The notes under the pieces were generated by a model. That model made no database searches. It was not told where the DNA came from and saw only the letters and a program-made list of their open reading frames with translations. A program made the translations under genes and the position numbers. A stretch of DNA of 63,514 nt. Origin: an uncultured Oscillospiraceae bacterium. Its GTDB lineage: Bacteria; Bacillota; Clostridia; Oscillospirales; Oscillospiraceae. Below, piece by piece: positions 1 to 63,514 of this stretch; position 1 is the stretch's first letter, and each line of letters opens with the position of its first letter. The DNA lies in NCBI GenBank assembly GCA_950097245.1, contig CATNCS010000007.1:1-63514 (forward strand). The letters run 5' to 3'.

Positions 1-293
1 CTGTAAACCTCTCTGTGGACCTCCGACAGGCGGACCTCCACATCGGGGAATGCCTTGGCCAGACGGGCGGCCAGCGGGGCGCACACCACATTTTCCGTGG
101 GGAAGTGGCCGGCGTCCAGCAGGTTGAAATTCCGGGTGTGCCGGTAACCGTTGGCGATGGAGAACAGGAAGATGGGGGCGGCGATGCGGCCGATGTAGTC
201 TGTGACAGAGGGCAGGTCCAGAGGCCAGACGTAGGTGAGGTGGTCCCACAGCATGGACAGCAGGGCGACAGTTTTCAGGACAAAAAAGCTCAT
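1..293 (-). CDS. Chimeric ORF: TraX-like N-terminus joined to Nif3-like C-terminus (partial)
   Basis: Reading the minus strand from the ATG at 293 gives an uninterrupted frame that leaves the window at base 1. Residues 1 to about 54 look like the start of a TraX-family membrane protein, with the motifs SMLWDHL, IGRIAAPIFLF and NGYRHTRN. From about residue 55 the sequence changes to the C-terminus of a Nif3/DUF34 dinuclear-metal protein, with LLDAGHFPTENVV followed by FPDVEVRLS. I know of no family with this order. The join lies near bases 125-131 and is in frame. It could be an in-frame deletion that fused two genes, or an assembly error. The true 3' end is outside the window. Confidence 0.6.
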   Translation of the reverse strand, partial: MSFFVLKTVALLSMLWDHLTYVWPLDLPSVTDYIGRIAAPIFLFSIANGYRHTRNFNLLDAGHFPTENVVCAPLAARLAKAFPDVEVRLSEVHREVY

Positions 294-379
294 AATCAGG
301 TTCCTTTCTGTATCGGATACAGGGAGGATACCAGGTAGTTCTTACAAAAAAGTGAGCATATTTCTTACATTTTTCTGAA

Positions 380-1084
380 ATGAGGGTGGAGCAGTTGAAA
401 CGGATTTTAAAAATAGTTGTGATTGGCGTGTGTATCGGCCTGTTGTCAGTTGTGATTCAAGGGGCGTTGCGCATTGACCGGGATGTTTTTCTGCACTGGT
501 ACTGGATCATTGCCGCGGCTGTCGCGCTGGGGGCGGCGTTGGTCAATGTGGTTTACAATATCTTCTATCAACAGAAAATGAAAAAACTTGTCCCGCTGCT
601 AGAGGCTCAGAAGCCCCATGAGTACGTTGCTGGAGTGGAAAAGCTGCTGGAAACCGCCAAGGGGAATAATCTGAGAAAGATTTTACAGATGAATCTTGCC
701 GCCGGATACATCGACCTGAAACAGTTTGACAAGGCAACAGAACTACTGGAGGGAATCTCTGAAAAGGGACTGGCGGGCTCCGCGGTCAAGACGGTCTATC
801 GGTTGAATCTCTGCACCTGCTATTTTCAGTCGGCGCGCAGAGAAAAAGCTCTGGAGCTGTACAACAACAGTCAAGCGATCTTTGAACCCCAGCGGAACGG
901 TAAGCTGTACGGCGGCAACATCGCGATTGTGGACATGCTGGCGGCAATCCAGGGCGAGCAGTATGACCAGGCGGAGCAGCTGCTGGACAAAGCGCGGCAG
1001 ACTTGGGATGATCCCCGGTTTCAGGAGGCCTTTCAGGAGATTGAGCATACCCTGACAGAAATCAAGAAGGAGAAAGTCCTATGA
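380..1084 (+). CDS. Membrane-anchored TPR-like protein of unknown function
   Basis: The 234-residue product has two predicted membrane helices (about 10-30 and 41-63). A soluble helical region of about 170 residues follows, with alternating small and aromatic residues typical of tetratricopeptide repeats (for example AAGYIDLKQFDKATELLEG). A membrane-tethered scaffold is plausible, but no specific function is recognised. The ATG at 380 lacks a good ribosome site; an in-frame TTG at 395 sits just behind GGGTGGAG and may be used instead. The stop overlaps the ATG of rbgA by 4 bases, so the two are probably translationally coupled. Base composition is less GC-rich than in the genes that follow. 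Confidence 0.75.
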   Translation: MRVEQLKRILKIVVIGVCIGLLSVVIQGALRIDRDVFLHWYWIIAAAVALGAALVNVVYNIFYQQKMKKLVPLLEAQKPHEYVAGVEKLLETAKGNNLRKILQMNLAAGYIDLKQFDKATELLEGISEKGLAGSAVKTVYRLNLCTCYFQSARREKALELYNNSQAIFEPQRNGKLYGGNIAIVDMLAAIQGEQYDQAEQLLDKARQTWDDPRFQEAFQEIEHTLTEIKKEKVL

Positions 1085-1959
1085 ACATCCAATGGTATCC
1101 CGGCCACATGACCAAGACCCGGCGGCAGATTGAGGCGGATTTGAAGCTGGTGGACATTGTGGTGGAGATTATCGACGCCCGCATCCCGGCCTCCAGCCGC
1201 AACCCGGACATCGACGCCATCTGCGCCGGCAAACCCCGGCTCATCGTCCTCAACCGGGCGGACCAGGCTGACCCAAATCAAAATAAAGTTTGGGGGGCGT
1301 ATTTCCGGAGCCAGGGCCACTCCGTCCTGGAGACCGACGCCCGGTCCGGCCGGGGGATCAACCAGTTTTCCACGGTTGTGCAGGGCGTGCTCAGGGACCA
1401 GATTGCCCGCTGGAAGGAGAAGGGCCAGGTGGGCCGGCCCGTCCGGGCCATGGTGGTGGGGGTGCCCAACGTGGGCAAGTCCACCTTCATCAACAAGGTG
1501 GCAAAGAAGAAGTCCGCCAAGGCCAGTGACCGCCCCGGCGTCACCCGGGGGAAGCAGTGGGTCCACGTGGACCAGGGGCTGGACCTGCTGGACACCCCGG
1601 GCATCCTCTGGCCCAAGTTTGAGGACGAGCTCACCGGCATGAACCTGGCCTTCACCGGGGCGGTGAAGGACGAGATCATGGACGTGGAGACCCTGGGCTG
1701 TCACTTTATGGCCCTTCTGGGGGAGCGCTACCCCCAGGCGCTGATGGACGGCTACAAGCTGGCCGAGGTCCCCGCCCGGGAGGAGGGGGAGAACGACGTG
1801 GCCTGGGGCTACCGGCTTCTCCAGGCCTGCGCCGCCAGGCGGGGGATGCGCATCTCCGGCGGCGAGCTGGACACCGAGCGCATGGCCCGGGTCCTGCTGG
1901 ACGAGTACCGGGGGAGCAGGCTGGGGCGGTTTACTCTGGAGGTACCGGAGGGGGTATAA
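1081..1959 (+). CDS. rbgA: Ribosome biogenesis GTPase RbgA (YlqF)
   Basis: A circularly permuted GTPase that acts late in assembly of the 50S ribosomal subunit in the cytoplasm. The 292-residue protein has the expected permuted order: the G4-like NRAD at 58-61 comes first, then the P-loop GVPNVGKST at 127-135, then DTPG at 171-174. The N-terminal WYPGHM is characteristic of YlqF. The length fits the family. It overlaps the upstream TPR gene by 4 bases and is followed after 2 bases by rnhB, as in many Firmicutes (ylqF-rnhB). Confidence 0.95.
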   Translation: MNIQWYPGHMTKTRRQIEADLKLVDIVVEIIDARIPASSRNPDIDAICAGKPRLIVLNRADQADPNQNKVWGAYFRSQGHSVLETDARSGRGINQFSTVVQGVLRDQIARWKEKGQVGRPVRAMVVGVPNVGKSTFINKVAKKKSAKASDRPGVTRGKQWVHVDQGLDLLDTPGILWPKFEDELTGMNLAFTGAVKDEIMDVETLGCHFMALLGERYPQALMDGYKLAEVPAREEGENDVAWGYRLLQACAARRGMRISGGELDTERMARVLLDEYRGSRLGRFTLEVPEGV

Positions 1960-1961
1960 TA

Positions 1962-2651
1962 ATGGACCTTTGGCAATACGAAAAAGAGGCTTTGGCAGAA
2001 GGCCGCGCCCTGATCTGCGGCTGTGACGAGGCGGGAGCGGGTCCCCTGGCGGGGCCGGTATACGCGGCGGCGGCGATTCTGCCCTTTGGGGAGGACATCC
2101 CCGGCCTGGACGACTCCAAAAAGCTGACCGAGAAGAAGCGGGAGGCGCTGTTCCCTGTCATTCAGGAGAGAGCGGTTGCCTGGGCGGTGGCCTGGGTGGA
2201 CGCGGCAGAGATTGACGCCACCGACATCCTCAGTGCCCGGATGAAGGCCATGCAGCTGGCCATTGACGGGCTGTCTACCGCCCCGGACTTCGCCCTCATC
2301 GACGGCAACCGGGACCAGGGCAGGACGGCGGCCATTACCACCCCCCACCGGTGCCTGGTGAAGGGGGATAGCCTGTCGGCCTCCATCGCGGCGGCGTCCA
2401 TCCTGGCCAAGGTGAGCCGGGACCGGTATATGGTGGAGATGGCGGCAGAGTATCCGGAGTACCGCTTTGACAAGCACAAGGGCTACGGGACAAAGCTCCA
2501 CTACCAGCTGCTGGCCCGGTATGGGCCCAGCCCCATCCACCGCCGAAGCTTTTTGAAAACAGCTGGTTTTCAACAAGAAAAAAGTATGGATGATTTTCTC
2601 CCCCCTTCGGGGGGAGAAAATCAGGAAAAAGCTATGGAGAGGGAGCAATGA
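1962..2651 (+). CDS. rnhB: Ribonuclease HII
   Basis: Hydrolyses the RNA strand of RNA-DNA hybrids and removes misincorporated ribonucleotides. The 229-residue protein shows the catalytic DEAG motif (Asp22-Glu23), the DSKKLT motif, and the later LIDGN and ASILAKVSRD segments of type II RNase H. A GGAGGG ribosome site lies a few bases upstream. The last ~20 codons are unusual: they contain a perfect hairpin (2592-2622) and encode a low-complexity tail (LPPSGGENQE) that looks added to the normal end. The stop overlaps the ATG of the next gene by 4 bases. Confidence 0.94.
   Translation: MDLWQYEKEALAEGRALICGCDEAGAGPLAGPVYAAAAILPFGEDIPGLDDSKKLTEKKREALFPVIQERAVAWAVAWVDAAEIDATDILSARMKAMQLAIDGLSTAPDFALIDGNRDQGRTAAITTPHRCLVKGDSLSASIAAASILAKVSRDRYMVEMAAEYPEYRFDKHKGYGTKLHYQLLARYGPSPIHRRSFLKTAGFQQEKSMDDFLPPSGGENQEKAMEREQ
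2592..2622. repeat. Perfect 14-bp hairpin inside the 3' end of rnhB
   Basis: Two 14-base complementary arms (2592-2605 and 2609-2622) flank the three bases TTC. The arm runs from GATTTTC into six C, answered by six G. The hairpin lies inside the coding frame near the rnhB stop. Its C-run/TTC/G-run core resembles the TTCG-capped REP-like hairpins elsewhere in the window. It may be a transposed element absorbed by the C-terminus. Confidence 0.8.
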
Positions 2652-3016
2652 GCGGTCAGGACAGCCGGCTGAAGGGCCGGTGGGGGGAGGACCGGGCGGC
2701 GGAATTTTTGCGGGACAAGGGGTATCGGATCACCGATGCCAACTGGCAGTGCCGGTTTGGGGAGATTGATCTGATTGCGGAGGACGGGACCTGCCTGTGC
2801 TTTGTGGAGGTCAAGCTGCGCAAGAGCGCCGCCTACGGCTCCGCGGCCGCCTTTGTGGACCGGCGCAAGCAGGACAGGCTGCGCACCGCCGCCACGCTCT
2901 ACCTGTCCCGGCACCCTACGCAGCTCCAGCCCCGTTTCGATGTCATCGAAATTTACGCCCCCCAGGGAGAAAAGACGGCCCGGCCGGAGATTATCCACCT
3001 GGAAAACGCCTTTTAG
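2648..3016 (+). CDS. YraN-family (UPF0102) putative endonuclease-fold protein
   Basis: A 122-residue protein with the UPF0102 hallmarks: GRWGEDRAAEFL near the N-terminus, GEIDLIA, then FVEVKLRK. The spaced Glu/Asp and E-V-K residues are those of the restriction-endonuclease-like fold. A nuclease role in DNA repair or transfer has been proposed for the family, but its substrate is not established. It sits directly after rnhB with an ATGA overlap, the usual neighbourhood for yraN. The length is normal for the family. Confidence 0.9.
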   Translation: MSGQDSRLKGRWGEDRAAEFLRDKGYRITDANWQCRFGEIDLIAEDGTCLCFVEVKLRKSAAYGSAAAFVDRRKQDRLRTAATLYLSRHPTQLQPRFDVIEIYAPQGEKTARPEIIHLENAF

Positions 3017-3027
3017 TCATAAATCCC

Positions 3028-3056
3028 TTGACCGTTGGGCGAAAAACTGGCATAAT
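3028..3056 (+). promoter_or_regulatory. Probable sigma-A promoter of thrC
   Basis: TTGACC (3028-3033), a 17-base spacer, then CATAAT (3051-3056). It lies between the stop of the YraN gene and the thrC ribosome site, so thrC can be transcribed separately from the rbgA operon. Confidence 0.65.
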
Positions 3057-3091
3057 AGGATCCATCAATACTGAAGTGAGGAAGGATCGAC

Positions 3092-4576
3092 ATGCGGTAT
3101 ATCAGCACGCGGGACAACGCCATCCAGTACACCGCCTCCCAGGCCATCGCCCAGGGGCTGGCCAGGGACGGAGGCCTGCTGACCCCCTTCTACATCCCCA
3201 AGCTGCCCAACAAGGCCCTGGAGGACATCAAGGACATGGCCTACCAGCAGCGGGCGGTGTACATTATGAAGCAGTTTTTGGAGGAGTTCTCCGTCAAGGA
3301 GCTCACCGACTACGCCAACGCCGCCTACGGCCCGGACAAGTTCGACTCCCCGGCGGTGGCTCCCGTCCACACGGTGGACGGCAATACCCACTGCCTGGAG
3401 CTGTGGCACGGCCCCACCTGCGCCTTTAAGGACATGGCCCTCCAGATGCTGCCCCACCTGCTCACCGCCTCCCTGACCAAGACGGAGGAGGACAAGACGG
3501 TTTGCATCCTGGTGGCCACCTCGGGGGATACGGGCAAGGGGGCGCTGGAGGGCTTTAAAAACGTGCCCCGCACCAGGATCCTGGTCTTCTACCCCAAGGA
3601 CGGGGTGTCTCAGGTCCAGGAGCTCCAGATGGTTACCCAGGAGGGGGGCAACGTGGGGGTGTCCGCCGTGGTGGGCAATTTCGACGACGCCCAGACCGGC
3701 GTGAAGCGGCTGTTCTCCGACGAGAAGCTCCGCCAGGAGCTGGCGCGCCGGGGGTACTTCTTCTCCTCCGCCAACTCCATCAACTGGGGCCGGGTGCTGC
3801 CCCAGATCGTCTACTACATCTCCGCCTACTGCGACCTGCTCCGGGATGAGAAAATTGCCCCCGGCCAGGCGGTGAACGTCTGCGTCCCCACCGGCAACTT
3901 CGGCAACATCCTGGCCGCATACTACGCCCGGGAGATGGGGCTGCCCATCGACCAGCTCATCTGTGCCTCCAACAGCAACAACGTCCTCACCGACTTTATC
4001 CGGGAGGGGGTCTACGACCGGAACCGCACCTTCTACAACACCATGTCCCCCTCCATGGACATCCTCATCTCCTCCAACCTGGAGCGGCTTCTCTTCTCCC
4101 TTACCCAGGATACGGAGGAGGTCAAGGGATATATGGCCCGGCTGTCTGAGACGGGGCGCTACCAGGTGAGCGACCGGATCCGCGACCGGCTGCAAAAGCG
4201 GTTCAAGGGCTATTTCTGCGACGACCGGGAGACCCAACAGGTCATCCGGGCCATGTTTGAGAAAAACGGCTACCTCATCGACACCCACACCGCCGTGGCC
4301 TTCTCCGCCCTGGAGCAGTACCGGCGGGAGACCGGGGACGATACCCCGACCGTCGTGGCCTCCACCGCCAGCCCCTTCAAGTTCTGCGGAAGCGTGCTGG
4401 AGGCCCTGGGGGAGACAACGATTGCCTCCGGCCTGGACGCCCTGGACCAGCTTACCGAGAGAACCGGCCAGCCCGCTCCCGCTCCCCTGGCCGGTCTGCG
4501 GGACAAAAAGGTCCGCTTCACCCAGGTGGTGGAGAAGGAGAACATGGCGGACGCGGTGCGTTCCCTGCTGGAGTGA
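3092..4576 (+). CDS. thrC: Threonine synthase
   Basis: Pyridoxal-phosphate enzyme converting O-phospho-L-homoserine to L-threonine, the last step of threonine synthesis. The 494-residue protein begins with the typical YISTRDN segment. The PLP lysine lies in CAFKD (Lys113), and the phosphate-binding stretch VATSGDTGKGALEGF follows. The length matches the longer threonine synthases of Clostridia. A GAGGAAGGA ribosome site precedes the ATG. It has its own likely promoter and no other homoserine-pathway gene nearby. The metallophosphoesterase starts 4 bases after the stop. Confidence 0.95.
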   Translation: MRYISTRDNAIQYTASQAIAQGLARDGGLLTPFYIPKLPNKALEDIKDMAYQQRAVYIMKQFLEEFSVKELTDYANAAYGPDKFDSPAVAPVHTVDGNTHCLELWHGPTCAFKDMALQMLPHLLTASLTKTEEDKTVCILVATSGDTGKGALEGFKNVPRTRILVFYPKDGVSQVQELQMVTQEGGNVGVSAVVGNFDDAQTGVKRLFSDEKLRQELARRGYFFSSANSINWGRVLPQIVYYISAYCDLLRDEKIAPGQAVNVCVPTGNFGNILAAYYAREMGLPIDQLICASNSNNVLTDFIREGVYDRNRTFYNTMSPSMDILISSNLERLLFSLTQDTEEVKGYMARLSETGRYQVSDRIRDRLQKRFKGYFCDDRETQQVIRAMFEKNGYLIDTHTAVAFSALEQYRRETGDDTPTVVASTASPFKFCGSVLEALGETTIASGLDALDQLTERTGQPAPAPLAGLRDKKVRFTQVVEKENMADAVRSLLE

Positions 4577-4580
4577 GCCC

Positions 4581-5267
4581 ATGTCCCTGTATGCCATTGG
4601 AGACACCCACCTGTCCCTGGCCTCCGACAAGCCCATGGACGTGTTCGGCGGGGGCTGGACGGGCTATGTGGACAAGCTGCGGGACGGCTTTCAAATTGTG
4701 GGCCCGGAGGACACCGTGGTCATCTGCGGCGACGTGTCCTGGGGCATGAGCCTGGAGGAGGCCCGGGCCGACTTCGCCTTTCTGGACGGGCTGCCCGGGG
4801 GACGGAAGCTGCTCCTCAAGGGCAACCACGACTACTGGTGGACCACCGCCAGCAAGATGAAGGCCTTCTTTGAGGAAAACGGCTTTTCCACCCTGGATAT
4901 CCTCCACAACAACTGCCATTTCTACGGGGATATTGCCCTGTGCGGCACCCGGGGCTGGTTCTACGAGGAGGACCGGGGGGAGCACTCCGCCAAAATCTTC
5001 AACCGGGAGCTGATCCGGCTGGAGGCGTCCCTGAAGGCGGCGGGGGAGCGGGAGAAGCTGTGCTTCCTCCACTACCCGCCCCTGTACCAGGGCTACCGCT
5101 GCCAGGAGATCCTCGACCTGCTGGAGAGGTACGGGGTGAGGCTGTGCTGCTACGGCCACCTCCACGGGGGGAGCCACCGCCTGGCCGTCACCGGCCGGCA
5201 GGGGACGGTGGACTACCGCCTGGTGGCCGCCGACTATGTGGGCTTCCGCCCGGTGTGTATTCTGTAG
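4581..5267 (+). CDS. Calcineurin-like metallophosphoesterase
   Basis: A 228-residue soluble phosphohydrolase with the five metal-binding motifs in order: GDTH (7-10), GD (50-51), GNHD (81-84), the histidine in LHYPPLY (164) and GHLHG (192-196). It resembles the bacterial COG1768-type phosphohydrolases, whose substrate is unknown. The start is the ATG at 4581, four bases after thrC; the open frame continues further upstream but would overlap thrC. The stop codon TAG is provided by the GTAGGGG end of a dispersed palindromic element. Confidence 0.88.
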   Translation: MSLYAIGDTHLSLASDKPMDVFGGGWTGYVDKLRDGFQIVGPEDTVVICGDVSWGMSLEEARADFAFLDGLPGGRKLLLKGNHDYWWTTASKMKAFFEENGFSTLDILHNNCHFYGDIALCGTRGWFYEEDRGEHSAKIFNRELIRLEASLKAAGEREKLCFLHYPPLYQGYRCQEILDLLERYGVRLCCYGHLHGGSHRLAVTGRQGTVDYRLVAADYVGFRPVCIL

Positions 5268-5344
5268 GGGACGGCCTGTGGGACCCGACCACCTGGGCGG
5301 GTCATCGGGGTAAGGAATGGCCCGCCGGGGTCGTCGGGCCCCAC
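5264..5344. repeat. Degenerate GTAGGGG-type palindromic element
   Basis: Starts with GTAGGGGACGG exactly at the stop codon of the metallophosphoesterase and ends with GGGCCCC near 5344. Internal inverted segments (CCCGACCACC against GGGTCGTCGGG) show a more diverged copy of the family. A fragment of the second, TTCG-type repeat family follows at about 5350-5375. Confidence 0.55.
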
Positions 5345-5462
5345 ATGTGTCTGGAAGGGTACCCCGAAGGGGGCGGATGAGGTTATCTCCCGTCAAACTG
5401 CCCGATTAAGGGCCTTCCCAGAAATAAATTAGAAATATTTCGGGGAAATTTCAAAAAAAGAC

Positions 5463-5491
5463 TGTTCAAACCGCCGCGTATCTGGTAAAAT
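5463..5491 (+). promoter_or_regulatory. Possible promoter of tig
   Basis: A TAAAAT -10 box (5486-5491) lies 17 bases after TGTTCA (5463-5468), in an AT-richer stretch upstream of the trigger factor ribosome site. The -35 match is weak, so this is tentative. A GC-rich inverted segment lies at about 5512-5538 in the leader. Confidence 0.4.
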
Positions 5492-5560
5492 ATCGTGGCG
5501 AAAGTAAAAAGGCCCCCTGCCGGCCGTGCCGGGGCGGGACCGACAGGAGGAAATTGACAA

Positions 5561-6943
5561 ATGAAGGTCACCAGTGTTGAGAAGAAAGAGAAGAGCACCG
5601 TAGAGCTCACCATCCAGGTGGAGGCCGATGTGTTTGAGGCCGCCATCCAGAAGGTCTATCTGAAGAACCGGGGGAAGATCAACGTGCCCGGCTTCCGCAA
5701 GGGCAAGGCCCCCCGGAAGATTATCGAGGGCATGTACGGCACCGGGGTGTTCTACGAGGACGCCATCAACGACGTCTACCCCGCCGCCTACGAGGAGGCC
5801 GTGAAGGAGCAGGGCCTGGACGATGTGGGCTACCCCAAGATGGAGATCGTGGAGGTGGGCAAGGAGGGCTTCACATTTAAGGCGCTGGTCTCCGTCCGCC
5901 CCGAGGCCAAGCTGGGCGAGTACAAGGGCCTGACCGCCCCCAAGGAGGAGGCCAAGGTCACCGACAAGGACATCGACGAGGAGCTCAAGCCCTATATCGA
6001 CCGGGCCACCCGCCTGGTCAGCGTCAAGCGCAAGGCCAAGAAGGGCGACACCGCCGTCATCGACTTCGAGGGCTTCGACAACGGCACCCCCTTCGAGGGT
6101 GGCAAGGGCGAGAACTACGACCTGAAGCTGGGGGCTGGCATGTTCGTCCCCGGCTTTGAGGAGCAGGTCATCGGCATGAAGGCCGGTGAGGAGAAGGACA
6201 TCGACATCACCTTCCCCGAGGACTACCACGCCGACCTGGCCGGCAAGGCGGTGATCTTCCACGTGAAGGTCAACGAGGTGAAGGAGTCCCAGGCCCCCGA
6301 GGTGGACGACGAGTTTGCCAAGGACGTATCTGAGTTCGAGACCCTGGCCGACTTCCGCAAGGACCTGGGCGACAAGCTGCTGGAGCGGAAGAAGAGCCAG
6401 GCTCAGGCCGACTTTGAGAACGCCGTGATGGAGCAGCTGGTGGAGAACATGGAGTGCGAGATTCCCGACGGCATGGTGGAGAGCCAGACCGACCGGCTGA
6501 TGGACGACTACGCCATGCGCCTCCAGAGCCAGGGCATCGGCATGGACCAGTACATGTCCATGATGGGCATGACCCCTGACATGATGCGCGCCTCCGCCAA
6601 GCCCGCCGCCCTGAAGCAGGTGCAGATGGAGCTGGCCCTCACCGCCGTGGCCAAGGCGGAGAACATCACTGTCTCCGACGAGGAGTACGAGGCCGAGATC
6701 GCCAGGATGGCGGAGCAGTACAGCATGGAGGCCGACCAGGTGAAGGCCATTGTCCCCGTGGACGGCCTGAAGAAGGACCTGGCCCTCCAGAAGGCCCACA
6801 AGCTGGTGATGGACAGCGCCAAGGAGGGCAAGGCCAAGAAGAAGGCCGCCCCCAAGAAGGCCGCGAAGAAGGAAGAGGAGGGCGAGGAAAAGCCCAAACG
6901 CACCCGGTCCAAAAAGAAGGCCGAGGAGTCCGCCGAGGAGTAA
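5561..6943 (+). CDS. tig: Trigger factor, ribosome-associated chaperone and prolyl isomerase
   Basis: Binds at the ribosomal exit tunnel and helps nascent chains fold. The 460-residue protein has the ribosome-binding signature GFRKGKAPR in its N-terminal domain. An FKBP-type isomerase domain (about 150-245) and the helical C-terminal domain follow. A GACAGGAGGAAATTG ribosome site precedes the ATG. The final ~40 residues are a Lys/Glu-rich low-complexity tail (with KAKKKAAPKKAAKK) that is longer and more basic than in typical trigger factors. It begins the tig-clpP-clpX-lon order common in bacteria. Confidence 0.96.
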   Translation: MKVTSVEKKEKSTVELTIQVEADVFEAAIQKVYLKNRGKINVPGFRKGKAPRKIIEGMYGTGVFYEDAINDVYPAAYEEAVKEQGLDDVGYPKMEIVEVGKEGFTFKALVSVRPEAKLGEYKGLTAPKEEAKVTDKDIDEELKPYIDRATRLVSVKRKAKKGDTAVIDFEGFDNGTPFEGGKGENYDLKLGAGMFVPGFEEQVIGMKAGEEKDIDITFPEDYHADLAGKAVIFHVKVNEVKESQAPEVDDEFAKDVSEFETLADFRKDLGDKLLERKKSQAQADFENAVMEQLVENMECEIPDGMVESQTDRLMDDYAMRLQSQGIGMDQYMSMMGMTPDMMRASAKPAALKQVQMELALTAVAKAENITVSDEEYEAEIARMAEQYSMEADQVKAIVPVDGLKKDLALQKAHKLVMDSAKEGKAKKKAAPKKAAKKEEEGEEKPKRTRSKKKAEESAEE

Positions 6944-7061
6944 ACAGAGATACGTCCCGGGGCGGTTTTGGCCGTCCCGGGCGTGTGCGTCTGTGAAAGG
7001 GAATGAATTTCCCGTCCAATGGGTATAATCTGGTATCCCAACTGAAAAAAGGAGTAGTATC

Positions 7062-7643
7062 ATGAGCTTAGTTCCCTATGTAGTAGAACAGACCAACCGG
7101 GGAGAGCGGTCCTACGACATTTTCTCCCGCCTGCTCAACGACCGCATCGTCATGCTGTCGGAGGAGGTCAACGACACCACCGCCTCTCTCGTGGTGGCAC
7201 AGCTGCTGTATCTGGAGGCCCAGGACCCGGACAAGGACATCCAGTTCTACATCAACAGCCCCGGCGGCTCCGTCACCGCCGGCATGGCCATCTACGACAC
7301 CATGCAGTATATCAAGTGTGACGTGTCCACCATCTGCATCGGCATGGCGGCCTCCATGGGGGCGTTCCTGCTGTCCTCCGGGGCCAAGGGCAAGCGGCTG
7401 GCCCTGCCCAACGCGGAGATTATGATCCATCAGCCCTCCGCCGGCACCCAGGGCCAGATCACCGACATGGCCATCCATCTCCGCCGGCTGGAGATCATCA
7501 AGAAGCGGATGAACACCATCCTGTCTGAAAACACCGGCAAGCCCATCGAGGTGGTCACCGCCGACTGCGAGCGGGACAACTTTATGACCGCCCAGGAGGC
7601 CGTGGAGTACGGCCTCATTGACAAGGTGATTGACAAGCGGTGA
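7062..7643 (+). CDS. clpP: ATP-dependent Clp protease proteolytic subunit
   Basis: Serine peptidase that forms the tetradecameric barrel working with ClpX and other Clp ATPases. The 193-residue protein has the catalytic triad Ser98 (in AASMGAF), His123 (in IMIHQPS) and Asp172, with the FYINSPGG substrate-groove segment. Length and sequence are canonical. A TATAAT box lies at 7024-7029, and an AAAGGAG ribosome site precedes the ATG. clpX follows after about 56 bases. Confidence 0.97.
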
Positions 7644-7699
7644 AATATTTCCTGCCCCCGGAGGGGGCGGGAATAAAAAGGAATATTTGAGGTGTATCC

Positions 7700-9022
7700 A
7701 TGGCAAACAATGACGAGAGAAAGGTCCGCTGCTCCTTCTGCGGCAAGCACCCCGACCAGGTGAAGCGGATGATTGCCGGCCCGGGGGTCTATATCTGCAA
7801 CGAGTGCGTCAATCTGTGCGTAGAGGCCATGGGGGCGGACCCCCTGCTGCTGGACGACTTTGACCAGTTCCCCGGGGACGTCCCCGACGCCATCCCTACC
7901 CCCAGGGAGATCCACGCCGTGCTGGACCAGTATATCATCGGCCAGGAGAGGGCCAAGGTGGCCCTGTCGGTGGCGGTGTACAACCACTATAAGCGCATCT
8001 ACTTCGGCGGAGCGGAGGATGTGGAGCTGCAAAAGAGCAACATCCTGCTCATGGGCCCTACCGGCTGCGGCAAGACCCTCTTTGCCCAGACTCTGGCCCG
8101 GGTGCTGAGGGTCCCCTTTGCCATCGCCGACGCCACCACCCTCACCGAGGCGGGCTATGTGGGCGACGACGTGGAGAATATCCTCCTGCGCCTGGTCCAG
8201 GCCGCCGACTATGACATTGAGCTGGCCGAGCGGGGCATCATCTATATTGACGAGATGGACAAAATCGCCCGGAAGAGCGAGAATGTCTCCATCACACGGG
8301 ACGTGTCCGGCGAGGGCGTGCAGCAGGCCCTTCTGAAGATTCTGGAGGGCACCGTGGCTAACGTCCCCCCCCAGGGCGGACGGAAGCACCCCCACCAGGA
8401 GTTCATCCAGATCGACACCCACAATATTCTGTTCATCTGCGGCGGCGCCTTCGACGGCATCGACAAGATCATTGAGCACCGCCTGGACAAGCGGTCTCTG
8501 GGCTTCGGCGCAGAGATCAAGAGCCGGAAGGAACGGAATGTGGGAGAGCTGATGAATGAAATTCAGCCCCAGGATCTGCTGAAATACGGCATCATTCCCG
8601 AGCTGGTGGGCCGCATGCCGGTGCTTACCACCCTGGAGTCTCTGGACAGGGACCAGATGGTGCGTATCCTCACCGAGCCCAAAAACGCCCTGGTGAAGCA
8701 GTACCAGGTTCTGCTGAACTACGACGAGGTGGAGCTGGAGTTTACCCAGGAGGCGCTGGAGGCGGTGGCCGACCGGGCGGTGGCCCGGGAGATCGGGGCC
8801 CGGGGCCTGCGTGCCATCCTGGAGGAGGTCATGAACCAGATCATGTACGACATCCCCTCCGACCCCACCATCGTCAAGGTGACCATCAACGGCCAGTGTG
8901 TCCGGGACGGCGCCCCCCCTGAGCTCACCCGGGACCCTGGCCGCACCCAGCGGCCCAAGCTGGGCCGGGCCGCCCTCCAGGTGGAGCAGCCCGGCCGCCG
9001 GGACCACGGCCGGGCGGGCTGA
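7700..9022 (+). CDS. clpX: ATP-dependent Clp protease ATP-binding subunit ClpX
   Basis: AAA+ unfoldase that recognises substrates and feeds them into ClpP. The 440-residue protein has the N-terminal zinc-binding domain (Cys11, Cys14, Cys33, Cys36). Walker A is GPTGCGKT at 119-126, with Walker B IIYIDEMD at 180-187 and the GYVGDDVEN pore-region segment between them. The C-terminal ~40 residues are Arg/Pro-rich and not conserved. It lies directly after clpP, its functional partner, and before lon. Confidence 0.96.
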
Positions 9023-9035
9023 CAAAACAAAAAAT

Positions 9036-9068
9036 CAGGCGCCCCGCCCCAACCGAGCGGGGCGTCTG
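9036..9068 (+). terminator. Stem-loop after clpX
   Basis: Arms 9036-9047 and 9057-9068 pair over 12 positions with one G-T pair, starting 14 bases after the clpX stop. There is no clear T-run, so it may be a weak terminator or an RNA 3'-end stabiliser. Confidence 0.45.
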
Positions 9069-9082
9069 TCCTACCCTGTGTG

Positions 9083-9152
9083 CGGGCCGCCGAAGGCGGC
9101 GGCCCCTACACGAATAAACCCGTAGGGGCCGGCCCCCTGGCCGGCCCGCAGG
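9083..9152. repeat. GTAGGGG-type palindromic elements, two facing hairpins
   Basis: Two hairpins of the dispersed family lie back to back: one ends in GGCCCCTAC (9101-9109), the other starts at GTAGGGGCC (9121-9129). They are separated by about 11 bases and sit immediately upstream of the lon ribosome site. The order is reversed compared with other copies, so the GTAGGGG and CCCCTAC ends face inwards. Confidence 0.7.
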
Positions 9153-9169
9153 CAAAAGGAAGTGAGACC

Positions 9170-11605
9170 ATGAGCAAAGAATTTGATATTCTGAATACCT
9201 CTACCATGCCCGTCATCGCCCTGCGGGGGCTGACGGTGTTCCCCAATGTGCTCATCCACTTCGAGGTGGCCCGGCCCGCCTCCGTGCGGGCCCTGGAGGC
9301 GGCCATGACCGCCGGCAGCCCGGTCTTCCTGGTGGGTCAGAAGGACATCAACCTGGAGGAGCCCGGGCTGGACGACCTGTATCAGGTGGGCACTGTCTCC
9401 ACCATCCGACAGATTCTCCGGATGCCCGGGGACAACGTGCGTGTGATGGTGGAGGGTGTGTCCCGGGGTAGGCTGCTCCAGCTGCTGCGCACCGAGCCCC
9501 ATCTGGAGGCGGAGGTGCAGGAGATCAGCGCCCCTGAGTCCCCCGCCCGGGGCAGCGCCAAAACCGAGGCCCTGATGCGCTCCACCTACGACCTGTTCCA
9601 GGACTACGCCGAGCTGGCACCCAAGCTGTCCCCTGATCTGATTGTCCACGTGCTGGCCAGCCAGGACCCGGGGCACATCGCCGACTATATCGCCCAGAAC
9701 ATCCCCATGCGCAACGGCGACAAGCAGATGATTCTGGAGGAGCTGCGCCCCGTCAAACGGCTGGAGAAGCTCCGCCGCCTGCTGGAGCGGGAGGTGGAGA
9801 TTCTCACCCTGGACCAGGAGATTCAGGAGCGGGCCCGGGAACGGGTGAACGACCACCAACGGGACTACTACCTCCGGGAGCAGATGAAGGCTATCCAGAC
9901 CGAGTTGGGGGAGGAGGCCGACGAGATTGAGGAGTACCGGGAGAAGATCGCCCAGGCTGTCCTGCCCGACGAGGTGCGGGAGAAGCTGAACAAGGAGCTG
10001 AGCCGTCTGGCGAAGCAGTCCTACAGCTCCTCGGAGAGCACCGTCCTGCGCAGCTATCTGGACATCTGCCTGGAGCTGCCCTGGGGAAAGACCACCAGGG
10101 AGAAGGTGAATGTCTCCGCTGTCCGGAAGGTGCTGGACCAGGACCACTTCGGCCTGGACAAGGTAAAGAAACGGGTGCTGGAGTTTGTGGCCGTCCGCCA
10201 GCTGGCCCCGGAGCTGAAGGGGCAGATCATCTGCCTGGTGGGCCCGCCGGGGGTGGGCAAGACCTCCATCGCCATGTCCATGGCCAAGGCCATGAACCGG
10301 AAGCTGGCCCGCATCTCCCTGGGCGGGGTCAGCGATGAGGCCGAGATCCGGGGCCACCGGAAGACCTACGTGGGGGCCATGCCCGGCCGGATTATCACTG
10401 CCATCAACCAGGCCCAGAGCTGCAACCCCCTGATCCTGCTGGACGAGATCGACAAGCTGGGCCATGACCACCGGGGGGACCCCTCCTCCGCCCTGCTGGA
10501 GGTGCTGGACGGGGAGCAGAATTCCACCTTCCGGGACAATTTCCTGGAGGTGCCCTTCGACCTGTCACAGGTGATGTTCATCACCACCGCCAACACCACC
10601 GACACCATCCCCCGGCCCCTGCTGGACCGGATGGAGGTCATTGAGCTGTCCAGCTACACCGACGAGGAGAAGGTGCAGATCGCCAAAAAGCACCTGCTGC
10701 CCAAGGAAATCAAGCGCCACGGCCTGACGAAGGGGCAGCTGAAGGTGTCCGACGGGGCCCTGCGGGAGGTTATCGCCGCCTACACCCGGGAGTCGGGGGT
10801 CCGGGTGCTGGAGCGCCGGCTGGCCGCCGTCTGCCGCAAGGCCGCCATGAAGGTGGTGTCCGACGGGGAAAAGGCCATCCGGGTCACCGACAAGGACCTG
10901 GAGGAGTACCTGGGCGTGCCCCGCTACCACCCGGAGCGCCAGGCCCTGGAGGAGCGGGTCGGCGTGGTCAACGGCCTGGCCTGGACCTCCGTGGGGGGCG
11001 AGCTGCTGGAGGTGGAGGTCAACGTGGTCCCCGGCTCCGGCAAGGTGGAGCTCACCGGCAATCTGGGCGACGTGATGAAGGAGTCGGCCCACGCCGCCCT
11101 CAGCTTCATCCGCAGCCAGGCCGGCCGCATGAACCTCCCCGCCGACTTCTACAAGGAGAAGGACATTCACGTCCACTTCCCCGAGGGGGCGGTGCCCAAG
11201 GACGGCCCCTCCGCCGGTATCGCCATCACCACCGCCATGGTATCCGCCCTCACCGGCGTTTCCGTGCGCCGGGGAATCGCCATGACCGGCGAGGTCACCC
11301 TCCGGGGGCGGGTGCTGCCCATCGGCGGCCTGAAGGAAAAGACCATGGCCGCCTTCCGCAACGGGATTAAAACAGTGATTATCCCCGCCGACAACGCCAA
11401 GGACCTGGAGGAGATCGACCAAAATGTGCGCAAGGCCCTCCAGTTTATCTTGGTGGAGCGGGCGGACCAGGTGCTGGCCCAGGCCCTGAACCGCCCGGTG
11501 GAGGTCCCCGCACCCCGCCGCCGGGGCCGCCCCAGGAAGGACGAGGCCCTGCCTGAGCTGCCGCCCACGTCCCAGGGGGAGGACAGCTCCCGGCTGAGCC
11601 AGTAG
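9170..11605 (+). CDS. lon: ATP-dependent protease Lon
   Basis: Cytoplasmic AAA+ protease that degrades misfolded and regulatory proteins. Counted from the ATG at 9170, the 811-residue protein has the Lon N-domain, Walker A GPPGVGKT at 358-365, Walker B LILLDEID at 421-428, and the catalytic Ser681 (in PKDGPSAGI) and Lys724 (in GGLKEK). This start is chosen because AAAGGAAGTGAG precedes it; the longer open frame from 9080 runs through a palindromic repeat. The C-terminal tail contains RRRGRPRK, an AT-hook-like motif not typical of Lon. The stop codon TAG lies in the end of a dispersed element. Confidence 0.96.
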
Positions 11606-11672
11606 GGGCGGCTATTAGCCGCCCGTATCCAAATAGACCTGTGAACTGCGGGCGGATGATATCCGCCCCTAC
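11602..11672. repeat. GTAGGGG-type palindromic element (lon-engB gap)
   Basis: Starts GTAGGGGCGG (11602) and ends CCGCCCCTAC (11672). It holds two hairpins: GGGCGGCTATTAGCCGCCC and GGGCGGATGATATCCGCCC, separated by a unique spacer of about 30 bases. The TAG of the first end is the stop codon of lon. Confidence 0.85.
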
Positions 11673-11701
11673 AGAGCGGCCGCATATAAAGGAGGCCCAT
11701 T

Positions 11702-12292
11702 ATGTCTGTCAACCTGCAAAAGGCGGAGTTTGTGCTGTCCGCCGTCTCCCCGAAAAACTTCATTCAGGACGGCCGGCCCCAGGTGGCCTTCGCCGGCCGG
11801 TCCAACGTGGGCAAGTCGTCGGTCATCAACCGGCTGCTCAACCGGAAGAACTTCGCCCGGGTGGGGGCCGCGCCGGGGAAGACCGTCCATGTGAACTACT
11901 TCAATATCGACGGAGCCTTCTACCTGGTGGACCTGCCGGGCTACGGCTACGCCAAGGTGTCCAAGGCGGAGCGGGACCGTTGGGGCAGGCTGATGGAGGA
12001 CTACTTCGCCCGGCCCGACCTGCTCACCCTGGGGGTGATGATTGTGGACGCCCGCCACAGGCCCACCGCCGACGACTGCACCATGTTCCAGTGGTTCCGG
12101 GACACGGGCTGTCCCCTGATTATCGTGGCCAACAAGCTGGATAAGCTGAAAAAGAGCGAGGTCGAGCCCAATCTCCAGCGCATCCGGGACACCCTGGAGC
12201 TGGGGGAGGAGGATATTGTGATTCCCTTCTCCGCAGAGAAGGGGACCGGCCGGGAGGAGCTGCTGTCGGCCATCCTGACGGGAATAGAGTAG
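11702..12292 (+). CDS. engB: Ribosome biogenesis GTP-binding protein EngB (YsxC/YihA)
   Basis: Small essential GTPase involved in maturation of the large ribosomal subunit. The 196-residue protein has the P-loop GRSNVGKSS, the G3 motif [10 protein letters not shown] and the G4 motif NKLDK, in the normal order and at normal length. An AAAGGAGG ribosome site precedes the ATG. lon-ysxC adjacency is conserved in Firmicutes. A palindromic repeat separates it from lon. Confidence 0.95.
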
Positions 12293-12353
12293 AGGAAAGG
12301 CGGCGGTCCCGAGGCGGGGGCCGCCGTTCTCTGTGACTTCTTCGGAATTGCCC

Positions 12354-12382
12354 TTGTCTTTTCCCGGACAAACTGGTATAAT
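12354..12382 (+). promoter_or_regulatory. Probable sigma-A promoter of scpA-scpB
   Basis: TTGTCT (12354-12359), a 17-base spacer, then TATAAT (12377-12382). It lies after engB and upstream of the TTG start of scpA, and it excludes the ATG at 12333 as the scpA start. Confidence 0.65.
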
Positions 12383-12419
12383 AACAGGAAAGATAAACCT
12401 AAAATGGGGAGGTGGGCCT

Positions 12420-13214
12420 TTGGAGGCTCCCATTTACCACCTGGAAGGGGTGGTGAAGGCAAAAGAGGAGAATATGGAGGACTTTGTGGGCCCTCTGGAC
12501 CTGATTCTCCACCTGCTGAGCAAGAACAAGCTGGAAATCAAGGACATTCAGATTTCCCTCATCCTGGACCAGTACATGGAGTGGATGAACCAGCGGAAGG
12601 AGCTGGACCTGGAGATTGCCAGCGACTTTGTGACCATGGCCTCCCACCTGGTATACATCAAGACCCGGATGCTGCTGTCCATCAACGACGAGGAGGCTAT
12701 GAGCGAGATGGAACAGCTCATCGCCACCCTGGAGGCCCACCAGCGCAACGAGAACTACCTGAAAATCAAAGCGGTGGTCCCCGCCCTGGACAGCCGCTAC
12801 CAGATCGGCCGGGACTACCTGACCAAGGTGCCAGAGGCGGTCCAGCCCGATAAGGTATACCGCTATGTCCACGACAGGACCGACCTGCTCAAGGCCATGA
12901 CCGCCGTCCTGGGCCGGCTGGACAACAAGCTGCCCCCGCCGGTGTCCGCCTTCCAGGGCATCGTGGGCCGGGAGCCCTACCCCGTGGCCGATAAGGCGGG
13001 GGAGATCATCAGGCGGCTGATTACCTTCGGCGTCACCCGGTTCCGGGCCCTGTTCAAGGGCAGCCGCAGCCGGTCGGAGGTGGTGGCCACTTTCCTGGCG
13101 GTGCTGGAGCTGTGCAAGGCCCGCCGCCTGCTGCTGGCGGGCACCGAGTCGGACTGCACCGTCACCTGCACCCGGGAAGAGGGCGCGGTGGAGTTTACGT
13201 CGGAGAATTATTGA
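12420..13214 (+). CDS. scpA: Segregation and condensation protein A
   Basis: Kleisin subunit that bridges SMC and ScpB in the chromosome-condensing complex. The 264-residue protein starts at a TTG behind GGGGAGGTGGG and opens with the expected YHLEG, then FVGPLDLILHLL. It includes IASDFVTMASHLVYIKTRMLL, the helical segment typical of ScpA, and a C-terminal winged-helix region. The longer frame from 12333 would start upstream of the promoter. It is followed by scpB after a gap filled with repeats. Confidence 0.94.
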   Translation: MEAPIYHLEGVVKAKEENMEDFVGPLDLILHLLSKNKLEIKDIQISLILDQYMEWMNQRKELDLEIASDFVTMASHLVYIKTRMLLSINDEEAMSEMEQLIATLEAHQRNENYLKIKAVVPALDSRYQIGRDYLTKVPEAVQPDKVYRYVHDRTDLLKAMTAVLGRLDNKLPPPVSAFQGIVGREPYPVADKAGEIIRRLITFGVTRFRALFKGSRSRSEVVATFLAVLELCKARRLLLAGTESDCTVTCTREEGAVEFTSENY

Positions 13215-13220
13215 ATGACC

Positions 13221-13353
13221 TCATCAGTCAGCCTTCGGCTGACAGCTTCCCCTAAAGGGGAAGCCAAGGGATACGCACCCCAAAAGCCTTCCCCTTTAGG
13301 GGAAGGTGCCCCGCAGGGGGCGGATGAGGCGGGCGGCCACAGGCCGCCCCTGC
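13221..13353. repeat. Composite repeat: TTCG-type hairpins plus a GTAGGGG-like hairpin
   Basis: The scpA-scpB gap contains GTCAGCCTTCGGCTGAC (13227-13243), then GCTTCCCCTAAAGGGGAAGC, then a CCTTCCCC/GGGGAAGG pair, then a GGCGGCC-ACA-GGCCGCC hairpin ending in CCTGC near 13352. The first three belong to a second interspersed family, also present at 20508-20645. Several palindromes in tandem suggest nested insertions. Confidence 0.8.
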
Positions 13354-13374
13354 GAAAGAAAGGAGGCGCCCCCA

Positions 13375-14001
13375 ATGGAGATAAAGGAACTGGAATCCGC
13401 CCTGGAGGGGGTGCTGTTTGCCGCCGGGGAGCCGGTGGCGGTGGAACGGCTGTGTCTGGGCCTGGAGGTGGACCGGCCCACCCTGGACGCCGTGGCCCAG
13501 CGGCTGATGGATAAATACAGCTACGACCGCCGGGGCATCCGGCTGGTGAAGCTGGACACCAGCTATCAGCTGTGCTCCGCCCCGGAGTTTGCCGGCTACG
13601 TCCGCAAGACCCTGGAGAGCCGCAAACCGGCCAGGCTGTCCCAGCCGGCGCTGGAGGTGCTGGCCATCATCGCCTACTACCAGCCCGTCACCCGGGCCTA
13701 TGTGGACCAGGTGCGGGGGGTGGACAGCTCCTACACCATGGGCCTGCTGCTGGAGCGGGAGCTCATTGAGGAGGCGGGCCGTCTGGCCGTCCCCGGCCGG
13801 CCGGTGCAGTTTAAAACTACCAAAAACTTCCTGCGATCCTTCGGCCTGTCCAGCCTGGACGAGCTGCCCGAGCTGCCCAACCAGTCCCAGGAGGGCAGCC
13901 AGATGACCCTGGAGCTGGAGGCCAGCCTGGCCCGGCTCCGGGAGGCGGAGGTGCTGGAGGAGTCGGAAACGCCGCCGGAGCCCCCGGCGGAGGAACCGTG
14001 A
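13375..14001 (+). CDS. scpB: Segregation and condensation protein B
   Basis: Winged-helix protein that dimerises and binds ScpA in the SMC complex. The 208-residue protein starts at the ATG behind AAGGAGGCG and has the diagnostic EVLAIIAYYQPVTR and VDQVRGVDS segments, then PGRPVQFKTT and FLRSFGL. The open frame continues upstream to 13306, but that part lies in repeat DNA. The C-terminus is Glu/Pro-rich. The next gene starts at a GTG overlapping the scpB stop. Confidence 0.94.
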   Translation: MEIKELESALEGVLFAAGEPVAVERLCLGLEVDRPTLDAVAQRLMDKYSYDRRGIRLVKLDTSYQLCSAPEFAGYVRKTLESRKPARLSQPALEVLAIIAYYQPVTRAYVDQVRGVDSSYTMGLLLERELIEEAGRLAVPGRPVQFKTTKNFLRSFGLSSLDELPELPNQSQEGSQMTLELEASLARLREAEVLEESETPPEPPAEEP

Positions 14002-14642
14002 GGGCCCTGCATATCCTGGCCGTGGTGATTCTGGTCCTGCTCCTCATCGGACAGGTCCGGGTGGGCGGCCGGGCGGAGTTTAACGCGGACGGCTTTTTCC
14101 TGTGGATTCGGCTGGGGAAGTTCAACATCAAAATTCTTCCCGTGAAGCCCAGAGAGGAGAAGGAACCCCAAAAGCCGAAAAAACCCAAGGAGAAAAAAGA
14201 GCCGAAAAAGTCCGGGAAGGAGAAGCCCCCCACCCCCCTTTCGGAGAAAATCGGCGGGGCGATGGAGTACGCTCAGGCCCTGCTCCTCGTGGGGCTGGAG
14301 GCGGCCAAGGGCATGTGGCGGGGCCTGCGGGTGGACGTGCTGGAGCTGGAGCTTACCGCCGGCGGGAGCGACCCGGCGGACGCGGCCATGCTCTACGGCC
14401 AGGCCAACGCCGCCCTGGGGGCGCTGTGGTTCCCTCTGACAAAGGCCTTCCACGTGAAGGACGGCACAGCCCGGGTGAAGCTGGACTTCGACGCCCCGGG
14501 GACGACGGTGTACGGCACGGCGGCCCTGTCCATCAAAATCGGGACGGCGGTGTGGGTCGGCCTGCGGGCGGGTGTGAAGGCCCTGTTTGGAGCGCTTGCC
14601 GCAAAAAAGCGGCTGAAACTAAAACGGAGAAAGGCGGCATAA
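13998..14642 (+). CDS. DUF2953 domain membrane-anchored protein
   Basis: A 214-residue protein with one N-terminal hydrophobic helix (about 4-20), then a highly charged Lys/Glu/Pro stretch (about 50-80) and a soluble domain. It matches the DUF2953 pattern and position: this family typically precedes ytfJ in sporulating Firmicutes. A sporulation link is therefore inferred from context only. The start is a GTG overlapping the scpB stop. The following ytfJ begins 3 bases after the stop. Confidence 0.75.
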   Translation: MRALHILAVVILVLLLIGQVRVGGRAEFNADGFFLWIRLGKFNIKILPVKPREEKEPQKPKKPKEKKEPKKSGKEKPPTPLSEKIGGAMEYAQALLLVGLEAAKGMWRGLRVDVLELELTAGGSDPADAAMLYGQANAALGALWFPLTKAFHVKDGTARVKLDFDAPGTTVYGTAALSIKIGTAVWVGLRAGVKALFGALAAKKRLKLKRRKAA

Positions 14643-14645
14643 CTG

Positions 14646-15089
14646 ATGGAGCAGGAGAAGAAGAACTCCCTGGGCGAGCTGATGAAGATCACCATGGAGC
14701 ATATCAAGACGATGGCGGACGCCAACACCATTATCGGCACACCCATTCACGCGGAGGGGGTCACCCTCATTCCCGTGTCCCGCATGTCCTTCGGCATGGG
14801 GGGCGGCGGCACAGAGTTTTCAACGAAGGACAGGTCCGGTAAGGACACGTCCGGCCGGGACAACTTCGGCGGCGGCTCCGCCGCCAGTGCCAAGCTGGAG
14901 CCGGTGGCCTTCCTGGTGGTCCGGGAGGACGGCAGCGTGAAGCTGCTCCCCGTGGCCCCGCCCCCCGCCACCACCGTGGACCGGGTCATCGAGACGGTGC
15001 CCGAGGTGGTGGACAAGGTGACCGACTTCATCGAGAAGCAGCAGGAGAAGAAGGCCCGGAAGGAAGCCGAAGGGGATTTCGCGGAATAA
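14646..15089 (+). CDS. ytfJ: GerW/YtfJ-family sporulation protein
   Basis: A 147-residue protein of the YtfJ (GerW) family, required in Bacillus for normal spore germination. Visible family features are the N-terminal helix (ITMEHIKTMADANTIIG), the PVSRMSFGMGGGG segment and the FLVVREDGSVKLLPV strand region. The length is normal. It forms a unit with the DUF2953 gene. Its presence suggests the organism comes from a sporulating lineage, but does not prove that it sporulates. Confidence 0.9.
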   Translation: MEQEKKNSLGELMKITMEHIKTMADANTIIGTPIHAEGVTLIPVSRMSFGMGGGGTEFSTKDRSGKDTSGRDNFGGGSAASAKLEPVAFLVVREDGSVKLLPVAPPPATTVDRVIETVPEVVDKVTDFIEKQQEKKARKEAEGDFAE

Positions 15090-15118
15090 TGGCTTTTGAT
15101 TGACCTGAAAGAAGGATG

Positions 15119-15190
15119 GCAGGGGCGGATATCATCCGCCCGTGACTCCCGGGGTCCTCTTGGCTGCGGGCGGCTGATAGCCGCCCCTAC
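15119..15190. repeat. GTAGGGG-type palindromic element (ytfJ-dacF gap)
   Basis: Starts GCAGGGGCGG (one base off GTAGGGG) and ends CCGCCCCTAC. The two hairpin cores are GGCGGATATCATCCGCC and GGGCGGCTGATAGCCGCCC, separated by a unique spacer. Confidence 0.83.
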
Positions 15191-15274
15191 AGGCGTAAAA
15201 ACATAAAATTTCCTGGAAAGAAAGGTAAAAAGCCGCTCCATACTAACGCTATCGACTGAAAAGAAGGTGGCAAC

Positions 15275-16387
15275 ATGAAGCGGCTTTTTTCCGTTGCGCT
15301 GGCCGGGGCGCTGCTGCTGTTCGCCCTGCCCGCAGTCCGGGCGGAGGGCGCGGCGCCGCCCCAGATTTCCGCCGCCGGCGCGGTGCTGATGGACGGGGGC
15401 ACCGGCCGGGTGCTCTATGAAAAGGACAGCCACACCCCCCGGCTCATCGCCAGCACCACCAAGCTGATGACCGCCCTGGTGGCCCTGGAGTCGGGGCACC
15501 GCCTGGAGGAGATGGTCACCGTGGCCCCTGAGTGGGCGGGAGTGGAGGGCTCCTCCATCTACCTGCGCCCGGGGGAGGAGATCACCCTGGAGGCCCTGCT
15601 CTACGGACTGCTGCTCCGGTCGGGCAACGACGCAGCCCTGGCCATCGCCGGCCACTGCGGGGGGACGGTGGAGCGGTTTGTCGCGCAGATGAATGCCAAA
15701 GCCAGGGAGCTGGGCATGGCGGACACCCACTTCGCCAACCCCAACGGCCTGGACGCCGAGGGACACCATTCCACCGCCTACGACATGGCCCTCCTGGCCC
15801 GGGTCTGCCTGGAAAATGAGGCGCTGGCCAAAATCGCCGCTACCAGGTCCATCACCCTGGGCACCCGCACCTTCACCAATCACAACAAGCTGCTGTGGCG
15901 GTATGAGGGCTGTGTGGGTCTGAAGACGGGCTACACCGAGCACGCGGGGCGCACCCTGGTATCCGCCGCCCGGCGGAAGGGACTCACCCTGATCTGCGTC
16001 ACCCTCAACGCCCCTAGCGACTGGGCGGACCACGCCGCCCTCTTCGACTGGGGCTTTGCCAATTATGAGGCATACTCGCTGTCTCAGGCGGGGGAGCGGG
16101 TGGGGCAGCTGCCCGTGTCCGGGGGGCTGACCCCCGTCTGCCCTGTGGAGACAGGGGCGGACCTGGCCGCCGCCCTGTCCCCCGATGAGCGGGTGGAGGC
16201 GGCCTGGGAGCTGTCCGAGGTCTGCCTCACCGCCCCGGTGCCTGCCGGGACTCAAGTGGGCGAGATGATATATTATGTTAACTCAAAGGAGCTGGCCAGA
16301 GTGCCGCTGGTAGCCGGGCGGGATATCTCCGATATTTCAGCGCCGAAGAGAGGAGGCTGGCTGTGGAGGAACGTCTTCAAAAATTGA
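15275..16387 (+). CDS. D-alanyl-D-alanine carboxypeptidase (penicillin-binding protein 5/DacF type)
   Basis: Trims the terminal D-Ala from peptidoglycan stem peptides outside the membrane. The 370-residue protein has an N-terminal signal sequence (about 1-23) and the three active-site motifs: STTK (60-63), SGN (116-118) and KTG (217-219). A C-terminal beta-rich PBP5-C-like domain and a weak terminal amphipathic stretch follow. The 3' end overlaps the GTG start of the pseudouridine synthase by 25 bases. Position and domain order fit DacF/DacB-like enzymes of Firmicutes. Confidence 0.93.
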   Translation: MKRLFSVALAGALLLFALPAVRAEGAAPPQISAAGAVLMDGGTGRVLYEKDSHTPRLIASTTKLMTALVALESGHRLEEMVTVAPEWAGVEGSSIYLRPGEEITLEALLYGLLLRSGNDAALAIAGHCGGTVERFVAQMNAKARELGMADTHFANPNGLDAEGHHSTAYDMALLARVCLENEALAKIAATRSITLGTRTFTNHNKLLWRYEGCVGLKTGYTEHAGRTLVSAARRKGLTLICVTLNAPSDWADHAALFDWGFANYEAYSLSQAGERVGQLPVSGGLTPVCPVETGADLAAALSPDERVEAAWELSEVCLTAPVPAGTQVGEMIYYVNSKELARVPLVAGRDISDISAPKRGGWLWRNVFKN

Positions 16388-17085
16388 TCTCCGCCTGCGG
16401 GCTGGCCTCCCGGCGGGCGGCGGAGGAGTGGATTATCGCCGGGCGGGTGACGGTAAACGGGGAGAAGGCCCACCTGGGGGACAAGGCGGACCTGGACCGG
16501 GACATCGTTCTGGTGGACGGAACCCCCCTCGCCCCCGGTGGCGGGCGGACCTATCTCATGCTGAACAAGCCCCGTGGGTATGTGACCACCCTGTCCGACG
16601 AGAAGGGACGGAAAACCGTCAGCGACCTGGTGGCCGGCTGCGGGGCCCGGGTGTGGCCGGTGGGACGGCTGGACATGGACTCAGAGGGGCTGCTTATCCT
16701 CACCGACGACGGCGCCCTCACCCACCAGCTCCTCCACCCCAGCCACCAGGTGGACAAGGAGTATCTGGTGTGGGTGACAGGGAACGTGAACAAGGCCCTG
16801 CCCATCCTGTCCGCCCCCATGGAGCTGGACGGGGAGACGCTTTCCCCCGCCCGGGTGCGCCGGGGGCGGGACAGCGGCGGAGTCCATCAGCTGTCCATCA
16901 CCATCCACCAGGGGAAAAACCGGCAGGTGCGGCGGATGTGCGCCCAGGCCGGGCTGGAGGTTCTGCGGCTGAAACGGGTCCGGGAGGGCCCGCTGCTTCT
17001 GGACCGGAGACTGAAGGCGGGGCAGTGGCGGCCTCTCACCGGCCAGGAGCTGTTGGGGCTTACCGGGCCACTAAGTGATACTTGA
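16363..17085 (+). CDS. rRNA pseudouridine synthase, RluB/RsuA family
   Basis: Isomerises a uridine in ribosomal RNA. The 240-residue protein has an N-terminal S4 RNA-binding domain (LISACGLASRRAAEEWI, then GRVTVNG). The RsuA-type catalytic motif GRLDMDSEGLL carries the nucleophile Asp104, and GKNRQVRRM follows further on. The Firmicute RluB homologue is the most likely assignment, but the exact target cannot be told from sequence. It starts at a GTG inside the 3' end of the carboxypeptidase gene, so the two are coupled. Confidence 0.92.
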   Translation: MEERLQKLISACGLASRRAAEEWIIAGRVTVNGEKAHLGDKADLDRDIVLVDGTPLAPGGGRTYLMLNKPRGYVTTLSDEKGRKTVSDLVAGCGARVWPVGRLDMDSEGLLILTDDGALTHQLLHPSHQVDKEYLVWVTGNVNKALPILSAPMELDGETLSPARVRRGRDSGGVHQLSITIHQGKNRQVRRMCAQAGLEVLRLKRVREGPLLLDRRLKAGQWRPLTGQELLGLTGPLSDT

Positions 17086-17086
17086 G

Positions 17087-17126
17087 AGATTTTTGCGGGA
17101 GAAGGACGAAGCTCCCGCAAAAATCT
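17087..17126 (+). terminator. Strong stem-loop after the pseudouridine synthase
   Basis: Two perfectly complementary 15-base arms (17087-17101, 17112-17126) around a 10-base loop start two bases after the stop codon. The downstream arm ends AAAAATCT rather than in a T-run. It marks the end of the scpA-to-pseudouridine-synthase run. Confidence 0.7.
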
Positions 17127-17127
17127 A

Positions 17128-17156
17128 TTGCGTTTTGATGGGAAATCGGGTATGAT
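17128..17156 (+). promoter_or_regulatory. Probable sigma-A promoter of the RpiR-type regulator
   Basis: TTGCGT (17128-17133), a 17-base spacer, TATGAT (17151-17156). It directly follows the stem-loop and implies a transcription start near 17163. Confidence 0.65.
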
Positions 17157-17190
17157 GGGAGGTGCTGAATTGACCGGGAGGATGGAAGGT

Positions 17191-18054
17191 ATGAATCGAG
17201 ATATTTTGGCCGCGATACAGGAGAATGTCCACACCTTTTCCAAGGGGCAGCGGAAGATCGCCAGCTTCATTTTGGAGTCCTACGACAAGGCCGCCTTCAT
17301 GACGGCCAGCCGCCTGGGCAAGAAGGTGGGGGTGAGCGAGTCCACCGTGGTCCGCTTCGCCTTTGAGCTGGGCTACGACGGCTATCCGGATATGCAGCGG
17401 TCCCTCCAGAAGATGATCCGCAACCGGCTGACCACCGTACAGCGCATCGAGGTGACCAACGACCGCCTGGGGGATCAGGACCTGCTGTCCATGGTGCTCC
17501 AGTCGGACATTGAGAAGATCCGCCAGACCCTGGAGGAGCTGGACCGGGACAGCTTTTACAGCGCGGTGGACGCCATTGTGGCGGCCCGGAAAATTTACAT
17601 TATCGGCGTGCGGTCCTCCGCCTCTATCGCCTCCTTCCTCCACTTCTATTTCAACCTGATTTTTGACAATGTGGTACAGGTGTCGGCCAACACCGCCAGT
17701 GAGATATTCGAGAGCCTGCTCCGGGTGGGGGAGGGGGATGTGGTCATCGGCGTCAGCTTCCCCCGGTACTCCAGCCGCACCGTCCAGGCCATGAGCTTTG
17801 CCCGGGACCGGGGAGCCACCACCGTGGCCATCACCGACGGAGAGGCCTCCCCCCTGGCCCCCATCTCCCGCTACAGCCTGATGGCCCGCAGCGACATGGC
17901 CTCCTTTGTAGACTCCCTGGTGGCCCCCCTGTCCCTGGTGAACGCCCTGCTGGTGGCGGTGAGCCAGCGGAAGAACGACGACCTGTCCCGCACCTTTCAG
18001 ACCCTGGAGGACATCTGGGACGAGTACGGGGTCTATGAGAAGGTGCAGGAATGA
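17191..18054 (+). CDS. MurR/RpiR-family transcriptional regulator
   Basis: A 287-residue sugar-phosphate-responsive regulator. It has an N-terminal HTH domain (about 1-75, including LGKKVGVSESTVVRFAFELGY) and a C-terminal SIS sugar-isomerase-like domain (about 125-260, with IIGVRSSASIA and GVSFPRYSS). The start at 17191 is preferred because the longer frame begins at 17128, inside the promoter; an ATG at 17182 is a second option. No sugar-catabolic operon is adjacent, so the target is unknown. It overlaps the next gene by 4 bases. Confidence 0.87.
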   Translation: MNRDILAAIQENVHTFSKGQRKIASFILESYDKAAFMTASRLGKKVGVSESTVVRFAFELGYDGYPDMQRSLQKMIRNRLTTVQRIEVTNDRLGDQDLLSMVLQSDIEKIRQTLEELDRDSFYSAVDAIVAARKIYIIGVRSSASIASFLHFYFNLIFDNVVQVSANTASEIFESLLRVGEGDVVIGVSFPRYSSRTVQAMSFARDRGATTVAITDGEASPLAPISRYSLMARSDMASFVDSLVAPLSLVNALLVAVSQRKNDDLSRTFQTLEDIWDEYGVYEKVQE

Positions 18055-19313
18055 GCCGGCCGGATGTAATTGTGGTGGGCGGCGGGGCCGCCGGCATGAT
18101 GGCGGCTGTCTGCGCCGCCCGGCAGGGGGCGTCCGTCACCCTGATCGAGCGCAACCCGAAGGTGGGCCGGAAGCTGTACATCACCGGCAAGGGCCGGTGC
18201 AACGTGACCAACCACTGCTCCCCCGAGGAGGTCCGGGCCAATATCCCCCGGAACGCCAGGTTCCTCTACAGCGCCCTGGAGCACACGCCCCCCGCCTGGG
18301 TGGAGGAATTTTTTGAGTCCCTGGGCGTACCCTTAAAGGTGGAGCGGGGGAACCGGGTGTTTCCCGCCTCCGACAAGTCCGCCGACATCATAGACGCCCT
18401 GTTTTTTGAGCTGAAGCGGCTGCATGTCACCGCCGTGAACGACCGGGTATCACAAATCTGCCTCCGGGACGGCGCGGTGTGCGCTGTGGAGATGGGGAAT
18501 AACGCCAAAACTCTCACCGGATTTCCCTGCAGGGCGGCCGTCCTGGCCACCGGGGGGCTGTCCTACCCCGCCACCGGCTCCACCGGCGACGGACACCGGC
18601 TGGCAGCGGAGCTGGGTCACACCGTGGTGGACTCCAGGCCATCCCTGGTGCCCCTGGAGTCCCCGGACCCCTTCTGCGCCCGGATGCAGGGTCTGGCCCT
18701 GAAAAACGTGGTGCTGACGGTAAAAAACGGCAAAAAAAAGACGGTCTTTCGGGAGCAGGGGGAGCTGCTGTTCACCCACTTCGGCCTGTCCGGGCCGCTG
18801 GTGCTGAGTGCCAGCGCCCACATGGGGGACTTTGAAAAGGACCGGTACACCTGCGCCATCGACCTGAAGCCCGCCCTGGACGAGGCCACCCTGGACGCCC
18901 GCCTGGTGCGGGAGCTGTCCGCCGGGGCCAACCGGGATATGGATAACCTGATGGGGGCCCTGGCCCCCCGGCTGCTGGTGCCCGTCCTGCTGGAGCGGGC
19001 GGATATTCCGGGAAATAAAAAGGCCCACGACCTGACAAAGCAGGAGCGCCGGCGGCTGCTGGAGCTGTTCAAGTGCTTCCCTGTGGCGGTGTCCGGCCCC
19101 CGGCCTATCGACGAGGCCATCATCACCTCCGGGGGCGTGAAGGTCTCCGAGGTGGACCCGAAAACTATGCAGTCCAAGAAGGTGCCCGGCCTGTTTTTCG
19201 CCGGGGAGCTGCTGGACGTGGACGCCTATACCGGCGGCTTTAACCTCCAGATCGCCTGGGCCACCGGCCGGGCCGCCGGGGAGGGCGCGGCGGAATATTT
19301 ACAGCTCCAGTAG
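18051..19313 (+). CDS. NAD(P)/FAD-dependent oxidoreductase, HI0933/YhiN family
   Basis: A 420-residue flavoprotein with the FAD-binding dinucleotide motif VVGGGAAGMMAA near the N-terminus. The HI0933-family signature GRKLYITGKGRCNVTN follows, and the C-terminal FAD motif (PGLFFAGELLDVDAYTGGFNLQ) is present. The physiological substrate of the family is not known. It is translationally coupled to the RpiR regulator through an ATGA overlap. The stop codon TAG is contributed by the GTAGGGG end of a dispersed element. Confidence 0.92.
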   Translation: MSRPDVIVVGGGAAGMMAAVCAARQGASVTLIERNPKVGRKLYITGKGRCNVTNHCSPEEVRANIPRNARFLYSALEHTPPAWVEEFFESLGVPLKVERGNRVFPASDKSADIIDALFFELKRLHVTAVNDRVSQICLRDGAVCAVEMGNNAKTLTGFPCRAAVLATGGLSYPATGSTGDGHRLAAELGHTVVDSRPSLVPLESPDPFCARMQGLALKNVVLTVKNGKKKTVFREQGELLFTHFGLSGPLVLSASAHMGDFEKDRYTCAIDLKPALDEATLDARLVRELSAGANRDMDNLMGALAPRLLVPVLLERADIPGNKKAHDLTKQERRRLLELFKCFPVAVSGPRPIDEAIITSGGVKVSEVDPKTMQSKKVPGLFFAGELLDVDAYTGGFNLQIAWATGRAAGEGAAEYLQLQ

Positions 19314-19396
19314 GGGCGGATACTATCCGCCAGTAGGGGCGGATACCATCCGCCCGCATAATCGAGGCAAAACGGGCGGGTAATACCCGCCCCTAC
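19310..19396. repeat. GTAGGGG-type palindromic element with a duplicated first hairpin
   Basis: GTAGGGGCGG begins at 19310 and again at 19333, so the first hairpin is present twice with cores GGCGGATACTATCCGCC and GGCGGATACCATCCGCC. The closing hairpin is GGGCGGGTAATACCCGCCC, ending in CCCCTAC at 19396. The first TAG is the stop codon of the upstream flavoprotein. Confidence 0.83.
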
Positions 19397-19440
19397 AGAG
19401 GCAGTGCTGGCAGATAATGCTGAAATGTCAGGAGAAGGAA

Positions 19441-19986
19441 ATGGAGCAGAGCAATTCTGATGTAAAGCTGGGCCGATTTTTGAGTCTGGTCCTGCGCCAC
19501 GACCCCAGCGCGGCGGGAATTACGCTGGACGAACACGGCTGGGCGGATGTGAAAGCCCTGCTGGCCGGGGTAAGCCGCACAGGGCGGAACATCAATATGG
19601 ACACCCTGGAGCGCATTGTCCGGGAGAACAACAAGCAGCGGTACTCCTTCAACGGGGACCACACCAAAATCCGGGCCAACCAGGGCCACTCCGTTCAGGT
19701 GGATGTGGAGCTGAAGGAGACCCGGCCGCCTAAATACCTCTACCATGGAACGGCCACCCGGTTTTACCCCGCCATTCAGGGGGAGGGCATTCGAAAAATG
19801 AGCCGGCAGTTTGTCCACCTCTCCGGCGATTTTGAGACGGCAATGGCGGTGGGCAGACGCCACGGAAGCCCTATGGTCATTACCATCGACGCAGCGGCAA
19901 TGGCCCGGGACGGGGTGACCTTTTACCGCTCGGAAAACGGCGTTTGGCTGTGTGAGCATGTGGAGCCGAAATATTTTGTTAGCTGA
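19441..19986 (+). CDS. kptA: RNA 2'-phosphotransferase, KptA/Tpt1 family
   Basis: Transfers an RNA 2'-phosphate to NAD. In eukaryotes this finishes tRNA splicing; the bacterial role is unsettled. The 181-residue protein carries the family motifs LRHDP (18-22, with Arg19 and His20), IRANQGHS (77-84), YHGT (101-104) and SGDFETAMAVGRRHG. The start at 19441 has GGAGAAGG upstream; the frame extends to 19417 without a better ribosome site. It stands alone after a palindromic repeat, and its 3' end overlaps a convergent small gene by 8 bases. Confidence 0.9.
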   Translation: MEQSNSDVKLGRFLSLVLRHDPSAAGITLDEHGWADVKALLAGVSRTGRNINMDTLERIVRENNKQRYSFNGDHTKIRANQGHSVQVDVELKETRPPKYLYHGTATRFYPAIQGEGIRKMSRQFVHLSGDFETAMAVGRRHGSPMVITIDAAAMARDGVTFYRSENGVWLCEHVEPKYFVS

Positions 19987-20197
19987 GGTCCTCCCTCAGG
20001 CTCACCCCCGTGCGCACCCCCAGCCGGAAGCTCCGGGTGGCGTAGATCGCCAGCACCTCCTGGAGGGTCCGTTGCAGATGAGGATCAAGTACGTTGTTCA
20101 GCAGGTCAATCTGCATGGCTTCTGCATCATTTTTCGGTTGGCTTTCGATTTGAGGTCTGATATAATTCTCGTACATGCAGCGCATCAGATCGGTCAT
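19979..20197 (-). CDS. Small protein, DUF6809-like, unknown function
   Basis: A 72-residue protein with a predicted helical N-terminus (MTDLMRCMYENYIRPQ) and a C-terminal TRSFRLGVRTG segment resembling small clostridial DUF6809 proteins; that assignment is tentative. The frame extends to an ATG at 20254, but that ATG lies inside the -35 box. The start at 20197 has AGAAGGTG at the right distance. Base composition is AT-richer than the surrounding genes, and it is divergent from an XRE regulator, which suggests an acquired gene pair. Confidence 0.65.
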   Translation of the reverse strand: MTDLMRCMYENYIRPQIESQPKNDAEAMQIDLLNNVLDPHLQRTLQEVLAIYATRSFRLGVRTGVSLREDLS

Positions 20198-20230
20198 GGT
20201 AAACACCTTCTTATGATTGATTCTGTCATA

Positions 20231-20259
20231 ATTATATACGTCTGAATCTAACATGTCAA
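20231..20259 (-). promoter_or_regulatory. Consensus sigma-A promoter of the DUF6809-like gene
   Basis: On the minus strand, a perfect TTGACA (20254-20259), a 17-base spacer and a perfect TATAAT (20231-20236). A consensus promoter between two divergent genes, one of them a regulator, suggests control by repression. Confidence 0.85.
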
Positions 20260-20277
20260 GAGCTAAGAGGAATTTTT

Positions 20278-20496
20278 ATGGATAAAAATTTACTGGTTGA
20301 TTTTGGAAAGCGGATAAAAGCTTTGAGGGAAGCCAAAGGGCTGAAGCAACGTGAAATGGCTGACATTATGGGACTCCAGCTTCGTCAATATCAGAGATAC
20401 GAATATGGAGAGATCGGTGTGCCTTTTGAGGTATTGAACTTCTTCGCCGATTTCTTCGGCGTGACGGCGGATTATTTGCTGGGAAGAGAAGAGTAA
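20278..20496 (+). CDS. XRE-family helix-turn-helix regulator
   Basis: A 72-residue Cro/C1-type HTH protein that is little more than the DNA-binding domain (GKRIKALREAKGLKQREMA, then LRQYQRYEYGEIGVP, then DYLLG). The ribosome site AAGAGGA precedes the ATG. It is transcribed divergently from the DUF6809-like gene and may control the consensus promoter in the gap between them. Lower GC content than the flanking genes. The terminal LGREE is typical of phage-like and element-borne regulators. Confidence 0.85.
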   Translation: MDKNLLVDFGKRIKALREAKGLKQREMADIMGLQLRQYQRYEYGEIGVPFEVLNFFADFFGVTADYLLGREE

Positions 20497-20507
20497 AGTA
20501 AAGCCCT

Positions 20508-20645
20508 TGTCCCCCGCAGGGAAAAGCCTCCCTTCGCAAAGGGAGGTGGCATCCGCGAAGCGGATGACGGAGGGTTTCCTAAAAGAAAACCCCCAGTCAG
20601 CCTTCGGCTGACAGCCCCCTTTGCGAAGGGGGCCTTTGCCGCCTG
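20508..20645. repeat. TTCG-type interspersed repeat upstream of cmk
   Basis: Several palindromes in series: CCTCCCTTCGCAAAGGGAGG, CATCCGCGAAGCGGATG, GTCAGCCTTCGGCTGAC, and CCCCCTTTGCGAAGGGGG. The GTCAGCC hairpin is identical to one in the scpA-scpB gap, showing that this is a dispersed family. Confidence 0.8.
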
Positions 20646-20675
20646 CGGGCGGGACGAGAAAAGGAAGCGATCAGC

Positions 20676-21353
20676 ATGAGTTTTAAAAGCATTGCCATCG
20701 ACGGTCCTGCCGGGGCGGGGAAGAGCACCCTGGCCAAAAAGCTGGCGGAGCAGCTGGGCTTTCTCTATGTGGACACCGGGGCGATTTACCGCACGGTGGC
20801 CCTGAAGGTGCTGTGGGAGAAGGCGGACCCGTCTGACCCGGCCCAGGTGGTCCCCCTGCTGGAGGGCCTGGAGCTCCACATGGGCTACGACTCCGACGGG
20901 GTACAGAGGATGTACCTGGAGGGGGAGGACGTGTCGGCGGCTATCCGGCGGCACAAGGTGTCCGGCGCGGCCTCCCAGGTCTCCGCCATCCCGGAGGTGC
21001 GGGCCTTCCTGCTGGACCTCCAGCGGAAGCTGGCCCGGGAGAACGACGTGGTCATGGACGGCCGGGACATCGGCACGGTGGTGCTGCCGGACGCGGACGT
21101 GAAGATATTCCTCACCGCCGCCCCGGAGGCCCGGGCCCGCCGCCGGCTGCTGGAGCTGGAGCAGCGGGGGGAGGCGGCAAATTATGACGCCATCCTCCAC
21201 GACATCAGGGAGCGGGACCGGCAGGACGAGACCCGGCCCATCGCCCCCCTGAGACGGGCGGACGGCGCCGCCCTGCTGGACACCACCCAGCTGAATCTGG
21301 AGCAGAGCTGTGACCGGCTGCTGTCCCTGGTAAAGGAGAAGATAGCCCTGTGA
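20676..21353 (+). CDS. cmk: Cytidylate kinase
   Basis: Phosphorylates CMP and dCMP to the diphosphates. The 225-residue protein has the P-loop GPAGAGKST at 10-18, YVDTGAIYR, the segment MDGRDIGTVVLPDA, and the lid RDRQDETRPIAPL. The length is normal. It begins a cmk-plsC-ispH/S1 operon in which each gene overlaps the next by 4 bases, an order widespread in Clostridia. Confidence 0.96.
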   Translation: MSFKSIAIDGPAGAGKSTLAKKLAEQLGFLYVDTGAIYRTVALKVLWEKADPSDPAQVVPLLEGLELHMGYDSDGVQRMYLEGEDVSAAIRRHKVSGAASQVSAIPEVRAFLLDLQRKLARENDVVMDGRDIGTVVLPDADVKIFLTAAPEARARRRLLELEQRGEAANYDAILHDIRERDRQDETRPIAPLRRADGAALLDTTQLNLEQSCDRLLSLVKEKIAL

Positions 21354-22012
21354 GTGAAGAAATTGCCGTCAAAGCGGAAAAAAAAGCAAAAGAGACGCCG
21401 GAGCGGCGGAGGAGGCGGATGGACTGGTTCTTTCACCTGCTGTACCTTGTGGTCTGGCCCTACTTCCGGCTGATCCATCCGGTTTACGCGGTGGGCCGGG
21501 AGAATATCCCCCAGGGTCCGGCGGTCATCTGCCCCAACCACACCACCGCCGGCGACCCCTTCTACGTGGTCTTCGCCTTCGGCTACCAGTGGCCCATGCG
21601 GGCCATGGCCAAGGTGCAGATTATGCGCGTCCCCTTCATCGGCTGGATTCTGGGGAAGGCGGGGGTATTCGGCGTGGACCGGGACACCACCGACGTGCGG
21701 GCGGTGCGCACCGCCATGAAGTTCCTCAAGGAGGGCGATAAGCTGCTCATGTTCCCCGAGGGCACCCGGGTCCACGAGGGGGAGGACGTCCAGGCCAAGG
21801 TGGGTGCGGCCCTGTTCGCCACCCGGACGGGTGTGCCCCTGCTGCCGGTGTACATACAGCGGAAAAAGAAGCGATTCCGGCGTAATACCGTGGTAATCGG
21901 GGAACCCTATTATCCGGAGTACGAGGGCCGCAAGCCCACCGGTGAGGAGCTCCAGGTCATGGCCCAGGACCTGATGGACCGGGTGCAGGCTCTGGGGGAG
22001 GGCGTGGGATGA
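21350..22012 (+). CDS. plsC: 1-acyl-sn-glycerol-3-phosphate acyltransferase
   Basis: Adds the second acyl chain in phosphatidic acid synthesis at the cytoplasmic membrane. The 220-residue protein has the catalytic HX4D box (His64, Asp69, in NHTTAGD), the FPEGTR motif (135-140) and an N-terminal hydrophobic stretch (about 26-42). It starts at a GTG overlapping the cmk stop and ends overlapping the ATG of ispH, so it is translationally coupled on both sides. Confidence 0.93.
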   Translation: MSEEIAVKAEKKAKETPERRRRRMDWFFHLLYLVVWPYFRLIHPVYAVGRENIPQGPAVICPNHTTAGDPFYVVFAFGYQWPMRAMAKVQIMRVPFIGWILGKAGVFGVDRDTTDVRAVRTAMKFLKEGDKLLMFPEGTRVHEGEDVQAKVGAALFATRTGVPLLPVYIQRKKKRFRRNTVVIGEPYYPEYEGRKPTGEELQVMAQDLMDRVQALGEGVG

Positions 22013-23970
22013 GGCAGATCGTGCTGGCAGAGTCCGCCGGCTTCTGCTACGGCGTCCGCCGGGCGGTGGAGCTGGCCGAGGAGAAGGCCGGCCGGGGCGT
22101 GCCCTGCGTCATGCTGGGCCCCATTATCCACAACCGGGACGTGACCGGCCGGCTGGCCGCTCAGGGCCTGCGGGCGGTGGACCGTCCGGAGGAGGTCCCC
22201 GAGGGCTGCGGGGTGATTATCCGCTCCCACGGGGAGAGCCGGGCTGTCCACGAGTATTTCGCCCGGCGGGGGGTGGAGGTCTTCGACGCCACCTGTCCCA
22301 ACGTCACCCACATTCATAAGATTGTGGTCCAGGCGGAAAACCGGGGCCGCCAGCCTGTGATTGTGGGTGCGCCGGACCATCCGGAAGTACTTGCCATCGC
22401 CGGATGGTGTAAGGCTCCAGTGGTTGTTTCCGGGGAAAAAGATTTGGAAAAATGGCTGGGAGCTGGGGAAAACCGCAACAATTTGCCCCTCACGTTTGTT
22501 TCTCAAACTACCTCCACTCAGAAAATTTGGGAAAATTGCGTGAAAAAAGCAAAAAAACTATGTACAAACGCGGAATTTTTTGATACAATATGCGGAGCGA
22601 CGTCCAAACGCCAGGAGGAGGCCCGCCAGCTGGCCGCGCAATGCGGCCTGATGGTGGTGGTGGGCGACAGGCAGAGCTCCAACACCAAACGGCTCGGGGA
22701 GATCTGCCGGGAGTCCTGTCCCGAAGTCCTGCTCGTTGAGCGGGCGGAGGACATCGATCTCAACCGGCTGCCTCAAGCGGATATGGTCGGCATCACGGCG
22801 GGCGCATCGACGCCCGCGTGGATAATAAAGGAGGTCATTGACAAAATGAGCGAAGAAATTTTAGAGATGGACAAATCTTTCCAGGAGATGCTGGAGGAGT
22901 CGTTCAAAACTTTGAATAATGGAGATAAGGTTACCGGTACCGTTGTGGCCATCACGCCCACCGAAGTCCAGGTTGAGCTGGGCATCAAGTACCCCGGCTA
23001 CATCGCCCTGACCGAGTTGAGCGACGATCCCACCGTAAAGGTGGAGGACCTTGTGAAGGTGGGCGATGAGATCGAGTCCATCGTCATGCAGGTCAGCGAC
23101 CGGGACTGCATGGTCAAGCTGTCCAAGCGCCGCCTGGACATCAATAAGGGCTGGGAGGAGATCGAGGCCGCCCGGGAGAACGAGACCGTGGTCGAGGGCT
23201 TTGTCACCGAGGACAACAAGGGCGGCGTGGTGGTTTCCGTCAAGGGCGTTCGGGTGTTCGTCCCCGCCTCCCAGACCGGCCTGCCCCGGGAGACTCCCAT
23301 GAGCGAGCTGCTCAAGCAGAAGGTCCGCCTGGTCATCACCGAGGTCAACCGGGCCCGCCGCCGTGTGGTGGGCTCCATCAGCAAGGTCACCCGCGCCGAG
23401 CGGGCCGCCGCCGCCGAGAAGGTCTGGGCCGAGATTGAGGACGGCAAGCGCTACACCGGCACCGTCAAGTCCCTCACCTCCTACGGCGCCTTCGTGGACA
23501 TCGGCGGCGTGGACGGCATGGTCCATATCTCCGAGCTGTCCTGGAGCCGCATCAAGCACCCCTCCGAGGTGGTGAAGGTGGGCGACACCGTGGATGTGTA
23601 CGTCATCTCCGCCGACAAGGAGAAGAAGAAGATCTCCCTGGGCATGAAGGACCACAGCCAGGACCCCTGGACCGTGTTCACCAGCACCTACCAGGTGGGC
23701 GACACCGCCAACGTGCGCATCGTCAAGCTGATGACCTTCGGCGCCTTCGCCGAGGTGGTCCCCGGCGTGGACGGTCTGATTCACATCTCCCAGCTGGCCG
23801 ATCACCGGGTGGAGAAGCCCGGCGACGTGGTGGCCGAGGGCGACAAGGTGGACGTGAAGATCACCGACGTGGACATGGAGAACAAGAAGATTTCCCTGTC
23901 CATCCGCGCCCTGCTGGAGCCCTCCTACGAGGAGGAACCTGCGGAGGACGAGGCCCCTGTAGAGGACTGA
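22009..23970 (+). CDS. ispH: IspH (HMBPP reductase) fused to ribosomal protein S1-like domains
   Basis: The first ~275 residues are 4-hydroxy-3-methylbut-2-enyl diphosphate reductase, the last enzyme of the MEP isoprenoid pathway. The iron-sulfur cysteines are Cys13, Cys96 and Cys195. Residues from about 300 to 640 form four S1 RNA-binding repeats (for example YTGTVKSLTSYGAFVDIGG). Such fusions are known in Clostridia. Unusually visible here is a strong internal ribosome site, AAAGGAGGT at 22827-22835, before an in-frame ATG at 22846, the likely start of a free S1 protein of 374 residues. Bases around 22440-22600 are AT-richer than the rest. Confidence 0.95.
   Translation: MRQIVLAESAGFCYGVRRAVELAEEKAGRGVPCVMLGPIIHNRDVTGRLAAQGLRAVDRPEEVPEGCGVIIRSHGESRAVHEYFARRGVEVFDATCPNVTHIHKIVVQAENRGRQPVIVGAPDHPEVLAIAGWCKAPVVVSGEKDLEKWLGAGENRNNLPLTFVSQTTSTQKIWENCVKKAKKLCTNAEFFDTICGATSKRQEEARQLAAQCGLMVVVGDRQSSNTKRLGEICRESCPEVLLVERAEDIDLNRLPQADMVGITAGASTPAWIIKEVIDKMSEEILEMDKSFQEMLEESFKTLNNGDKVTGTVVAITPTEVQVELGIKYPGYIALTELSDDPTVKVEDLVKVGDEIESIVMQVSDRDCMVKLSKRRLDINKGWEEIEAARENETVVEGFVTEDNKGGVVVSVKGVRVFVPASQTGLPRETPMSELLKQKVRLVITEVNRARRRVVGSISKVTRAERAAAAEKVWAEIEDGKRYTGTVKSLTSYGAFVDIGGVDGMVHISELSWSRIKHPSEVVKVGDTVDVYVISADKEKKKISLGMKDHSQDPWTVFTSTYQVGDTANVRIVKLMTFGAFAEVVPGVDGLIHISQLADHRVEKPGDVVAEGDKVDVKITDVDMENKKISLSIRALLEPSYEEEPAEDEAPVED
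22561..22589 (+). promoter_or_regulatory. Possible internal promoter within ispH
   Basis: TGTACA (22561-22566), a 17-base spacer, TACAAT (22584-22589), in the AT-rich stretch inside the ispH part and about 260 bases before the internal S1 start. It could drive S1 separately from ispH. Prediction only. Confidence 0.4.
22827..22848 (+). promoter_or_regulatory. Strong internal ribosome binding site for the S1 part
   Basis: AAAGGAGGT at 22827-22835, then ten bases, then the in-frame ATG at 22846-22848 that begins MSEEILEMDK. Such a match is not expected by chance inside a coding region. It falls exactly at the IspH/S1 boundary. Confidence 0.7.
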
Positions 23971-23984
23971 TTCAAAATAAGTGG

Positions 23985-24015
23985 AGCGGCCGCCCAGCCG
24001 GGCGGCCGCTTTTTT
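23985..24015 (+). terminator. Rho-independent terminator of the cmk-plsC-ispH/S1 operon
   Basis: An 11-bp perfect GC stem (23985-23995 with 24000-24010), an AGCC loop, and six T from 24010. Confidence 0.92.
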
Positions 24016-24037
24016 CAGCTCTTGCTGTAACTTTTAG

Positions 24038-24066
24038 TTGCGATCCCTGGAGGGCTGTTGTATAAT
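24038..24066 (+). promoter_or_regulatory. Probable sigma-A promoter of the stalk-domain protein gene
   Basis: TTGCGA (24038-24043), a 17-base spacer, TATAAT (24061-24066). The predicted start of transcription, near 24073, coincides with the first base of the tandem palindromic repeat. Confidence 0.7.
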
Positions 24067-24071
24067 ACTAC

Positions 24072-24149
24072 AGAAGAGCGCTCTTCTCATCTTTTGCAAT
24101 GCAAAAGATGAGAAGAGCGCTCTTCTCATCTTTTGCAATGCAAAAGATG
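24072..24149. repeat. Two tandem 39-bp units built of nested palindromes in a 5' leader
   Basis: Identical units at 24072-24110 and 24111-24149. Each has a perfect 16-base palindrome (AGAAGAGCGCTCTTCT) followed by a 23-base inverted repeat with 11-base arms CATCTTTTGCA/TGCAAAAGATG. At the junction the symmetry extends to 24 bases (24107-24130). The whole array lies between the promoter and the ribosome site of the next gene. Confidence 0.93.
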
Positions 24150-24184
24150 AGGGCGTTCAAGACGTAAAAACAGGAGGAATCACC

Positions 24185-24829
24185 ATGAAAAAGAAAACCT
24201 TCGCGCTGATCCTGACCCTGTGCATGACCTTGACCGCCCTGGTCAGCTTTACCGCCGGAGCGGCGGCGGCCGGCGGCTTGCAGGAGATCAAGGCCTACCC
24301 CATCACCTACAACGGCACCACCTACCTCCCCGTCCGTTCCATCGGTAATCTGCTGGGCGTGGACGTGGGCTGGGACCAGGCCACCCAGTCCGTCCTGCTG
24401 GGCAAGCAAGGTGAGACCGATCTGATCGATACCTTCAAGCCCTTTGACTCGACCAAGGAATCTGGTAAGGGAGTTAACTATATTCAGACAGCGGACAAAC
24501 AGACCAAAGATATCTCTGGCGTCTCCTGTTCTCACTGGATCGAGCTCTGGACATGGCTTTATTATGTTCCGGGTGAAACCGTCAGCACTTCCATCAACGT
24601 CCTCGGAAAATATGACACCTTGACCTTCCAGTACTACGCCAGTTCGGACACTATTCTGCGGGTGCTGGGCGACAACGGTTCTGTTTTGGCTGAGATCTCC
24701 GTAACAGGTGGCCAGGTAGCCAAAACAGTCTCAGTTCCCCTGATCAAAACCAGTCAGCTTACGTTTGAACTGGAGATGACAGGAAATACGCAAACCAGCA
24801 TCTATATCTTCGACGCGAAGCTCTCCTGA
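24185..24829 (+). CDS. Secreted protein with copper-amine-oxidase-like stalk domain
   Basis: The 214-residue product has a signal peptide (MKKKTFALILTLCM..., cleavage probably after the AGAAAA region near residue 28) and a short stalk-type domain (YNGTTYLPVRSIGNLLGVDVGWD). A beta-rich C-terminal region follows (about 80-214), resembling NPCBM-like sugar-binding folds. It is probably cell-surface or secreted; the ligand is unknown. The start at 24185 follows AACAGGAGGAATC; the frame is open to 24038, but that part is the palindromic leader. Base composition is slightly AT-richer than the neighbours. Confidence 0.78.
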   Translation: MKKKTFALILTLCMTLTALVSFTAGAAAAGGLQEIKAYPITYNGTTYLPVRSIGNLLGVDVGWDQATQSVLLGKQGETDLIDTFKPFDSTKESGKGVNYIQTADKQTKDISGVSCSHWIELWTWLYYVPGETVSTSINVLGKYDTLTFQYYASSDTILRVLGDNGSVLAEISVTGGQVAKTVSVPLIKTSQLTFELEMTGNTQTSIYIFDAKLS

Positions 24830-24885
24830 GACCAAAGGCCGCGCGGGTGTGGAGCCTGCGCTGAGGAGCAAATGTGACAAAATGA

Positions 24886-24916
24886 GCCCGGCCAGCCGTT
24901 GGCCGGGCCATTTTTT
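24886..24916 (+). terminator. Rho-independent terminator after the stalk-domain gene
   Basis: A 9-bp stem GCCCGGCCA/TGGCCGGGC (24886-24894, 24900-24908) with a 5-base loop and six T at 24911-24916. Confidence 0.88.
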
Positions 24917-24980
24917 CTGCCCGGAGGCCGAATTATTTGGAAATTCCCGAAGAAAATTTTCGATTTGTACGGTTTTTCCC

Positions 24981-25009
24981 TTGCAAAAATAGGATAAAAT
25001 TGCTATAAT
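24981..25009 (+). promoter_or_regulatory. Strong sigma-A promoter of carD
   Basis: TTGCAA (24981-24986), a 17-base AT-rich spacer, TATAAT (25004-25009), within the most AT-rich stretch of this gap. Confidence 0.8.
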
Positions 25010-25076
25010 ACAAATAGTTTAAATCGGATCGAAATGGAAAAGGCCGAAAGTCGGATGAGAGAAAGTGAGGTAACAG

Positions 25077-25553
25077 GTGTACCAGATTGGGGATAAGGTG
25101 TTCCACCCCATGTACTGGGTAGGCGTGGTGGATAGCATCGTCCAGAAGACGGTGGACGGGGTTGTGCGGGATTATTACATCCTTCAGCTGCCCAACCGTT
25201 CCATGGTGGTGATGGTCCCCACGGAGAACTGTGAGGAGATCGGCGTGCGCCCGGTGGTGAATGAGGAGCAGGCCGACAGGGTTCTGGCTGCCATCCCGGA
25301 TATCCAGGTGGAGATGACTGCCAACTGGAACCACCGTTACCGGGAGAACATGGAGCGGATGAAGAGCGGCGACCTGTTTGAGGTGGCCCGGGTCATCAAG
25401 GGCCTGACCATCCGGGACCAGAAGCGGGGCCTGTCCACCGGGGAGCGGAAGATGCTCCACTCCGCCAAGCAGATTCTTATCTCTGAGATCGTGCTGTCCA
25501 AGAGCGTCAGCTACGAGTCGGTGGAGGAGGAGCTGAACACCGCGCTGGCATGA
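25077..25553 (+). CDS. carD: CarD/CdnL-family transcriptional regulator
   Basis: The 158-residue protein has the N-terminal RNA-polymerase-interaction domain of CarD/TRCF (YQIGDKVFHPMYWVGVVDSI, then YYILQLPN, then VMVPTEN). A helical C-terminal domain follows, containing RERKM-like basic segments (KRGLSTGERKML). In this family the protein binds the polymerase beta subunit and stabilises open complexes, often at rRNA promoters. It starts at a GTG behind GTGAGGTAACAG. It is monocistronic, between strong terminators, and upstream of ispD as in many Firmicutes. Confidence 0.92.
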   Translation: MYQIGDKVFHPMYWVGVVDSIVQKTVDGVVRDYYILQLPNRSMVVMVPTENCEEIGVRPVVNEEQADRVLAAIPDIQVEMTANWNHRYRENMERMKSGDLFEVARVIKGLTIRDQKRGLSTGERKMLHSAKQILISEIVLSKSVSYESVEEELNTALA

Positions 25554-25565
25554 TATGGAAAACTG

Positions 25566-25600
25566 AGGACGGCCTTTTTGTGGAGGGCCGTCCTGTTTTT
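25566..25600 (+). terminator. Rho-independent terminator of carD
   Basis: A 9-bp stem AGGACGGCC/GGCCGTCCT (25566-25574, 25586-25594) followed by TGTTTTTG. Confidence 0.9.
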
Positions 25601-25604
25601 GTGC

Positions 25605-25633
25605 TTTCCTCCGCCGGAAAGCTGTGCTATAAT
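25605..25633 (+). promoter_or_regulatory. Probable extended -10 promoter of ispD-ispF
   Basis: TATAAT (25628-25633) preceded directly by TGC, giving an extended -10 element. The -35 position (TTTCCT, 25605-25610) is weak. Confidence 0.6.
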
Positions 25634-25677
25634 AGAGACAGTGTGTGAGACAACCTGACAAGTAAGGAGCGAGGATA

Positions 25678-26427
25678 ATGGGCCTGTTTTCTCTGTTCAA
25701 AAAGAAAAAGCCCGAGGAGCCCAAGTGCTCGGCGGTGATTGTGTCGGCGGGGCTGGCCCGGCGGATGGGGGGCATCGACAAGGTGCTGGCCCCTCTGGGG
25801 GAGCTGCCTGTGCTGGTCCACACCCTCTACGCCTTTCAGGACTGCCCGGTCATTGACGAGATTATCGTGGTGGCCCGGGAGGACCTGGTGGTGGAGGTGG
25901 GCCGGCTGTGCCGGGAGTTCAACCTGAACAAGGTGCGCAAGGTGATTGTGGGTGGACAGGAGCGTATCCACTCTGTCCAGGCCGGCCTGGGGGAGGTGGA
26001 CCCCGAGGCCGACCTGATCGCCATCCACGACGGGGCCCGGCCCCTGGTGCCCCAGGAGGTCATCCGGGATACGGTGACCCGGGCCGCCCTCACCGGGGCC
26101 GCCGCCCCGGCCATCCCGCTCACCGATACCATCAAGCGCACCGAGGACGGCCTGGTGGTGGAGACGGTGGACCGTTCCCAGCTGTGGGCGGTGCAGACCC
26201 CCCAGGTCTTCGAGGCCGGCCTCATTAAAACGGCCACCCGGAAGGCCATCGACGACGGCGAGCTGCTCACCGACGACTGCGGCGCGGTGGAGCGGCTGGG
26301 GATGAAGGTCACCCTCACCAGCGGCAGCCGGGAGAACATCAAGATCACCACCCCCCTGGACCTGATTCTGGGGGAGGCCATCCTCCAGGCCAGGGCGGAG
26401 GAGAGCGAGTGGAGGTGCAGGGAATGA
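25678..26427 (+). CDS. ispD: 2-C-methyl-D-erythritol 4-phosphate cytidylyltransferase
   Basis: Third step of the MEP isoprenoid pathway: makes CDP-methylerythritol from MEP and CTP. The 249-residue protein has a ~15-residue Lys-rich N-terminal extension, then the nucleotide-binding segment SAGLARRMG (where many homologues have AAG.G.RM), AIHDGARPL, and TDTIKR. The C-terminal segment [10 protein letters not shown] is typical. It overlaps ispF by an ATGA, and the product of IspD feeds towards the IspF step. Confidence 0.95.
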
Positions 26428-26897
26428 GGGTTGGCCACGGCTACGACGTCCACCGGCTGGCGGAGGGGCGGAAGCTGATTCTGGGGGGCGTGGATATTCC
26501 CTGGGAGCGGGGCCTGCTGGGCCACTCCGACGCCGACGTCCTCACCCACGCCGTGATGGACGCCCTGCTGGGGGCGGCGGGCCTGGGGGACATCGGAACG
26601 CACTTCCCGGACACCAACCCCGCCTACGCCGGGGCGGACAGCATGAAGCTGCTGGCCCATGTGGTGGAGCTGCTGAGGGAACAGGGGTTCTCTGTGGGCA
26701 ATGTGGACGCCACCGTCCTGGCCCAGCGGCCCAAGCTGGCCCCCCATATCCCCGCTATGCGGGACAACCTGGCCCGAGTGATGGGGGTTTCTCCCGACCG
26801 AGTCAACGTGAAGGCCACCACCGAGGAGGGGCTGGGCTTCACCGGCTCCGGCGAGGGAATAGCCGCCCACGCGGTGGCGCTGATTGAGCAAATATGA
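26424..26897 (+). CDS. ispF: 2-C-methyl-D-erythritol 2,4-cyclodiphosphate synthase
   Basis: Forms the cyclic diphosphate of the MEP pathway as a trimer with a zinc site. The 157-residue protein has the zinc and substrate motifs GHGYDVHRL (first zinc ligands), [28 protein letters not shown], and [12 protein letters not shown] near the end. The ATG at 26424 overlaps the ispD stop and has GGAGGTGCAGGG upstream; the frame is open five codons further back, but this start matches the family N-terminus. Confidence 0.96.
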
Positions 26898-26901
26898 GCA
26901 A

Positions 26902-26928
26902 AGCCCGGTGCCTGCGCACCGGGCTTTT
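26902..26928 (+). terminator. Rho-independent terminator of ispD-ispF
   Basis: A perfect 10-bp stem AGCCCGGTGC/GCACCGGGCT with a CTGC loop and a short T-run, right after the ispF stop. Confidence 0.9.
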
Positions 26929-26938
26929 ATGGCTTGCG

Positions 26939-26964
26939 CCGCCTTGTCAAGGCGGTTTTATTTT
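26939..26964 (+). terminator. Second terminator in tandem after ispF
   Basis: A 7-bp stem CCGCCTT/AAGGCGG around GTC, followed by TTTTATTTT. Confidence 0.7.
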
Positions 26965-27008
26965 GGGAGTGCCCTAATGCGCATTTTATCACTTCTCCTC
27001 GAGGCCGT

Positions 27009-27086
27009 GTAGGGGCGGATATTATCCGCCCGTTTCTTCCAAGGTTCCAGTTTTCTCAGGGGCGGGCGGCTGATAGCCGCCCCTAC
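27009..27086. repeat. GTAGGGG-type palindromic element (ispF-RHH gap)
   Basis: GTAGGGGCGG starts at 27009 and CCGCCCCTAC ends at 27086. Hairpin cores GGGCGGATATTATCCGCCC and GGGCGGCTGATAGCCGCCC are separated by a unique spacer. Confidence 0.85.
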
Positions 27087-27126
27087 ATAAAACTCTGCGA
27101 AAAGGAAACTCCTTTTATTTTTGTAC

Positions 27127-27159
27127 TTGACAAATACATAACATGCACCTATTATGTAT
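27127..27159 (+). promoter_or_regulatory. Promoter with overlapping operator for the RHH gene
   Basis: TTGACA (27127-27132), a 17-base spacer and TATTAT (27150-27155). Across the spacer and -10 box lies an inverted repeat, ATACATAA (27134-27141) and TTATGTAT (27152-27159), with half-sites 18 bases apart. This is suited to binding by a dimeric repressor and blocking of the polymerase. Confidence 0.75.
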
Positions 27160-27177
27160 CTATAGGAGGTGAATTAT

Positions 27178-27330
27178 TTGTCCCCAAAAGCAAAGGCCAA
27201 TACAGAACGGGTCAGTACATTCCTGTCTGTGCAGCACTTGGAAGCATTAAAACAGGAAGCTGAGCGCAAAGGAACCAATGTCAGCGCACTGATTCGCATG
27301 ATCCTTTTGGAACATTTGGCCGAAAAATAA
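27178..27330 (+). CDS. Small ribbon-helix-helix (CopG/Arc-like) DNA-binding protein
   Basis: A 50-residue protein starting at a TTG behind a very strong ribosome site (AGGAGGTGAATTAT). The segment RVSTFLSVQHLEALKQEAER followed by GTNVSALIRMILLEHL has the strand-helix-helix pattern of CopG/Arc regulators. Autoregulation is inferred from the inverted repeat over its promoter. No toxin gene is clearly adjacent: the next ORF is a small helical protein of unknown role. Base composition is AT-rich, so it may be acquired. Confidence 0.7.
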   Translation: MSPKAKANTERVSTFLSVQHLEALKQEAERKGTNVSALIRMILLEHLAEK

Positions 27331-27369
27331 GACAACCGGGCCCCATAGCAAGGACATCCCGGCTGTCTT
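27329..27369 (+). terminator. Stem-loop after the RHH gene
   Basis: Arms AAGACAACCGGG (27329-27340) and CCCGGCTGTCTT (27358-27369) pair with one mismatch around a 17-base loop, and the stem starts within the stop codon. It probably terminates the RHH transcript. Confidence 0.55.
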
Positions 27370-27437
27370 ACACCACACCCGGAGGAATGGCAAATCTGAT
27401 TATGCCACAGCTCCCGGTGAAAATCAAGGAGGAAAAC

Positions 27438-27650
27438 ATGGATCAGCAAAAACTTTTGATGGAGCTGGAGGAGGCGTTTGATCGGCTCTCCTGCGTGCTG
27501 AACGCAGTGACACTCATGGCGCTGGGACTGGAGAACGCACAGAGCCCTTACGCGGACGGGCTTTGTGTGGTAACCCGGTATCTGGAGGAGGCGGCGCGGG
27601 AGGTTCAAAAGTGTCTGAAGGCGGTGTCAGCCGCTGGAAGCGCGGCATAA
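27438..27650 (+). CDS. Small hypothetical protein
   Basis: A 70-residue, mainly helical protein (MDQQKLLMELEEAFDRLS, then VTRYLEEAAREVQKCLK) starting behind AAGGAGGAAAAC. No family is recognised. The open frame begins at 27387, but that start has no ribosome site. It lies between the small RHH gene and the DUF3343 gene; a functional link to either is not supported by the sequence. Confidence 0.6.
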   Translation: MDQQKLLMELEEAFDRLSCVLNAVTLMALGLENAQSPYADGLCVVTRYLEEAAREVQKCLKAVSAAGSAA

Positions 27651-27734
27651 GCTGGTTACGAGAGGGGAACGCAGGTTCCCCTCCCGGCTATTTCTGCGGG
27701 GCGGAGCGTGCCGCCCCAGGAAAGGAACCATGCC

Positions 27735-27989
27735 ATGCTCTATTATCTGATTGTATGCCGTTCGCTGACCTACGCTCAGCGCACCGCCGCCGCCCTGGAG
27801 CGGGCGGGCATCACCGCCCGGGTGCTGCGCTCCCCCAAGAGCATCTCCGGGGAGGGGTGCAGCCACTCGGTAAAAATATCCCAGCGAAACCTTCCCGACT
27901 CCCTGCGTGTTCTCCAGCGGGTGGGGCTCTCCCCCAAACGGATCTATATCACCGCCGGAGATGGCAGCTATCAGGAGGTGGCCCTGTGA
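27735..27989 (+). CDS. DUF3343 protein (putative Se/S carrier-like)
   Basis: An 84-residue protein beginning MLYYLIVCRSLTYAQRTAAAL, with ARVLRSPKSISGEGCSHSVK and RIYITAGDGSYQEV. It fits the DUF3343 pattern, which has been described as a putative selenium/sulfur carrier-like family. The conserved Cys in EGCSHS and the N-terminal Cys in VCRS are candidate functional residues. The stop overlaps the GTG start of a cysteine-desulfurase-like gene, supporting a joint role. The start at 27735 has AGGAAAGGA upstream. Confidence 0.78.
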   Translation: MLYYLIVCRSLTYAQRTAAALERAGITARVLRSPKSISGEGCSHSVKISQRNLPDSLRVLQRVGLSPKRIYITAGDGSYQEVAL

Positions 27990-29113
27990 TCTATTTGGAC
28001 AGTGCCGCCACCACGCTGCAAAAGCCGGCCTCCGTGGCCGCGGCCAGCGCCTGGGCGGTGAATCACCTGGCCAGTCCGGGGCGGGGGGGCCACCGCCCGG
28101 CGATGGCGGCGTCGGAGAAGGCCTTTGCCTGCCGGGAGGCGGCCGCCCGGCTGTTCCACGTGGAGGACCCGGAGCGGGTGGTGTTCACCTTCAACGCCAC
28201 CCACGGCCTGAACATCGCTATCAAGACCCTGGCCGGGCCGGGCAGCCGGGTGGTCATCTCCGGCTATGAGCACAACGCCGTCACCCGGCCCCTCCACGCC
28301 CTGAAGGCGGACCTGCGGGTGGCCCGGGGGCGGCTCTTTGACCGCCAGGCCGTCTTGGAGGACTTCCGCCGGGAGCTGGACCGGGGTGTGGACCTGGCGG
28401 TATGTACCCATGTATCCAATGTGTTTGGCTTCATCCTGCCTATCGGGGACATCGCCGCCCTGTGCCGGGAGCGGAAGGTGCCTCTGATTATCGATGCCTC
28501 CCAGTCCGCCGGCATTCTGCCCATTGATTTCGAGGCCCTGGAGGCGGCCTTTATTGCCATGCCGGGGCACAAGGGGCTGTACGGCCCCCAGGGCACCGGC
28601 CTGCTGCTGTGCGGGGCGGACCCCGTCCCCCTGCTGGAGGGGGGCACCGGCAGCGAGTCCAGGCGGCAGTCCATGCCGGAGTTCCTCCCCGACCGGCTGG
28701 AGGCGGGCACCCACAACATCGCCGGCATCGCCGGTCTGCTGGAGGGCCTGCGTTTTCTGGAGCGCCGGGGGGTGGCGGATATCGCCGCCCACGAGACGGA
28801 CCTGATCCGCCGCATGGGGGAGGGCCTGGCGGCCATCCCCGGGGTGGAGCCCTTCCGTACCTCATCCCCGGAGGTCCAGGCGGGAGTGCTCTCCTTCCGG
28901 GTGGCGGGCCGGGACTGCGAGGAGCTGGGGGACGCCCTGGGCAGCCGGGGGATTGCCCTCCGGGCCGGGCTCCACTGCGCCCCCCTGGCCCACGAGACGG
29001 CCGGCACCCTGGAGACGGGCACCCTCCGGGCCAGCGTGTCCGCCTTCAACACCCGGCGTGAGATCGACAAATTCCTCCAGACCCTCCGGGAAATCGGAAG
29101 CACCTTCGGCTGA
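27986..29113 (+). CDS. Cysteine desulfurase / selenocysteine lyase-like PLP enzyme
   Basis: A 375-residue class-V aminotransferase-fold enzyme starting at a GTG behind CAGGAGGTGG. Family features are YLDSAATT at the N-terminus, the PLP lysine in MPGHKGLYG, and the catalytic cysteine in RAGLHCAPLAHE. The short N-terminus is as in the EF2568-like subfamily, whose members lie near selenium-dependent hydroxylase genes in other genomes. The frame is open far upstream (to 27563), but that overlaps the DUF3343 gene. No selD is in this window, so the choice between sulfur and selenium cannot be made here. Confidence 0.88.
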   Translation: MIYLDSAATTLQKPASVAAASAWAVNHLASPGRGGHRPAMAASEKAFACREAAARLFHVEDPERVVFTFNATHGLNIAIKTLAGPGSRVVISGYEHNAVTRPLHALKADLRVARGRLFDRQAVLEDFRRELDRGVDLAVCTHVSNVFGFILPIGDIAALCRERKVPLIIDASQSAGILPIDFEALEAAFIAMPGHKGLYGPQGTGLLLCGADPVPLLEGGTGSESRRQSMPEFLPDRLEAGTHNIAGIAGLLEGLRFLERRGVADIAAHETDLIRRMGEGLAAIPGVEPFRTSSPEVQAGVLSFRVAGRDCEELGDALGSRGIALRAGLHCAPLAHETAGTLETGTLRASVSAFNTRREIDKFLQTLREIGSTFG

Positions 29114-29148
29114 GCAAAAAGTCTCCCTCCCGGAGGGAGACTTTTTGC
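29114..29148 (+). terminator. Strong stem-loop terminator after the desulfurase gene
   Basis: Two perfect 17-base arms (29114-29130, 29132-29148) starting right after the stop. The downstream arm carries the T-run CTTTTTGC, and the upstream arm starts GCAAAAAG, so it could work in both directions. Confidence 0.9.
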
Positions 29149-29195
29149 CGGGGGCGGCGTTCATAAAATTTTCATCTTGGAATTGGTCTTTACGG

Positions 29196-29224
29196 TTGCC
29201 AAACTGCTGGAAATATCGTATAAT
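29196..29224 (+). promoter_or_regulatory. Sigma-A promoter of cdaA-ybbR
   Basis: TTGCCA (29196-29201), a 17-base spacer, TATAAT (29219-29224), upstream of the GTG start of cdaA. Confidence 0.75.
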
Positions 29225-29274
29225 ACCATGATGAAGTATTCTGCACCACCTGCGTGGGAATGAGGTGAGCCCCT

Positions 29275-30174
29275 GTGACAGAAATGATCCATAGCGTTCA
29301 GATGTTTATGCAGTCCAATTTTCCTCTGCTCCAGATTCAGCTGACGGATATTTTGGACATTGCCATTTTGTCCTTTATCATCTACAAGCTGCTGTGGATG
29401 CTGCGCAAAACCAGCTCCGGCCGGGTGCTTCGGGGCGTGCTGATTCTGCTGCTGGCCATGTTTGTCTCCTCCCGGTATGTGCTCTCCCTCACCGCCACCA
29501 GCTGGCTGCTGGACCGGGTGGTGCAGTGGGGCTTTCTGGTACTGGTGGTGCTGTTCCAGCCGGAGATACGCCGCTTTCTGGAGCGGATGGGCAGCAGCCG
29601 GCTGGGGCTGGTCTTCGCCTCCGCCAAGGAGGTGGGGGAGGAGATGGACACCGCTATCCTCCAGACCTGCGAGGCCTACACCGACCTGTCCCGGGACAAG
29701 GTGGGCGCCCTGATGGTCTTTGAGCGGCAGAACCTGCTGGACGACGTCATCAAGACGGGCACCGCCCTGGACTGCGGCGTGTCCAGCGAGCTTTTAAAGA
29801 ACATATTCTGGAACAAGGCCCCCCTCCACGACGGGGCTGTGATTGTCCGGAACGGCCGCATCGTGGGGGCGGGCTGCATGCTCCCTCTGTCGGGCAACGT
29901 AAACCTGAGCCGGGACCTGGGCATGCGCCACCGGGCGGGCATCGGCATGAGCGAGCACTCCGACGCCGTGGTGGTCATCGTCTCTGAGGAGACGGGCTCC
30001 ATCTCCGCCGCTGTGGGCGGCATGCTCAAGCGGCACCTGGCCCCGGAGACCCTGGAGCGGCTGCTGCGCAACGAGCTGCTCAACGACAAGCAGGAGGACA
30101 AGAAGGGCGGCCAGCTGCCCCTGCTGGGCCTGCTCCTGGGCCAGAGCAAGAAGGAGGAGGGTGACCAGCTATGA
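29275..30174 (+). CDS. cdaA: Membrane diadenylate cyclase CdaA
   Basis: Makes cyclic di-AMP from two ATP. The 299-residue protein has three N-terminal membrane helices (about 25-45, 50-70, 80-96) and a DAC domain with the catalytic DGA (186-188, in LHDGAVIV) and RHR (218-220, in MRHRAGIG) motifs. It starts at a GTG behind GAGGTGAGCC. The downstream ybbR-domain gene overlaps by 4 bases, the usual regulator partner. The glmM gene that normally follows in Firmicutes is not present here. Confidence 0.95.
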   Translation: MTEMIHSVQMFMQSNFPLLQIQLTDILDIAILSFIIYKLLWMLRKTSSGRVLRGVLILLLAMFVSSRYVLSLTATSWLLDRVVQWGFLVLVVLFQPEIRRFLERMGSSRLGLVFASAKEVGEEMDTAILQTCEAYTDLSRDKVGALMVFERQNLLDDVIKTGTALDCGVSSELLKNIFWNKAPLHDGAVIVRNGRIVGAGCMLPLSGNVNLSRDLGMRHRAGIGMSEHSDAVVVIVSEETGSISAAVGGMLKRHLAPETLERLLRNELLNDKQEDKKGGQLPLLGLLLGQSKKEEGDQL

Positions 30175-31394
30175 TGGCACGGCTGAAGGAGAGTCGGTGG
30201 GTCTACATCCTGTTGTCCATCGTGCTGGCGGTGATTTTCTGGGCCTATGTGCGGGCTGCGGTGGACCCCAACGGGACAACCAATATCCACAACGTGCGGG
30301 TGGAGGCCGGGGGGACCAGCGTCCTCACCAGCCAGGGCCTGACGGTGGCGGACATCAATCCCCAGGTGGTGGAGCTGAAGGTGGAGGGCCCCACCAGCGC
30401 CCGCACCGAGCTGCTGCGTAACCGGAGCAGCCTGTATGTGCGGGTGGATGTCTCCAGCTGCGTGGAGGGGGAGAACACCGTGCGCTACCGCCCGGTTTGG
30501 CCGGAAAATATCAATACCGACGACCTGCGGGCGGAGACCGCCACAGTCACCGTGAAAGTGGAAAAGCTGTACACCCAGTCCTTCGAGGTAAAGTTCCGGC
30601 TGGAGGGCAGGGTGGCCACGAACTACCAGATGGGCACCCCGGCCATCGAGCCGGGCCAGGTGATTGTCAGCGGCCCGGTGGAGCAGGTGAACCAGGTGGC
30701 CTCTGTGGCGGCCGTTTTGAAGACCGAGGAGCTGAGCGAGCGCTTTGCCGGCGACCTGCCCCTCACACCTCTGGACAAGCAGGGCAACCCCCTGACCGGC
30801 CTGGAGCTCACCCTCAGCGCCGAATCCGCCTATGTGGTGGTGCCGGTGGTGGTGACCAAGGAGGTCCCCCTCACGGTGAACCTGCTGCCCGGCGGCGGCG
30901 CCACAGCGGAGGACGCCAAGCAGGACATCGACCCGCCGTCCATTGTGGTCTCCGGCGCCGAGGCCGACCTGGAGGGCCTGGAGGAGATTTCCCTGGGCTC
31001 CATCAACCTGTCCGACGTGGATGGAACGCAGACCTTCCCCTTCTCCATTGCCCTGGATCCCCGCTTTACCAATGAGAGCGGCCTGACCACGGCGAATGTC
31101 ACTGTGACGGTGGAGGGGCTGGACACTGAGGTGTTTGCGGTTTCCAATATCCGGACCACCACCCCGCCCGACGGCTATAACGCCGAGGTGGTCACCCAGG
31201 GCGTTCTGGTGACGGTCCGGGGACCGGCAGAGGACCTGGAGAAGATTGATGCCAGCCAGATTCTTGTGGTGGCCGACCTGTCCGGGGTGACCAATGAGGG
31301 CTCCCGCCATGTGCCGGCCCAGGTCTATTTGAACGGCGTGAATACGGTAGGGGTGATCGGAAGTTACACCGTTGCGGTGAATATAACCAGATAA
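30171..31394 (+). CDS. cdaR: YbbR-domain protein, CdaA regulator (CdaR-like)
   Basis: A 407-residue extracytoplasmic protein with a single N-terminal membrane anchor (about 9-27) and tandem YbbR repeats (about four), recognisable by recurring PxxVxVxGP-type segments such as EPGQVIVSGPVEQV. In Firmicutes it binds and modulates CdaA. It overlaps the cdaA stop by 4 bases. An ATG three bases downstream is an alternative start. Confidence 0.9.
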   Translation: MMARLKESRWVYILLSIVLAVIFWAYVRAAVDPNGTTNIHNVRVEAGGTSVLTSQGLTVADINPQVVELKVEGPTSARTELLRNRSSLYVRVDVSSCVEGENTVRYRPVWPENINTDDLRAETATVTVKVEKLYTQSFEVKFRLEGRVATNYQMGTPAIEPGQVIVSGPVEQVNQVASVAAVLKTEELSERFAGDLPLTPLDKQGNPLTGLELTLSAESAYVVVPVVVTKEVPLTVNLLPGGGATAEDAKQDIDPPSIVVSGAEADLEGLEEISLGSINLSDVDGTQTFPFSIALDPRFTNESGLTTANVTVTVEGLDTEVFAVSNIRTTTPPDGYNAEVVTQGVLVTVRGPAEDLEKIDASQILVVADLSGVTNEGSRHVPAQVYLNGVNTVGVIGSYTVAVNITR

Positions 31395-31406
31395 GCGAGG
31401 CTCACT

Positions 31407-31829
31407 ATGGTACAAAATGCGATTGTGAAGAAAATCGTCCGGGAGGGGGTGGCGGAGGTCTCACTCCTGCGGCAGCTGGAGTGCGGCCTGCACTGCGACG
31501 GTGCCTGCGCCGGCTGCTCCGCCAAGCCCCCCCAGGAGATTCTGGCCCTGGCCTCCAACGGAATCGGGGCCAAGCCCGGGGACTTTGTAGAGGTGGAGCC
31601 CGCCTCCGGGCACAACTACAGCACCTCCGTGGCGGTATTTCTTCTGCCCTGTGTGGGACTGGCCCTGGGCTACGGCCTGGGGATGGGGGTGCTGCGCCTC
31701 AGCGAGATAACCGCCCTGGTGACGGCCGCCCTGGGACTGGCTGTGGGCTTTGTCCCCGCCCTCCTCATGGACCGGGCCATCACCAGAAGGAACACCCCGG
31801 AGTTCGCCATTCTGAAGCAGCTGCGGTAA
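31407..31829 (+). CDS. RseC/MucC-like SoxR-reducing-system protein
   Basis: A 140-residue membrane protein with an N-terminal cysteine cluster (CGLHCDGACAGC at about 27-38) and two membrane helices (about 71-90 and 94-115). It matches the RseC/MucC pattern; in Gammaproteobacteria RseC is tied to the Rsx/Rnf electron-transfer system. In Clostridia these copies often stand alone. It follows cdaR by 12 bases and probably belongs to the same transcript. Confidence 0.82.
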   Translation: MVQNAIVKKIVREGVAEVSLLRQLECGLHCDGACAGCSAKPPQEILALASNGIGAKPGDFVEVEPASGHNYSTSVAVFLLPCVGLALGYGLGMGVLRLSEITALVTAALGLAVGFVPALLMDRAITRRNTPEFAILKQLR

Positions 31830-31839
31830 GGGGCGGAAG

Positions 31840-32706
31840 ATGTTCGGCTATGTGCGCCCCTTCCAGCCGGAGCTGAAATGCAGGGACTACGACCTGTACC
31901 GGGCCACCTACTGCGGCCTGTGCCGGTGCCTCCGGCGGCGGTACGGGCTGACCGCCTCCCTGCTGCTCAACTTCGACTTTACCTTTCTGGCGCTGCTGCT
32001 GTGGGAGCCGGAGGACCGCTTTACCCCCTGCCGGGGCCGGTGCCACGTCAACCCCCTGCGGCGGCTGCCCATGTGTCCCGGCAGCGAGGCCCTGGAGCTG
32101 GCCGCGGACGAGAGCGTGATTCTGGCCTGGTGGAAGCTGCGGGACTCCGTCCAGGACGAGGGCTTCTGGAGGGGGCTGCCCGCCCGGGCGCTGTCATTGG
32201 TGCTGCGGCCCGCCTGCCGGAGGGCCGCCCGCCGCTGTCCCGATTTTGACCGGACGGTGCACAGCTGTCTGGCCGAGCTGTCCGCCCTGGAGCGGGAGGG
32301 CTGTCCCTCCCTGGACCGGACGGCGGACGCCTTCGCCCGGCTGCTCCAGTCCGCCGCCGCCCGTGACGGAGCGCGGGGGCGGGTGCTGTCTCAGCTGCTG
32401 TACCACCTGGGCCGGTGGATCTATCTGGCCGACGCCCGGGACGACCTGGAGGAGGACAAGCTGGCCGGCCGGTACAACCCGGTGGCCGCCCGCTATGGAC
32501 CGGAGGGGGACGACAGCGCCCTGAGGCTGACCATGGACCTGTCCCTGGAGCAGATGGGGGCCGCCCTCCAGCTGGGAGACTTCGGCTGCCGGCGCCCCCT
32601 GCTGGAGAATATCATCTATCTGGGCCTGCCCCTGGTGGAGCGAGCTGTCTTTGACGGCAGCTGGAGAGAACTAAAAAAACAAAAGATTTGGGGTAACGAC
32701 ACATGA
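31840..32706 (+). CDS. DUF5685 family protein
   Basis: A 288-residue protein opening with the family motif [18 protein letters not shown] and [17 protein letters not shown]. It carries further conserved cysteines ([14 protein letters not shown]) that could bind metal, and a C-terminal helical region with [12 protein letters not shown]. The function is unknown. It is coupled by an ATGA overlap to the J-domain protein, a pairing seen in other clostridial genomes that suggests a chaperone link. Confidence 0.8.
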
Positions 32707-33308
32707 GAGACCCGTACAGTGTCCTGGGTGTGAGCCAGAGCGCCAGCGATGAAGAGGTAAAAAAGGCCTATCGGGAGCTGGCCCGGAAGTACCACCCGGA
32801 CAATTATCAGAACAATCCCCTGGCCGACCTGGCGGAGGAGAAGATGAAGGAGATCAACGAGGCCTACGACACCATCACCAGGCAGCGTGCCGGCGGGTAC
32901 TCGGGGAGCTCCGACCGGGGCTATGGCGGCGGCTACAGCTATCAGCAGAGCTACACCTCCGCCTCCTCCAACCCGGTCTACGCCAGGGTCCGCAACCTGA
33001 TTAACGCCGGCGACCTGGGCCAGGCGGAGCAGCTGCTCTACGGGGTGGGGCAGAAGGACGGGGAGTGGTATTTTCTGTCCGGCAGCATCGCCTACCGGAA
33101 GGGATGGATGGACGAGGCCATGCAGAACTACACCCGGGCCGTCCAGCTGGAGCCCAACAATATGGAGTACCGTCAGGCCCTGACTATCATGCAGCGGGGC
33201 TCTATGGGGGGGTACCGCCCTGCGGGCTACAGCTCCGTGGGCTGCGACCCCTGCACCACCTACCTCTGCTGCAGCCTCTGCACCCCCTGGGGCGGACCGT
33301 GCTGCTGA
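32703..33308 (+). CDS. J-domain protein with TPR-like region and cysteine-rich tail
   Basis: The 201-residue protein has an N-terminal J domain (about 1-60) with the HPD tripeptide in KYHPDNY, able to stimulate an Hsp70 ATPase. A Gly/Tyr/Ser-rich linker (about 64-90), a TPR-like segment (about 96-160) and a C-terminus rich in cysteine ([21 protein letters not shown] in part) follow. It is not a canonical DnaJ, as it lacks the zinc-finger domain. It is translated in tandem with the DUF5685 gene. Confidence 0.85.
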
Positions 33309-33345
33309 GGGATAACCTCTTATTTCAAAAGGAGAGTGACCGACT

Positions 33346-34224
33346 TTGGTTAAGAGCATGACCGGGTACGGCCGGGCTGAGGGGACCTTCAACGGCTGTA
33401 CCATCACTGTGGAGCTTCGCTCCGTAAACAACCGCTATCTGGACTGCAACGTCCGGATTCCCCGGCTGTATCTCTTTGCGGAGGACGGAATTAAAAGCCG
33501 GGTGCAGGGCATTATTTCCCGGGGAAAGGTAGATGTGTTTGTCACCCTGGACAGCACCGGAGCGGAGAAGGTCCAGGTGTCGGTGAACAAGCCGGTGGCG
33601 GACGGCTACTACGCCGCCCTGCAGCAGCTGTCAAAGGACTATGGGCTGTCCGGTGAGATTTCTGTCTCCCTGCTGTCCCGGTTCCCGGAGGTGCTGCTGG
33701 CCGAGAAGGCCGAGGAGGACGTGGAACAGATGGCCAAGGACATCTGCTCTGTGCTGGACCGGGCTCTGGCCGACTTCGACCAGATGCGCACCCGGGAGGG
33801 AGAGCGGCTGAAGGAGGACATCCTGTCCCGGGCCGCCGTTATTGAGGACAAGGTCTCTCTGGTGGAGGCCCGCTCCCCCCAGACGGTGGCGGAGTACCGG
33901 GTCAAGCTGGAGGCCCGGATGAACGAGGTGCTGTCCAACACCCAGATAGACCCCGCCCGCATCCTCACTGAGGCGGCCATCTTTGCCGACAAGGTGGCGG
34001 TGGATGAGGAGACCGTCCGCCTGCGCAGTCACATTGGCCAGCTGCGGGAGATGCTCTCCAAGGGGGGGGCCACCGGCCGGAAGCTGGACTTCCTGATCCA
34101 GGAGTTCAACCGGGAGGCCAATACCATCGGCTCCAAGTGCAGCGACATTGAGATATCCGGCCAGGTGGTGGACATCAAGGCGGAGATCGAGAAGATCCGG
34201 GAACAGGTGCAGAATATCGAATGA
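33346..34224 (+). CDS. yicC: YicC/YloC-family endoribonuclease-like protein
   Basis: The 292-residue protein shows the YicC signature SMTGYGRAEG at the N-terminus, EIRSVNNRYLD-like text (ELRSVNNRYLD), and the C-terminal DFLIQEFNREANTIGSKCSD. The family has been linked to RNA turnover and stress. The start appears to be a TTG at 33346 behind AAAAGGAGAGTG. It begins the conserved yicC-remA-gmk-rpoZ-priA order. Confidence 0.93.
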   Translation: MVKSMTGYGRAEGTFNGCTITVELRSVNNRYLDCNVRIPRLYLFAEDGIKSRVQGIISRGKVDVFVTLDSTGAEKVQVSVNKPVADGYYAALQQLSKDYGLSGEISVSLLSRFPEVLLAEKAEEDVEQMAKDICSVLDRALADFDQMRTREGERLKEDILSRAAVIEDKVSLVEARSPQTVAEYRVKLEARMNEVLSNTQIDPARILTEAAIFADKVAVDEETVRLRSHIGQLREMLSKGGATGRKLDFLIQEFNREANTIGSKCSDIEISGQVVDIKAEIEKIREQVQNIE

Positions 34225-34230
34225 TAAACT

Positions 34231-34314
34231 GTAGGGGGCGGCCTCCGCGCCGCCCCGCAGGATAGAGCCTGTTGTGTTTGTTTATGTCGGGGCGGGACAG
34301 AGCCCGCCCCCTAC
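34231..34314. repeat. GTAGGGG-type palindromic element (yicC-remA gap)
   Basis: GTAGGGGGCGG starts at 34231 and CCGCCCCCTAC ends at 34314. Hairpin cores GGGCGGCCTCCGCGCCGCCC and GGGCGGGACAGAGCCCGCCC are separated by a unique spacer. It lies just upstream of the remA ribosome site. Confidence 0.83.
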
Positions 34315-34337
34315 GGAATGGTATAGGGAGATAAGCG

Positions 34338-34595
34338 ATGAAGCTCATCAACATCGGCTTTGGCAGCCTGGTGTCTGCCGGCCGGCTGGTGGCGGTGGTC
34401 AGTCCCGACTCCGCCCCCATCAAGCGCATGACCCAGGAGGCCCGGGAGCGGGGCATCCTCATTGACGCCACTTACGGCCGCAAGACGAAAGCGGTGCTGA
34501 TTATGGACAACGACCATGTGGTGCTGTCCGCCCTGTCTACCGAGGCCATAGCCGGCCGCCTGGAGGACGGGGACAGCGGGGAGGAGGAGCCATGA
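34338..34595 (+). CDS. remA: Extracellular matrix regulator RemA (DUF370)
   Basis: An 85-residue DNA-binding protein of the DUF370 family, in Bacillus an activator of matrix and osmoprotection genes. The start [20 protein letters not shown] is the family signature, followed by [19 protein letters not shown]. It lies between yicC and gmk as in most Firmicutes and overlaps the gmk ATG by 4 bases. Target genes in this organism cannot be inferred from the window. Confidence 0.92.
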
Positions 34596-35197
34596 AAAAA
34601 GAGAAGGGCCAGCTGATTGTGCTGTCCGGGCCGTCGGGCGTGGGCAAGAGCACTGTAATCGCCGAGCTGTTCAGCCAGCGGGACAACATCTACTTCTCCG
34701 TGTCCTACACCACCCGCCAGCCCCGGGTGGGGGAGCAGGACGGAGTGAACTACAACTTTGTGGGCCGGGCGGAGTTTGAGCGGATGATTGCCGCGGACGA
34801 GCTGCTGGAGTATGCCGAGTATGTGAACAACTACTACGGCACCTCCCTGAAGGCCATCCAGGACAAGCTGGACGCCGGGGTGGACGTGCTGCTGGACATC
34901 GAGGTCCAGGGGGCCGCCAAGGTGAGGGCCCGGTGCCCCGAGGCCCTGTTCATCTTTATCATCCCCCCCTCCTTTGAGGAGCTGTCCCGCCGCCTCCACC
35001 GCCGGAACACCGACAGCGAGGACGTGATTGTCGGCCGCCTGGAGAAGGCGAGGGTGGAGTTCAAGGAGATTCCCAACTACGACTACCTGGTGATCAACGA
35101 CAAGGTGTCCGGAGCTGTGGCAGAAATTGAGGCGATTCTCACCGCCGCTGAGTGCCGGGTGGACAATCGGAAGTCTATTCTGGCCCGATTTGCGTAA
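34592..35197 (+). CDS. gmk: Guanylate kinase
   Basis: Phosphorylates GMP to GDP. The 201-residue protein has the P-loop GPSGVGKST at 13-21, the GMP-binding region SYTTRQPR and VNYNFV, and the later LLDIEVQGA segment. Length and order are canonical. It is coupled to remA and followed by rpoZ after a single palindromic hairpin. Confidence 0.96.
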
Positions 35198-35206
35198 TAA
35201 TGTTCT

Positions 35207-35233
35207 GTAGGGGCGGCCTTTGGCCGCCCCTGC
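35207..35233. repeat. Single hairpin of the GTAGGGG family (gmk-rpoZ gap)
   Basis: GTAGGGGCGGCC-TTT-GGCCGCCCCTGC: one hairpin only. It looks like a solo half of the two-hairpin element found elsewhere. Confidence 0.8.
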
Positions 35234-35268
35234 GGAAGCGATATTGAAATAAGTAAGGAGTCTTTATT

Positions 35269-35484
35269 ATGATGCTGTATCCCGCAATGAAGGATCTGCT
35301 GGAAAAGGTGCCCAGCCGCTATGAGCTGGTAAATGTGGTGGCCTGTCAGGCCCGCCGCATCGCCCGGGAGGCGGAGATGGCCGGCGAGCCTCTGGACGAG
35401 AAGCCGGTGAGCATCGCGATTCAGGCGGTGGCCGACGGCAAGCTGGAGAAAAAGACTGAGGAGCCGGAACAGGCGGAGCTGTAA
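35269..35484 (+). CDS. rpoZ: DNA-directed RNA polymerase subunit omega
   Basis: A 71-residue omega subunit that helps assemble RNA polymerase. The central segment SRYELVNVVACQARRIAREAE and the downstream KPVSIAIQAVADGKL are typical. A TAAGGAGTC ribosome site precedes the ATG. The position between gmk and priA is conserved in Firmicutes. The last ~12 residues are acidic and variable. Confidence 0.93.
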   Translation: MMLYPAMKDLLEKVPSRYELVNVVACQARRIAREAEMAGEPLDEKPVSIAIQAVADGKLEKKTEEPEQAEL

Positions 35485-35488
35485 TATG

Positions 35489-35566
35489 CAGGGGGCGGCG
35501 CCCTCGCCGTCCCGTTTTATTGGGTTGAACCAATGAGGCGGGCTGCCGAGGGCGGCGGCCCTTCCG
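35489..35566. repeat. Degenerate palindromic element (rpoZ-priA gap)
   Basis: Begins GCAGGGGGCGGC and carries inverted segments (GGGCGGCGCCCTCGCC and, facing it, GGGCTGCCGAGGGCGGCGGCCC). It ends near CCCTTCC without the usual CCCCTAC, so it is a diverged copy. Confidence 0.6.
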
Positions 35567-35584
35567 TTTTGGGTGGTGACAGCT

Positions 35585-38053
35585 GTGTCAAGAAAAATAG
35601 CGAAGGTGGCTGTCGCCAGGGCGGTGTACGCCATTGACAAGCCCTACGACTACCTGATCCCCCGGGAGCTGGAGGAGCGGCTGCGGCCCGGTATGCGGGT
35701 GCTGGTGCCCTTCGCTGCGGGGAACCGGGGGTCGGACGGGCTGGTGCTGTCCATCTATGAGGCGCCCTCCGGAGGAAAGGCCCTGAAATCCATCCAGTCC
35801 GTCCTGGACGAGGAGCCTGTGCTGGACGGCAAGGCCATTCAGCTTGCCCTGTGGATGCGGGAGCGGTACTTCTGCACCGTCTACGACTGCGTCAAGGCCA
35901 TGCTGCCGGCGGGACTGTATTTCTCCCTCCGGGACCGGGTGTCTATCCGGCCCGGGGTGGACCGGGAGCGGGCCTATGGGGCCGCCCAGGGCTCGGCCGC
36001 CGCCGTCCAGCTGCTGGATCTGCTGTGGAGCTGGGGCGGCAGGGGGGACATGGAGCAGATTCGCCTGGCCTTCGGGGTCAGGGACCCCAACCCCGCCATC
36101 CGCCGGCTGACGGACAGCGGAGTGGCTGCTGTGGAGACGGCCGCCCAGCGGGCAGTAGGGGACAAGAAGGAGAAGCTGGCGGTGCTGGCCGTCCCCACGG
36201 AGGACGCCATGGCCATGGTGGCCCCCCGGCGGAAGACCGCTCCCCTGCGCTACGCCGTGACCGAGCTGCTGTGCGCCCTGGGGGCCGCCTCCGCCAAGGA
36301 CCTGTGTTATTTCACCGGGGCCTCCCCCCAGACGCTGAAGTCCCTGGAAAAGAGCGGCATCCTCACCCTGGAGCAGCAGGAGGTGCTGCGCCGGGCCCCT
36401 CTGGAGGAGGTGCCTCCGGCCCGGCCCCCGGTGCTGAATGAGGAGCAGCAGGCGGCTTTTGAGGGGCTGGACGCCCTGGCCCGGCGGGAGACGCCCGCCG
36501 CCGCCCTGCTCTACGGGGTGACGGGCAGCGGCAAGACCCAGGTGTATATCCGCCTGATTCAGGAGACCCTGGCCCGGGGCCGGACCGCCCTGGTGCTGGT
36601 GCCTGAGATTGTCCTCACCCCCCAGCTGCTGCGTATTTTCGCCGCCCACTTTGGAAAGCAGGTGGCGGTGCTTCACAGCTCCCTCCGGGCGGGGGAGCGC
36701 TACGACGAGTGGAAGCGGGCCCACCGGGGGGAGGCCCAGGTGGTCATCGGCACCCGGTCGGCGGTCTTTGCCCCCCTGGACAACCTGGGCCTCATCATTC
36801 TGGACGAGGAGCAGGAGGCCAGCTACAAGTCGGAGAACGTCCCCCGGTACCACGCCCGGGAGGTGGCCAAGTACCGCTGCGTCCAGAACAATGCCCTGCT
36901 GGTGCTGGGGTCGGCCACCCCGTCGGTGGAGACCATGTACCAGGCCCGGGAGGGCCAGATCGGACTGTTTCAGCTGAGAGCACGCTACAATCAGAAGGCC
37001 CTGCCCCAGGTGCTCATTGTGGACCTGAAGGAGGAGCTGCGCCAGGGAAACGCCGGCTCCATCAGCTCCGTCCTGCGGGAGGAGCTGGCGGAGAACTTCA
37101 GGCGGGAGGAGCAGGCCATTCTGTTCCTTAACCGCCGGGGGGCCAGCCGGATGGTGTCCTGCGGGGAGTGCGGGGAGGTTCCCGAGTGCCCCCGGTGCTC
37201 GGTAAAGCTGACCTACCACTCGGCCAACAACCGGCTGATGTGTCACCACTGCGGCTTCTCCCGGCCCCTGCCCCCGGTGTGCCCCTCCTGCGGGGGGCTG
37301 CTGAACTTTGTGGGCACCGGCACCCAGCGGGTGGAGGAGGAGCTGCGGGACCTGTTCCCCTGGGCGGAGGTGCTGCGGATGGACACGGATACCGTCTCCG
37401 CCGCCCACCCCCACGAGGAGCTGCTGGACCGCTTCCGAACCCGGCGCATCCCCGTCCTGGTGGGCACCCAGATGGTGGCCAAGGGGCTGGACTTTGAAAA
37501 CGTCACCCTGGTAGGGGTGATCGCGCCGGACCTGTCCCTCTATGTGGACGACTTCCGGGCGGGGGAGCGGACCTTTTCCCTTCTGACCCAGGTGGTAGGC
37601 CGGGCGGGACGGGGGGAGAAGCGGGGGAGAGCGGTGATTCAGACCTTTACCCCCAACAACGATGTCATCCGCTGTGCCGCCCGGCAGGACTACGACGGCT
37701 TCTATGAGCAGGAGATCCAGCTGCGCCGGCTGAGGGGCGACCCGCCCTTTGCCCAGCATGTGGTGCTCACCGCCTCCGGGCTGGAGGAAGGGGCCGTCCT
37801 GCGGTGCTGTACCCGGCTGCGCCGGGCCCTGGAGCAGTCCCTGCCCGGGCTGTCGGGGGACTGGCAGCTGCTTGGCCCCGCCCCCGCCAGTCTGGCCAGG
37901 GTGAACAACCGCTACCGCTACCGCCTTACCCTTACCGGCCGGCCGGAGAGAGAATTTCGGACCCTGGTGGCCCATCTCCTCCAGGCGGCCCACAGAGACA
38001 AGGAAAACAAGGGCGTCTCCGTCTACGCGGATGTGGACCCCTATAATAGTTAG
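35585..38053 (+). CDS. priA: Primosomal protein N' (replication restart helicase PriA)
   Basis: 3'-to-5' helicase that reloads the replisome at stalled forks. From the GTG at 35585 the protein has 822 residues: an N-terminal DNA-binding region, Walker A GVTGSGKT at 311-318, Walker B DEEQ at 407-410, a zinc-binding cysteine cluster starting at Cys526 (CGECGEVPECPRC, then CHHCG and CPSCG), and C-terminal helicase motifs. A GTG at 35573 is also possible, but the GGTGG ahead of 35585 is better spaced. It is followed by def and fmt as in most bacteria. Confidence 0.94.
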   Translation: MSRKIAKVAVARAVYAIDKPYDYLIPRELEERLRPGMRVLVPFAAGNRGSDGLVLSIYEAPSGGKALKSIQSVLDEEPVLDGKAIQLALWMRERYFCTVYDCVKAMLPAGLYFSLRDRVSIRPGVDRERAYGAAQGSAAAVQLLDLLWSWGGRGDMEQIRLAFGVRDPNPAIRRLTDSGVAAVETAAQRAVGDKKEKLAVLAVPTEDAMAMVAPRRKTAPLRYAVTELLCALGAASAKDLCYFTGASPQTLKSLEKSGILTLEQQEVLRRAPLEEVPPARPPVLNEEQQAAFEGLDALARRETPAAALLYGVTGSGKTQVYIRLIQETLARGRTALVLVPEIVLTPQLLRIFAAHFGKQVAVLHSSLRAGERYDEWKRAHRGEAQVVIGTRSAVFAPLDNLGLIILDEEQEASYKSENVPRYHAREVAKYRCVQNNALLVLGSATPSVETMYQAREGQIGLFQLRARYNQKALPQVLIVDLKEELRQGNAGSISSVLREELAENFRREEQAILFLNRRGASRMVSCGECGEVPECPRCSVKLTYHSANNRLMCHHCGFSRPLPPVCPSCGGLLNFVGTGTQRVEEELRDLFPWAEVLRMDTDTVSAAHPHEELLDRFRTRRIPVLVGTQMVAKGLDFENVTLVGVIAPDLSLYVDDFRAGERTFSLLTQVVGRAGRGEKRGRAVIQTFTPNNDVIRCAARQDYDGFYEQEIQLRRLRGDPPFAQHVVLTASGLEEGAVLRCCTRLRRALEQSLPGLSGDWQLLGPAPASLARVNNRYRYRLTLTGRPEREFRTLVAHLLQAAHRDKENKGVSVYADVDPYNS

Positions 38054-38068
38054 TTAGGAGAAAGAAGT

Positions 38069-38602
38069 ATGTCGATACGTACGATTTTGACCCAGGGAGA
38101 CCCCGCGCTGAACAAGGTGTGTCATCCGGTGACCCGGTTTGACGAGAAGCTGGCCGACCTGCTGGACGATCTGAAGGAGACGCTGTCAGAGGCCAACGGC
38201 GTCGGGCTGGCGGCCCCTCAGATCGGCATCCTGCGCCGGGCGGTCATCGTGGTGCCCGACCCGGAGGTCGACGAGATGATCGAGCTGGTCAACCCGGAGC
38301 TCCTGGCCCAGGAGGGAGAGGACGACGGCTGGGAGGGCTGCCTCTCTCTGCCCGGCATGTGGGGCAAGGTGAAGCGGCCCAAGTGGGTGAAGGTGCGGGC
38401 CCAGGACAGGCACGGCGACTGGTTTGAGATCGAGGGGACGGAGATGGCCGCCCGCTGTTACTGCCATGAGCTGGAGCATCTGGAGGGCCATATGTACGAC
38501 GAGCACACCGACAGGCTCTATACCGCCGAGGAGCTGGACGCGATTATGACCCAGGAGGAGAAGGAGGAGAACGCCAGGCGGAGAAGGAGGCGGCGGAGAT
38601 GA
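38069..38602 (+). CDS. def: Peptide deformylase
   Basis: Removes the N-formyl group from new proteins. The 177-residue metallo-hydrolase has the three motifs GVGLAAPQ (44-51), EGCLS (89-93, Cys ligand) and HELEH (133-137, His ligands and catalytic Glu). The C-terminus is a short Arg-rich tail. It overlaps fmt by 4 bases; Fmt adds the formyl group that Def removes, so the pair is functionally linked. Confidence 0.96.
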   Translation: MSIRTILTQGDPALNKVCHPVTRFDEKLADLLDDLKETLSEANGVGLAAPQIGILRRAVIVVPDPEVDEMIELVNPELLAQEGEDDGWEGCLSLPGMWGKVKRPKWVKVRAQDRHGDWFEIEGTEMAARCYCHELEHLEGHMYDEHTDRLYTAEELDAIMTQEEKEENARRRRRRRR

Positions 38603-39534
38603 GAATCGTCTTTATGGGCACCCCCGAGTTTGCCATCCCCTCTCTCAAGGCGCTGATTGGCGGGTATGAGGTGGTGGGGGTGTTCTGCCAGCCGGATAAG
38701 CCGGTGGGCCGGCATCAAAACAAGCTGGAGCCCCCTATCGTGAAGCGGTGCACCCTCAACTATAACACCATCGGGTACAACATCCCGGTCTATCAGCCGG
38801 AGACCCTGCGGGACGGGGCCGCCCTGGCCATTTTGAAGGAGCTGGACCCGGAGCTGATCGTGGTGGCGGCCTACGGCCGCTTCCTCCCCGACGAGATTTT
38901 GAACCTGCCCCCCAGGGGGTGCATCAACGTCCACTCCTCCCTCCTGCCCAAGTACCGGGGCTCCGCCCCCATCAACTGGGCTATCCTCAACGGAGAATCG
39001 GAGACCGGCGTCACCATCCAGCGCATGGCCCACGACATGGACGCGGGGGACATCATCCTCCAGCAGTCCACCCCCATCCACCAGTCGGAGACGGCGGGTA
39101 TGCTTTACGGCCGGCTGGCGGAGCTGGGCGGAAAGCTGGTGGTGGAGGCCGTGGCCCAGATTGAGGCCGGGACGGCCCGCTACACCCCCCAGGACCACGC
39201 GAAGGCCACCCCGGCCCCTATGCTGTCCAAGGCCCTGTCCCCGGTGGACTGGACCCGGAGCGCCCAGGAGATTTATAACCAGATCCGGGGACTGGACCCC
39301 TGGCCGGGGGCCTCCACGGATGTGATTTCCGGCGAGCCCATCAAGCTCTGGGGGGGGCAAGTGGTGGAGAAGCACACCGATGCCCTCCCTGGCGCCATCG
39401 CCGCCGCCGATAAAAACGGCATAGATGTGGCCTGCGGAGACGGAAACGTCCTGCGCATCCTGGAGCTCCAGCCCCCCGGAAAAAAGAAAATGACCGCCGC
39501 CGCCTACCTGGCGGGACACCCGATTCAGGTGTGA
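38599..39534 (+). CDS. fmt: Methionyl-tRNA formyltransferase
   Basis: Formylates initiator Met-tRNA using 10-formyltetrahydrofolate. The 311-residue protein starts MRIVFMGTPEFAIPSL, has the catalytic region NVHSSLLPKYRGSAPINWAI (Asn and His conserved), AGDIILQ, and a C-terminal OB-fold domain. It is coupled to def. A double palindromic element separates it from rsmB. Confidence 0.96.
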   Translation: MRIVFMGTPEFAIPSLKALIGGYEVVGVFCQPDKPVGRHQNKLEPPIVKRCTLNYNTIGYNIPVYQPETLRDGAALAILKELDPELIVVAAYGRFLPDEILNLPPRGCINVHSSLLPKYRGSAPINWAILNGESETGVTIQRMAHDMDAGDIILQQSTPIHQSETAGMLYGRLAELGGKLVVEAVAQIEAGTARYTPQDHAKATPAPMLSKALSPVDWTRSAQEIYNQIRGLDPWPGASTDVISGEPIKLWGGQVVEKHTDALPGAIAAADKNGIDVACGDGNVLRILELQPPGKKKMTAAAYLAGHPIQV

Positions 39535-39540
39535 TACAGG

Positions 39541-39565
39541 GTAGGGGACGGGCTCCGTCCCTTAC
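39541..39565. repeat. Solo GTAGGGG-type hairpin after fmt
   Basis: GTAGGGGACGGGCTCCGTCC followed by CTTAC: one hairpin with a different core (GGGACGGGCTCCGTCCC). Confidence 0.75.
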
Positions 39566-39578
39566 GGATGACAGCCAT

Positions 39579-39650
39579 GTAGGGGCGCACATTGTGCGCC
39601 CGTCCAGCCCCGGGATGGGATAACGGCGGGCGGACAATGTCCGCCCCTAC
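39579..39650. repeat. GTAGGGG-type palindromic element (fmt-rsmB gap)
   Basis: GTAGGGGCGC starts at 39579 and CCGCCCCTAC ends at 39650. The cores are GGGCGCACATTGTGCGCCC and GGGCGGACAATGTCCGCCC. The first has changed from GCGG to GCGC on one side and from CCGC to GCGC on the other, which keeps the pairing intact. Confidence 0.85.
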
Positions 39651-39677
39651 ACCAGCAACAGAGGGAGGTAGATGTCC

Positions 39678-41006
39678 ATGGACGCCCGGGAAGCGGCGCT
39701 GCTGGCGCTGAACGACTGCCAGCGGCAGGGGGGATGGTCGGATGCCATCCTGAAAAAGCGGCTGGCCTCCGCCGGTCTGGACAGCCGGGACGGGGCATTG
39801 GCCACCCAGCTGTGCTTCGGCGTGCTGCAGAACCGGCTGCTGCTGGACTTCTATCTGTCCCACTTCTCCAACCTGCCCCTGAGGCGGATGGAGGGCCGGG
39901 TGGTGGAGGCCTTGCGGCTGGGGGCCTATCAGATGCTGTTCCTGGACAAGATCCCCCACAGCGCGGCGGTGAACACCTCCGTAGAGCTGACCCGGAAGCA
40001 CTGCAAGAACCCCCGGGCGGCGGGGATGGTCAACGGCATCCTGCGCAGCCTGGAGCGCAACCGGAACAGTCTGCCCACCATCCCACAGACCGACCCGGTG
40101 AGCTATCTGTCCACCCTCTACTCCCACCCGGAGTGGCTGGTGAGGGAATTTCTCACCGCCCTGGGCAGCGAGGAGACGGCCAGACTGCTGTCCGCCAACA
40201 ACGGACAGGCCCCCATCACCGCCATGGCCAACACCACCAGAACCACCGTGGAGGGGTTGGGGGCGGCGCTGGAGGGGGAGGGAGTGGCGGCTCAGCCCCA
40301 CCCCTGGCTGGCAGACTGCCTGATTCTGACCAAAACGGGCAATTTGGAGCGGCTGAACGCCTTTCAGGACGGCCTGTTCTACATTCAGGACCCCGCCAGC
40401 AAGCTGGACGCCCTGGCCCTGGACCCACAGCCCGGCATGCGGGTGCTGGACTGCTGTGCCGCCCCTGGCGGCAAGAGCTTCGCCTGCGCCATCCGGATGG
40501 AGGGCAGGGGAGAGGTGATCGCCTGCGACCTCCACCCCCACAAAAAGAAGCTGATTCAGGCCGGGGCCAACCGCCTGGGCCTTGAAAATATTACCCCCAT
40601 GACCGCCGACGGCAAGACCTTCCGCCCCGAGTGGGAAAATGCCTTCGACCGGGTGCTGGTGGACGCCCCCTGCTCCGGCCTGGGGGTCATCCGGAAGAAG
40701 CCGGACATCCGCTACAAGGACCCGGACCCCTTGAAGGACCTGCCTCAGGTCCAGCGGGCCATCCTGGACAACGCAGCCCGGTATGTGCGCCCCGGCGGGG
40801 TGCTGGTCTACTCCACCTGCACCCTCCTGCGTCGGGAGAACGAGGAGGTGGCCCTGGGCTTTTTGAAGGACCACCCGGACTTCAGGGCGGAGGGCTTCCG
40901 CCTGCCCGAGTACGTGGGGGACGCCCGGACCGGGATGCTCACCCTCTGGCCCCACCGCCAGGGGACGGACGGATTCTTTATCAGCAAATTCCGCAAAGAG
41001 GAGTGA
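39678..41006 (+). CDS. rsmB: 16S rRNA (cytosine-967-C5)-methyltransferase
   Basis: Methylates C967 of 16S rRNA with S-adenosylmethionine. The 442-residue protein has an N-terminal NusB-like helical domain (about 1-130) and a C-terminal methyltransferase domain with CCAAPGGKSFACA, DAPCSGLGV and the catalytic cysteine in YSTCTL. The ATG at 39678 is preferred over the one at 39672 because GGGAGG is then 9 bases away. rlmN follows after 5 bases. Confidence 0.94.
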   Translation: MDAREAALLALNDCQRQGGWSDAILKKRLASAGLDSRDGALATQLCFGVLQNRLLLDFYLSHFSNLPLRRMEGRVVEALRLGAYQMLFLDKIPHSAAVNTSVELTRKHCKNPRAAGMVNGILRSLERNRNSLPTIPQTDPVSYLSTLYSHPEWLVREFLTALGSEETARLLSANNGQAPITAMANTTRTTVEGLGAALEGEGVAAQPHPWLADCLILTKTGNLERLNAFQDGLFYIQDPASKLDALALDPQPGMRVLDCCAAPGGKSFACAIRMEGRGEVIACDLHPHKKKLIQAGANRLGLENITPMTADGKTFRPEWENAFDRVLVDAPCSGLGVIRKKPDIRYKDPDPLKDLPQVQRAILDNAARYVRPGGVLVYSTCTLLRRENEEVALGFLKDHPDFRAEGFRLPEYVGDARTGMLTLWPHRQGTDGFFISKFRKEE

Positions 41007-41011
41007 ACTCT

Positions 41012-42037
41012 TTGGTTGACATAAAATCCATGACCCCCGAGGAGCTGGCCGCCTGGCTGAAGGAGCTGGGGGAGCCCGCCTTCCGGGCCGGGCAGGTGTT
41101 CCAGTGGCTGTACCGGGGCGTCACCTCCTTTGAGGAGATGACAAACCTGCCCAAGGCCCTGCGCCAAAAGCTGGAGGAGACCGCCCTCCTGGCCCCGCCC
41201 ACGGTGGCCCGAAAGCAGGAGTCGGCCCAGGACGGCACCATCAAATACCTGTGGCGGCTGGCCGACGGCAACTGCGTGGAGTCGGTGCTCATGCGCTACC
41301 GCCACGGCAACACGGTGTGCATCTCCTGCCAGGTGGGGTGCCGGATGGGGTGCGCCTTCTGTGCCTCCACCATCGCGGGGAAGGTCCGGGACCTGAGCCC
41401 CGCAGAAATGTTGGACCAGGTGCTTTTTACCCAAATTGACAGTGGAGCCCCTGTTTCCAACATCGTTTTAATGGGAATCGGGGAGCCGCTGGACAATTTT
41501 GACACAGTTTTGCGCTTTTTGACCCTGGTAAACCACCCGGGCGGGCTGAATATCGGCATGCGGCATATCTCCCTGTCCACCTGCGGTTTAGTGGAGCAAA
41601 TTGACAAACTGGCCCGACATGAGTTACAATTAACTTTATCGGTATCTCTCCACGCGCCGGACGACGAGACCCGGAGCAGAATTATGCCGGTGAATCGCAG
41701 TGTGGGCGTGGAGAAGCTGCTGGAGACCTGCCGCCGGTACTTTGAGAAAACCGGCCGGCGCATCTCCTACGAGTACGCCATGATCGACGGGGTGAACGAC
41801 GCCGACTGGCAGGCCGACCTGCTGGCCAAACGGCTGCGGGGCGCGCCGGCCCATGTAAATCTCATCCCCCTCAACGAAGTGGAGGAGAGCCCCCTGAAGC
41901 CCAGCCGCCGGGTGGCGGCCTTTCAGAAGCGCCTGGAGGGGCACGGCGTGACCGTCACCGTCCGGCGGAAGCTGGGGGGCGACATCGACGCCTCCTGCGG
42001 CCAGCTGCGCCGCAAGGCGATGGAGAACGGCGCGTAG
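41012..42037 (+). CDS. rlmN: 23S rRNA (adenine-2503-C2)-methyltransferase RlmN
   Basis: Radical-SAM enzyme that methylates A2503 of 23S rRNA (and tRNA A37). The 341-residue protein has the iron-sulfur motif CxxxCxxC at Cys110, Cys114 and Cys117 (in CRMGCAFC). The C-terminal catalytic cysteine is in GDIDASCGQL. The start is a TTG at 41012 behind AAAGAGGAG; the open frame continues upstream through rsmB. The TAG stop is part of the GTAGGGG end of a palindromic element. Confidence 0.94.
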   Translation: MVDIKSMTPEELAAWLKELGEPAFRAGQVFQWLYRGVTSFEEMTNLPKALRQKLEETALLAPPTVARKQESAQDGTIKYLWRLADGNCVESVLMRYRHGNTVCISCQVGCRMGCAFCASTIAGKVRDLSPAEMLDQVLFTQIDSGAPVSNIVLMGIGEPLDNFDTVLRFLTLVNHPGGLNIGMRHISLSTCGLVEQIDKLARHELQLTLSVSLHAPDDETRSRIMPVNRSVGVEKLLETCRRYFEKTGRRISYEYAMIDGVNDADWQADLLAKRLRGAPAHVNLIPLNEVEESPLKPSRRVAAFQKRLEGHGVTVTVRRKLGGDIDASCGQLRRKAMENGA

Positions 42038-42105
42038 GGGCGGATAATATCCGCCCGCCTTGCAACGTGCTGGGGATTTAACGGGCGGATAATATCCGCC
42101 CCTAC
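42034..42105. repeat. GTAGGGG-type palindromic element (rlmN-PP2C gap)
   Basis: GTAGGGGCGG starts at 42034 (its TAG is the rlmN stop) and CCGCCCCTAC ends at 42105. Both hairpin cores are GGGCGGATAATATCCGCCC. Confidence 0.87.
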
Positions 42106-42143
42106 ATAGAGACGCGACAAAGCAAGAAACGAGGTTGAGCGCT

Positions 42144-42863
42144 ATGCAGGTGTGGGGAGTAACCGACCGCGGAGCGGTACGCCAACAGAATCAGGACGCC
42201 TACGCGGCCAGAGTGCTGGAGGATGGCAGGGTGATTGCCCTGGTGTGCGACGGCATGGGGGGCGCCCGGGCGGGCAACGTGGCCAGCACTATGGCGGTGG
42301 AGCTGTTTATGGAGGAGTTCCTCAAGGCGGGCCAGGACGGCCCTGTGGAGGAGCGGATGGGCCATGCCGCCTCAGTGGCCAACCAGGCGGTTTTTGACCG
42401 CTCCGTCCACGACGACAGCTGTGCCGGCATGGGCACCACCATGGTGGCGGTGCTGGCCGGAGAGAGGGAGGCAGTCATCCTCAACGAGGGGGACAGCCGG
42501 GCCTACCACATCAACAGCGAGGGAATTGTGCTGGTCACCCGGGACCACTCCCTGGTGGAGGACCTGGTGGAGCGGGGAGAGCTCACCCGGGAGCAGGCCC
42601 GCACCCACCCCCACAAGAACCTGATTACCCGGGCCCTGGGGGCGGAGCCCATCCTCATGGCCGACTGCTTCCGCCAGGCCCTGTCCCGGGGGGACTACCT
42701 TCTGCTGTGCAGCGACGGGCTGAGCAATGTGGTCAACGAGCAGGAGATGCTCTACGAGGTCATCCACGGCGGCGAGGAGGCCCAGTGCTGCCAGCGGCTG
42801 CTGGATATCGCCCTCAGCCGGGGCGCGCCGGACAATGTGACGGCGGTGCTGGTAAAACGCTGA
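42144..42863 (+). CDS. prpC: PP2C-type serine/threonine phosphatase (PrpC/Stp)
   Basis: Dephosphorylates substrates of the adjacent PASTA kinase. The 239-residue protein has the PP2C metal motifs: Asp in QNQDAY, DGMGG (36-40), MGTTMV, GDSRAY and the late SDGLSN and PDNVTAVLV. The ATG at 42144 has GAGGTTGAGC upstream; an upstream TTG at 42135 is too close to it. It precedes prkC by 21 bases, the standard pair in Firmicutes. Confidence 0.94.
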   Translation: MQVWGVTDRGAVRQQNQDAYAARVLEDGRVIALVCDGMGGARAGNVASTMAVELFMEEFLKAGQDGPVEERMGHAASVANQAVFDRSVHDDSCAGMGTTMVAVLAGEREAVILNEGDSRAYHINSEGIVLVTRDHSLVEDLVERGELTREQARTHPHKNLITRALGAEPILMADCFRQALSRGDYLLLCSDGLSNVVNEQEMLYEVIHGGEEAQCCQRLLDIALSRGAPDNVTAVLVKR

Positions 42864-42884
42864 AGAATAAGGAGGATATTTACC

Positions 42885-44948
42885 ATGGATCAATACATCG
42901 GTAAATTACTCGATAATCGCTATGAGATTCTGGAGCTGGTGGGCACCGGAGGGATGGCCAAGGTCTACAAGGCCCGGTGCCACCGGCTGAACCGGCTGGT
43001 GGCCATTAAGATCCTGCGGGAGGACCTGGCCCAGGACGCCGAGTTCCGCCGCCGGTTCCACGACGAGTCCCAGGCCATTGCCATGCTGTCCCACCCCAAC
43101 ATTGTGGCGGTGTATGACGTGAGCCGCTCCTCGGAGCTGGAGTATATCGTCATGGAGCTGATCGACGGCATCACCCTGAAGCAGTACATGCAGAAAAAGG
43201 GCAACAAGCTGAACTGGCGGGAGGCCCTCCACTTCATCATCCAGATTACCAAGGGACTGAGCCACGCCCACAGCCGGGGGATTATCCACCGGGATATCAA
43301 GCCCCACAACATCATGGTGCTGCGGGACGGCAGCGTAAAGGTGTCTGACTTCGGCATCGCCCGGGTGGCCTCCGGCGGCCACAGCACCCTGACCCAGGAG
43401 GCCCTGGGCTCTGTCCACTACATCTCCCCGGAGCAGGCCCGGGGCAGCCACATCGACAGCCGCTCCGACCTGTACTCCGCCGGCGTGGTCCTCTACGAGA
43501 TGATTACCGGCCGCCTGCCCTTCGAGGGGGACACCCCCGTCTCGGTGGCCATTCAGCACATCAACTCCATCCCCCTGTCCCCCCGGGAGCTGGACCCCAC
43601 CATCCCCGAGGCCCTGGAGGCCATCACCATGAAGGCCATGGCCCCCAACCCGGACGACCGCTATCTGTCCGCCGATGAGATGCTGGGCGATCTGGAGGAG
43701 TTCCGCAAGAACCCCAACATCAATTTTGACTATAATGTCCTGGAGTTTGATCCGGAGGAGGTCCCGGAGGAGGAGTACACCCAGATTCGTCCCGCCCATC
43801 TGTCCGGGCGGGGGGCCTCAGAGCGCCGGTATGAGGACGAGGAGGACTACCCCCCCCAGCGCCGCCGGGACCGCCGCCGCTACGAGGAGGAGGACTATCC
43901 CCCTCAGCGCCGCCGCCGGTACGAGTATGAGGAGGACGACTACCCGCCCCGCCGCCGGGGGCCGGTGTGGCCGGTTTTTCTGGCTGTGGCCGCTGTGCTG
44001 CTGTTTGTGGGGGTGATCGGCTATTTCCTGTTCAACACCCTTTTCGCCGGCCTGCTGGCCCCCCCGGAGACCCATGAGGTGCCCGACCTGGTGGGCAGGG
44101 TCTATGAGGAGATCAAGGACGACACCGAGCTGCTGGCCGGCTTTACCCTCATTGAGGGGGACACCGTGGCGGATGATGCCGCGCCCGGCACCATCATCGA
44201 CCAGGACCCCAAGGGGGGCAAGGAGGTCGGGGAGACCGTCACCGCGATCAAGGTGACTATCAGCGGCGGCCCGGAGATCGTTCCCGTGCCTGATCTGGAC
44301 GGAATGACCTACAACAATGCGGTTACCCTGCTGAAGAGCATGGGACTGAAGGTCAGCGCGCCCAAGTATGAGAATCACGAGACCATTGAGGAGGGCGTCA
44401 TCATCTCCTACACCCCGCTGAAAGACGTCGAGGTGCCCCCGGGCACAGAGGTGCAGATCGTGGTGAGCAAGGGGCCGGAGGATAAGCCCTTCCGGATGCC
44501 CAAGCTGGTTGGCATGACCAAGTCCAGGGCGCTGGCCGAGATTGACAATAAAAATCTCCAGAAGGGCAATGTTGAGCAGGAGGAGTATGACGACGAGGTG
44601 GAGGAGGGCAAGGTCATCAGCCAGTACCCTCTGGAGGACACCGAGGTGACTGAGGGCACCGAGGTCAACCTGGTTATCAGCAAGGGCCCCGACCCGGCCT
44701 CCAAGCCGCCGGAGCCCCCCGTACCGGCCGGCTCGACAAAGACCGTCACCGTACCCCTGGAGGGCTATGTGGGCATAGTTACCGTACAGCTGTTTATGGA
44801 CGGCGGCGAGGTGGGCAAGGAGACAGTGGATGCCACCATGGAGTCGGCGGTGAGCTTCCAGGTCACCGGTACGGGCTCCAAGGTCCTGTCCTACTATATC
44901 AACGGCGTCATCGGAAATACCACCATTCCGATCAACTTTGACGAATGA
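42885..44948 (+). CDS. prkC: PASTA-domain serine/threonine protein kinase (PrkC/Stk1)
   Basis: A membrane kinase that senses cell-wall fragments and phosphorylates division and wall-synthesis proteins. The 687-residue protein has an N-terminal kinase domain (GTGGMAKVYKA, Lys42, HRDIKPHN at 135-142, DFG at 155-157), one membrane helix (about 361-385) and three extracellular PASTA repeats (about 398-600). A C-terminal beta domain follows. Between kinase and membrane lies a charged linker with three imperfect copies of an acidic-YPP-Arg-rich motif (DYPPQRRR, DYPPQRRRR, DYPPRRRG). It overlaps rsgA by 4 bases. Confidence 0.96.
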   Translation: MDQYIGKLLDNRYEILELVGTGGMAKVYKARCHRLNRLVAIKILREDLAQDAEFRRRFHDESQAIAMLSHPNIVAVYDVSRSSELEYIVMELIDGITLKQYMQKKGNKLNWREALHFIIQITKGLSHAHSRGIIHRDIKPHNIMVLRDGSVKVSDFGIARVASGGHSTLTQEALGSVHYISPEQARGSHIDSRSDLYSAGVVLYEMITGRLPFEGDTPVSVAIQHINSIPLSPRELDPTIPEALEAITMKAMAPNPDDRYLSADEMLGDLEEFRKNPNINFDYNVLEFDPEEVPEEEYTQIRPAHLSGRGASERRYEDEEDYPPQRRRDRRRYEEEDYPPQRRRRYEYEEDDYPPRRRGPVWPVFLAVAAVLLFVGVIGYFLFNTLFAGLLAPPETHEVPDLVGRVYEEIKDDTELLAGFTLIEGDTVADDAAPGTIIDQDPKGGKEVGETVTAIKVTISGGPEIVPVPDLDGMTYNNAVTLLKSMGLKVSAPKYENHETIEEGVIISYTPLKDVEVPPGTEVQIVVSKGPEDKPFRMPKLVGMTKSRALAEIDNKNLQKGNVEQEEYDDEVEEGKVISQYPLEDTEVTEGTEVNLVISKGPDPASKPPEPPVPAGSTKTVTVPLEGYVGIVTVQLFMDGGEVGKETVDATMESAVSFQVTGTGSKVLSYYINGVIGNTTIPINFDE

Positions 44949-45832
44949 GCCAGGGAGTGATCCGAAAGGCCCTCAGCGGCTTCTACTACGTGGACGACGG
45001 CGGGACTGTGTTCACCTGCCGGGCCAGGGGGAAGCACCGCCACGCGGGGCTCACCCCTCTGGTGGGGGACCGGGTGCGATTTACTCCCCTGGAGGACGGC
45101 TCCGGCGCTCTGGATGAGATTCTTCCCCGGAAAAACGAGTTTTACCGCCCCGCGGTGGCAAACATCGACCTGCTGGTGGTGGTGGCCTCTCAGGCGGTGC
45201 CCGTCACTGACCCCTTCCTCATCGACCGGGTGGCGGCCATCGCCGCCAGCCGGGGGTGCGAGACCCTGGTATGCATCAACAAGTGGGACCTGGAGCCGGG
45301 GGAGGCGCTGGCCTCCATCTATGAGCGGGCGGGCTTTCCCACCCTGCGCCTGAGCGCGGAGACGGGGGAGGGCGTCGACGCGCTCCGTCAGGCCATCGCC
45401 GGAAAAGTGTGCGCCTTCACCGGCAACTCCGGGGTGGGAAAATCCAGTATCCTGAATGCCCTGGAGCCCGACTTTGGCCTGACCACCGGCGAGATCAGCG
45501 ATAAGCTGGGCCGGGGGCGGCATACCACCCGTCATGTGGAGCTGTTCCGCCTGTCCTGCGGGGCGCTGGCGGCGGACACCCCGGGTTTCTCCTCCTTCGA
45601 CGTGGACAAAATGGAGCTGGCCCGGAAGGAGGAGCTGCAATACTCCTTTCGGGAGTTCGGGCCCTATCTGGGCAAGTGCCGGTTCCAGGACTGCGCCCAC
45701 GTGAAGGAGAAGGGGTGCGCCGTGCTGGCGGCGGTGAGGGCGGGGGAAATCCCCCCCACCCGCCACCGGAGCTATGTCCGCCTGTATGAGCAGGCCAGGG
45801 CCATTCCGGATTGGCAGAGGGAAAAAACGTAG
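44945..45832 (+). CDS. rsgA: Small ribosomal subunit biogenesis GTPase RsgA
   Basis: Circularly permuted GTPase that acts in late maturation of the 30S subunit. The 295-residue protein has an N-terminal OB-fold, INKWDL as the G4 motif, the P-loop GNSGVGKSS, DTPGFSS, and a C-terminal zinc site (Cys-rich CRFQDCAHVKEKGC). It follows prkC with an ATGA overlap, a common order. The stop TAG is contributed by a GTAGGGG-type element. Confidence 0.95.
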   Translation: MSQGVIRKALSGFYYVDDGGTVFTCRARGKHRHAGLTPLVGDRVRFTPLEDGSGALDEILPRKNEFYRPAVANIDLLVVVASQAVPVTDPFLIDRVAAIAASRGCETLVCINKWDLEPGEALASIYERAGFPTLRLSAETGEGVDALRQAIAGKVCAFTGNSGVGKSSILNALEPDFGLTTGEISDKLGRGRHTTRHVELFRLSCGALAADTPGFSSFDVDKMELARKEELQYSFREFGPYLGKCRFQDCAHVKEKGCAVLAAVRAGEIPPTRHRSYVRLYEQARAIPDWQREKT

Positions 45833-45905
45833 GGGCGGCCTGTGGCCGCCCGCATATTACCAAAAGCCCGAATGAAAGTTGCGGGCGGATGATATCCGCC
45901 CCTAC
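45829..45905. repeat. GTAGGGG-type palindromic element (rsgA-thiI gap)
   Basis: GTAGGGGCGG starts at 45829 (its TAG is the rsgA stop) and CCGCCCCTAC ends at 45905. The hairpin cores are GGGCGGCCTGTGGCCGCCC and GGGCGGATGATATCCGCCC. Confidence 0.87.
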
Positions 45906-45919
45906 AAAAGGTGATTATA

Positions 45920-47086
45920 ATGAACGAAATGATCCTCCTCAAGCTGGGGGAGATGGTGCTGAAGGGCCTGAACCGCCGCAGCTTTGAGGACAAGCTCCAG
46001 GCCAACATCTACCGCCGGCTGAACAATCTGGGCCAGTTCCGGGTGTACACCCGCCAGTCCACCACCTATGTGGAGCCCATGACGGAGGAGTGCGACATGG
46101 ACGGGGCCTGGGAGGCGCTGACAAAGGTGTTCGGCGTGGTGGGCCTCAGCCGGGCCCGGGCCTGTGAGAAGAACAAGGACGCCATCCTTGCCGCCGCCCG
46201 GGAGTATCTGGGCGACAAGCTGTCCGCCGCCCGCACCTTCAAGGTGGAGACCAAGCGGGCGGACAAGACCTTCCCCATGACCTCCATCCAGCTCAGCCAG
46301 TATGTGGGGGGCGAGCTGGACGAGCTCTACCCCGACCTTAAGGTGGATGTCCACAACCCGGAGCTCACCGTCCACGTGGAGATCCGGGACTACGCCGCCT
46401 TCGTCCACGCCGACCCGGAGCCGGGGGCGGGGGGCCTGCCGGTGGGCATCAACGGCCGGGCGGTGTCCCTGCTGTCCGGGGGCATCGACTCCCCGGTGGC
46501 CTCCTGGATGATCGCCAAGCGGGGGGTGGCCCTGGAGATGGTCCACTTCTTCTCCTACCCCTACACCTCCAACGAGGCCAGGGAGAAGGTTATCGACCTG
46601 GCCCGGCTGCTCACCCCCTGGTGCGGCCGCCTCACCGTCCACGTGGTCCCCTTCACCGCCATCCAGGAGGAGCTGCGCCGGTCCGTCCCGCAGGAGCTGT
46701 TCACCCTGGTGATGCGCCGGTTTATGATGCGGATTTCGGAGAAGGTGGCCCGGCGGTGCGGGGCCAGAGCCCTGGTGACAGGGGAATGTCTGGGTCAGGT
46801 GGCCAGCCAGACCATGGAGGCCATGGCGGTCACCGGCGGGGTGGTTGATCTGCCCATCCTCCGCCCGGTGGTGGGGATGGATAAGGAGGACATTGTCAGA
46901 ATCGCCCGAAAAATCGGCACCTACGACACCTCCATCCTCCCCTATGAGGACTGCTGCACCGTCTTCACCCCCCGGCACCCCCGCCTGCGCCCCACTCCGG
47001 AGGAGCTGGAGGCGGCGGAGCAGGAGCTGGACGTGGAGGGGATGGTCCAGGCCGCGGTGGACGGCATCGAGCGGATCCAGGTATAG
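45920..47086 (+). CDS. thiI: tRNA uracil 4-sulfurtransferase ThiI
   Basis: Thiolates U8 of tRNA and can supply sulfur for thiamine synthesis. The 388-residue protein has an NFLD/THUMP N-terminal region (about 1-165) and an adenylating PP-loop SGGIDSPVASW starting at residue 186. It ends without a rhodanese domain, the short Firmicute form. The ATG at 45920 follows AAAAGGTG. The downstream stem-loop ends the transcript. Confidence 0.93.
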   Translation: MNEMILLKLGEMVLKGLNRRSFEDKLQANIYRRLNNLGQFRVYTRQSTTYVEPMTEECDMDGAWEALTKVFGVVGLSRARACEKNKDAILAAAREYLGDKLSAARTFKVETKRADKTFPMTSIQLSQYVGGELDELYPDLKVDVHNPELTVHVEIRDYAAFVHADPEPGAGGLPVGINGRAVSLLSGGIDSPVASWMIAKRGVALEMVHFFSYPYTSNEAREKVIDLARLLTPWCGRLTVHVVPFTAIQEELRRSVPQELFTLVMRRFMMRISEKVARRCGARALVTGECLGQVASQTMEAMAVTGGVVDLPILRPVVGMDKEDIVRIARKIGTYDTSILPYEDCCTVFTPRHPRLRPTPEELEAAEQELDVEGMVQAAVDGIERIQV

Positions 47087-47105
47087 AGCTTCATGAAGCA
47101 ATAAA

Positions 47106-47132
47106 AGAGGAGGCGTCATTGACGCCTCCTCT
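47106..47132. terminator. Bidirectional terminator between thiI and the pilus-like operon
   Basis: A perfect 12-bp stem AGAGGAGGCGTC/GACGCCTCCTCT with loop ATT lies between two convergent genes. A-rich bases stand on the left, and TGTATTTAT on the right. Confidence 0.85.
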
Positions 47133-47136
47133 GTAT

Positions 47137-48195
47137 TTATCCCATCCTCCGGCGCAGCTGCTCCGGATTGTCCGAATAATTCAGGGCAGTTTCCGCTGTG
47201 ATCTTACCGGCCTTGTACAGGGACAAAATCGACTGGTCCATAGTCATCATGCCCTCCCCGCCGGCGGCGGCGATGGCGTTGTCAATCTGGTGGGTCTTGC
47301 TGTCACGAATCAGGCTGCGGATTGCGTTGTTCATGTGCATAATCTCGAAGGCGGGCACCAGGCGGTCCCCCTGGGCGGCGGGTAGCAGCTGCTGGGACAC
47401 CACGGTGCGCAGCACCATGCTCAGCTGCACCCGGACCTGATCCTGCTGTCCGCTGGGGAAGGTATCCACGATGCGGTCGATGGTGTTCACCGCACCCTTG
47501 GTGTGCAGGGTGGCGATGAGCAGGTGGCCCGTCTCCGCCGCCGTCATGGCGGTGTGGATGGTCTCCTGGTCCCGCATCTCCCCCAGCTGGATCACATCCG
47601 GCGCCTGACGCAGGCAGGCCCGCAGGGCGGACAGATAGTCCTCCGTGTCGATGGCAATCTCCCGCTGGCTGACGATGCTCTGCACATCCCGGTGCAGGTA
47701 CTCGATGGGGTCCTCCAGGGTGATGATGTGGCAGGAGCGGGTCCGGTTGATCCGGTCCAGGATGCAGGCCTGGGTGGTGGACTTGCCGCTGCCCGCCGTG
47801 CCGGTGACCAGAATCATGCCGTGGAGGGTGTCCGCCAGAGACATAACCTGCTCTGGAATCCCCATGGTCTGCCAGTCCGGGATGTCGAAGGCAACAATGC
47901 GCACCACAGCCGCCAGCGAGCCCCGCTGCCGGTAGGCGTTGACCCGGAACCGGGCCAGGCCGGGGAGGGAGAAGGAGAAATCGTCGTCTCCCAGCTTGAG
48001 ATACCGCTCCGTGGGCCGGCCCGCCAGCTGATAGAGGTCCATAATGAGACGCTCAGTCTCGGGGGGCAGCACCCGGTCGCCAATGGGGCACATCCGCTTG
48101 TCCAGCTTTTGACACACCGGGCCGCCTGCCACAATAAACAGATCAGATGCCTGGTCTGTAACAGCCCGCTTCAAATAATCCAACAGCTCCGCCAT
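47137..48195 (-). CDS. pilT: PilT-type retraction ATPase
   Basis: A 352-residue secretion/retraction ATPase with the PAS-like N-terminal region, Walker A GTAGSGKST at 132-140, the Asp-box (LEDPIEYLH) and the His-box (TLHTKG). The sequence most resembles PilT (motility/retraction) rather than PilB. It is the last gene of a minus-strand operon with a PilC/GspF protein and four small single-helix proteins. No PilB-type ATPase, prepilin peptidase or PilMNO is in the window. Confidence 0.9.
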   Translation of the reverse strand: MAELLDYLKRAVTDQASDLFIVAGGPVCQKLDKRMCPIGDRVLPPETERLIMDLYQLAGRPTERYLKLGDDDFSFSLPGLARFRVNAYRQRGSLAAVVRIVAFDIPDWQTMGIPEQVMSLADTLHGMILVTGTAGSGKSTTQACILDRINRTRSCHIITLEDPIEYLHRDVQSIVSQREIAIDTEDYLSALRACLRQAPDVIQLGEMRDQETIHTAMTAAETGHLLIATLHTKGAVNTIDRIVDTFPSGQQDQVRVQLSMVLRTVVSQQLLPAAQGDRLVPAFEIMHMNNAIRSLIRDSKTHQIDNAIAAAGGEGMMTMDQSILSLYKAGKITAETALNYSDNPEQLRRRMG

Positions 48196-48213
48196 ATCGG
48201 GGGGCCTCCTTTT

Positions 48214-48663
48214 TTAAAACATCGTGCCGTCCCACAGCTCCATGGAGTCCTCAATCTCCCACTCCGCTGTGGGGCCTGCCTGCCAGCGCAGAATCTGACA
48301 GCTGCCGTCCACCCCGTCCAACAGCACCTCAACCTGGAGCTCCTGGGTGTCGGAGATGGGACAGGCGTAGGAATATGTATGCTCGCCCCGGTCCGGGTAA
48401 TGGGCGATGGAGACTTCTATCTCCAAATCCTCCGGCAGCGGCCCGCCTGAGCGCAGGAGGGCCAGAATCTCCTGGGCATTCACATCGGCGGCGTAGTAGT
48501 CAGACACCGCCCTGGCGGAGGCCTCCGCCAGCCGGACGTCCGCCTGCACCGTGGTGAGGGACAGCAGGGCGAACACCGTCAGGCACAGCACCGCAAAGAC
48601 CACCAGCAGGGACACACCCCCCACCGCGGGGGGAGAAAACCGGTTGTCCCGCCTGTTATCCAT
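48214..48663 (-). CDS. Small membrane-anchored pilus-operon protein
   Basis: A 149-residue protein with an N-terminal hydrophobic helix (about 16-38, GVSLLVVFAVLCLTVFALLSL) and a soluble remainder. The size and position suggest a PilX/ComGG-like minor pilin, but no clear prepilin cleavage site is visible. It overlaps the gene above it by 8 bases and is 18 bases before pilT. Assignment by context only. Confidence 0.7.
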   Translation of the reverse strand: MDNRRDNRFSPPAVGGVSLLVVFAVLCLTVFALLSLTTVQADVRLAEASARAVSDYYAADVNAQEILALLRSGGPLPEDLEIEVSIAHYPDRGEHTYSYACPISDTQELQVEVLLDGVDGSCQILRWQAGPTAEWEIEDSMELWDGTMF

Positions 48664-49102
48664 GGGGGGTCACCTCCTCCTGCCAGGCGACATCCAGCTC
48701 AAACAGGGTCTCGCCGTTATCCGCTTCCGTCATTGAGACATGGCCCTTGCCCAGGCCGTCCACGCCGTTGTCCTCCAGGGGTTCTATCCTCAAGCAGTAG
48801 GCGTATTCCGTCTCCGAAGCCTTTTCCCAGCTTCCGTCATAGTAGACATTCAGAGGCATCCGGGTGTAGCCATAGACATATGGATGGTCCAACGCCGCAG
48901 CCACAGCCCAAGTCTCTCCTTTGGCATCGCGCAGGGTCTCGGCCGCGCTCTGGCACAGATTAACGGCCCGGTCCCGGGCCTCCATCCGGCGGGACAGCTC
49001 GTCTGACTTCACAAAGGCCTGAAGGCACAGGGCCGCCGCCAGGGCGAACACCAGCAGCATAACCATCTGTTCCATCAAAACCAGAGGGGCTTTGCTTTTC
49101 AT
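48656..49102 (-). CDS. Pseudopilin-like protein
   Basis: A 148-residue protein whose N-terminus KAPLVLMEQMVMLLVFALAAAL resembles a prepilin hydrophobic helix with a conserved glutamate, but with Ala or Lys where the cleavage glycine is expected. The rest is soluble, with one Cys pair (Cys51 and Cys102 region). It overlaps both neighbours by 4 and 8 bases. Minor-pilin role inferred. Confidence 0.68.
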   Translation of the reverse strand: MKSKAPLVLMEQMVMLLVFALAAALCLQAFVKSDELSRRMEARDRAVNLCQSAAETLRDAKGETWAVAAALDHPYVYGYTRMPLNVYYDGSWEKASETEYAYCLRIEPLEDNGVDGLGKGHVSMTEADNGETLFELDVAWQEEVTPHG

Positions 49103-49581
49103 AGGCCCCCCTCCTCTCCGCTGCGCAGGGAGAGCCGCAGGGTGTCCCGGGCCCCGTCCGGGCCGGTGACCGACACGGTGAGCAGGCTGTCCTCCAGAGA
49201 CAGCTCCAGGTCCTCCGCATCCATAATAGGCTCCCCGTCCTCCGGGGCCAGCCCCGCGTCCTCCGCCGCGTACAGCTCCATCAGGCAGCCGTTGTAGCAG
49301 TACACCTGGGTGAGATAGCCGTCCCCGTGGGCCAGGGACAGGGCGGGGACGTCTCCCAGCCGGGACACGGACACCCCGTCCAGACTGTCCGACTGGCGCA
49401 CCCGGGTGGCGATATACTGGGCGCAGGTCCGCCGCTCATAGGCCGTCTGGTCCCGCTGAACCAGCCGCCGGTAGGCGCTGGCCCCGGTGAGCAGCACCGC
49501 CAGCACACAGGCGGCGAAGACGCCGAACAGCAGCAGGGCGATCAGCCCGTCCATATGATGTTGGATCGGTCTTCTCTTCAT
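49099..49581 (-). CDS. DUF4860 family pilus-operon protein
   Basis: A 160-residue protein with one N-terminal membrane helix (about 11-33) and a beta-rich soluble part. It fits DUF4860, a family found in clostridial pilus-like operons. It overlaps its neighbours by 4 bases on each side, so translation is coupled. Confidence 0.72.
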   Translation of the reverse strand: MKRRPIQHHMDGLIALLLFGVFAACVLAVLLTGASAYRRLVQRDQTAYERRTCAQYIATRVRQSDSLDGVSVSRLGDVPALSLAHGDGYLTQVYCYNGCLMELYAAEDAGLAPEDGEPIMDAEDLELSLEDSLLTVSVTGPDGARDTLRLSLRSGEEGGL

Positions 49582-49901
49582 GGCGTATTCTCCAATACAG
49601 TGATATCCGGCATCAGGTTCTCAGCGATGGCGGAGTAGTGGACGGTGTACCGCTCCTCATCCACCTGAAGGCCGTAATGCTCCTTTAAGTATTCCAGGTC
49701 GGGGGGATAGATGCCCTCGGTGGCGTAACAGGCCACACAGCCCCGGCGGAGGGTCTCCTCCAGCTGGCGCTGGTCCTCCTCCGCCCGGCCGCTGTCCAGG
49801 CTGTTCAGCGCCGTGGCAAAGCACAGCAGCGCCGCCGCCGCGATCACCGGCAGCAGCAGTCCCCGCAGAACAGGGAGCCACACAGTTCTTTTTCTTCTCA
49901 T
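49578..49901 (-). CDS. Small membrane-anchored pilus-operon protein
   Basis: A 107-residue protein with one N-terminal helix (about 12-31) and a soluble domain containing YATEGIYPPDLEYLKEHYGL, a segment resembling the conserved loop of type II secretion pseudopilins (YP..L). It starts 4 bases after the PilC gene. No prepilin cleavage site is visible. Confidence 0.68.
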   Translation of the reverse strand: MRRKRTVWLPVLRGLLLPVIAAAALLCFATALNSLDSGRAEEDQRQLEETLRRGCVACYATEGIYPPDLEYLKEHYGLQVDEERYTVHYSAIAENLMPDITVLENTP

Positions 49902-49905
49902 AGGC

Positions 49906-50922
49906 TCACCCGATGGCCGACATGATGTGCATCAGCGGCAGCATCACGGACAGCAGGATCAGGCCCACCAGCACGGAGCACACCAGCACCAGGGCGGGCT
50001 CCACTCTGCCCACCAGGTCGTCCAGGGCGGCCTCGCCCTGCTCGGTCAGGTCCCGGGCGATCTTCTCCATAGAGGCGTCCCCCGTTCCGCTGCGCTGGCC
50101 CAGCTCCAGCAGGCGGCACTGATTGGCGGGCAGCAGGGTGCGCAGAGCGGTGCTCAGGCTCTGGCCCTCCTCCAGCTGCTTCTGACAGGCCAGACAGCGC
50201 TCCTTCGCCCCCGCCTCCATCAGGCCGGCGGACAGGGCCACCGCCTCGTCCAGGGGCAGACCGCTGGCCATGCCCATGGCCATAGCCTGGGCCAAGCGGG
50301 CGTTGTTCAGCAGACGGGCCACGCCCTTATCCCCGTGGCTGTTCCGCCACAGGGACAGCACCCTGGTGCGGAAGGAGCCGGAGGCGGCAAAGGCGGCGGC
50401 AAACAGGGCCACTAAGGCCAGCAGCACCCAGAGCACGGGCATAGCGCCCTCCAGCCAGCGCCCCAGGGCCAGAAGGCCGCCGGCCACGCCGGTGAGCCGT
50501 CCGCCCAGAGAGGCGTACACATCGTCGAAGATGGGCAGCACCTTTACCAGCAGCACCGCGATGACCACCAGCACCAGGGCCAGCATCACCGCCGGGTACA
50601 GCAGGGCGCTGCGCACCCGCCGGGCCAGACGCACCCGGTCCTCATAGTACCGGGCCAGGGCGGCCAGGGCCTCCTCGGTGCGGCCGGTGCGCTCGCCCAC
50701 CTCCACCAGGCCGCAGGCGTAGACGGGAAAACGTCCGCTGTCCCGCAGGGCCGCCGACAGCGGCATGCCGCCGTCCACCTGCTCGGCCATCTCGCCCAGC
50801 AGCTTGTCGCCCTCCTCCGCCAGAAGGGACAGGGCATCTCCCATCCCCACTCCGGCATGGAGCAGCATGGACAGCTCCAGGCACAGGGTGGAAAGCTCCT
50901 CGTTGGAAATCATTTTTTTCAT
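49906..50922 (-). CDS. PilC/GspF-type inner-membrane platform protein
   Basis: A 338-residue polytopic membrane protein with the two repeated GspF domains (for example LCLELSMLLHAGVGMGDAL and RLLNNARLAQAMAMGMASGLPLDEAV) and three membrane helices (about 103-125, 155-180, 310-332). It is the platform on which the ATPase acts. It is the first gene of the six-gene operon that ends with pilT. GTG/ATG choice is clear: the ATG at 50922 follows AAAGGGGA. Confidence 0.88.
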   Translation of the reverse strand: MKKMISNEELSTLCLELSMLLHAGVGMGDALSLLAEEGDKLLGEMAEQVDGGMPLSAALRDSGRFPVYACGLVEVGERTGRTEEALAALARYYEDRVRLARRVRSALLYPAVMLALVLVVIAVLLVKVLPIFDDVYASLGGRLTGVAGGLLALGRWLEGAMPVLWVLLALVALFAAAFAASGSFRTRVLSLWRNSHGDKGVARLLNNARLAQAMAMGMASGLPLDEAVALSAGLMEAGAKERCLACQKQLEEGQSLSTALRTLLPANQCRLLELGQRSGTGDASMEKIARDLTEQGEAALDDLVGRVEPALVLVCSVLVGLILLSVMLPLMHIMSAIG

Positions 50923-50953
50923 ATAATACTCTATTCCCCTTTACATCCGCATA

Positions 50954-50986
50954 AAACAGGCCCGCGGGAATCCCACAGGCCTGTTT
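50954..50986 (-). terminator. Terminator of the transglutaminase gene
   Basis: On the minus strand, AAACAGGCC pairs with GGCCTGTTT (9 bp) and runs into TTTT. It lies between the stop of the lipoprotein gene and the start of the pilC-like gene. Confidence 0.78.
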
Positions 50987-50997
50987 GTACGCGGGTC

Positions 50998-51993
50998 TTA
51001 ATACAGGTACTTGGTGGTGTAGTTGCTCCCATCCCCGATATACTTCATAATGGCGGCGCTGCTCTTGCTGGAGGAGGCGAAGGTGGGGTCCATCCGCTGC
51101 CAGGTGCTGCCGTCAAAGTAGATGGCGCCGTCCACCCAGCCGGTCTCCTCGGTCCAGACGCTGATCCAGGCGTGGTAGGCCTTGCCGGCGTAGCCCACCA
51201 CCAGCTTGCAGGGCACGCCCTGGCTGCGGAGCATACCGGTCATCAGGGAGGCGTAGTCGAAGCAGATGCCCTTCTTCGCCGACAGCACATTGTCCAGAAC
51301 GGGCAGATAGCCGCTCTTCACGGTGGAGGCCTTCTGGGTGTCGTAGGTCAGGTTCTTCACCACAAAGTCGTACACCTTCTCCACCTTTTTCAGGGGATCG
51401 GTCTCCTTGCCGGCCAGCTCCTCCGCCTTCTTGACGGTATTTGTGGCATCGCTGTAGTCCACATACTGGTTGGGCCGGATGAAGGGGGCAAACTCGTCCT
51501 TCAGCGTGACCTTGAAGGAGGCCGAGACCAGAACGGCATATTTGCTGCCCTGGGTGTTCTCCAGAAGGGTCACCTTATAGTTGCCGTTGCCGTCGGACAG
51601 GGGGAAGGTCACCCAGCTCTGGGCGGGCAGATCGTATGTATAGGTGGTGGTGGGGCCGGCCACCTGCACCTTCATCCGCTTGGAGTTGGCGGCCCCGTAC
51701 TGGGCCATCACATAGCCGTCGGCGGTGTTGGAGTAGTCAATGGAGGCGTTGCCCTTGCTCTTCACCGACTTGCCGGAGGCCACCGGCAGCAGCAGGTCGT
51801 TCACCGCCGGGGGGGAGGAGGCCAGGGCCACCGCCTCATCCTCGAGGGTGATCTCACCCATATCCACTTCATCAATAAAAACCGCTTCCTCGTCGTCCGA
51901 ACTGCTGGCGCTGATGCCGGCGCCTCCGGTCTGTCCGCATCCCGCCAGCAGGCACAGGGCCAGCAGCAGGGAGATCATACGCACTTTCTTCAT
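50998..51993 (-). CDS. Lipoprotein with transglutaminase-like domain
   Basis: The 331-residue protein has a lipobox (LLAGC, Cys19), so it is probably anchored on the outside of the membrane. A ~160-residue beta-rich middle region is followed by a transglutaminase-like domain with the catalytic triad region: Cys in KKGICFDYAS, His in YHAWISVW, Asp in RMDPTF. Such domains act as peptidases or in wall remodelling; the substrate is unknown. It is monocistronic, with its own promoter and a palindrome at the transcription start. Confidence 0.85.
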   Translation of the reverse strand: MKKVRMISLLLALCLLAGCGQTGGAGISASSSDDEEAVFIDEVDMGEITLEDEAVALASSPPAVNDLLLPVASGKSVKSKGNASIDYSNTADGYVMAQYGAANSKRMKVQVAGPTTTYTYDLPAQSWVTFPLSDGNGNYKVTLLENTQGSKYAVLVSASFKVTLKDEFAPFIRPNQYVDYSDATNTVKKAEELAGKETDPLKKVEKVYDFVVKNLTYDTQKASTVKSGYLPVLDNVLSAKKGICFDYASLMTGMLRSQGVPCKLVVGYAGKAYHAWISVWTEETGWVDGAIYFDGSTWQRMDPTFASSSKSSAAIMKYIGDGSNYTTKYLY

Positions 51994-52052
51994 ATGGCAC
52001 CTCTCTTCTAAAACTTGTTTGTCTGATGAATTTGTGCTCCATACGGTGCCAG

Positions 52053-52066
52053 GACACCGTGGTGTC
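52053..52066. promoter_or_regulatory. Palindrome at the predicted transcription start of the transglutaminase gene
   Basis: GACACC-GT-GGTGTC, a 14-base inverted repeat centred a few bases after the -10 box, in the position of a repressor operator. Confidence 0.5.
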
Positions 52067-52071
52067 TCTCT

Positions 52072-52100
52072 AGGATACCATATCAGGGCTTAAATTTCAA
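52072..52100 (-). promoter_or_regulatory. Promoter of the transglutaminase gene
   Basis: On the minus strand, TTGAAA (52095-52100), a 17-base spacer, TATCCT (52072-52077) preceded by TGG (extended -10). Confidence 0.6.
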
Positions 52101-52175
52101 TCCTTTTTCCCCATTTGTCCTGGAAAATATCCTTCCGTCAAGCCCCCGGACTTTCGTTAAAATGATTGTGGCAAA

Positions 52176-52211
52176 AAAGAGGCTCCGGGGATGGTCCCGA
52201 AGCCTCTTTTC
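52176..52211 (-). terminator. Terminator of the envelope cluster
   Basis: AAAAGAGGCT and AGCCTCTTTT pair around an inner GC core, about 45 bases beyond the stop of the WG-repeat gene. On the minus strand the stem ends in a T-run. Confidence 0.85.
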
Positions 52212-52253
52212 AGTATGCCTGAGCCGGAATGTGTGTAACAGACGTCTGCCGGA

Positions 52254-54161
52254 TTACTCGGCGTAGGGCTTGGCGGTTTCGATGTACACGCCACGTTCAG
52301 CGGTCCATCCCACGTAGAAGTCCAGCGCCTTGCCCAGGTCACGGAGCTTAAAGTAGTTATTGCCGTCGATCTTATACACCTCGGCCTCCACCTTCTGGCC
52401 GTCGATGTAGATGGAGTCGTTGCTGATGGCCGCGGCCTTCTCGCCGCCTGTGGGCGCACCCGCCAGATCGCCGTCCAGCTTTTCGTAGCCCTCGCCGGTG
52501 GTGGCGGTGACGGAGTTCAGCGCGGCGTCATAGCCCACGGAGAACTGCTTGGAGGTGCCGTTGAGGATGGCGGCCAGATCCCGGATCTTGAAGTAGTTGC
52601 TGCCGTTGATCTTGTAGACGGTGGGGTTTTGAAGGGCGCCGTCGGAGGTCAGGCTGTCGTTGGTGGGATTGGCGGCGGCATTCTGGGCGGGGGGAGTGGG
52701 CTTCTCCGGCTGGGTGGGTGTGGAGGGTATGGACGAGCCCTCCAGAGCGCCGAAGCCGAACATCCCGTTGGTGGCCTGGTAGACAAACAGGCCGTCGGTG
52801 TTGGGCAGGGAGGCCCGGTTGTTCAGGGTGCCGGTCACCTTGCCGGTATTGTAGTCGGCGTAGACGGTGGCGTAGCTGCCGTCGGCCAGCTTATAGCAGA
52901 AGGGGAGCTCGCTCTTGTCGTAGCCGTCGTAGGATTTGGCCAGCCACATGGCGTCGCCCAGGTCCTTGGACAGGGGATTGCCGGGGACAGCGTGGAACAT
53001 CTGGATTCTTTCCGCAGTAGCGGGGACGATAGTCTGGTTGTTCAGGTCCACGATGCTGTAGTTTTTGCCGTCGTACAGCTCAATAAAGTCCAGGGTGTGC
53101 AGACGCATATCCAGATACTTCATGGGGATCACAGAGGTCCCGTTGAGGGCGGTCACGCCAAAGCGGGTGCCGTCATAGAGCTGATACTTGTTGTCCTTCA
53201 GATAGTTGATCTTCTCATAGCCGTCCTTGAAGATGACCTTGCCGTCGTAGCTGTACAGGCCATAGATATAGTTCCAGCTCTCATCCTGGCTAAAGGTGAG
53301 CAGGTTGCCGTTGTTGTCGCCGTTGATTCCCTCGTAATTGGCGGGAATGATGACCTTGCCGTCAACATCCATCATGCCCACCTTTTTGCTTTCGCCGTCC
53401 CGGAAGGCCAGGTCGCGGTAGTAGGTCGCGGTGGCCACTTCCTTGTCGAAGGTCTTCACCAGGCTGCCGTCCTTATACAGCTGGGTGGTGTTGCTGCCGG
53501 AGCTGTAAGCGGCGATATAGCCCTTCTGGTTCATGTCATATACCACATAGTCGCCCAGGGGGACCAGCACCTTGCCGATTTTGTCCACCGCGCCCATCTG
53601 GCTGCCCTTGTACACAAGCAGAACGCCCTCGCCGCCGGGGTAGATCTCGTCGTACTTCCCGGCAAAGCTGTACTGAGGGGCGTTGTCGCTGGAGCCGCCG
53701 GAGTAGCTGCCGTAGTAGGCGTCGCTGGTGGAGGGCTTCATGTCGGTGGTGTAGTATTTGTCGTCGACCTGGATGGTCTGGTTGTTGCAGGCGATCCAGT
53801 GGTCGCCCATGGCCACCACCGCCTTGCCGGTGGAGTCGATGATGCCGCTGTTGCCGGAGTAGCCGTCGACACTGTCGCTGACCTTGAACAGGCCGCCGCC
53901 CATGGCCCACATGCCCGCGTACTGGAAGGGCACGACCACCTTGCCGGCGGCGTCGATCAGGCCGTACTGCCTGCTGGAGTTGGCCGCGGCCACCACGCCG
54001 TTCTGGAACATCAGCATGCGGGAGTAGCTGGTCACGGCGATGTCGTAGTAGCTGGCCTCGCCGTAGGTGGCCTTGAGCTGGGCCGCCGAAACGGGCAGGA
54101 CGGTGCTGAGCATCATGCAGATGGTCAGCAGGGCGGCGAAAAACTTGCGATTCAATTTCAT
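52254..54161 (-). CDS. Secreted WG-repeat protein with C-terminal copper-amine-oxidase-like stalk domains
   Basis: The 635-residue protein has a signal peptide (about 1-26, ending VSA). A long region of WG-type repeats follows (recurrent patterns such as YGLIDAAGKVVVPFQYAG, SGIIDSTGKAVV, GMMDVDGKVIIPANYEG), then a Pro-rich linker. Two stalk-domain-like segments come last (YKINGSNYFKIRDLAAIL, YKIDGNNYFKLRDLGKAL). Probably cell-wall or surface. It overlaps the O-antigen-ligase-like gene by 4 bases, so it belongs to the same operon. Confidence 0.83.
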   Translation of the reverse strand: MKLNRKFFAALLTICMMLSTVLPVSAAQLKATYGEASYYDIAVTSYSRMLMFQNGVVAAANSSRQYGLIDAAGKVVVPFQYAGMWAMGGGLFKVSDSVDGYSGNSGIIDSTGKAVVAMGDHWIACNNQTIQVDDKYYTTDMKPSTSDAYYGSYSGGSSDNAPQYSFAGKYDEIYPGGEGVLLVYKGSQMGAVDKIGKVLVPLGDYVVYDMNQKGYIAAYSSGSNTTQLYKDGSLVKTFDKEVATATYYRDLAFRDGESKKVGMMDVDGKVIIPANYEGINGDNNGNLLTFSQDESWNYIYGLYSYDGKVIFKDGYEKINYLKDNKYQLYDGTRFGVTALNGTSVIPMKYLDMRLHTLDFIELYDGKNYSIVDLNNQTIVPATAERIQMFHAVPGNPLSKDLGDAMWLAKSYDGYDKSELPFCYKLADGSYATVYADYNTGKVTGTLNNRASLPNTDGLFVYQATNGMFGFGALEGSSIPSTPTQPEKPTPPAQNAAANPTNDSLTSDGALQNPTVYKINGSNYFKIRDLAAILNGTSKQFSVGYDAALNSVTATTGEGYEKLDGDLAGAPTGGEKAAAISNDSIYIDGQKVEAEVYKIDGNNYFKLRDLGKALDFYVGWTAERGVYIETAKPYAE

Positions 54162-55864
54162 AGATTTCTCAGCCTCTCTTCTATTTGATGTAAGCGCTCC
54201 AATATCTCACCGCTGAAGTCCAGTTGAGGCTTGTCCGCGATGCGATATGCCAGGGGACTGGTTGTATGGTTCACCTCCTCCAATTGCTGCATCACACTCC
54301 GGGTTACGGTAAGATATCTGGAAAGTTCCTCCCGGGAACCTTGCGCACAGGCATTTTCCAGCAGCGCGGTGAAGCCCTCGTACACCTCGCCCCGGTAACG
54401 GTTCAGCCGCAGATAGCGGTATTTCGCCTCCACCATGGCGGGCAGGTCGGCCCGCCGGGCCGCCGCGCCGAATTTGCAGTCCCAGGCCACCATGGACAGG
54501 GGCGTCGATTCAAGGATGCGGTCGGCTGTGGGCTCGGCCTGCTCCACAGTGGAGAAGGTCTGCAGGTAGTTCTCGGCCAGGGACAGGTCGGCGGGAAACA
54601 TGGTATAGGCGGCCTTGGCCTGTCCGGTAAAATCCATAAAGTACGCGGTGGAGAAGTAACCGAACACCAGAGCCAGCAGGGCCCCGGATATGAGAGCGGG
54701 GCGGCGGGGCAGGGAAATCCGACGGCACGTTCCCCCCGAGCCGCACAGCAGCAGCAGAAAGGCCACAGCGGAAAAATGCAGGTCGAAGTCAATAAAGCTG
54801 TGGGCGGCAATGGCAAAGACCACCGCCCTCTCCCGCAGGGGGGCGCCCTTCCGGAACAGGAGGGCGGCCGCCAGGCCGGCAAGGAGCAGCCCGGCCGGGA
54901 TGCCGCCGTCCAGGGCGGCCTGGAGATACTCGTTATGGATGGACCGCAGGGTATAGACGCCCGTCTGCTCCAGGGCCTGGATGTAGAGGTAGCCCCCCCG
55001 TCCCACCCCCAGAGGGTGGCGCAGCAGCATCTGAAGGCCGTCCAGGTAGTACAAAAGCCGCCCGTTGAGGCTGGAGGAGGACAGGGTGATGGCCCGCAGG
55101 CGGTCCAGCACCAGCCCGCCGCTGAACACCACGGCCAGCGCCCCCATCGCCAGGATGCCCAGGGCGGCCAGGGCCGCGGGCAGGATTTTTTTCTCCTTCA
55201 GGACGGACCGCCCGCCCCAGACCAGAGCCATAAACAGGAACAGCAGGAAGATGCCCCGGGAGCCGGACAGGTAGATGCCGCACACCAGCACCGCCATGGC
55301 CGCCCAGTCAATTCTGCGGCGCCTGTCCTTTAAAAGCAGCAGAATCAGGCAGATCAGCTGGAACAGGGCCCAGGTGTTGGCATACTGAAACAGCCCGTCG
55401 ATTCTCCCGTTCCGGCTGGCAACGCCCGCCGCGCCGTTGTACAGAAAGGCCGCCGTGGCCAGCAGGGACAGGATGGCCCCCTCATAGGCCACCGCGTCCA
55501 GAATCTGCCTTCGCTCCTCCCGGGAGTAGGAGGCGGCGTAGACAAAGAAGAGAACCCACACCGCGATGCGCAGAAATCCGGTGAACGCCATGCCCGGGCT
55601 CACCGCAAAGGGGACGGTCAGCAGATGGCAGGCGCACAGCCCGTACAGACACCAGGCCTCCGCCCCCACCGGCAGACAGAGCGCTCCGGACCGGCGGACG
55701 GTCCAGCCCAGCAGCAGGAGCAGCAGCACCCCGCAGGCCAGCACCGAAAAGTTGTAGTACCCCCCGAACAGAGGGAGGATGAGCAGCATCAGAAACAGCA
55801 GCGGCGTATTGGTCCGGGGCCGCTCCGCCGGAACAGACGGCCTCTTTTTGCTATTCCTGCCCAT
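54158..55864 (-). CDS. O-antigen ligase/polymerase-like membrane protein (Wzy_C family)
   Basis: A 568-residue integral membrane protein with about twelve hydrophobic segments and the Wzy_C signature near the middle (HPLGVGRGGYLYI, then HNEYLQAALDGG). A soluble C-terminal domain (about 400-568) of the kind found in Gram-positive ligase-like proteins follows. It may polymerise or attach surface glycans. It starts at the ATG at 55864; the frame continues upstream but would overlap the carboxypeptidase gene heavily. It overlaps that gene by 14 bases and the WG-repeat gene by 4. Confidence 0.83.
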   Translation of the reverse strand: MGRNSKKRPSVPAERPRTNTPLLFLMLLILPLFGGYYNFSVLACGVLLLLLLGWTVRRSGALCLPVGAEAWCLYGLCACHLLTVPFAVSPGMAFTGFLRIAVWVLFFVYAASYSREERRQILDAVAYEGAILSLLATAAFLYNGAAGVASRNGRIDGLFQYANTWALFQLICLILLLLKDRRRRIDWAAMAVLVCGIYLSGSRGIFLLFLFMALVWGGRSVLKEKKILPAALAALGILAMGALAVVFSGGLVLDRLRAITLSSSSLNGRLLYYLDGLQMLLRHPLGVGRGGYLYIQALEQTGVYTLRSIHNEYLQAALDGGIPAGLLLAGLAAALLFRKGAPLRERAVVFAIAAHSFIDFDLHFSAVAFLLLLCGSGGTCRRISLPRRPALISGALLALVFGYFSTAYFMDFTGQAKAAYTMFPADLSLAENYLQTFSTVEQAEPTADRILESTPLSMVAWDCKFGAAARRADLPAMVEAKYRYLRLNRYRGEVYEGFTALLENACAQGSREELSRYLTVTRSVMQQLEEVNHTTSPLAYRIADKPQLDFSGEILERLHQIEERLRNL

Positions 55865-56738
55865 GCCGTTCCTCCCCAAACAGCACGTCCACCACGGTTT
55901 TGGCCTCAGAAAAACGGCTGTTGTCGTTGTTGCTGTCCAGCAGGACAATCACATATTCCTGGTCCCCCTCCTGGGCCAGGGTCACCAGATTGTACCCGCC
56001 GATGAGGGTGGTGCCGGTCTTCAGGCCCTTTACCCGGGAGTCCCGGCCCACCAGGCGGTGCATGTTTTTAAACTCCCGGCCCTCCACGGTCAGCTCGGGC
56101 ACGCTGGTGAAGTCCAGCAGCTCCGGGTGGGCCCGGACCAGCGCCCGGGACAGCACCGCGATGTCGTGGGCGGTCATGTAGTGGCCGGAGGCGTCGATGC
56201 CTGTGGCGTTGGCAAAGTTAGAGCCCTTCATGCCCAGCTCCTTTGCCTTCTTGTTCATCCGGACCACAAAAGCGGCCTCGTCCTGGGCGCACATCAGCAC
56301 CAGGCACTGGACGCAGTCGCAGCCGCTGGACAGCACGGTGCCCGCCACCAGCTGCCGGACGGTAAAGACCTCCCCGGGACGCATGCCGTATTTGGAGCCC
56401 TGGGTATGGGCCTGCTCAGCGGTGACGGTAAAGGTGTCCTCCCAGTCCAGGGCGCCGCTCTCCAGGTCGTCCAGCACCAGAAACAGGGTCATCAGCTTGG
56501 TCAGGCTGGCGGGAGAGCGGGGCATGTCCATCTCCTGACTGTAGACAAACCCTCCGGTGTTGACATCCATAACCGCCGCGTAGCGGGCCGTGAGATAGGG
56601 CAGCTCAATCCGGGGCGCGGCAAGATGCCGCCACACCGCGGCCGCGCACACCAGAACGGCGGCCGCCGCCAGCAGCAGGATAATCCGTCCTTTGGCGGGC
56701 GGTTTGCCGGGCTTGGAGGATGTTTTCTTTTTTTTCAT
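55851..56738 (-). CDS. D-alanyl-D-alanine carboxypeptidase-like protein with altered second motif
   Basis: The 295-residue protein has a basic N-terminus, a membrane anchor (about 19-38) and a penicillin-binding serine-peptidase domain. The motifs are SLTK (78-81) and KTG (in GLKTGTT); the second motif is SGC (138-140) instead of SGN. Enzyme activity may therefore differ. The start at 56738 follows AAAGGTGG; the frame runs further to 56786 without support. It lies in the operon between the pseudo-P-type ATPase and the O-antigen-ligase-like gene. Confidence 0.82.
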   Translation of the reverse strand: MKKKKTSSKPGKPPAKGRIILLLAAAAVLVCAAAVWRHLAAPRIELPYLTARYAAVMDVNTGGFVYSQEMDMPRSPASLTKLMTLFLVLDDLESGALDWEDTFTVTAEQAHTQGSKYGMRPGEVFTVRQLVAGTVLSSGCDCVQCLVLMCAQDEAAFVVRMNKKAKELGMKGSNFANATGIDASGHYMTAHDIAVLSRALVRAHPELLDFTSVPELTVEGREFKNMHRLVGRDSRVKGLKTGTTLIGGYNLVTLAQEGDQEYVIVLLDSNNDNSRFSEAKTVVDVLFGEERHGQE

Positions 56739-56790
56739 AGTCAGCGGCCCACCTTTTATAATACTGTAGCCGTACCGGGATATCATTCCC

Positions 56791-58926
56791 CTAAAACCGA
56801 TGAACCCAGCCCGACAGGAACCACACGGGGGCCAGCCAGGTAAGCATGTAGATAAGCAGGTTCAGGGGGGACAGAGAGGTGTAGGCCCCCACGGAGGTGA
56901 GGTAGGCGGCCAGGGCGAGCCCCAGCAGGGAGGCGGCGCAGCACAGGGCTCCGCCCAGCCGGGTGGCCCAGCGCAGCCGCTTGGCGGCGATGATGGCCTC
57001 GGCAAAGGGGAGCAGACCCTCCCGGCACAGCAGGGCGGTGAGCACGCCGTCGTGGACCTGCTCCGGGTCGGACAGCTCCCTGCGGCGCTCCACCCCGGGA
57101 AAGGCCATCTTGTCCGCCGCCAGCTTGAACCGCTGCTGGAGCATGGCGGGAATCAGGTTGAAGTCCCGGGTGGCCAGCACCGGCTCCACCTTCTCCAGCA
57201 TCAGGGACTCCAGAGCGGGAAAGACGGTGTCGGGCAGGGTGTAGCTCAGGGCGAAGATGCCGGCCAGCTTGCCGTCGATGGCGCAGAAAACGGCGTTTTT
57301 CACGTTCAGCCCCTGGGGCAGGCGGATCTCCATCAGCTTCATAAAGGCGGCGGAGCCCACCAGCACCTGGTCCCCCCGGATCACGGCGGACAGGCCGCCC
57401 CCCTCGTGGCACTGGAGGCTGCCGGCGTTGCGCATCAGACCGCCCATAGACCGGAGCTGGTTGTGGAACAGGGTGGTCAGCCCGCTGCCCGAGTCCCGGA
57501 TGAGGGTGGCGGTGTAGGCCACCACCCGCTCGGCGGGGAAGTCGGAAATGACCTTAAAGCCGCTGAGCTCCACGTAACCGGGGGGGAAGAGGTCGCCGTC
57601 GGTGAGAAGGACGCAGCAGCCCTTGCGGGAGGCGGCGATGCCCGGCCAGCCGGCCAGGGCGGCCCCGCTGGTGGCCAGCCGCCGGGTGGCCTTGTGAAAG
57701 GCCCGGCCGTATGCCAGCGCTCCGCCGAAGGCGGCGGTGGCGGTAAACAGGGCGGACAGGGCCCAGACAAGCCGCTCCGGATGGTCTCCGCCCACGGAGG
57801 AGATCAGGGCAAAGACCACGTCACCCAGGACCAGCAGGGGGCAGAACCGGCGGAAGATGCGCTGGGCGCCGTCGTCGGTCTGAATCTGGCTGCCAAAGTC
57901 CTCCTGGGTCCCCGACCACTTGGCATAGGTGTCCTTGTCGTTCCATTTGCCCGGGTCCAGGGTGATGCGGTAGGGGGAGGCGGCGGAGGCGGCGGTGCGG
58001 CAGGACAGCCGCAGAGCGCATTTTTTGTGGTAGGTCCCGTGGAGCAGAAAAAACAGCCCCGTCAGGCAGACCAGGGAGTAGGGCAGCCGCTGGGGCGCCT
58101 CCGGGGACAGGACAAGCTGAACTCCGTCGGCCAGGGTGAAGAGGCAGGCCAGGGCGGACATGGTGTCCATGCCGAACCTTCCCAGGCAGGCCCGAGCCGC
58201 TCCGGCGGCCAGCACCTCAATAGAGAGCAGGGTGCCCAGGGCCAGCAGCCCTGTGGCCAGCAGACATTGGGCCTTGGGCTGATCCAGGGGCTGGGGCCAG
58301 CCCAGCCCCGCCAGGGGGGCCAAAGTCTGGGCCAGGGCCAGGAGGGACAGAAGAAGGACCAGCAGCACCCGGGTGCGCATCCACTTCAGCCCCCTGCCGT
58401 ACCGGCGGGCCAGCTCCTGGGGGGCGACGTCCGGAGGCGGGGGCTCCTGGCGCTTGACGGGCTTCCACCGCCGGGCCGGGGCCTCCTCGCCGGGCTCCTC
58501 CCGGTCGGTGCCGGGAATCAGGCGCTCCAGCCGGCGGACCTCCGCCTTGTCGATGGCCTCGTCCTCCTCAAACATGCGGTCGGCGTAGTCGTCCGCCTTC
58601 CGGTTCAGGTCGTGGACCAGGGCGGACAGGCCGCTGCGCTTTTTGGGGAAAGGGGTGATCTCCGCTGTCTGCGGGGGCTCCTCCGGAAGGGGGGGGTCCT
58701 CCTCGTCCGGCTCCTCGGGGGGCGGGACGGCCCGCCGTCCCGGAAAGGGCACCATGTTGCCGGGGAGGTCCTCCGGGGTTGCGGGGAGCTCCTCCGGGGG
58801 CTCGGGCGGATAGCCGTACTCGGCCATAATGTCATCCAGGGAGAAGTCCCCGCCGTCGGCGTCTCCGATCAGCGACTTGATGTCGATGAGCTCGCCCTTA
58901 TTCTGTTTTTTTTCTCGGTCGCTCAT
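56791..58926 (-). CDS. Degenerate P-type-ATPase-like membrane protein
   Basis: The 711-residue protein has a disordered, Pro/Glu-rich N-terminal region (1-175), paired membrane helices, and a fold-like order recalling heavy-metal P-type ATPases. Visible are GMDTMSAL (252-259, like the conserved MD.L.AL helix), SGTQEDFG (338-345, like the actuator GT.N..G), VLVGSAAFM (521-529, like the nucleotide-domain GN..FM) and DGKLAG.. ALSYTLPD (551-566). The DKTGT phosphorylation site is replaced by TDGDLF (442-447), and no TGD (ATRD at 585-588) or GDGxND is seen. Ion pumping is unlikely; a scaffold or sensor role is inferred. No family name is recognised. Confidence 0.65.
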   Translation of the reverse strand: MSDREKKQNKGELIDIKSLIGDADGGDFSLDDIMAEYGYPPEPPEELPATPEDLPGNMVPFPGRRAVPPPEEPDEEDPPLPEEPPQTAEITPFPKKRSGLSALVHDLNRKADDYADRMFEEDEAIDKAEVRRLERLIPGTDREEPGEEAPARRWKPVKRQEPPPPDVAPQELARRYGRGLKWMRTRVLLVLLLSLLALAQTLAPLAGLGWPQPLDQPKAQCLLATGLLALGTLLSIEVLAAGAARACLGRFGMDTMSALACLFTLADGVQLVLSPEAPQRLPYSLVCLTGLFFLLHGTYHKKCALRLSCRTAASAASPYRITLDPGKWNDKDTYAKWSGTQEDFGSQIQTDDGAQRIFRRFCPLLVLGDVVFALISSVGGDHPERLVWALSALFTATAAFGGALAYGRAFHKATRRLATSGAALAGWPGIAASRKGCCVLLTDGDLFPPGYVELSGFKVISDFPAERVVAYTATLIRDSGSGLTTLFHNQLRSMGGLMRNAGSLQCHEGGGLSAVIRGDQVLVGSAAFMKLMEIRLPQGLNVKNAVFCAIDGKLAGIFALSYTLPDTVFPALESLMLEKVEPVLATRDFNLIPAMLQQRFKLAADKMAFPGVERRRELSDPEQVHDGVLTALLCREGLLPFAEAIIAAKRLRWATRLGGALCCAASLLGLALAAYLTSVGAYTSLSPLNLLIYMLTWLAPVWFLSGWVHRF

Positions 58927-58948
58927 GGGAGGACTCCTTGGTGTTGGT

Positions 58949-59025
58949 GTAGGGGGCGGCCTCCGCGCCGCCCCATCGTATTAGGGAAAATCGGAGAACG
59001 GGGCGGCGCGGAGGCCGCCCCCTAC
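58949..59025. repeat. GTAGGGG-type palindromic element (rlmB-downstream gap)
   Basis: GTAGGGGGCGG starts at 58949 and CCGCCCCCTAC ends at 59025. Both hairpin cores use the same arms (GGGCGGCCTCCGCGCCGCCC and GGGGCGGCGCGGAGGCCGCC), so the element is almost self-complementary over its length. Confidence 0.85.
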
Positions 59026-59026
59026 T

Positions 59027-59809
59027 TCACCCCATCCTCTGTCTGACCGCCTCATAGAGCAGCACGGCGGCCGCGGCGGAGGCGTTGAGGGAGTTGATTT
59101 TACCAAACATGGGGATGGACACGGTGAAGTCGCAGGTCTCCTCCACCAGCCGGCCCAGGCCGGAGCCCTCGCTGCCGATGACGATGGCGGCGGGGCCCTT
59201 CAGGTCGGCCTGATAGAGGGAGGTGGTCCCGCCCATGGTGGCCCCGAAGACCCAGATTCCCTCCTCCTTCAGCTCCTTGAGCAGGGCGGGCAGGTTGGGC
59301 ACCCGGGCCACGGGGACGTGGGCCACCGCCCCGGCGGAGGTCTTGCCCACGATGGCCGTCAGCCCGGCGGAGCGGCGCTTGGGGATAATCACCCCGTGGG
59401 CTCCGGCGGCGTCGGCGGTGCGGATGACCGCACCCAGGTTGTGAGGGTCGGACAGCTCGTCGCACACCACGATCAAAGGCTGTTCCCCCTTTTCCCGGGC
59501 GGCGGCAAGAATGTCGTCCACGCTGGCGTATTCCCGGACGGCGGCCTGGGCGATGACCCCCTGGTGGGCGTGGGTGCGGCTCATGTTGTCCAGCTTGCGC
59601 CGGTCGGCGTCCACCACCACGATGCCCTTCTCCCGGGCGGCGGAGGCGATGTGGCCCAGGGCGGCGTCGGTCTCCCCCCTGGCGATGAAGATCTTGTCGA
59701 TGGTCACCCCGGCCCGCAGGGCCTCGATGACGGCGTTGCGGCCCTCGATGATGCCGTCGTTCTCCTGCTCCACTGGGGCGGAGCGGCGCAGAGGGGGGCG
59801 TTTGTTCAT
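59027..59809 (-). CDS. rlmB: 23S rRNA (guanosine-2251-2'-O)-methyltransferase RlmB (TrmH family)
   Basis: SPOUT-fold methyltransferase for G2251 of 23S rRNA. The 260-residue protein has an N-terminal substrate-binding domain (EGRNAVIEAL at about 22-31). The trefoil-knot motifs are LSDPHNLGAVIRTADAAG, IGSEGSGLGRLVEE and IPMFGKINSLNASAAAAVLLYE. The ATG at 59809 follows a GGAAGGACTGACTCCC region; an extended -10 box TAGAAT lies upstream at 59852-59857. It is separated from the pseudo-P-type ATPase gene by a palindromic element. Confidence 0.95.
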   Translation of the reverse strand: MNKRPPLRRSAPVEQENDGIIEGRNAVIEALRAGVTIDKIFIARGETDAALGHIASAAREKGIVVVDADRRKLDNMSRTHAHQGVIAQAAVREYASVDDILAAAREKGEQPLIVVCDELSDPHNLGAVIRTADAAGAHGVIIPKRRSAGLTAIVGKTSAGAVAHVPVARVPNLPALLKELKEEGIWVFGATMGGTTSLYQADLKGPAAIVIGSEGSGLGRLVEETCDFTVSIPMFGKINSLNASAAAAVLLYEAVRQRMG

Positions 59810-59932
59810 AGGGAGTCAGTCCTTCCGGTGTCGAAATCACATACAAAACATATTCTACCACATTTTTCGGCTGGTGGGAAGTGTCAATTGAAAGGTCACA
59901 GAAAATTCACCGGAAGTTTACACGGTATTTTC

Positions 59933-59961
59933 TTGTTTTTATTCCGCGACTGTGGTATGAT
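59933..59961 (+). promoter_or_regulatory. Probable promoter of ftsH
   Basis: TTGTTT (59933-59938), a 17-base spacer, TATGAT (59956-59961), upstream of the ftsH ribosome site. Confidence 0.6.
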
Positions 59962-60009
59962 GCCCTTTGACCTGTTTTAGGAAAAAGAAAAAAATGGAGG
60001 TACGCTCCT

Positions 60010-62154
60010 TTGAAACCAGATAAAGGAAACAACAAAAAGAACACCTTCGGCCTGATTTCGCTGATTTTGTGGGCGCTGTTTCTGACGTTGCTCTTCCGCA
60101 GCTGTACCAGCTCCTACAACAGCTCCAACCAGGTCCAGGTGGACTACTCCGTCTTCAAACAGTGGATAGCGGCCGATTTGGTGGAGTCTGTCAATTTAGA
60201 GAGCAGCCTGTTCACCATCACCCTTAAGGAGGGGGCGGCGGAGGAGGCCCTGTCCTACATCCCGGAGGATGAGGAGAGGCGCCAGGGAAACAATATGTTC
60301 GCCTGGATGCCCATCCAGAATGACCGGGAGACCGTGTATGTCACCACTCCGCTCCCCATTGCTGATTTGGAGCTGGAGGCCCTACTGGAGGAACATGGGG
60401 TACGCCGCTGGACCGACCCGGTGGACAACTCCTCCCAGATCCTCTACCTGTTCCTCACCACTGTCCTGCCCATCGTCATCATGGTGGGCGCTATGGTGTT
60501 CCTCATGCGGGGCATCGGCGGCAAGGGCGGCATGGGCGGCATCGGCGGCGTGGGCAAGGCCAACGCCAAGGTCTATGTGGAGAAGAAGACCGGGGTCACC
60601 TTCCGGGACGTGGCCGGCCAGGACGAGGCCAAGGAGAGCCTGGAGGAGATCATTGACATCCTCCACAACCCCCAGAAGTACACCGAGATCGGCGCCAAGC
60701 TGCCCAAGGGCGCCCTGCTGGTGGGCCCCCCGGGCACCGGCAAAACCCTTCTCGCCAAGGCCGTGGCCGGCGAGGCGGGGGTGCCCTTCTTCTCCATCAG
60801 CGGCTCCGACTTCGTGGAGATGTTCGTGGGCGTGGGCGCGTCCCGTGTCCGGGACCTGTTCAAGGAGGCCAGCAAGATGGCCCCCTGTATCATCTTCATC
60901 GACGAGATCGACACCATCGGCAAGTCCCGGGACAACCGCATGGGGGGCAACGACGAGCGGGAGCAGACCCTGAACCAGCTGCTGGCCGAGCTGGACGGCT
61001 TCGACCCCGGCAAGGGCGTGATTGTCCTGGGGGCCACCAACCGGCCCGAGGTGCTGGACAAGGCCCTGCTCCGCCCCGGCCGCTTCGACCGGCGGATTAC
61101 CATCGACCGGCCCAACCTGGCCGGACGTCTGGCCACCCTCCAGGTCCACACCCGGAACATCCGCCTCAGCGAGGACGTGGACCTGAAGAAAATCGCCCTG
61201 GCCACCGCCGGCACCGTGGGGGCCGACCTGGCCAACCTGGTGAACGAGGCCGCCCTCCGGGCCGTCCGCCACGGCCGGAGGGCCGTCAACCAGGAGGACC
61301 TGCTGGCCTCCTTCGAGTTTGTCATCGCCGGCAGCGAGAAGAAGAACTCCGTCCTCACTCAGATGGAGCGCAGGCTGGTGGCCTACCACGAGGTGGGCCA
61401 CGCCATGGTGGCCTACAAGCAGAAGAACGCCGAGCCGGTGCAGAAGATCACCATCGTCCCCCACACCGAGGGCTCCCTGGGCTACACCCTCCTCATGCCC
61501 GAGGAGGATAAGACCAACCTTAGAACCCGTGAGGAGCTGATGGCCAAGATTGCCGTCTCCATGGGCGGCCGGGCCGCCGAGGAGGTGGTGATGGGCACCA
61601 TGACCAACGGCGCCTCCCAGGACATCCAGGAGGCCACCAACATCGCCCGGAACATGGTGGCCATGTACGGCATGAGCGAGGAGTTCGGCATGATGGCCCT
61701 GGGCTCCGTCCGGAACCAGTATCTGGACGGGGGCTACGGCCTGGACTGCGCCCAGGACACCGCCGCCGTCATGGATAAGGCCGTCAAGGCCATCCTGGAC
61801 GTGTGCTACCAGGAGGCCGTGGAGGTCATCAAGGCCAACCGGGAGGATATGGACAAGGTGGTGACCTACCTGCTGGAGAAGGAGACCATCACCGGCGGCG
61901 AGATGGTGGCTATCATCGAGGGCCGGGACCCCGCCACCGTGGAGGACGCCTATGCCTCCACCAAGGCCAAGCCCCTGCCCGGAGACATTGAGCCCCCGGC
62001 CAAGGCCATCCACATCATCAGCGAGGAGATCAAGCCTCCCGCCGCCCTGGAGGAGCCGGAGGAGCCCCCCGCCGAGGCGGAGGAGAAGCCGCCTGAGGAG
62101 GAGGCCGTCCAGCCCGAAGAGGCCGCGGAGGACGAGGAGAACAGGCCCGAATAA
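60010..62154 (+). CDS. ftsH: ATP-dependent zinc metalloprotease FtsH
   Basis: Membrane-anchored AAA+ protease that degrades misfolded membrane and short-lived proteins. The 714-residue protein has two N-terminal membrane helices (about 14-32 and 148-169), Walker A GPPGTGKT at 239-246, Walker B FIDEIDT, the SRH region, and the zinc site HEVGH at 460-464. It starts at a TTG behind ATGGAGGTACG. The last ~70 residues are Glu/Pro-rich and low complexity, longer than in most FtsH. Confidence 0.96.
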   Translation: MKPDKGNNKKNTFGLISLILWALFLTLLFRSCTSSYNSSNQVQVDYSVFKQWIAADLVESVNLESSLFTITLKEGAAEEALSYIPEDEERRQGNNMFAWMPIQNDRETVYVTTPLPIADLELEALLEEHGVRRWTDPVDNSSQILYLFLTTVLPIVIMVGAMVFLMRGIGGKGGMGGIGGVGKANAKVYVEKKTGVTFRDVAGQDEAKESLEEIIDILHNPQKYTEIGAKLPKGALLVGPPGTGKTLLAKAVAGEAGVPFFSISGSDFVEMFVGVGASRVRDLFKEASKMAPCIIFIDEIDTIGKSRDNRMGGNDEREQTLNQLLAELDGFDPGKGVIVLGATNRPEVLDKALLRPGRFDRRITIDRPNLAGRLATLQVHTRNIRLSEDVDLKKIALATAGTVGADLANLVNEAALRAVRHGRRAVNQEDLLASFEFVIAGSEKKNSVLTQMERRLVAYHEVGHAMVAYKQKNAEPVQKITIVPHTEGSLGYTLLMPEEDKTNLRTREELMAKIAVSMGGRAAEEVVMGTMTNGASQDIQEATNIARNMVAMYGMSEEFGMMALGSVRNQYLDGGYGLDCAQDTAAVMDKAVKAILDVCYQEAVEVIKANREDMDKVVTYLLEKETITGGEMVAIIEGRDPATVEDAYASTKAKPLPGDIEPPAKAIHIISEEIKPPAALEEPEEPPAEAEEKPPEEEAVQPEEAAEDEENRPE

Positions 62155-62158
62155 CGTA

Positions 62159-62189
62159 AAAAACAGGACGCAGAGCGCGTCCTGTTTTT
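62159..62189. terminator. Bidirectional terminator between ftsH and the DUF4261 gene
   Basis: A perfect 13-bp stem AAAAACAGGACGC/GCGTCCTGTTTTT with loop AGAGC, an A-run on the left and a T-run on the right, between convergent genes. Confidence 0.92.
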
Positions 62190-62206
62190 CTTTGTCTTGG
62201 TTACGG

Positions 62207-63154
62207 TTAGCCCGACTGAGAGCCGGCGGCATACTGGCCCATGTGGACGTTCAGCACCGGCCGGCCCGGGCCGATGAGCGCGTCCTCAAAGCGGCACCTC
62301 CACTGGATACTCTGATCCAGATTGCCCTCTCCGTCCACGCCGTCCACCGTGTCCCCATCCTTGATGGGCCGGCGGTTTTCCAGACAGTAGGAGGCGATGG
62401 AGTAGGCGTGGCGCACCACCCGGTTGGGGTCCACATTGTGGAAGTGGTACTGCAGATCCTCCAGATAGAGCAGGGTCATGCCCAGAGTGTCCACAATGCT
62501 GTCATCGGTGCCCTGGATATTGAAGAACCGGGCGTTGACAATGTAGTGGATATACCGGTCCAGACCGGAACAGGTCCTGTTCCGGACGGTATCCGCCAGA
62601 ATCAGCTTGCCGGTGTTCAGGGAGTACACCGCCTCGCAGGTGGGGAAGAGTTCCACCAGGGCCTCCAGATAGTCCATGTCGAAATCGGCCCGCTCCAGGG
62701 GGTCCAGGGTGCCGGCCAGTATGTCGTTGGCGAAGATGCAGTACTTGCACTCCGACAGGAGGCGGTCCCGGTCCTCCCGGCAGTCCCACATCTGGCTGCG
62801 CTTCATCTCGTCGATTTTCTCCGGGTGGAAGGTGTCGCAGGGCATGACGGACACCTGCACCGGCCCCTGGCCGTTGCTGAATTTGGCGATGTGATCCAGG
62901 GCGGCGAAGAGGGCGAGGCCCTTCATGGAGGAGGCTATGTCATCGGTGGGCTTTGCCGCGTCCACCTTGCCGATATGGCGCTCCAGCACCTCGGTCATCC
63001 GCTCAATGGAGGGCATTTCGCACTTTTCCCTCATCAGCAGCTGGACCATAAACACCCCGCCTGGGCGGATGGTGGAGTCCATCTCGTCCAGAGGTGACTT
63101 CTTCTCCGGCTCCGGTGTGCGCTCCGGCTGCTTCTTTTTCTTGAACAGTCCCAT
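62207..63154 (-). CDS. DUF4261 domain-containing protein
   Basis: A 315-residue cytoplasmic protein with a Lys-rich N-terminus. The C-terminal DUF4261-type segment contains SYCLENRRPIKDGDTVDG and CRFEDALIGPGRPVLNV. The function is unknown; the family occurs in Firmicutes with no fixed partner. It starts 18 bases after the stop of the broken gene upstream and was probably co-transcribed with it before the insertion. Confidence 0.75.
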   Translation of the reverse strand: MGLFKKKKQPERTPEPEKKSPLDEMDSTIRPGGVFMVQLLMREKCEMPSIERMTEVLERHIGKVDAAKPTDDIASSMKGLALFAALDHIAKFSNGQGPVQVSVMPCDTFHPEKIDEMKRSQMWDCREDRDRLLSECKYCIFANDILAGTLDPLERADFDMDYLEALVELFPTCEAVYSLNTGKLILADTVRNRTCSGLDRYIHYIVNARFFNIQGTDDSIVDTLGMTLLYLEDLQYHFHNVDPNRVVRHAYSIASYCLENRRPIKDGDTVDGVDGEGNLDQSIQWRCRFEDALIGPGRPVLNVHMGQYAAGSQSG

Positions 63155-63172
63155 GGGGGATTCCTCCTTTGA

Positions 63173-63328
63173 TTATTCCGGCACAAGGCCGCTGAAAATG
63201 TCGTCCAGAGAGATGTCGAGGTCGTCGAACAGGCTGCATTTGAAGTGCGTGACCACAGCGGCCCGTTCCGACTCGGTCAGTCTTGGCAGCATCCAGTCCG
63301 GGTAGATGGCGTAGACCTCATGGTTGTA
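63173..63328 (-). pseudogene. 3' remnant of a gene broken near 63329
   Basis: On the minus strand the frame ends in HEVYAIYPDW...LDDIFSGLVPE and a TAA at 63173-63175. It has coding-like composition but only about 52 codons: moving upstream, an in-frame TGA appears at 63329-63331, where the base composition also turns AT-rich. The N-terminal part is missing, probably displaced by an insertion. No family is recognised for the remaining piece. Confidence 0.6.
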
Positions 63329-63514
63329 TCAATCTTTTTTATAGAATACCAATGTCATTTTTTCGTTGATTACTTTAGACTCTCCTGTGAGACCCCATAA
63401 AAATCCGTGTAAACGACAAACTCTGACAGAATAAAAGAGAACGACTCAGTCAAGAATGGAAATAACAACCAATTCAAGAAGGAGTCGAAGAAAATGAACG
63501 CAGCACCGCAGGAA
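63329..63514 (+). mobile_element. Probable left end of an insertion sequence (partial)
   Basis: From about 63329 the DNA is much AT-richer. It contains CCGTGTAAAC (63404-63413), as found in the ends of IS256-type elements, then a strong ribosome site (AGAAGGAG) and an ATG at 63494 that opens a frame (MNAAPQE) cut by the window edge. It adjoins the truncated gene. The family assignment is tentative, because no transposase motif is inside the window. Confidence 0.45.
63494..63514 (+). CDS. Start of an ORF, possibly a transposase (partial)
   Basis: ATG with AGAAGGAG at 8-15 bases upstream; seven codons (MNAAPQE) before the window ends. Too short to identify. The transposase idea rests only on the IS-like sequence in front of it. 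Confidence 0.35.

Follow-up and report, generated by a model that had tools for sequence, protein, structure and literature searches.

A family of P1B-type ATPase relatives without catalytic motifs is retained in most sampled Oscillospirales genomes, usually beside rlmB

Main finding

The stretch of DNA analysed here (the window; 63,514 nucleotides of contig CATNCS010000007.1 from an uncultured Oscillospiraceae bacterium) encodes a relative of the P1B, or copper-type, ATPases in which the catalytic motifs are gone. The gene occupies 56791..58926 on the minus strand, as do all window features given below, and is an open frame of 711 codons with an ATG start and no internal stops, recognised by its homologues and by the matches of its predicted fold and its family profile to CopA. 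Most sampled members of the order Oscillospirales keep the gene, usually beside one for a ribosome-modifying enzyme, so the protein probably has a new, non-pumping job. We consider it reasonably probable that a P1B ATPase lost its activity before the order radiated, or early in that radiation, and was kept as a non-transporting membrane protein, likely a scaffold. A motif-less clade present in most sampled genomes of an order suggests that the fold of a pump can persist for a purpose other than pumping, and it supplies a testable hypothesis for a gene that occurs in common gut bacteria, is missed by Pfam and falls far below the cut-off in NCBIfam.

Homology and predicted fold

Searches with single sequences are nearly empty. 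The window protein alone has zero matches in Pfam, scores E = 0.1 (11.4 bits, against a cut-off of 346) with the NCBIfam heavy-metal ATPase model TIGR01525, and draws only unrelated weak matches by phmmer from the PDB; its relatives, scanned singly against Pfam, give no P-type ATPase match. A family profile is therefore needed to show the relationship. A diverse 14-row profile finds CopA among PDB sequences at E = 2.5e-23, and hhalign of that profile against P1B pumps gives a probability of 99.7 (E = 1.4e-26). An 81-row profile of close relatives is weaker, both against the PDB (HMA4, E = 0.0043) and in hhalign (96.9%, E = 1.4e-10). As judged from sequence, the profile comparisons confirm that the resemblance to P1B pumps is not due to chance and reflects common ancestry.

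The AlphaFold prediction shows an eight-helix core in P1B order, with all core helices present, MB and M4 broken, and P and N domains in place (the helix names are assignments made in the present analysis). The predicted N domain superposes on 2voy_J with an rmsd of 2.3 across 109 residues, and the whole predicted chain superposes loosely (rmsd near 10, TM 0.43). Helices MA, MB, M1 and the start of M2 span residues 180-300 (58027..58389), with MB broken at 234/236. The stretch MDTMSAL, from residue 253, lies inside the predicted helix 253-273; true pumps have a stretch of NMDVLVALGT type at the aligned position. Helices M3 and M4 follow at residues 353-420 (57667..57870), and the N-domain fold, placed by structural match and residue counts, at residues 452-563 (57238..57573); the segments VLVGSAAFM and DGKLAG belong to it. 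Helices M5 and M6, at residues 638-706 (56809..57015), form the terminal pair. A first-pass annotation of the sequence had proposed a heavy-metal P-type ATPase fold reused without its catalytic motifs, citing an MD.M.AL helix, these two segments and a terminal helix pair, and on each of these points it is borne out. The P1B domain order that it expected is kept in the prediction, except that the actuator (A) domain is only a stub.

Loss of catalytic and metal-site motifs

P-type ATPases are defined by a phosphorylated aspartate. An alignment was made of 25 genuine P1B pumps and 84 family members (the window protein, 23 from loci L031-L054, and 60 from as many loci in 60 genera). Two loci, L048:4164-6557 and L055:4221-6445, carry the family gene as two consecutive ORFs, for which sequencing error, a frameshift and a true split are all candidates; both were excluded from the tree and the 84-row counts, and the best fragment of each was used in an 86-row alignment.

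The phosphorylation motif DKTGT is intact in 25 of 25 pumps and in none of the 84 family rows, which answers the earlier concern that homologues might still carry it. Where pumps read DKTGTLTxG the window reads TDGDLFPPG (residues 442-450; 57577..57603), the replacements being D to T442, K to D443, T to G444, G to D445 and T to L446. This register, as first read, is gapless in MAFFT alignments and in the diverse-profile hhalign, but the 81-row hhalign opens a gap around TDGDLF, so that not every alignment settles it there. The nucleophile column is unconstrained across the 84 rows (T 29, R 12, D 12, S 9, K 6, G 4, N 4, other residues in the rest). Rows that have Asp there (DSQDI, DAKDL and similar), all without GDGxND, may be intermediates. 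One position past this column a motif D-x-D-(L/I/V)-F-P is newly conserved. The aspartates of TDGDLF, D443 and D445, do not vary in 81 rows, and their columns are D in 66 and 67 of the 84 diverse rows.

The remaining motifs fare similarly. GDGxND, by which the P domain binds Mg, is present in 25 of 25 pumps and gapped (deleted) in 84 of 84 family rows (a GDG string occurs somewhere in 10), and CPC, the metal site of M4, is found in 25 of 25 pumps versus 0 of 84, the window having A398-A399-F400 by AlphaFold and alignment; the absence of both had been noted from the window sequence alone. The TGD motif is intact at its site in 0 of 84 rows (the string occurs anywhere in 10). The first reading of its replacement as ATRD holds for the loss of the motif, T586-R587-D588 (57163..57171) standing at the site in the 84-row alignment, but its Asp is kept, here as in 80 of 84 rows. 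The HP-motif histidine stacks on adenine; its column holds H in 25 of 25 pumps and 0 of 84 family rows (HP[LVIM] occurs anywhere in 12). In the window N domain the GxG and the G of GN are retained and SEHP is absent. Because the N-domain glycines are retained in 83 and 84 of 84 rows, nucleotide binding without hydrolysis is possible.

No TGES is found at the actuator site in the 84 rows (TGE[SAP] occurs elsewhere in two). The A-domain interval measures 46-75 aa (median 53) in the 84 members, versus 129-130 aa in the 25 true pumps. In the window this stub, with a beta hairpin, takes up residues 301-352 (57871..58026), as defined by length, motif and invariance counts. GTQEDFG, listed in the first-pass annotation as reminiscent of a pump, is present within it; it does not correspond to the TGES loop and belongs to the short stub standing in for the A domain.

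These counts bear on whether the protein might still be an enzyme, either with the DxD of TDGDLF serving as a motif I of HAD-phosphatase type, one residue out of the P-type register, or with a headpiece that binds and senses nucleotide or phosphate. DxD is the motif I of HAD phosphatases, and the resemblance, the conserved aspartate columns, the retained TGD Asp and N-domain glycines, and the unsettled register in the 81-row hhalign all speak for it. We nevertheless regard it as unlikely: T falls on the nucleophile in the MAFFT alignments and the diverse-profile hhalign, the stretch that would supply HAD motif IV (GDGxND) is gapped throughout, the PxDK lysine is K in only 3 of 84 rows, and the HP histidine is missing from its column in every row.

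Acidic N-terminal tail

The long Pro/Glu-rich tail recognised from the start covers residues 1-177 (58396..58926), with a net charge of -18 over 177 aa. Model confidence is mostly low (pLDDT 38-61 over residues 1-100), and short conserved islands lie within the otherwise variable stretch. Across the family, tails have a median of 228.5 aa, which may be an overestimate because gene starts were taken as the first ATG, GTG or TTG after a stop, and are net negative in 72 of 84. The clearest island, [FY]SLDDILAE[FY], is recognisable in 43 of 84 diverse rows. In the window it reads FSLDDIMAEY (residues 28-37; 58816..58845; seen in the 81-row and 84-row alignments), and L30, I33, A35 and E36 are retained in 91-96% of 81 rows. 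A strict DNA pattern for this peptide, run on 8 whole genomes, matched only the family gene, in 3 of the 8. Such islands would be characteristic of motifs for peptide recognition. At L196, L205, L207, L043 and L037 the tails reach about 490-900 aa (first-start estimate); no fused Pfam domain was found in the long-tailed L037, L043, L196, L201, L205 and L207.

Selection and conservation by region

Comparison of the window gene with seven close relatives shows purifying selection on it. Over its full length dN/dS is 0.22-0.40; by region it is 0.09-0.28 in the P/N headpiece, 0.09-0.50 in the stub, 0.09-0.36 in M5-M6, 0.21-0.56 in MA-M4 and 0.27-0.51 in the tail. Counts of invariant positions in 81 rows are 29 of 103 for the N domain, 24 of 74 and 11 of 40 for the second and first P segments, 13 of 52 for the stub, 9 of 74 for M5-M6, 5 of 68 for M3-M4 and 3 of 123 for MA-M2 (residues 178-300). 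Mean identity among 11 rows of the window's family is 0.63 for the stub, 0.61 for P+N, 0.50 for M5-M6, 0.44 for M3-M4 and 0.37 for MA-M2, whereas nine CopA-like pumps give 0.56 for the A domain, 0.51, 0.64, 0.57 and 0.43, so that relative to working pumps the weight of conservation has shifted from the membrane to the cytosolic part. We read this as placing the function mainly in the cytosolic part. Two observations count against that reading. Over all 84 members the stub has the lowest mean pairwise identity (0.165, versus 0.262 for P+N, 0.233 for M5-M6, 0.217 for M3-M4 and 0.210 for MA-M2), so a conserved stub is a trait of the window's family and not of the order. M5-M6 falls below the headpiece in dN/dS in 4 of 7 pairs; it is as constrained as the headpiece, and the constraint is therefore not entirely cytosolic.

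The strong constraint on M5-M6, the full set of predicted core helices with the broken M4, and the P of CPC retained in 50 of 84 rows would suit a channel or secondary carrier that transports through the helix core without ATP hydrolysis. This is quite unlikely in our estimation, given the near absence of invariant positions in MA-M2, a dN/dS for MA-M4 above that of the headpiece in 7 of 7 pairs, and the loss of CPC from every row.

Distribution in the order

A search with the window protein finds matches in 56 of 60 genomes, its own included (G019, G034, G040 and G055 lack one), and the profile has a match in every one of the 395 genomes examined from the order. Since it is matched by true copper pumps as well, we set the bar at the best match outside the order, 9.6e-29 in 231 out-of-order genomes (from a 243-genome set of which 12 belong to the order). 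By table count, including the window's own genome and several profile members and taking near-bar matches without inspecting them singly, 379 of the 395 lie above it. In the other 16 the gene is absent or the copy has diverged; for example, the G041 copy (L050), which adjoins rlmB, is a diverged copy below the bar, and G317 reaches 7.2e-38 once more candidates are scored. The best 80 of 167 confirmed relatives bear labels such as Oscillospiraceae bacterium, Flavonifractor, Pseudoflavonifractor, Lawsonibacter, Clostridiales bacterium and uncultured bacterium. In the tree, the 84 members form one clade free of true pumps (support 0.758); with this support, a long branch and one outgroup, the tree gives no placement within a P1B subclass.

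Gene neighbourhood

Upstream in the window lies rlmB (59027..59809; TIGR00186, E = 2.1e-72), encoding the 23S rRNA (G2251) 2'-O-methyltransferase. An RlmB gene is the adjacent upstream neighbour, in the same orientation, at 84 of 85 loci (L031-L055 and L152-L211, a set biased to well-scoring genera), with ORF ends -192 to 159 bases apart. The sole exception, L033, has a gene for an Obg-like GTPase in that place. Downstream genes vary. A same-strand ORF of at least 100 aa begins within 250 bases at 63 loci; 28 of these ORFs form one cluster, whose L156 member is EF-G-like by Pfam, as is a related gene at L034, and five form a cluster including L159, a prolyl-tRNA synthetase. Among ten neighbours scanned are an Era-like downstream gene, with a GTPase and a KH domain, and a YebC gene.

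In the window, genes for an S11 peptidase (Peptidase_S11, E = 1.5e-50), a Wzy-like protein (Wzy_C, 3.9e-18) and a WG-repeat protein (3.1e-7) form a tight same-strand cluster at 52254-56786, directly behind the pseudo-ATPase gene. The first-pass annotation took these as DD-carboxypeptidase-like, O-antigen-ligase-like and WG-repeat operon partners and proposed a role in envelope assembly or sensing. The genes are there, the peptidase gene only a few bases away on the same strand, yet the arrangement is not found at the other loci tested. BLAST of the S11 peptidase and the Wzy-like protein against the ORFs of L001-L059 and L072-L151 finds only their own locus, and the WG protein is found nowhere in that set, in which its own locus (L001) stops before the WG gene. 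Flanks are short in L001-L030 and extend at least 4.7 kb downstream in 58 of the 80 loci L072-L151. All three genes are missing likewise from L098, L101, L110 and L150, which are about 80% identical and have 7 kb flanks. On the loci searched, we have dropped the four-gene operon as a conserved unit, and with rlmB as the constant neighbour we consider the envelope role very improbable. Weaker still is a decaying pseudogene, to which the loss of all catalytic motifs and the paired ORFs of L048 and L055 might point, and which the open frame, the retention in most genomes of the order and a dN/dS well below 1 make hardly credible for the window's copy.

The gene that follows rlmB was judged by eye in 20 Clostridia from outside the order and looks YacP-like in 7, SigH-like in 6, and other or none in 7. 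YacP/NYN domains occur in 18 of 59 genomes of the order, all inside frames of at least 861 aa (e.g. G000:C9:23480-23929); a standalone YacP is not among the matches in the 59. At L042 (genus g18), a second P-type ATPase relative, P2-like and without DKTGT or GDGxND, lies upstream of rlmB (8954-11161, minus strand), which thus sits between two dead P-type ATPases.

Proposed role

The scaffold reading would have the helices anchor the protein to the membrane, the N/P headpiece, joined in the window's family by the conserved stub, present a binding surface, and the acidic tail, with its short conserved peptides, extend into the cytoplasm and capture a partner there. Because of the constant rlmB link and the translation genes often nearby, our leading guess is a partner that takes part in translation or in the maturation of ribosomes. 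In housekeeping regions gene order is weak evidence for such a link, and with downstream neighbours varying, the rlmB linkage may be mere operon inheritance. A wider proposal, tentative and rather doubtful, is that the whole order converted a copper pump into a dedicated non-catalytic membrane scaffold that links ribosomes, or their maturation, to the membrane. It would occupy the slot after rlmB that a YacP/Rae1-type gene (for a ribosome-linked nuclease) or a SigH-like gene holds in 13 of 20 other Clostridia, and would recruit its partner through the linear tail motif.

Comparison with known systems

FUPA families are uncharacterised P-type ATPases. The literature searched, in the portions covered (subscription journals thinly, surveys of FUPA families outside the scope), describes no family of P-type pseudo-ATPases, and for the words searched the part of PMC10654040 consulted yields no pseudo-ATPase case. 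The available part of another survey reports that 99.77% of its identified sequences carry DKTGT, and describes 22 P-type ATPase sequences with single substitutions in DKTGT, detected by Pfam (PMC3896382). Those mutants, as far as described there, share with the present family the lack of an intact DKTGT; here, in contrast, several motifs are lost clade-wide and there is no Pfam P-type ATPase match.

The P2-like pseudo-ATPase of L042 is likewise motif-less and beside rlmB, but it keeps a PF00122 actuator match, and beyond its own genome strong homologues occur in just G114 and G088, making 3 of 117 genomes. KdpB, MgtA and other P-type ATPases have the superfamily fold in common with the window family and score lower than the P1B pumps; their motifs are lost from it. 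The closest comparison is with the CopA-type P1B ATPases (LpCopA, 3rfu/4bbj; ATP7B, 7si6; HMA4, 8q75). These share with the window family the helix order, the broken MB and M4, the P and N domains and, by sequence, ancestry. The window family differs from them in having no DKTGT, TGES, CPC, HP histidine or GDGxND at the respective sites, a stub for an actuator domain, and an added acidic tail.
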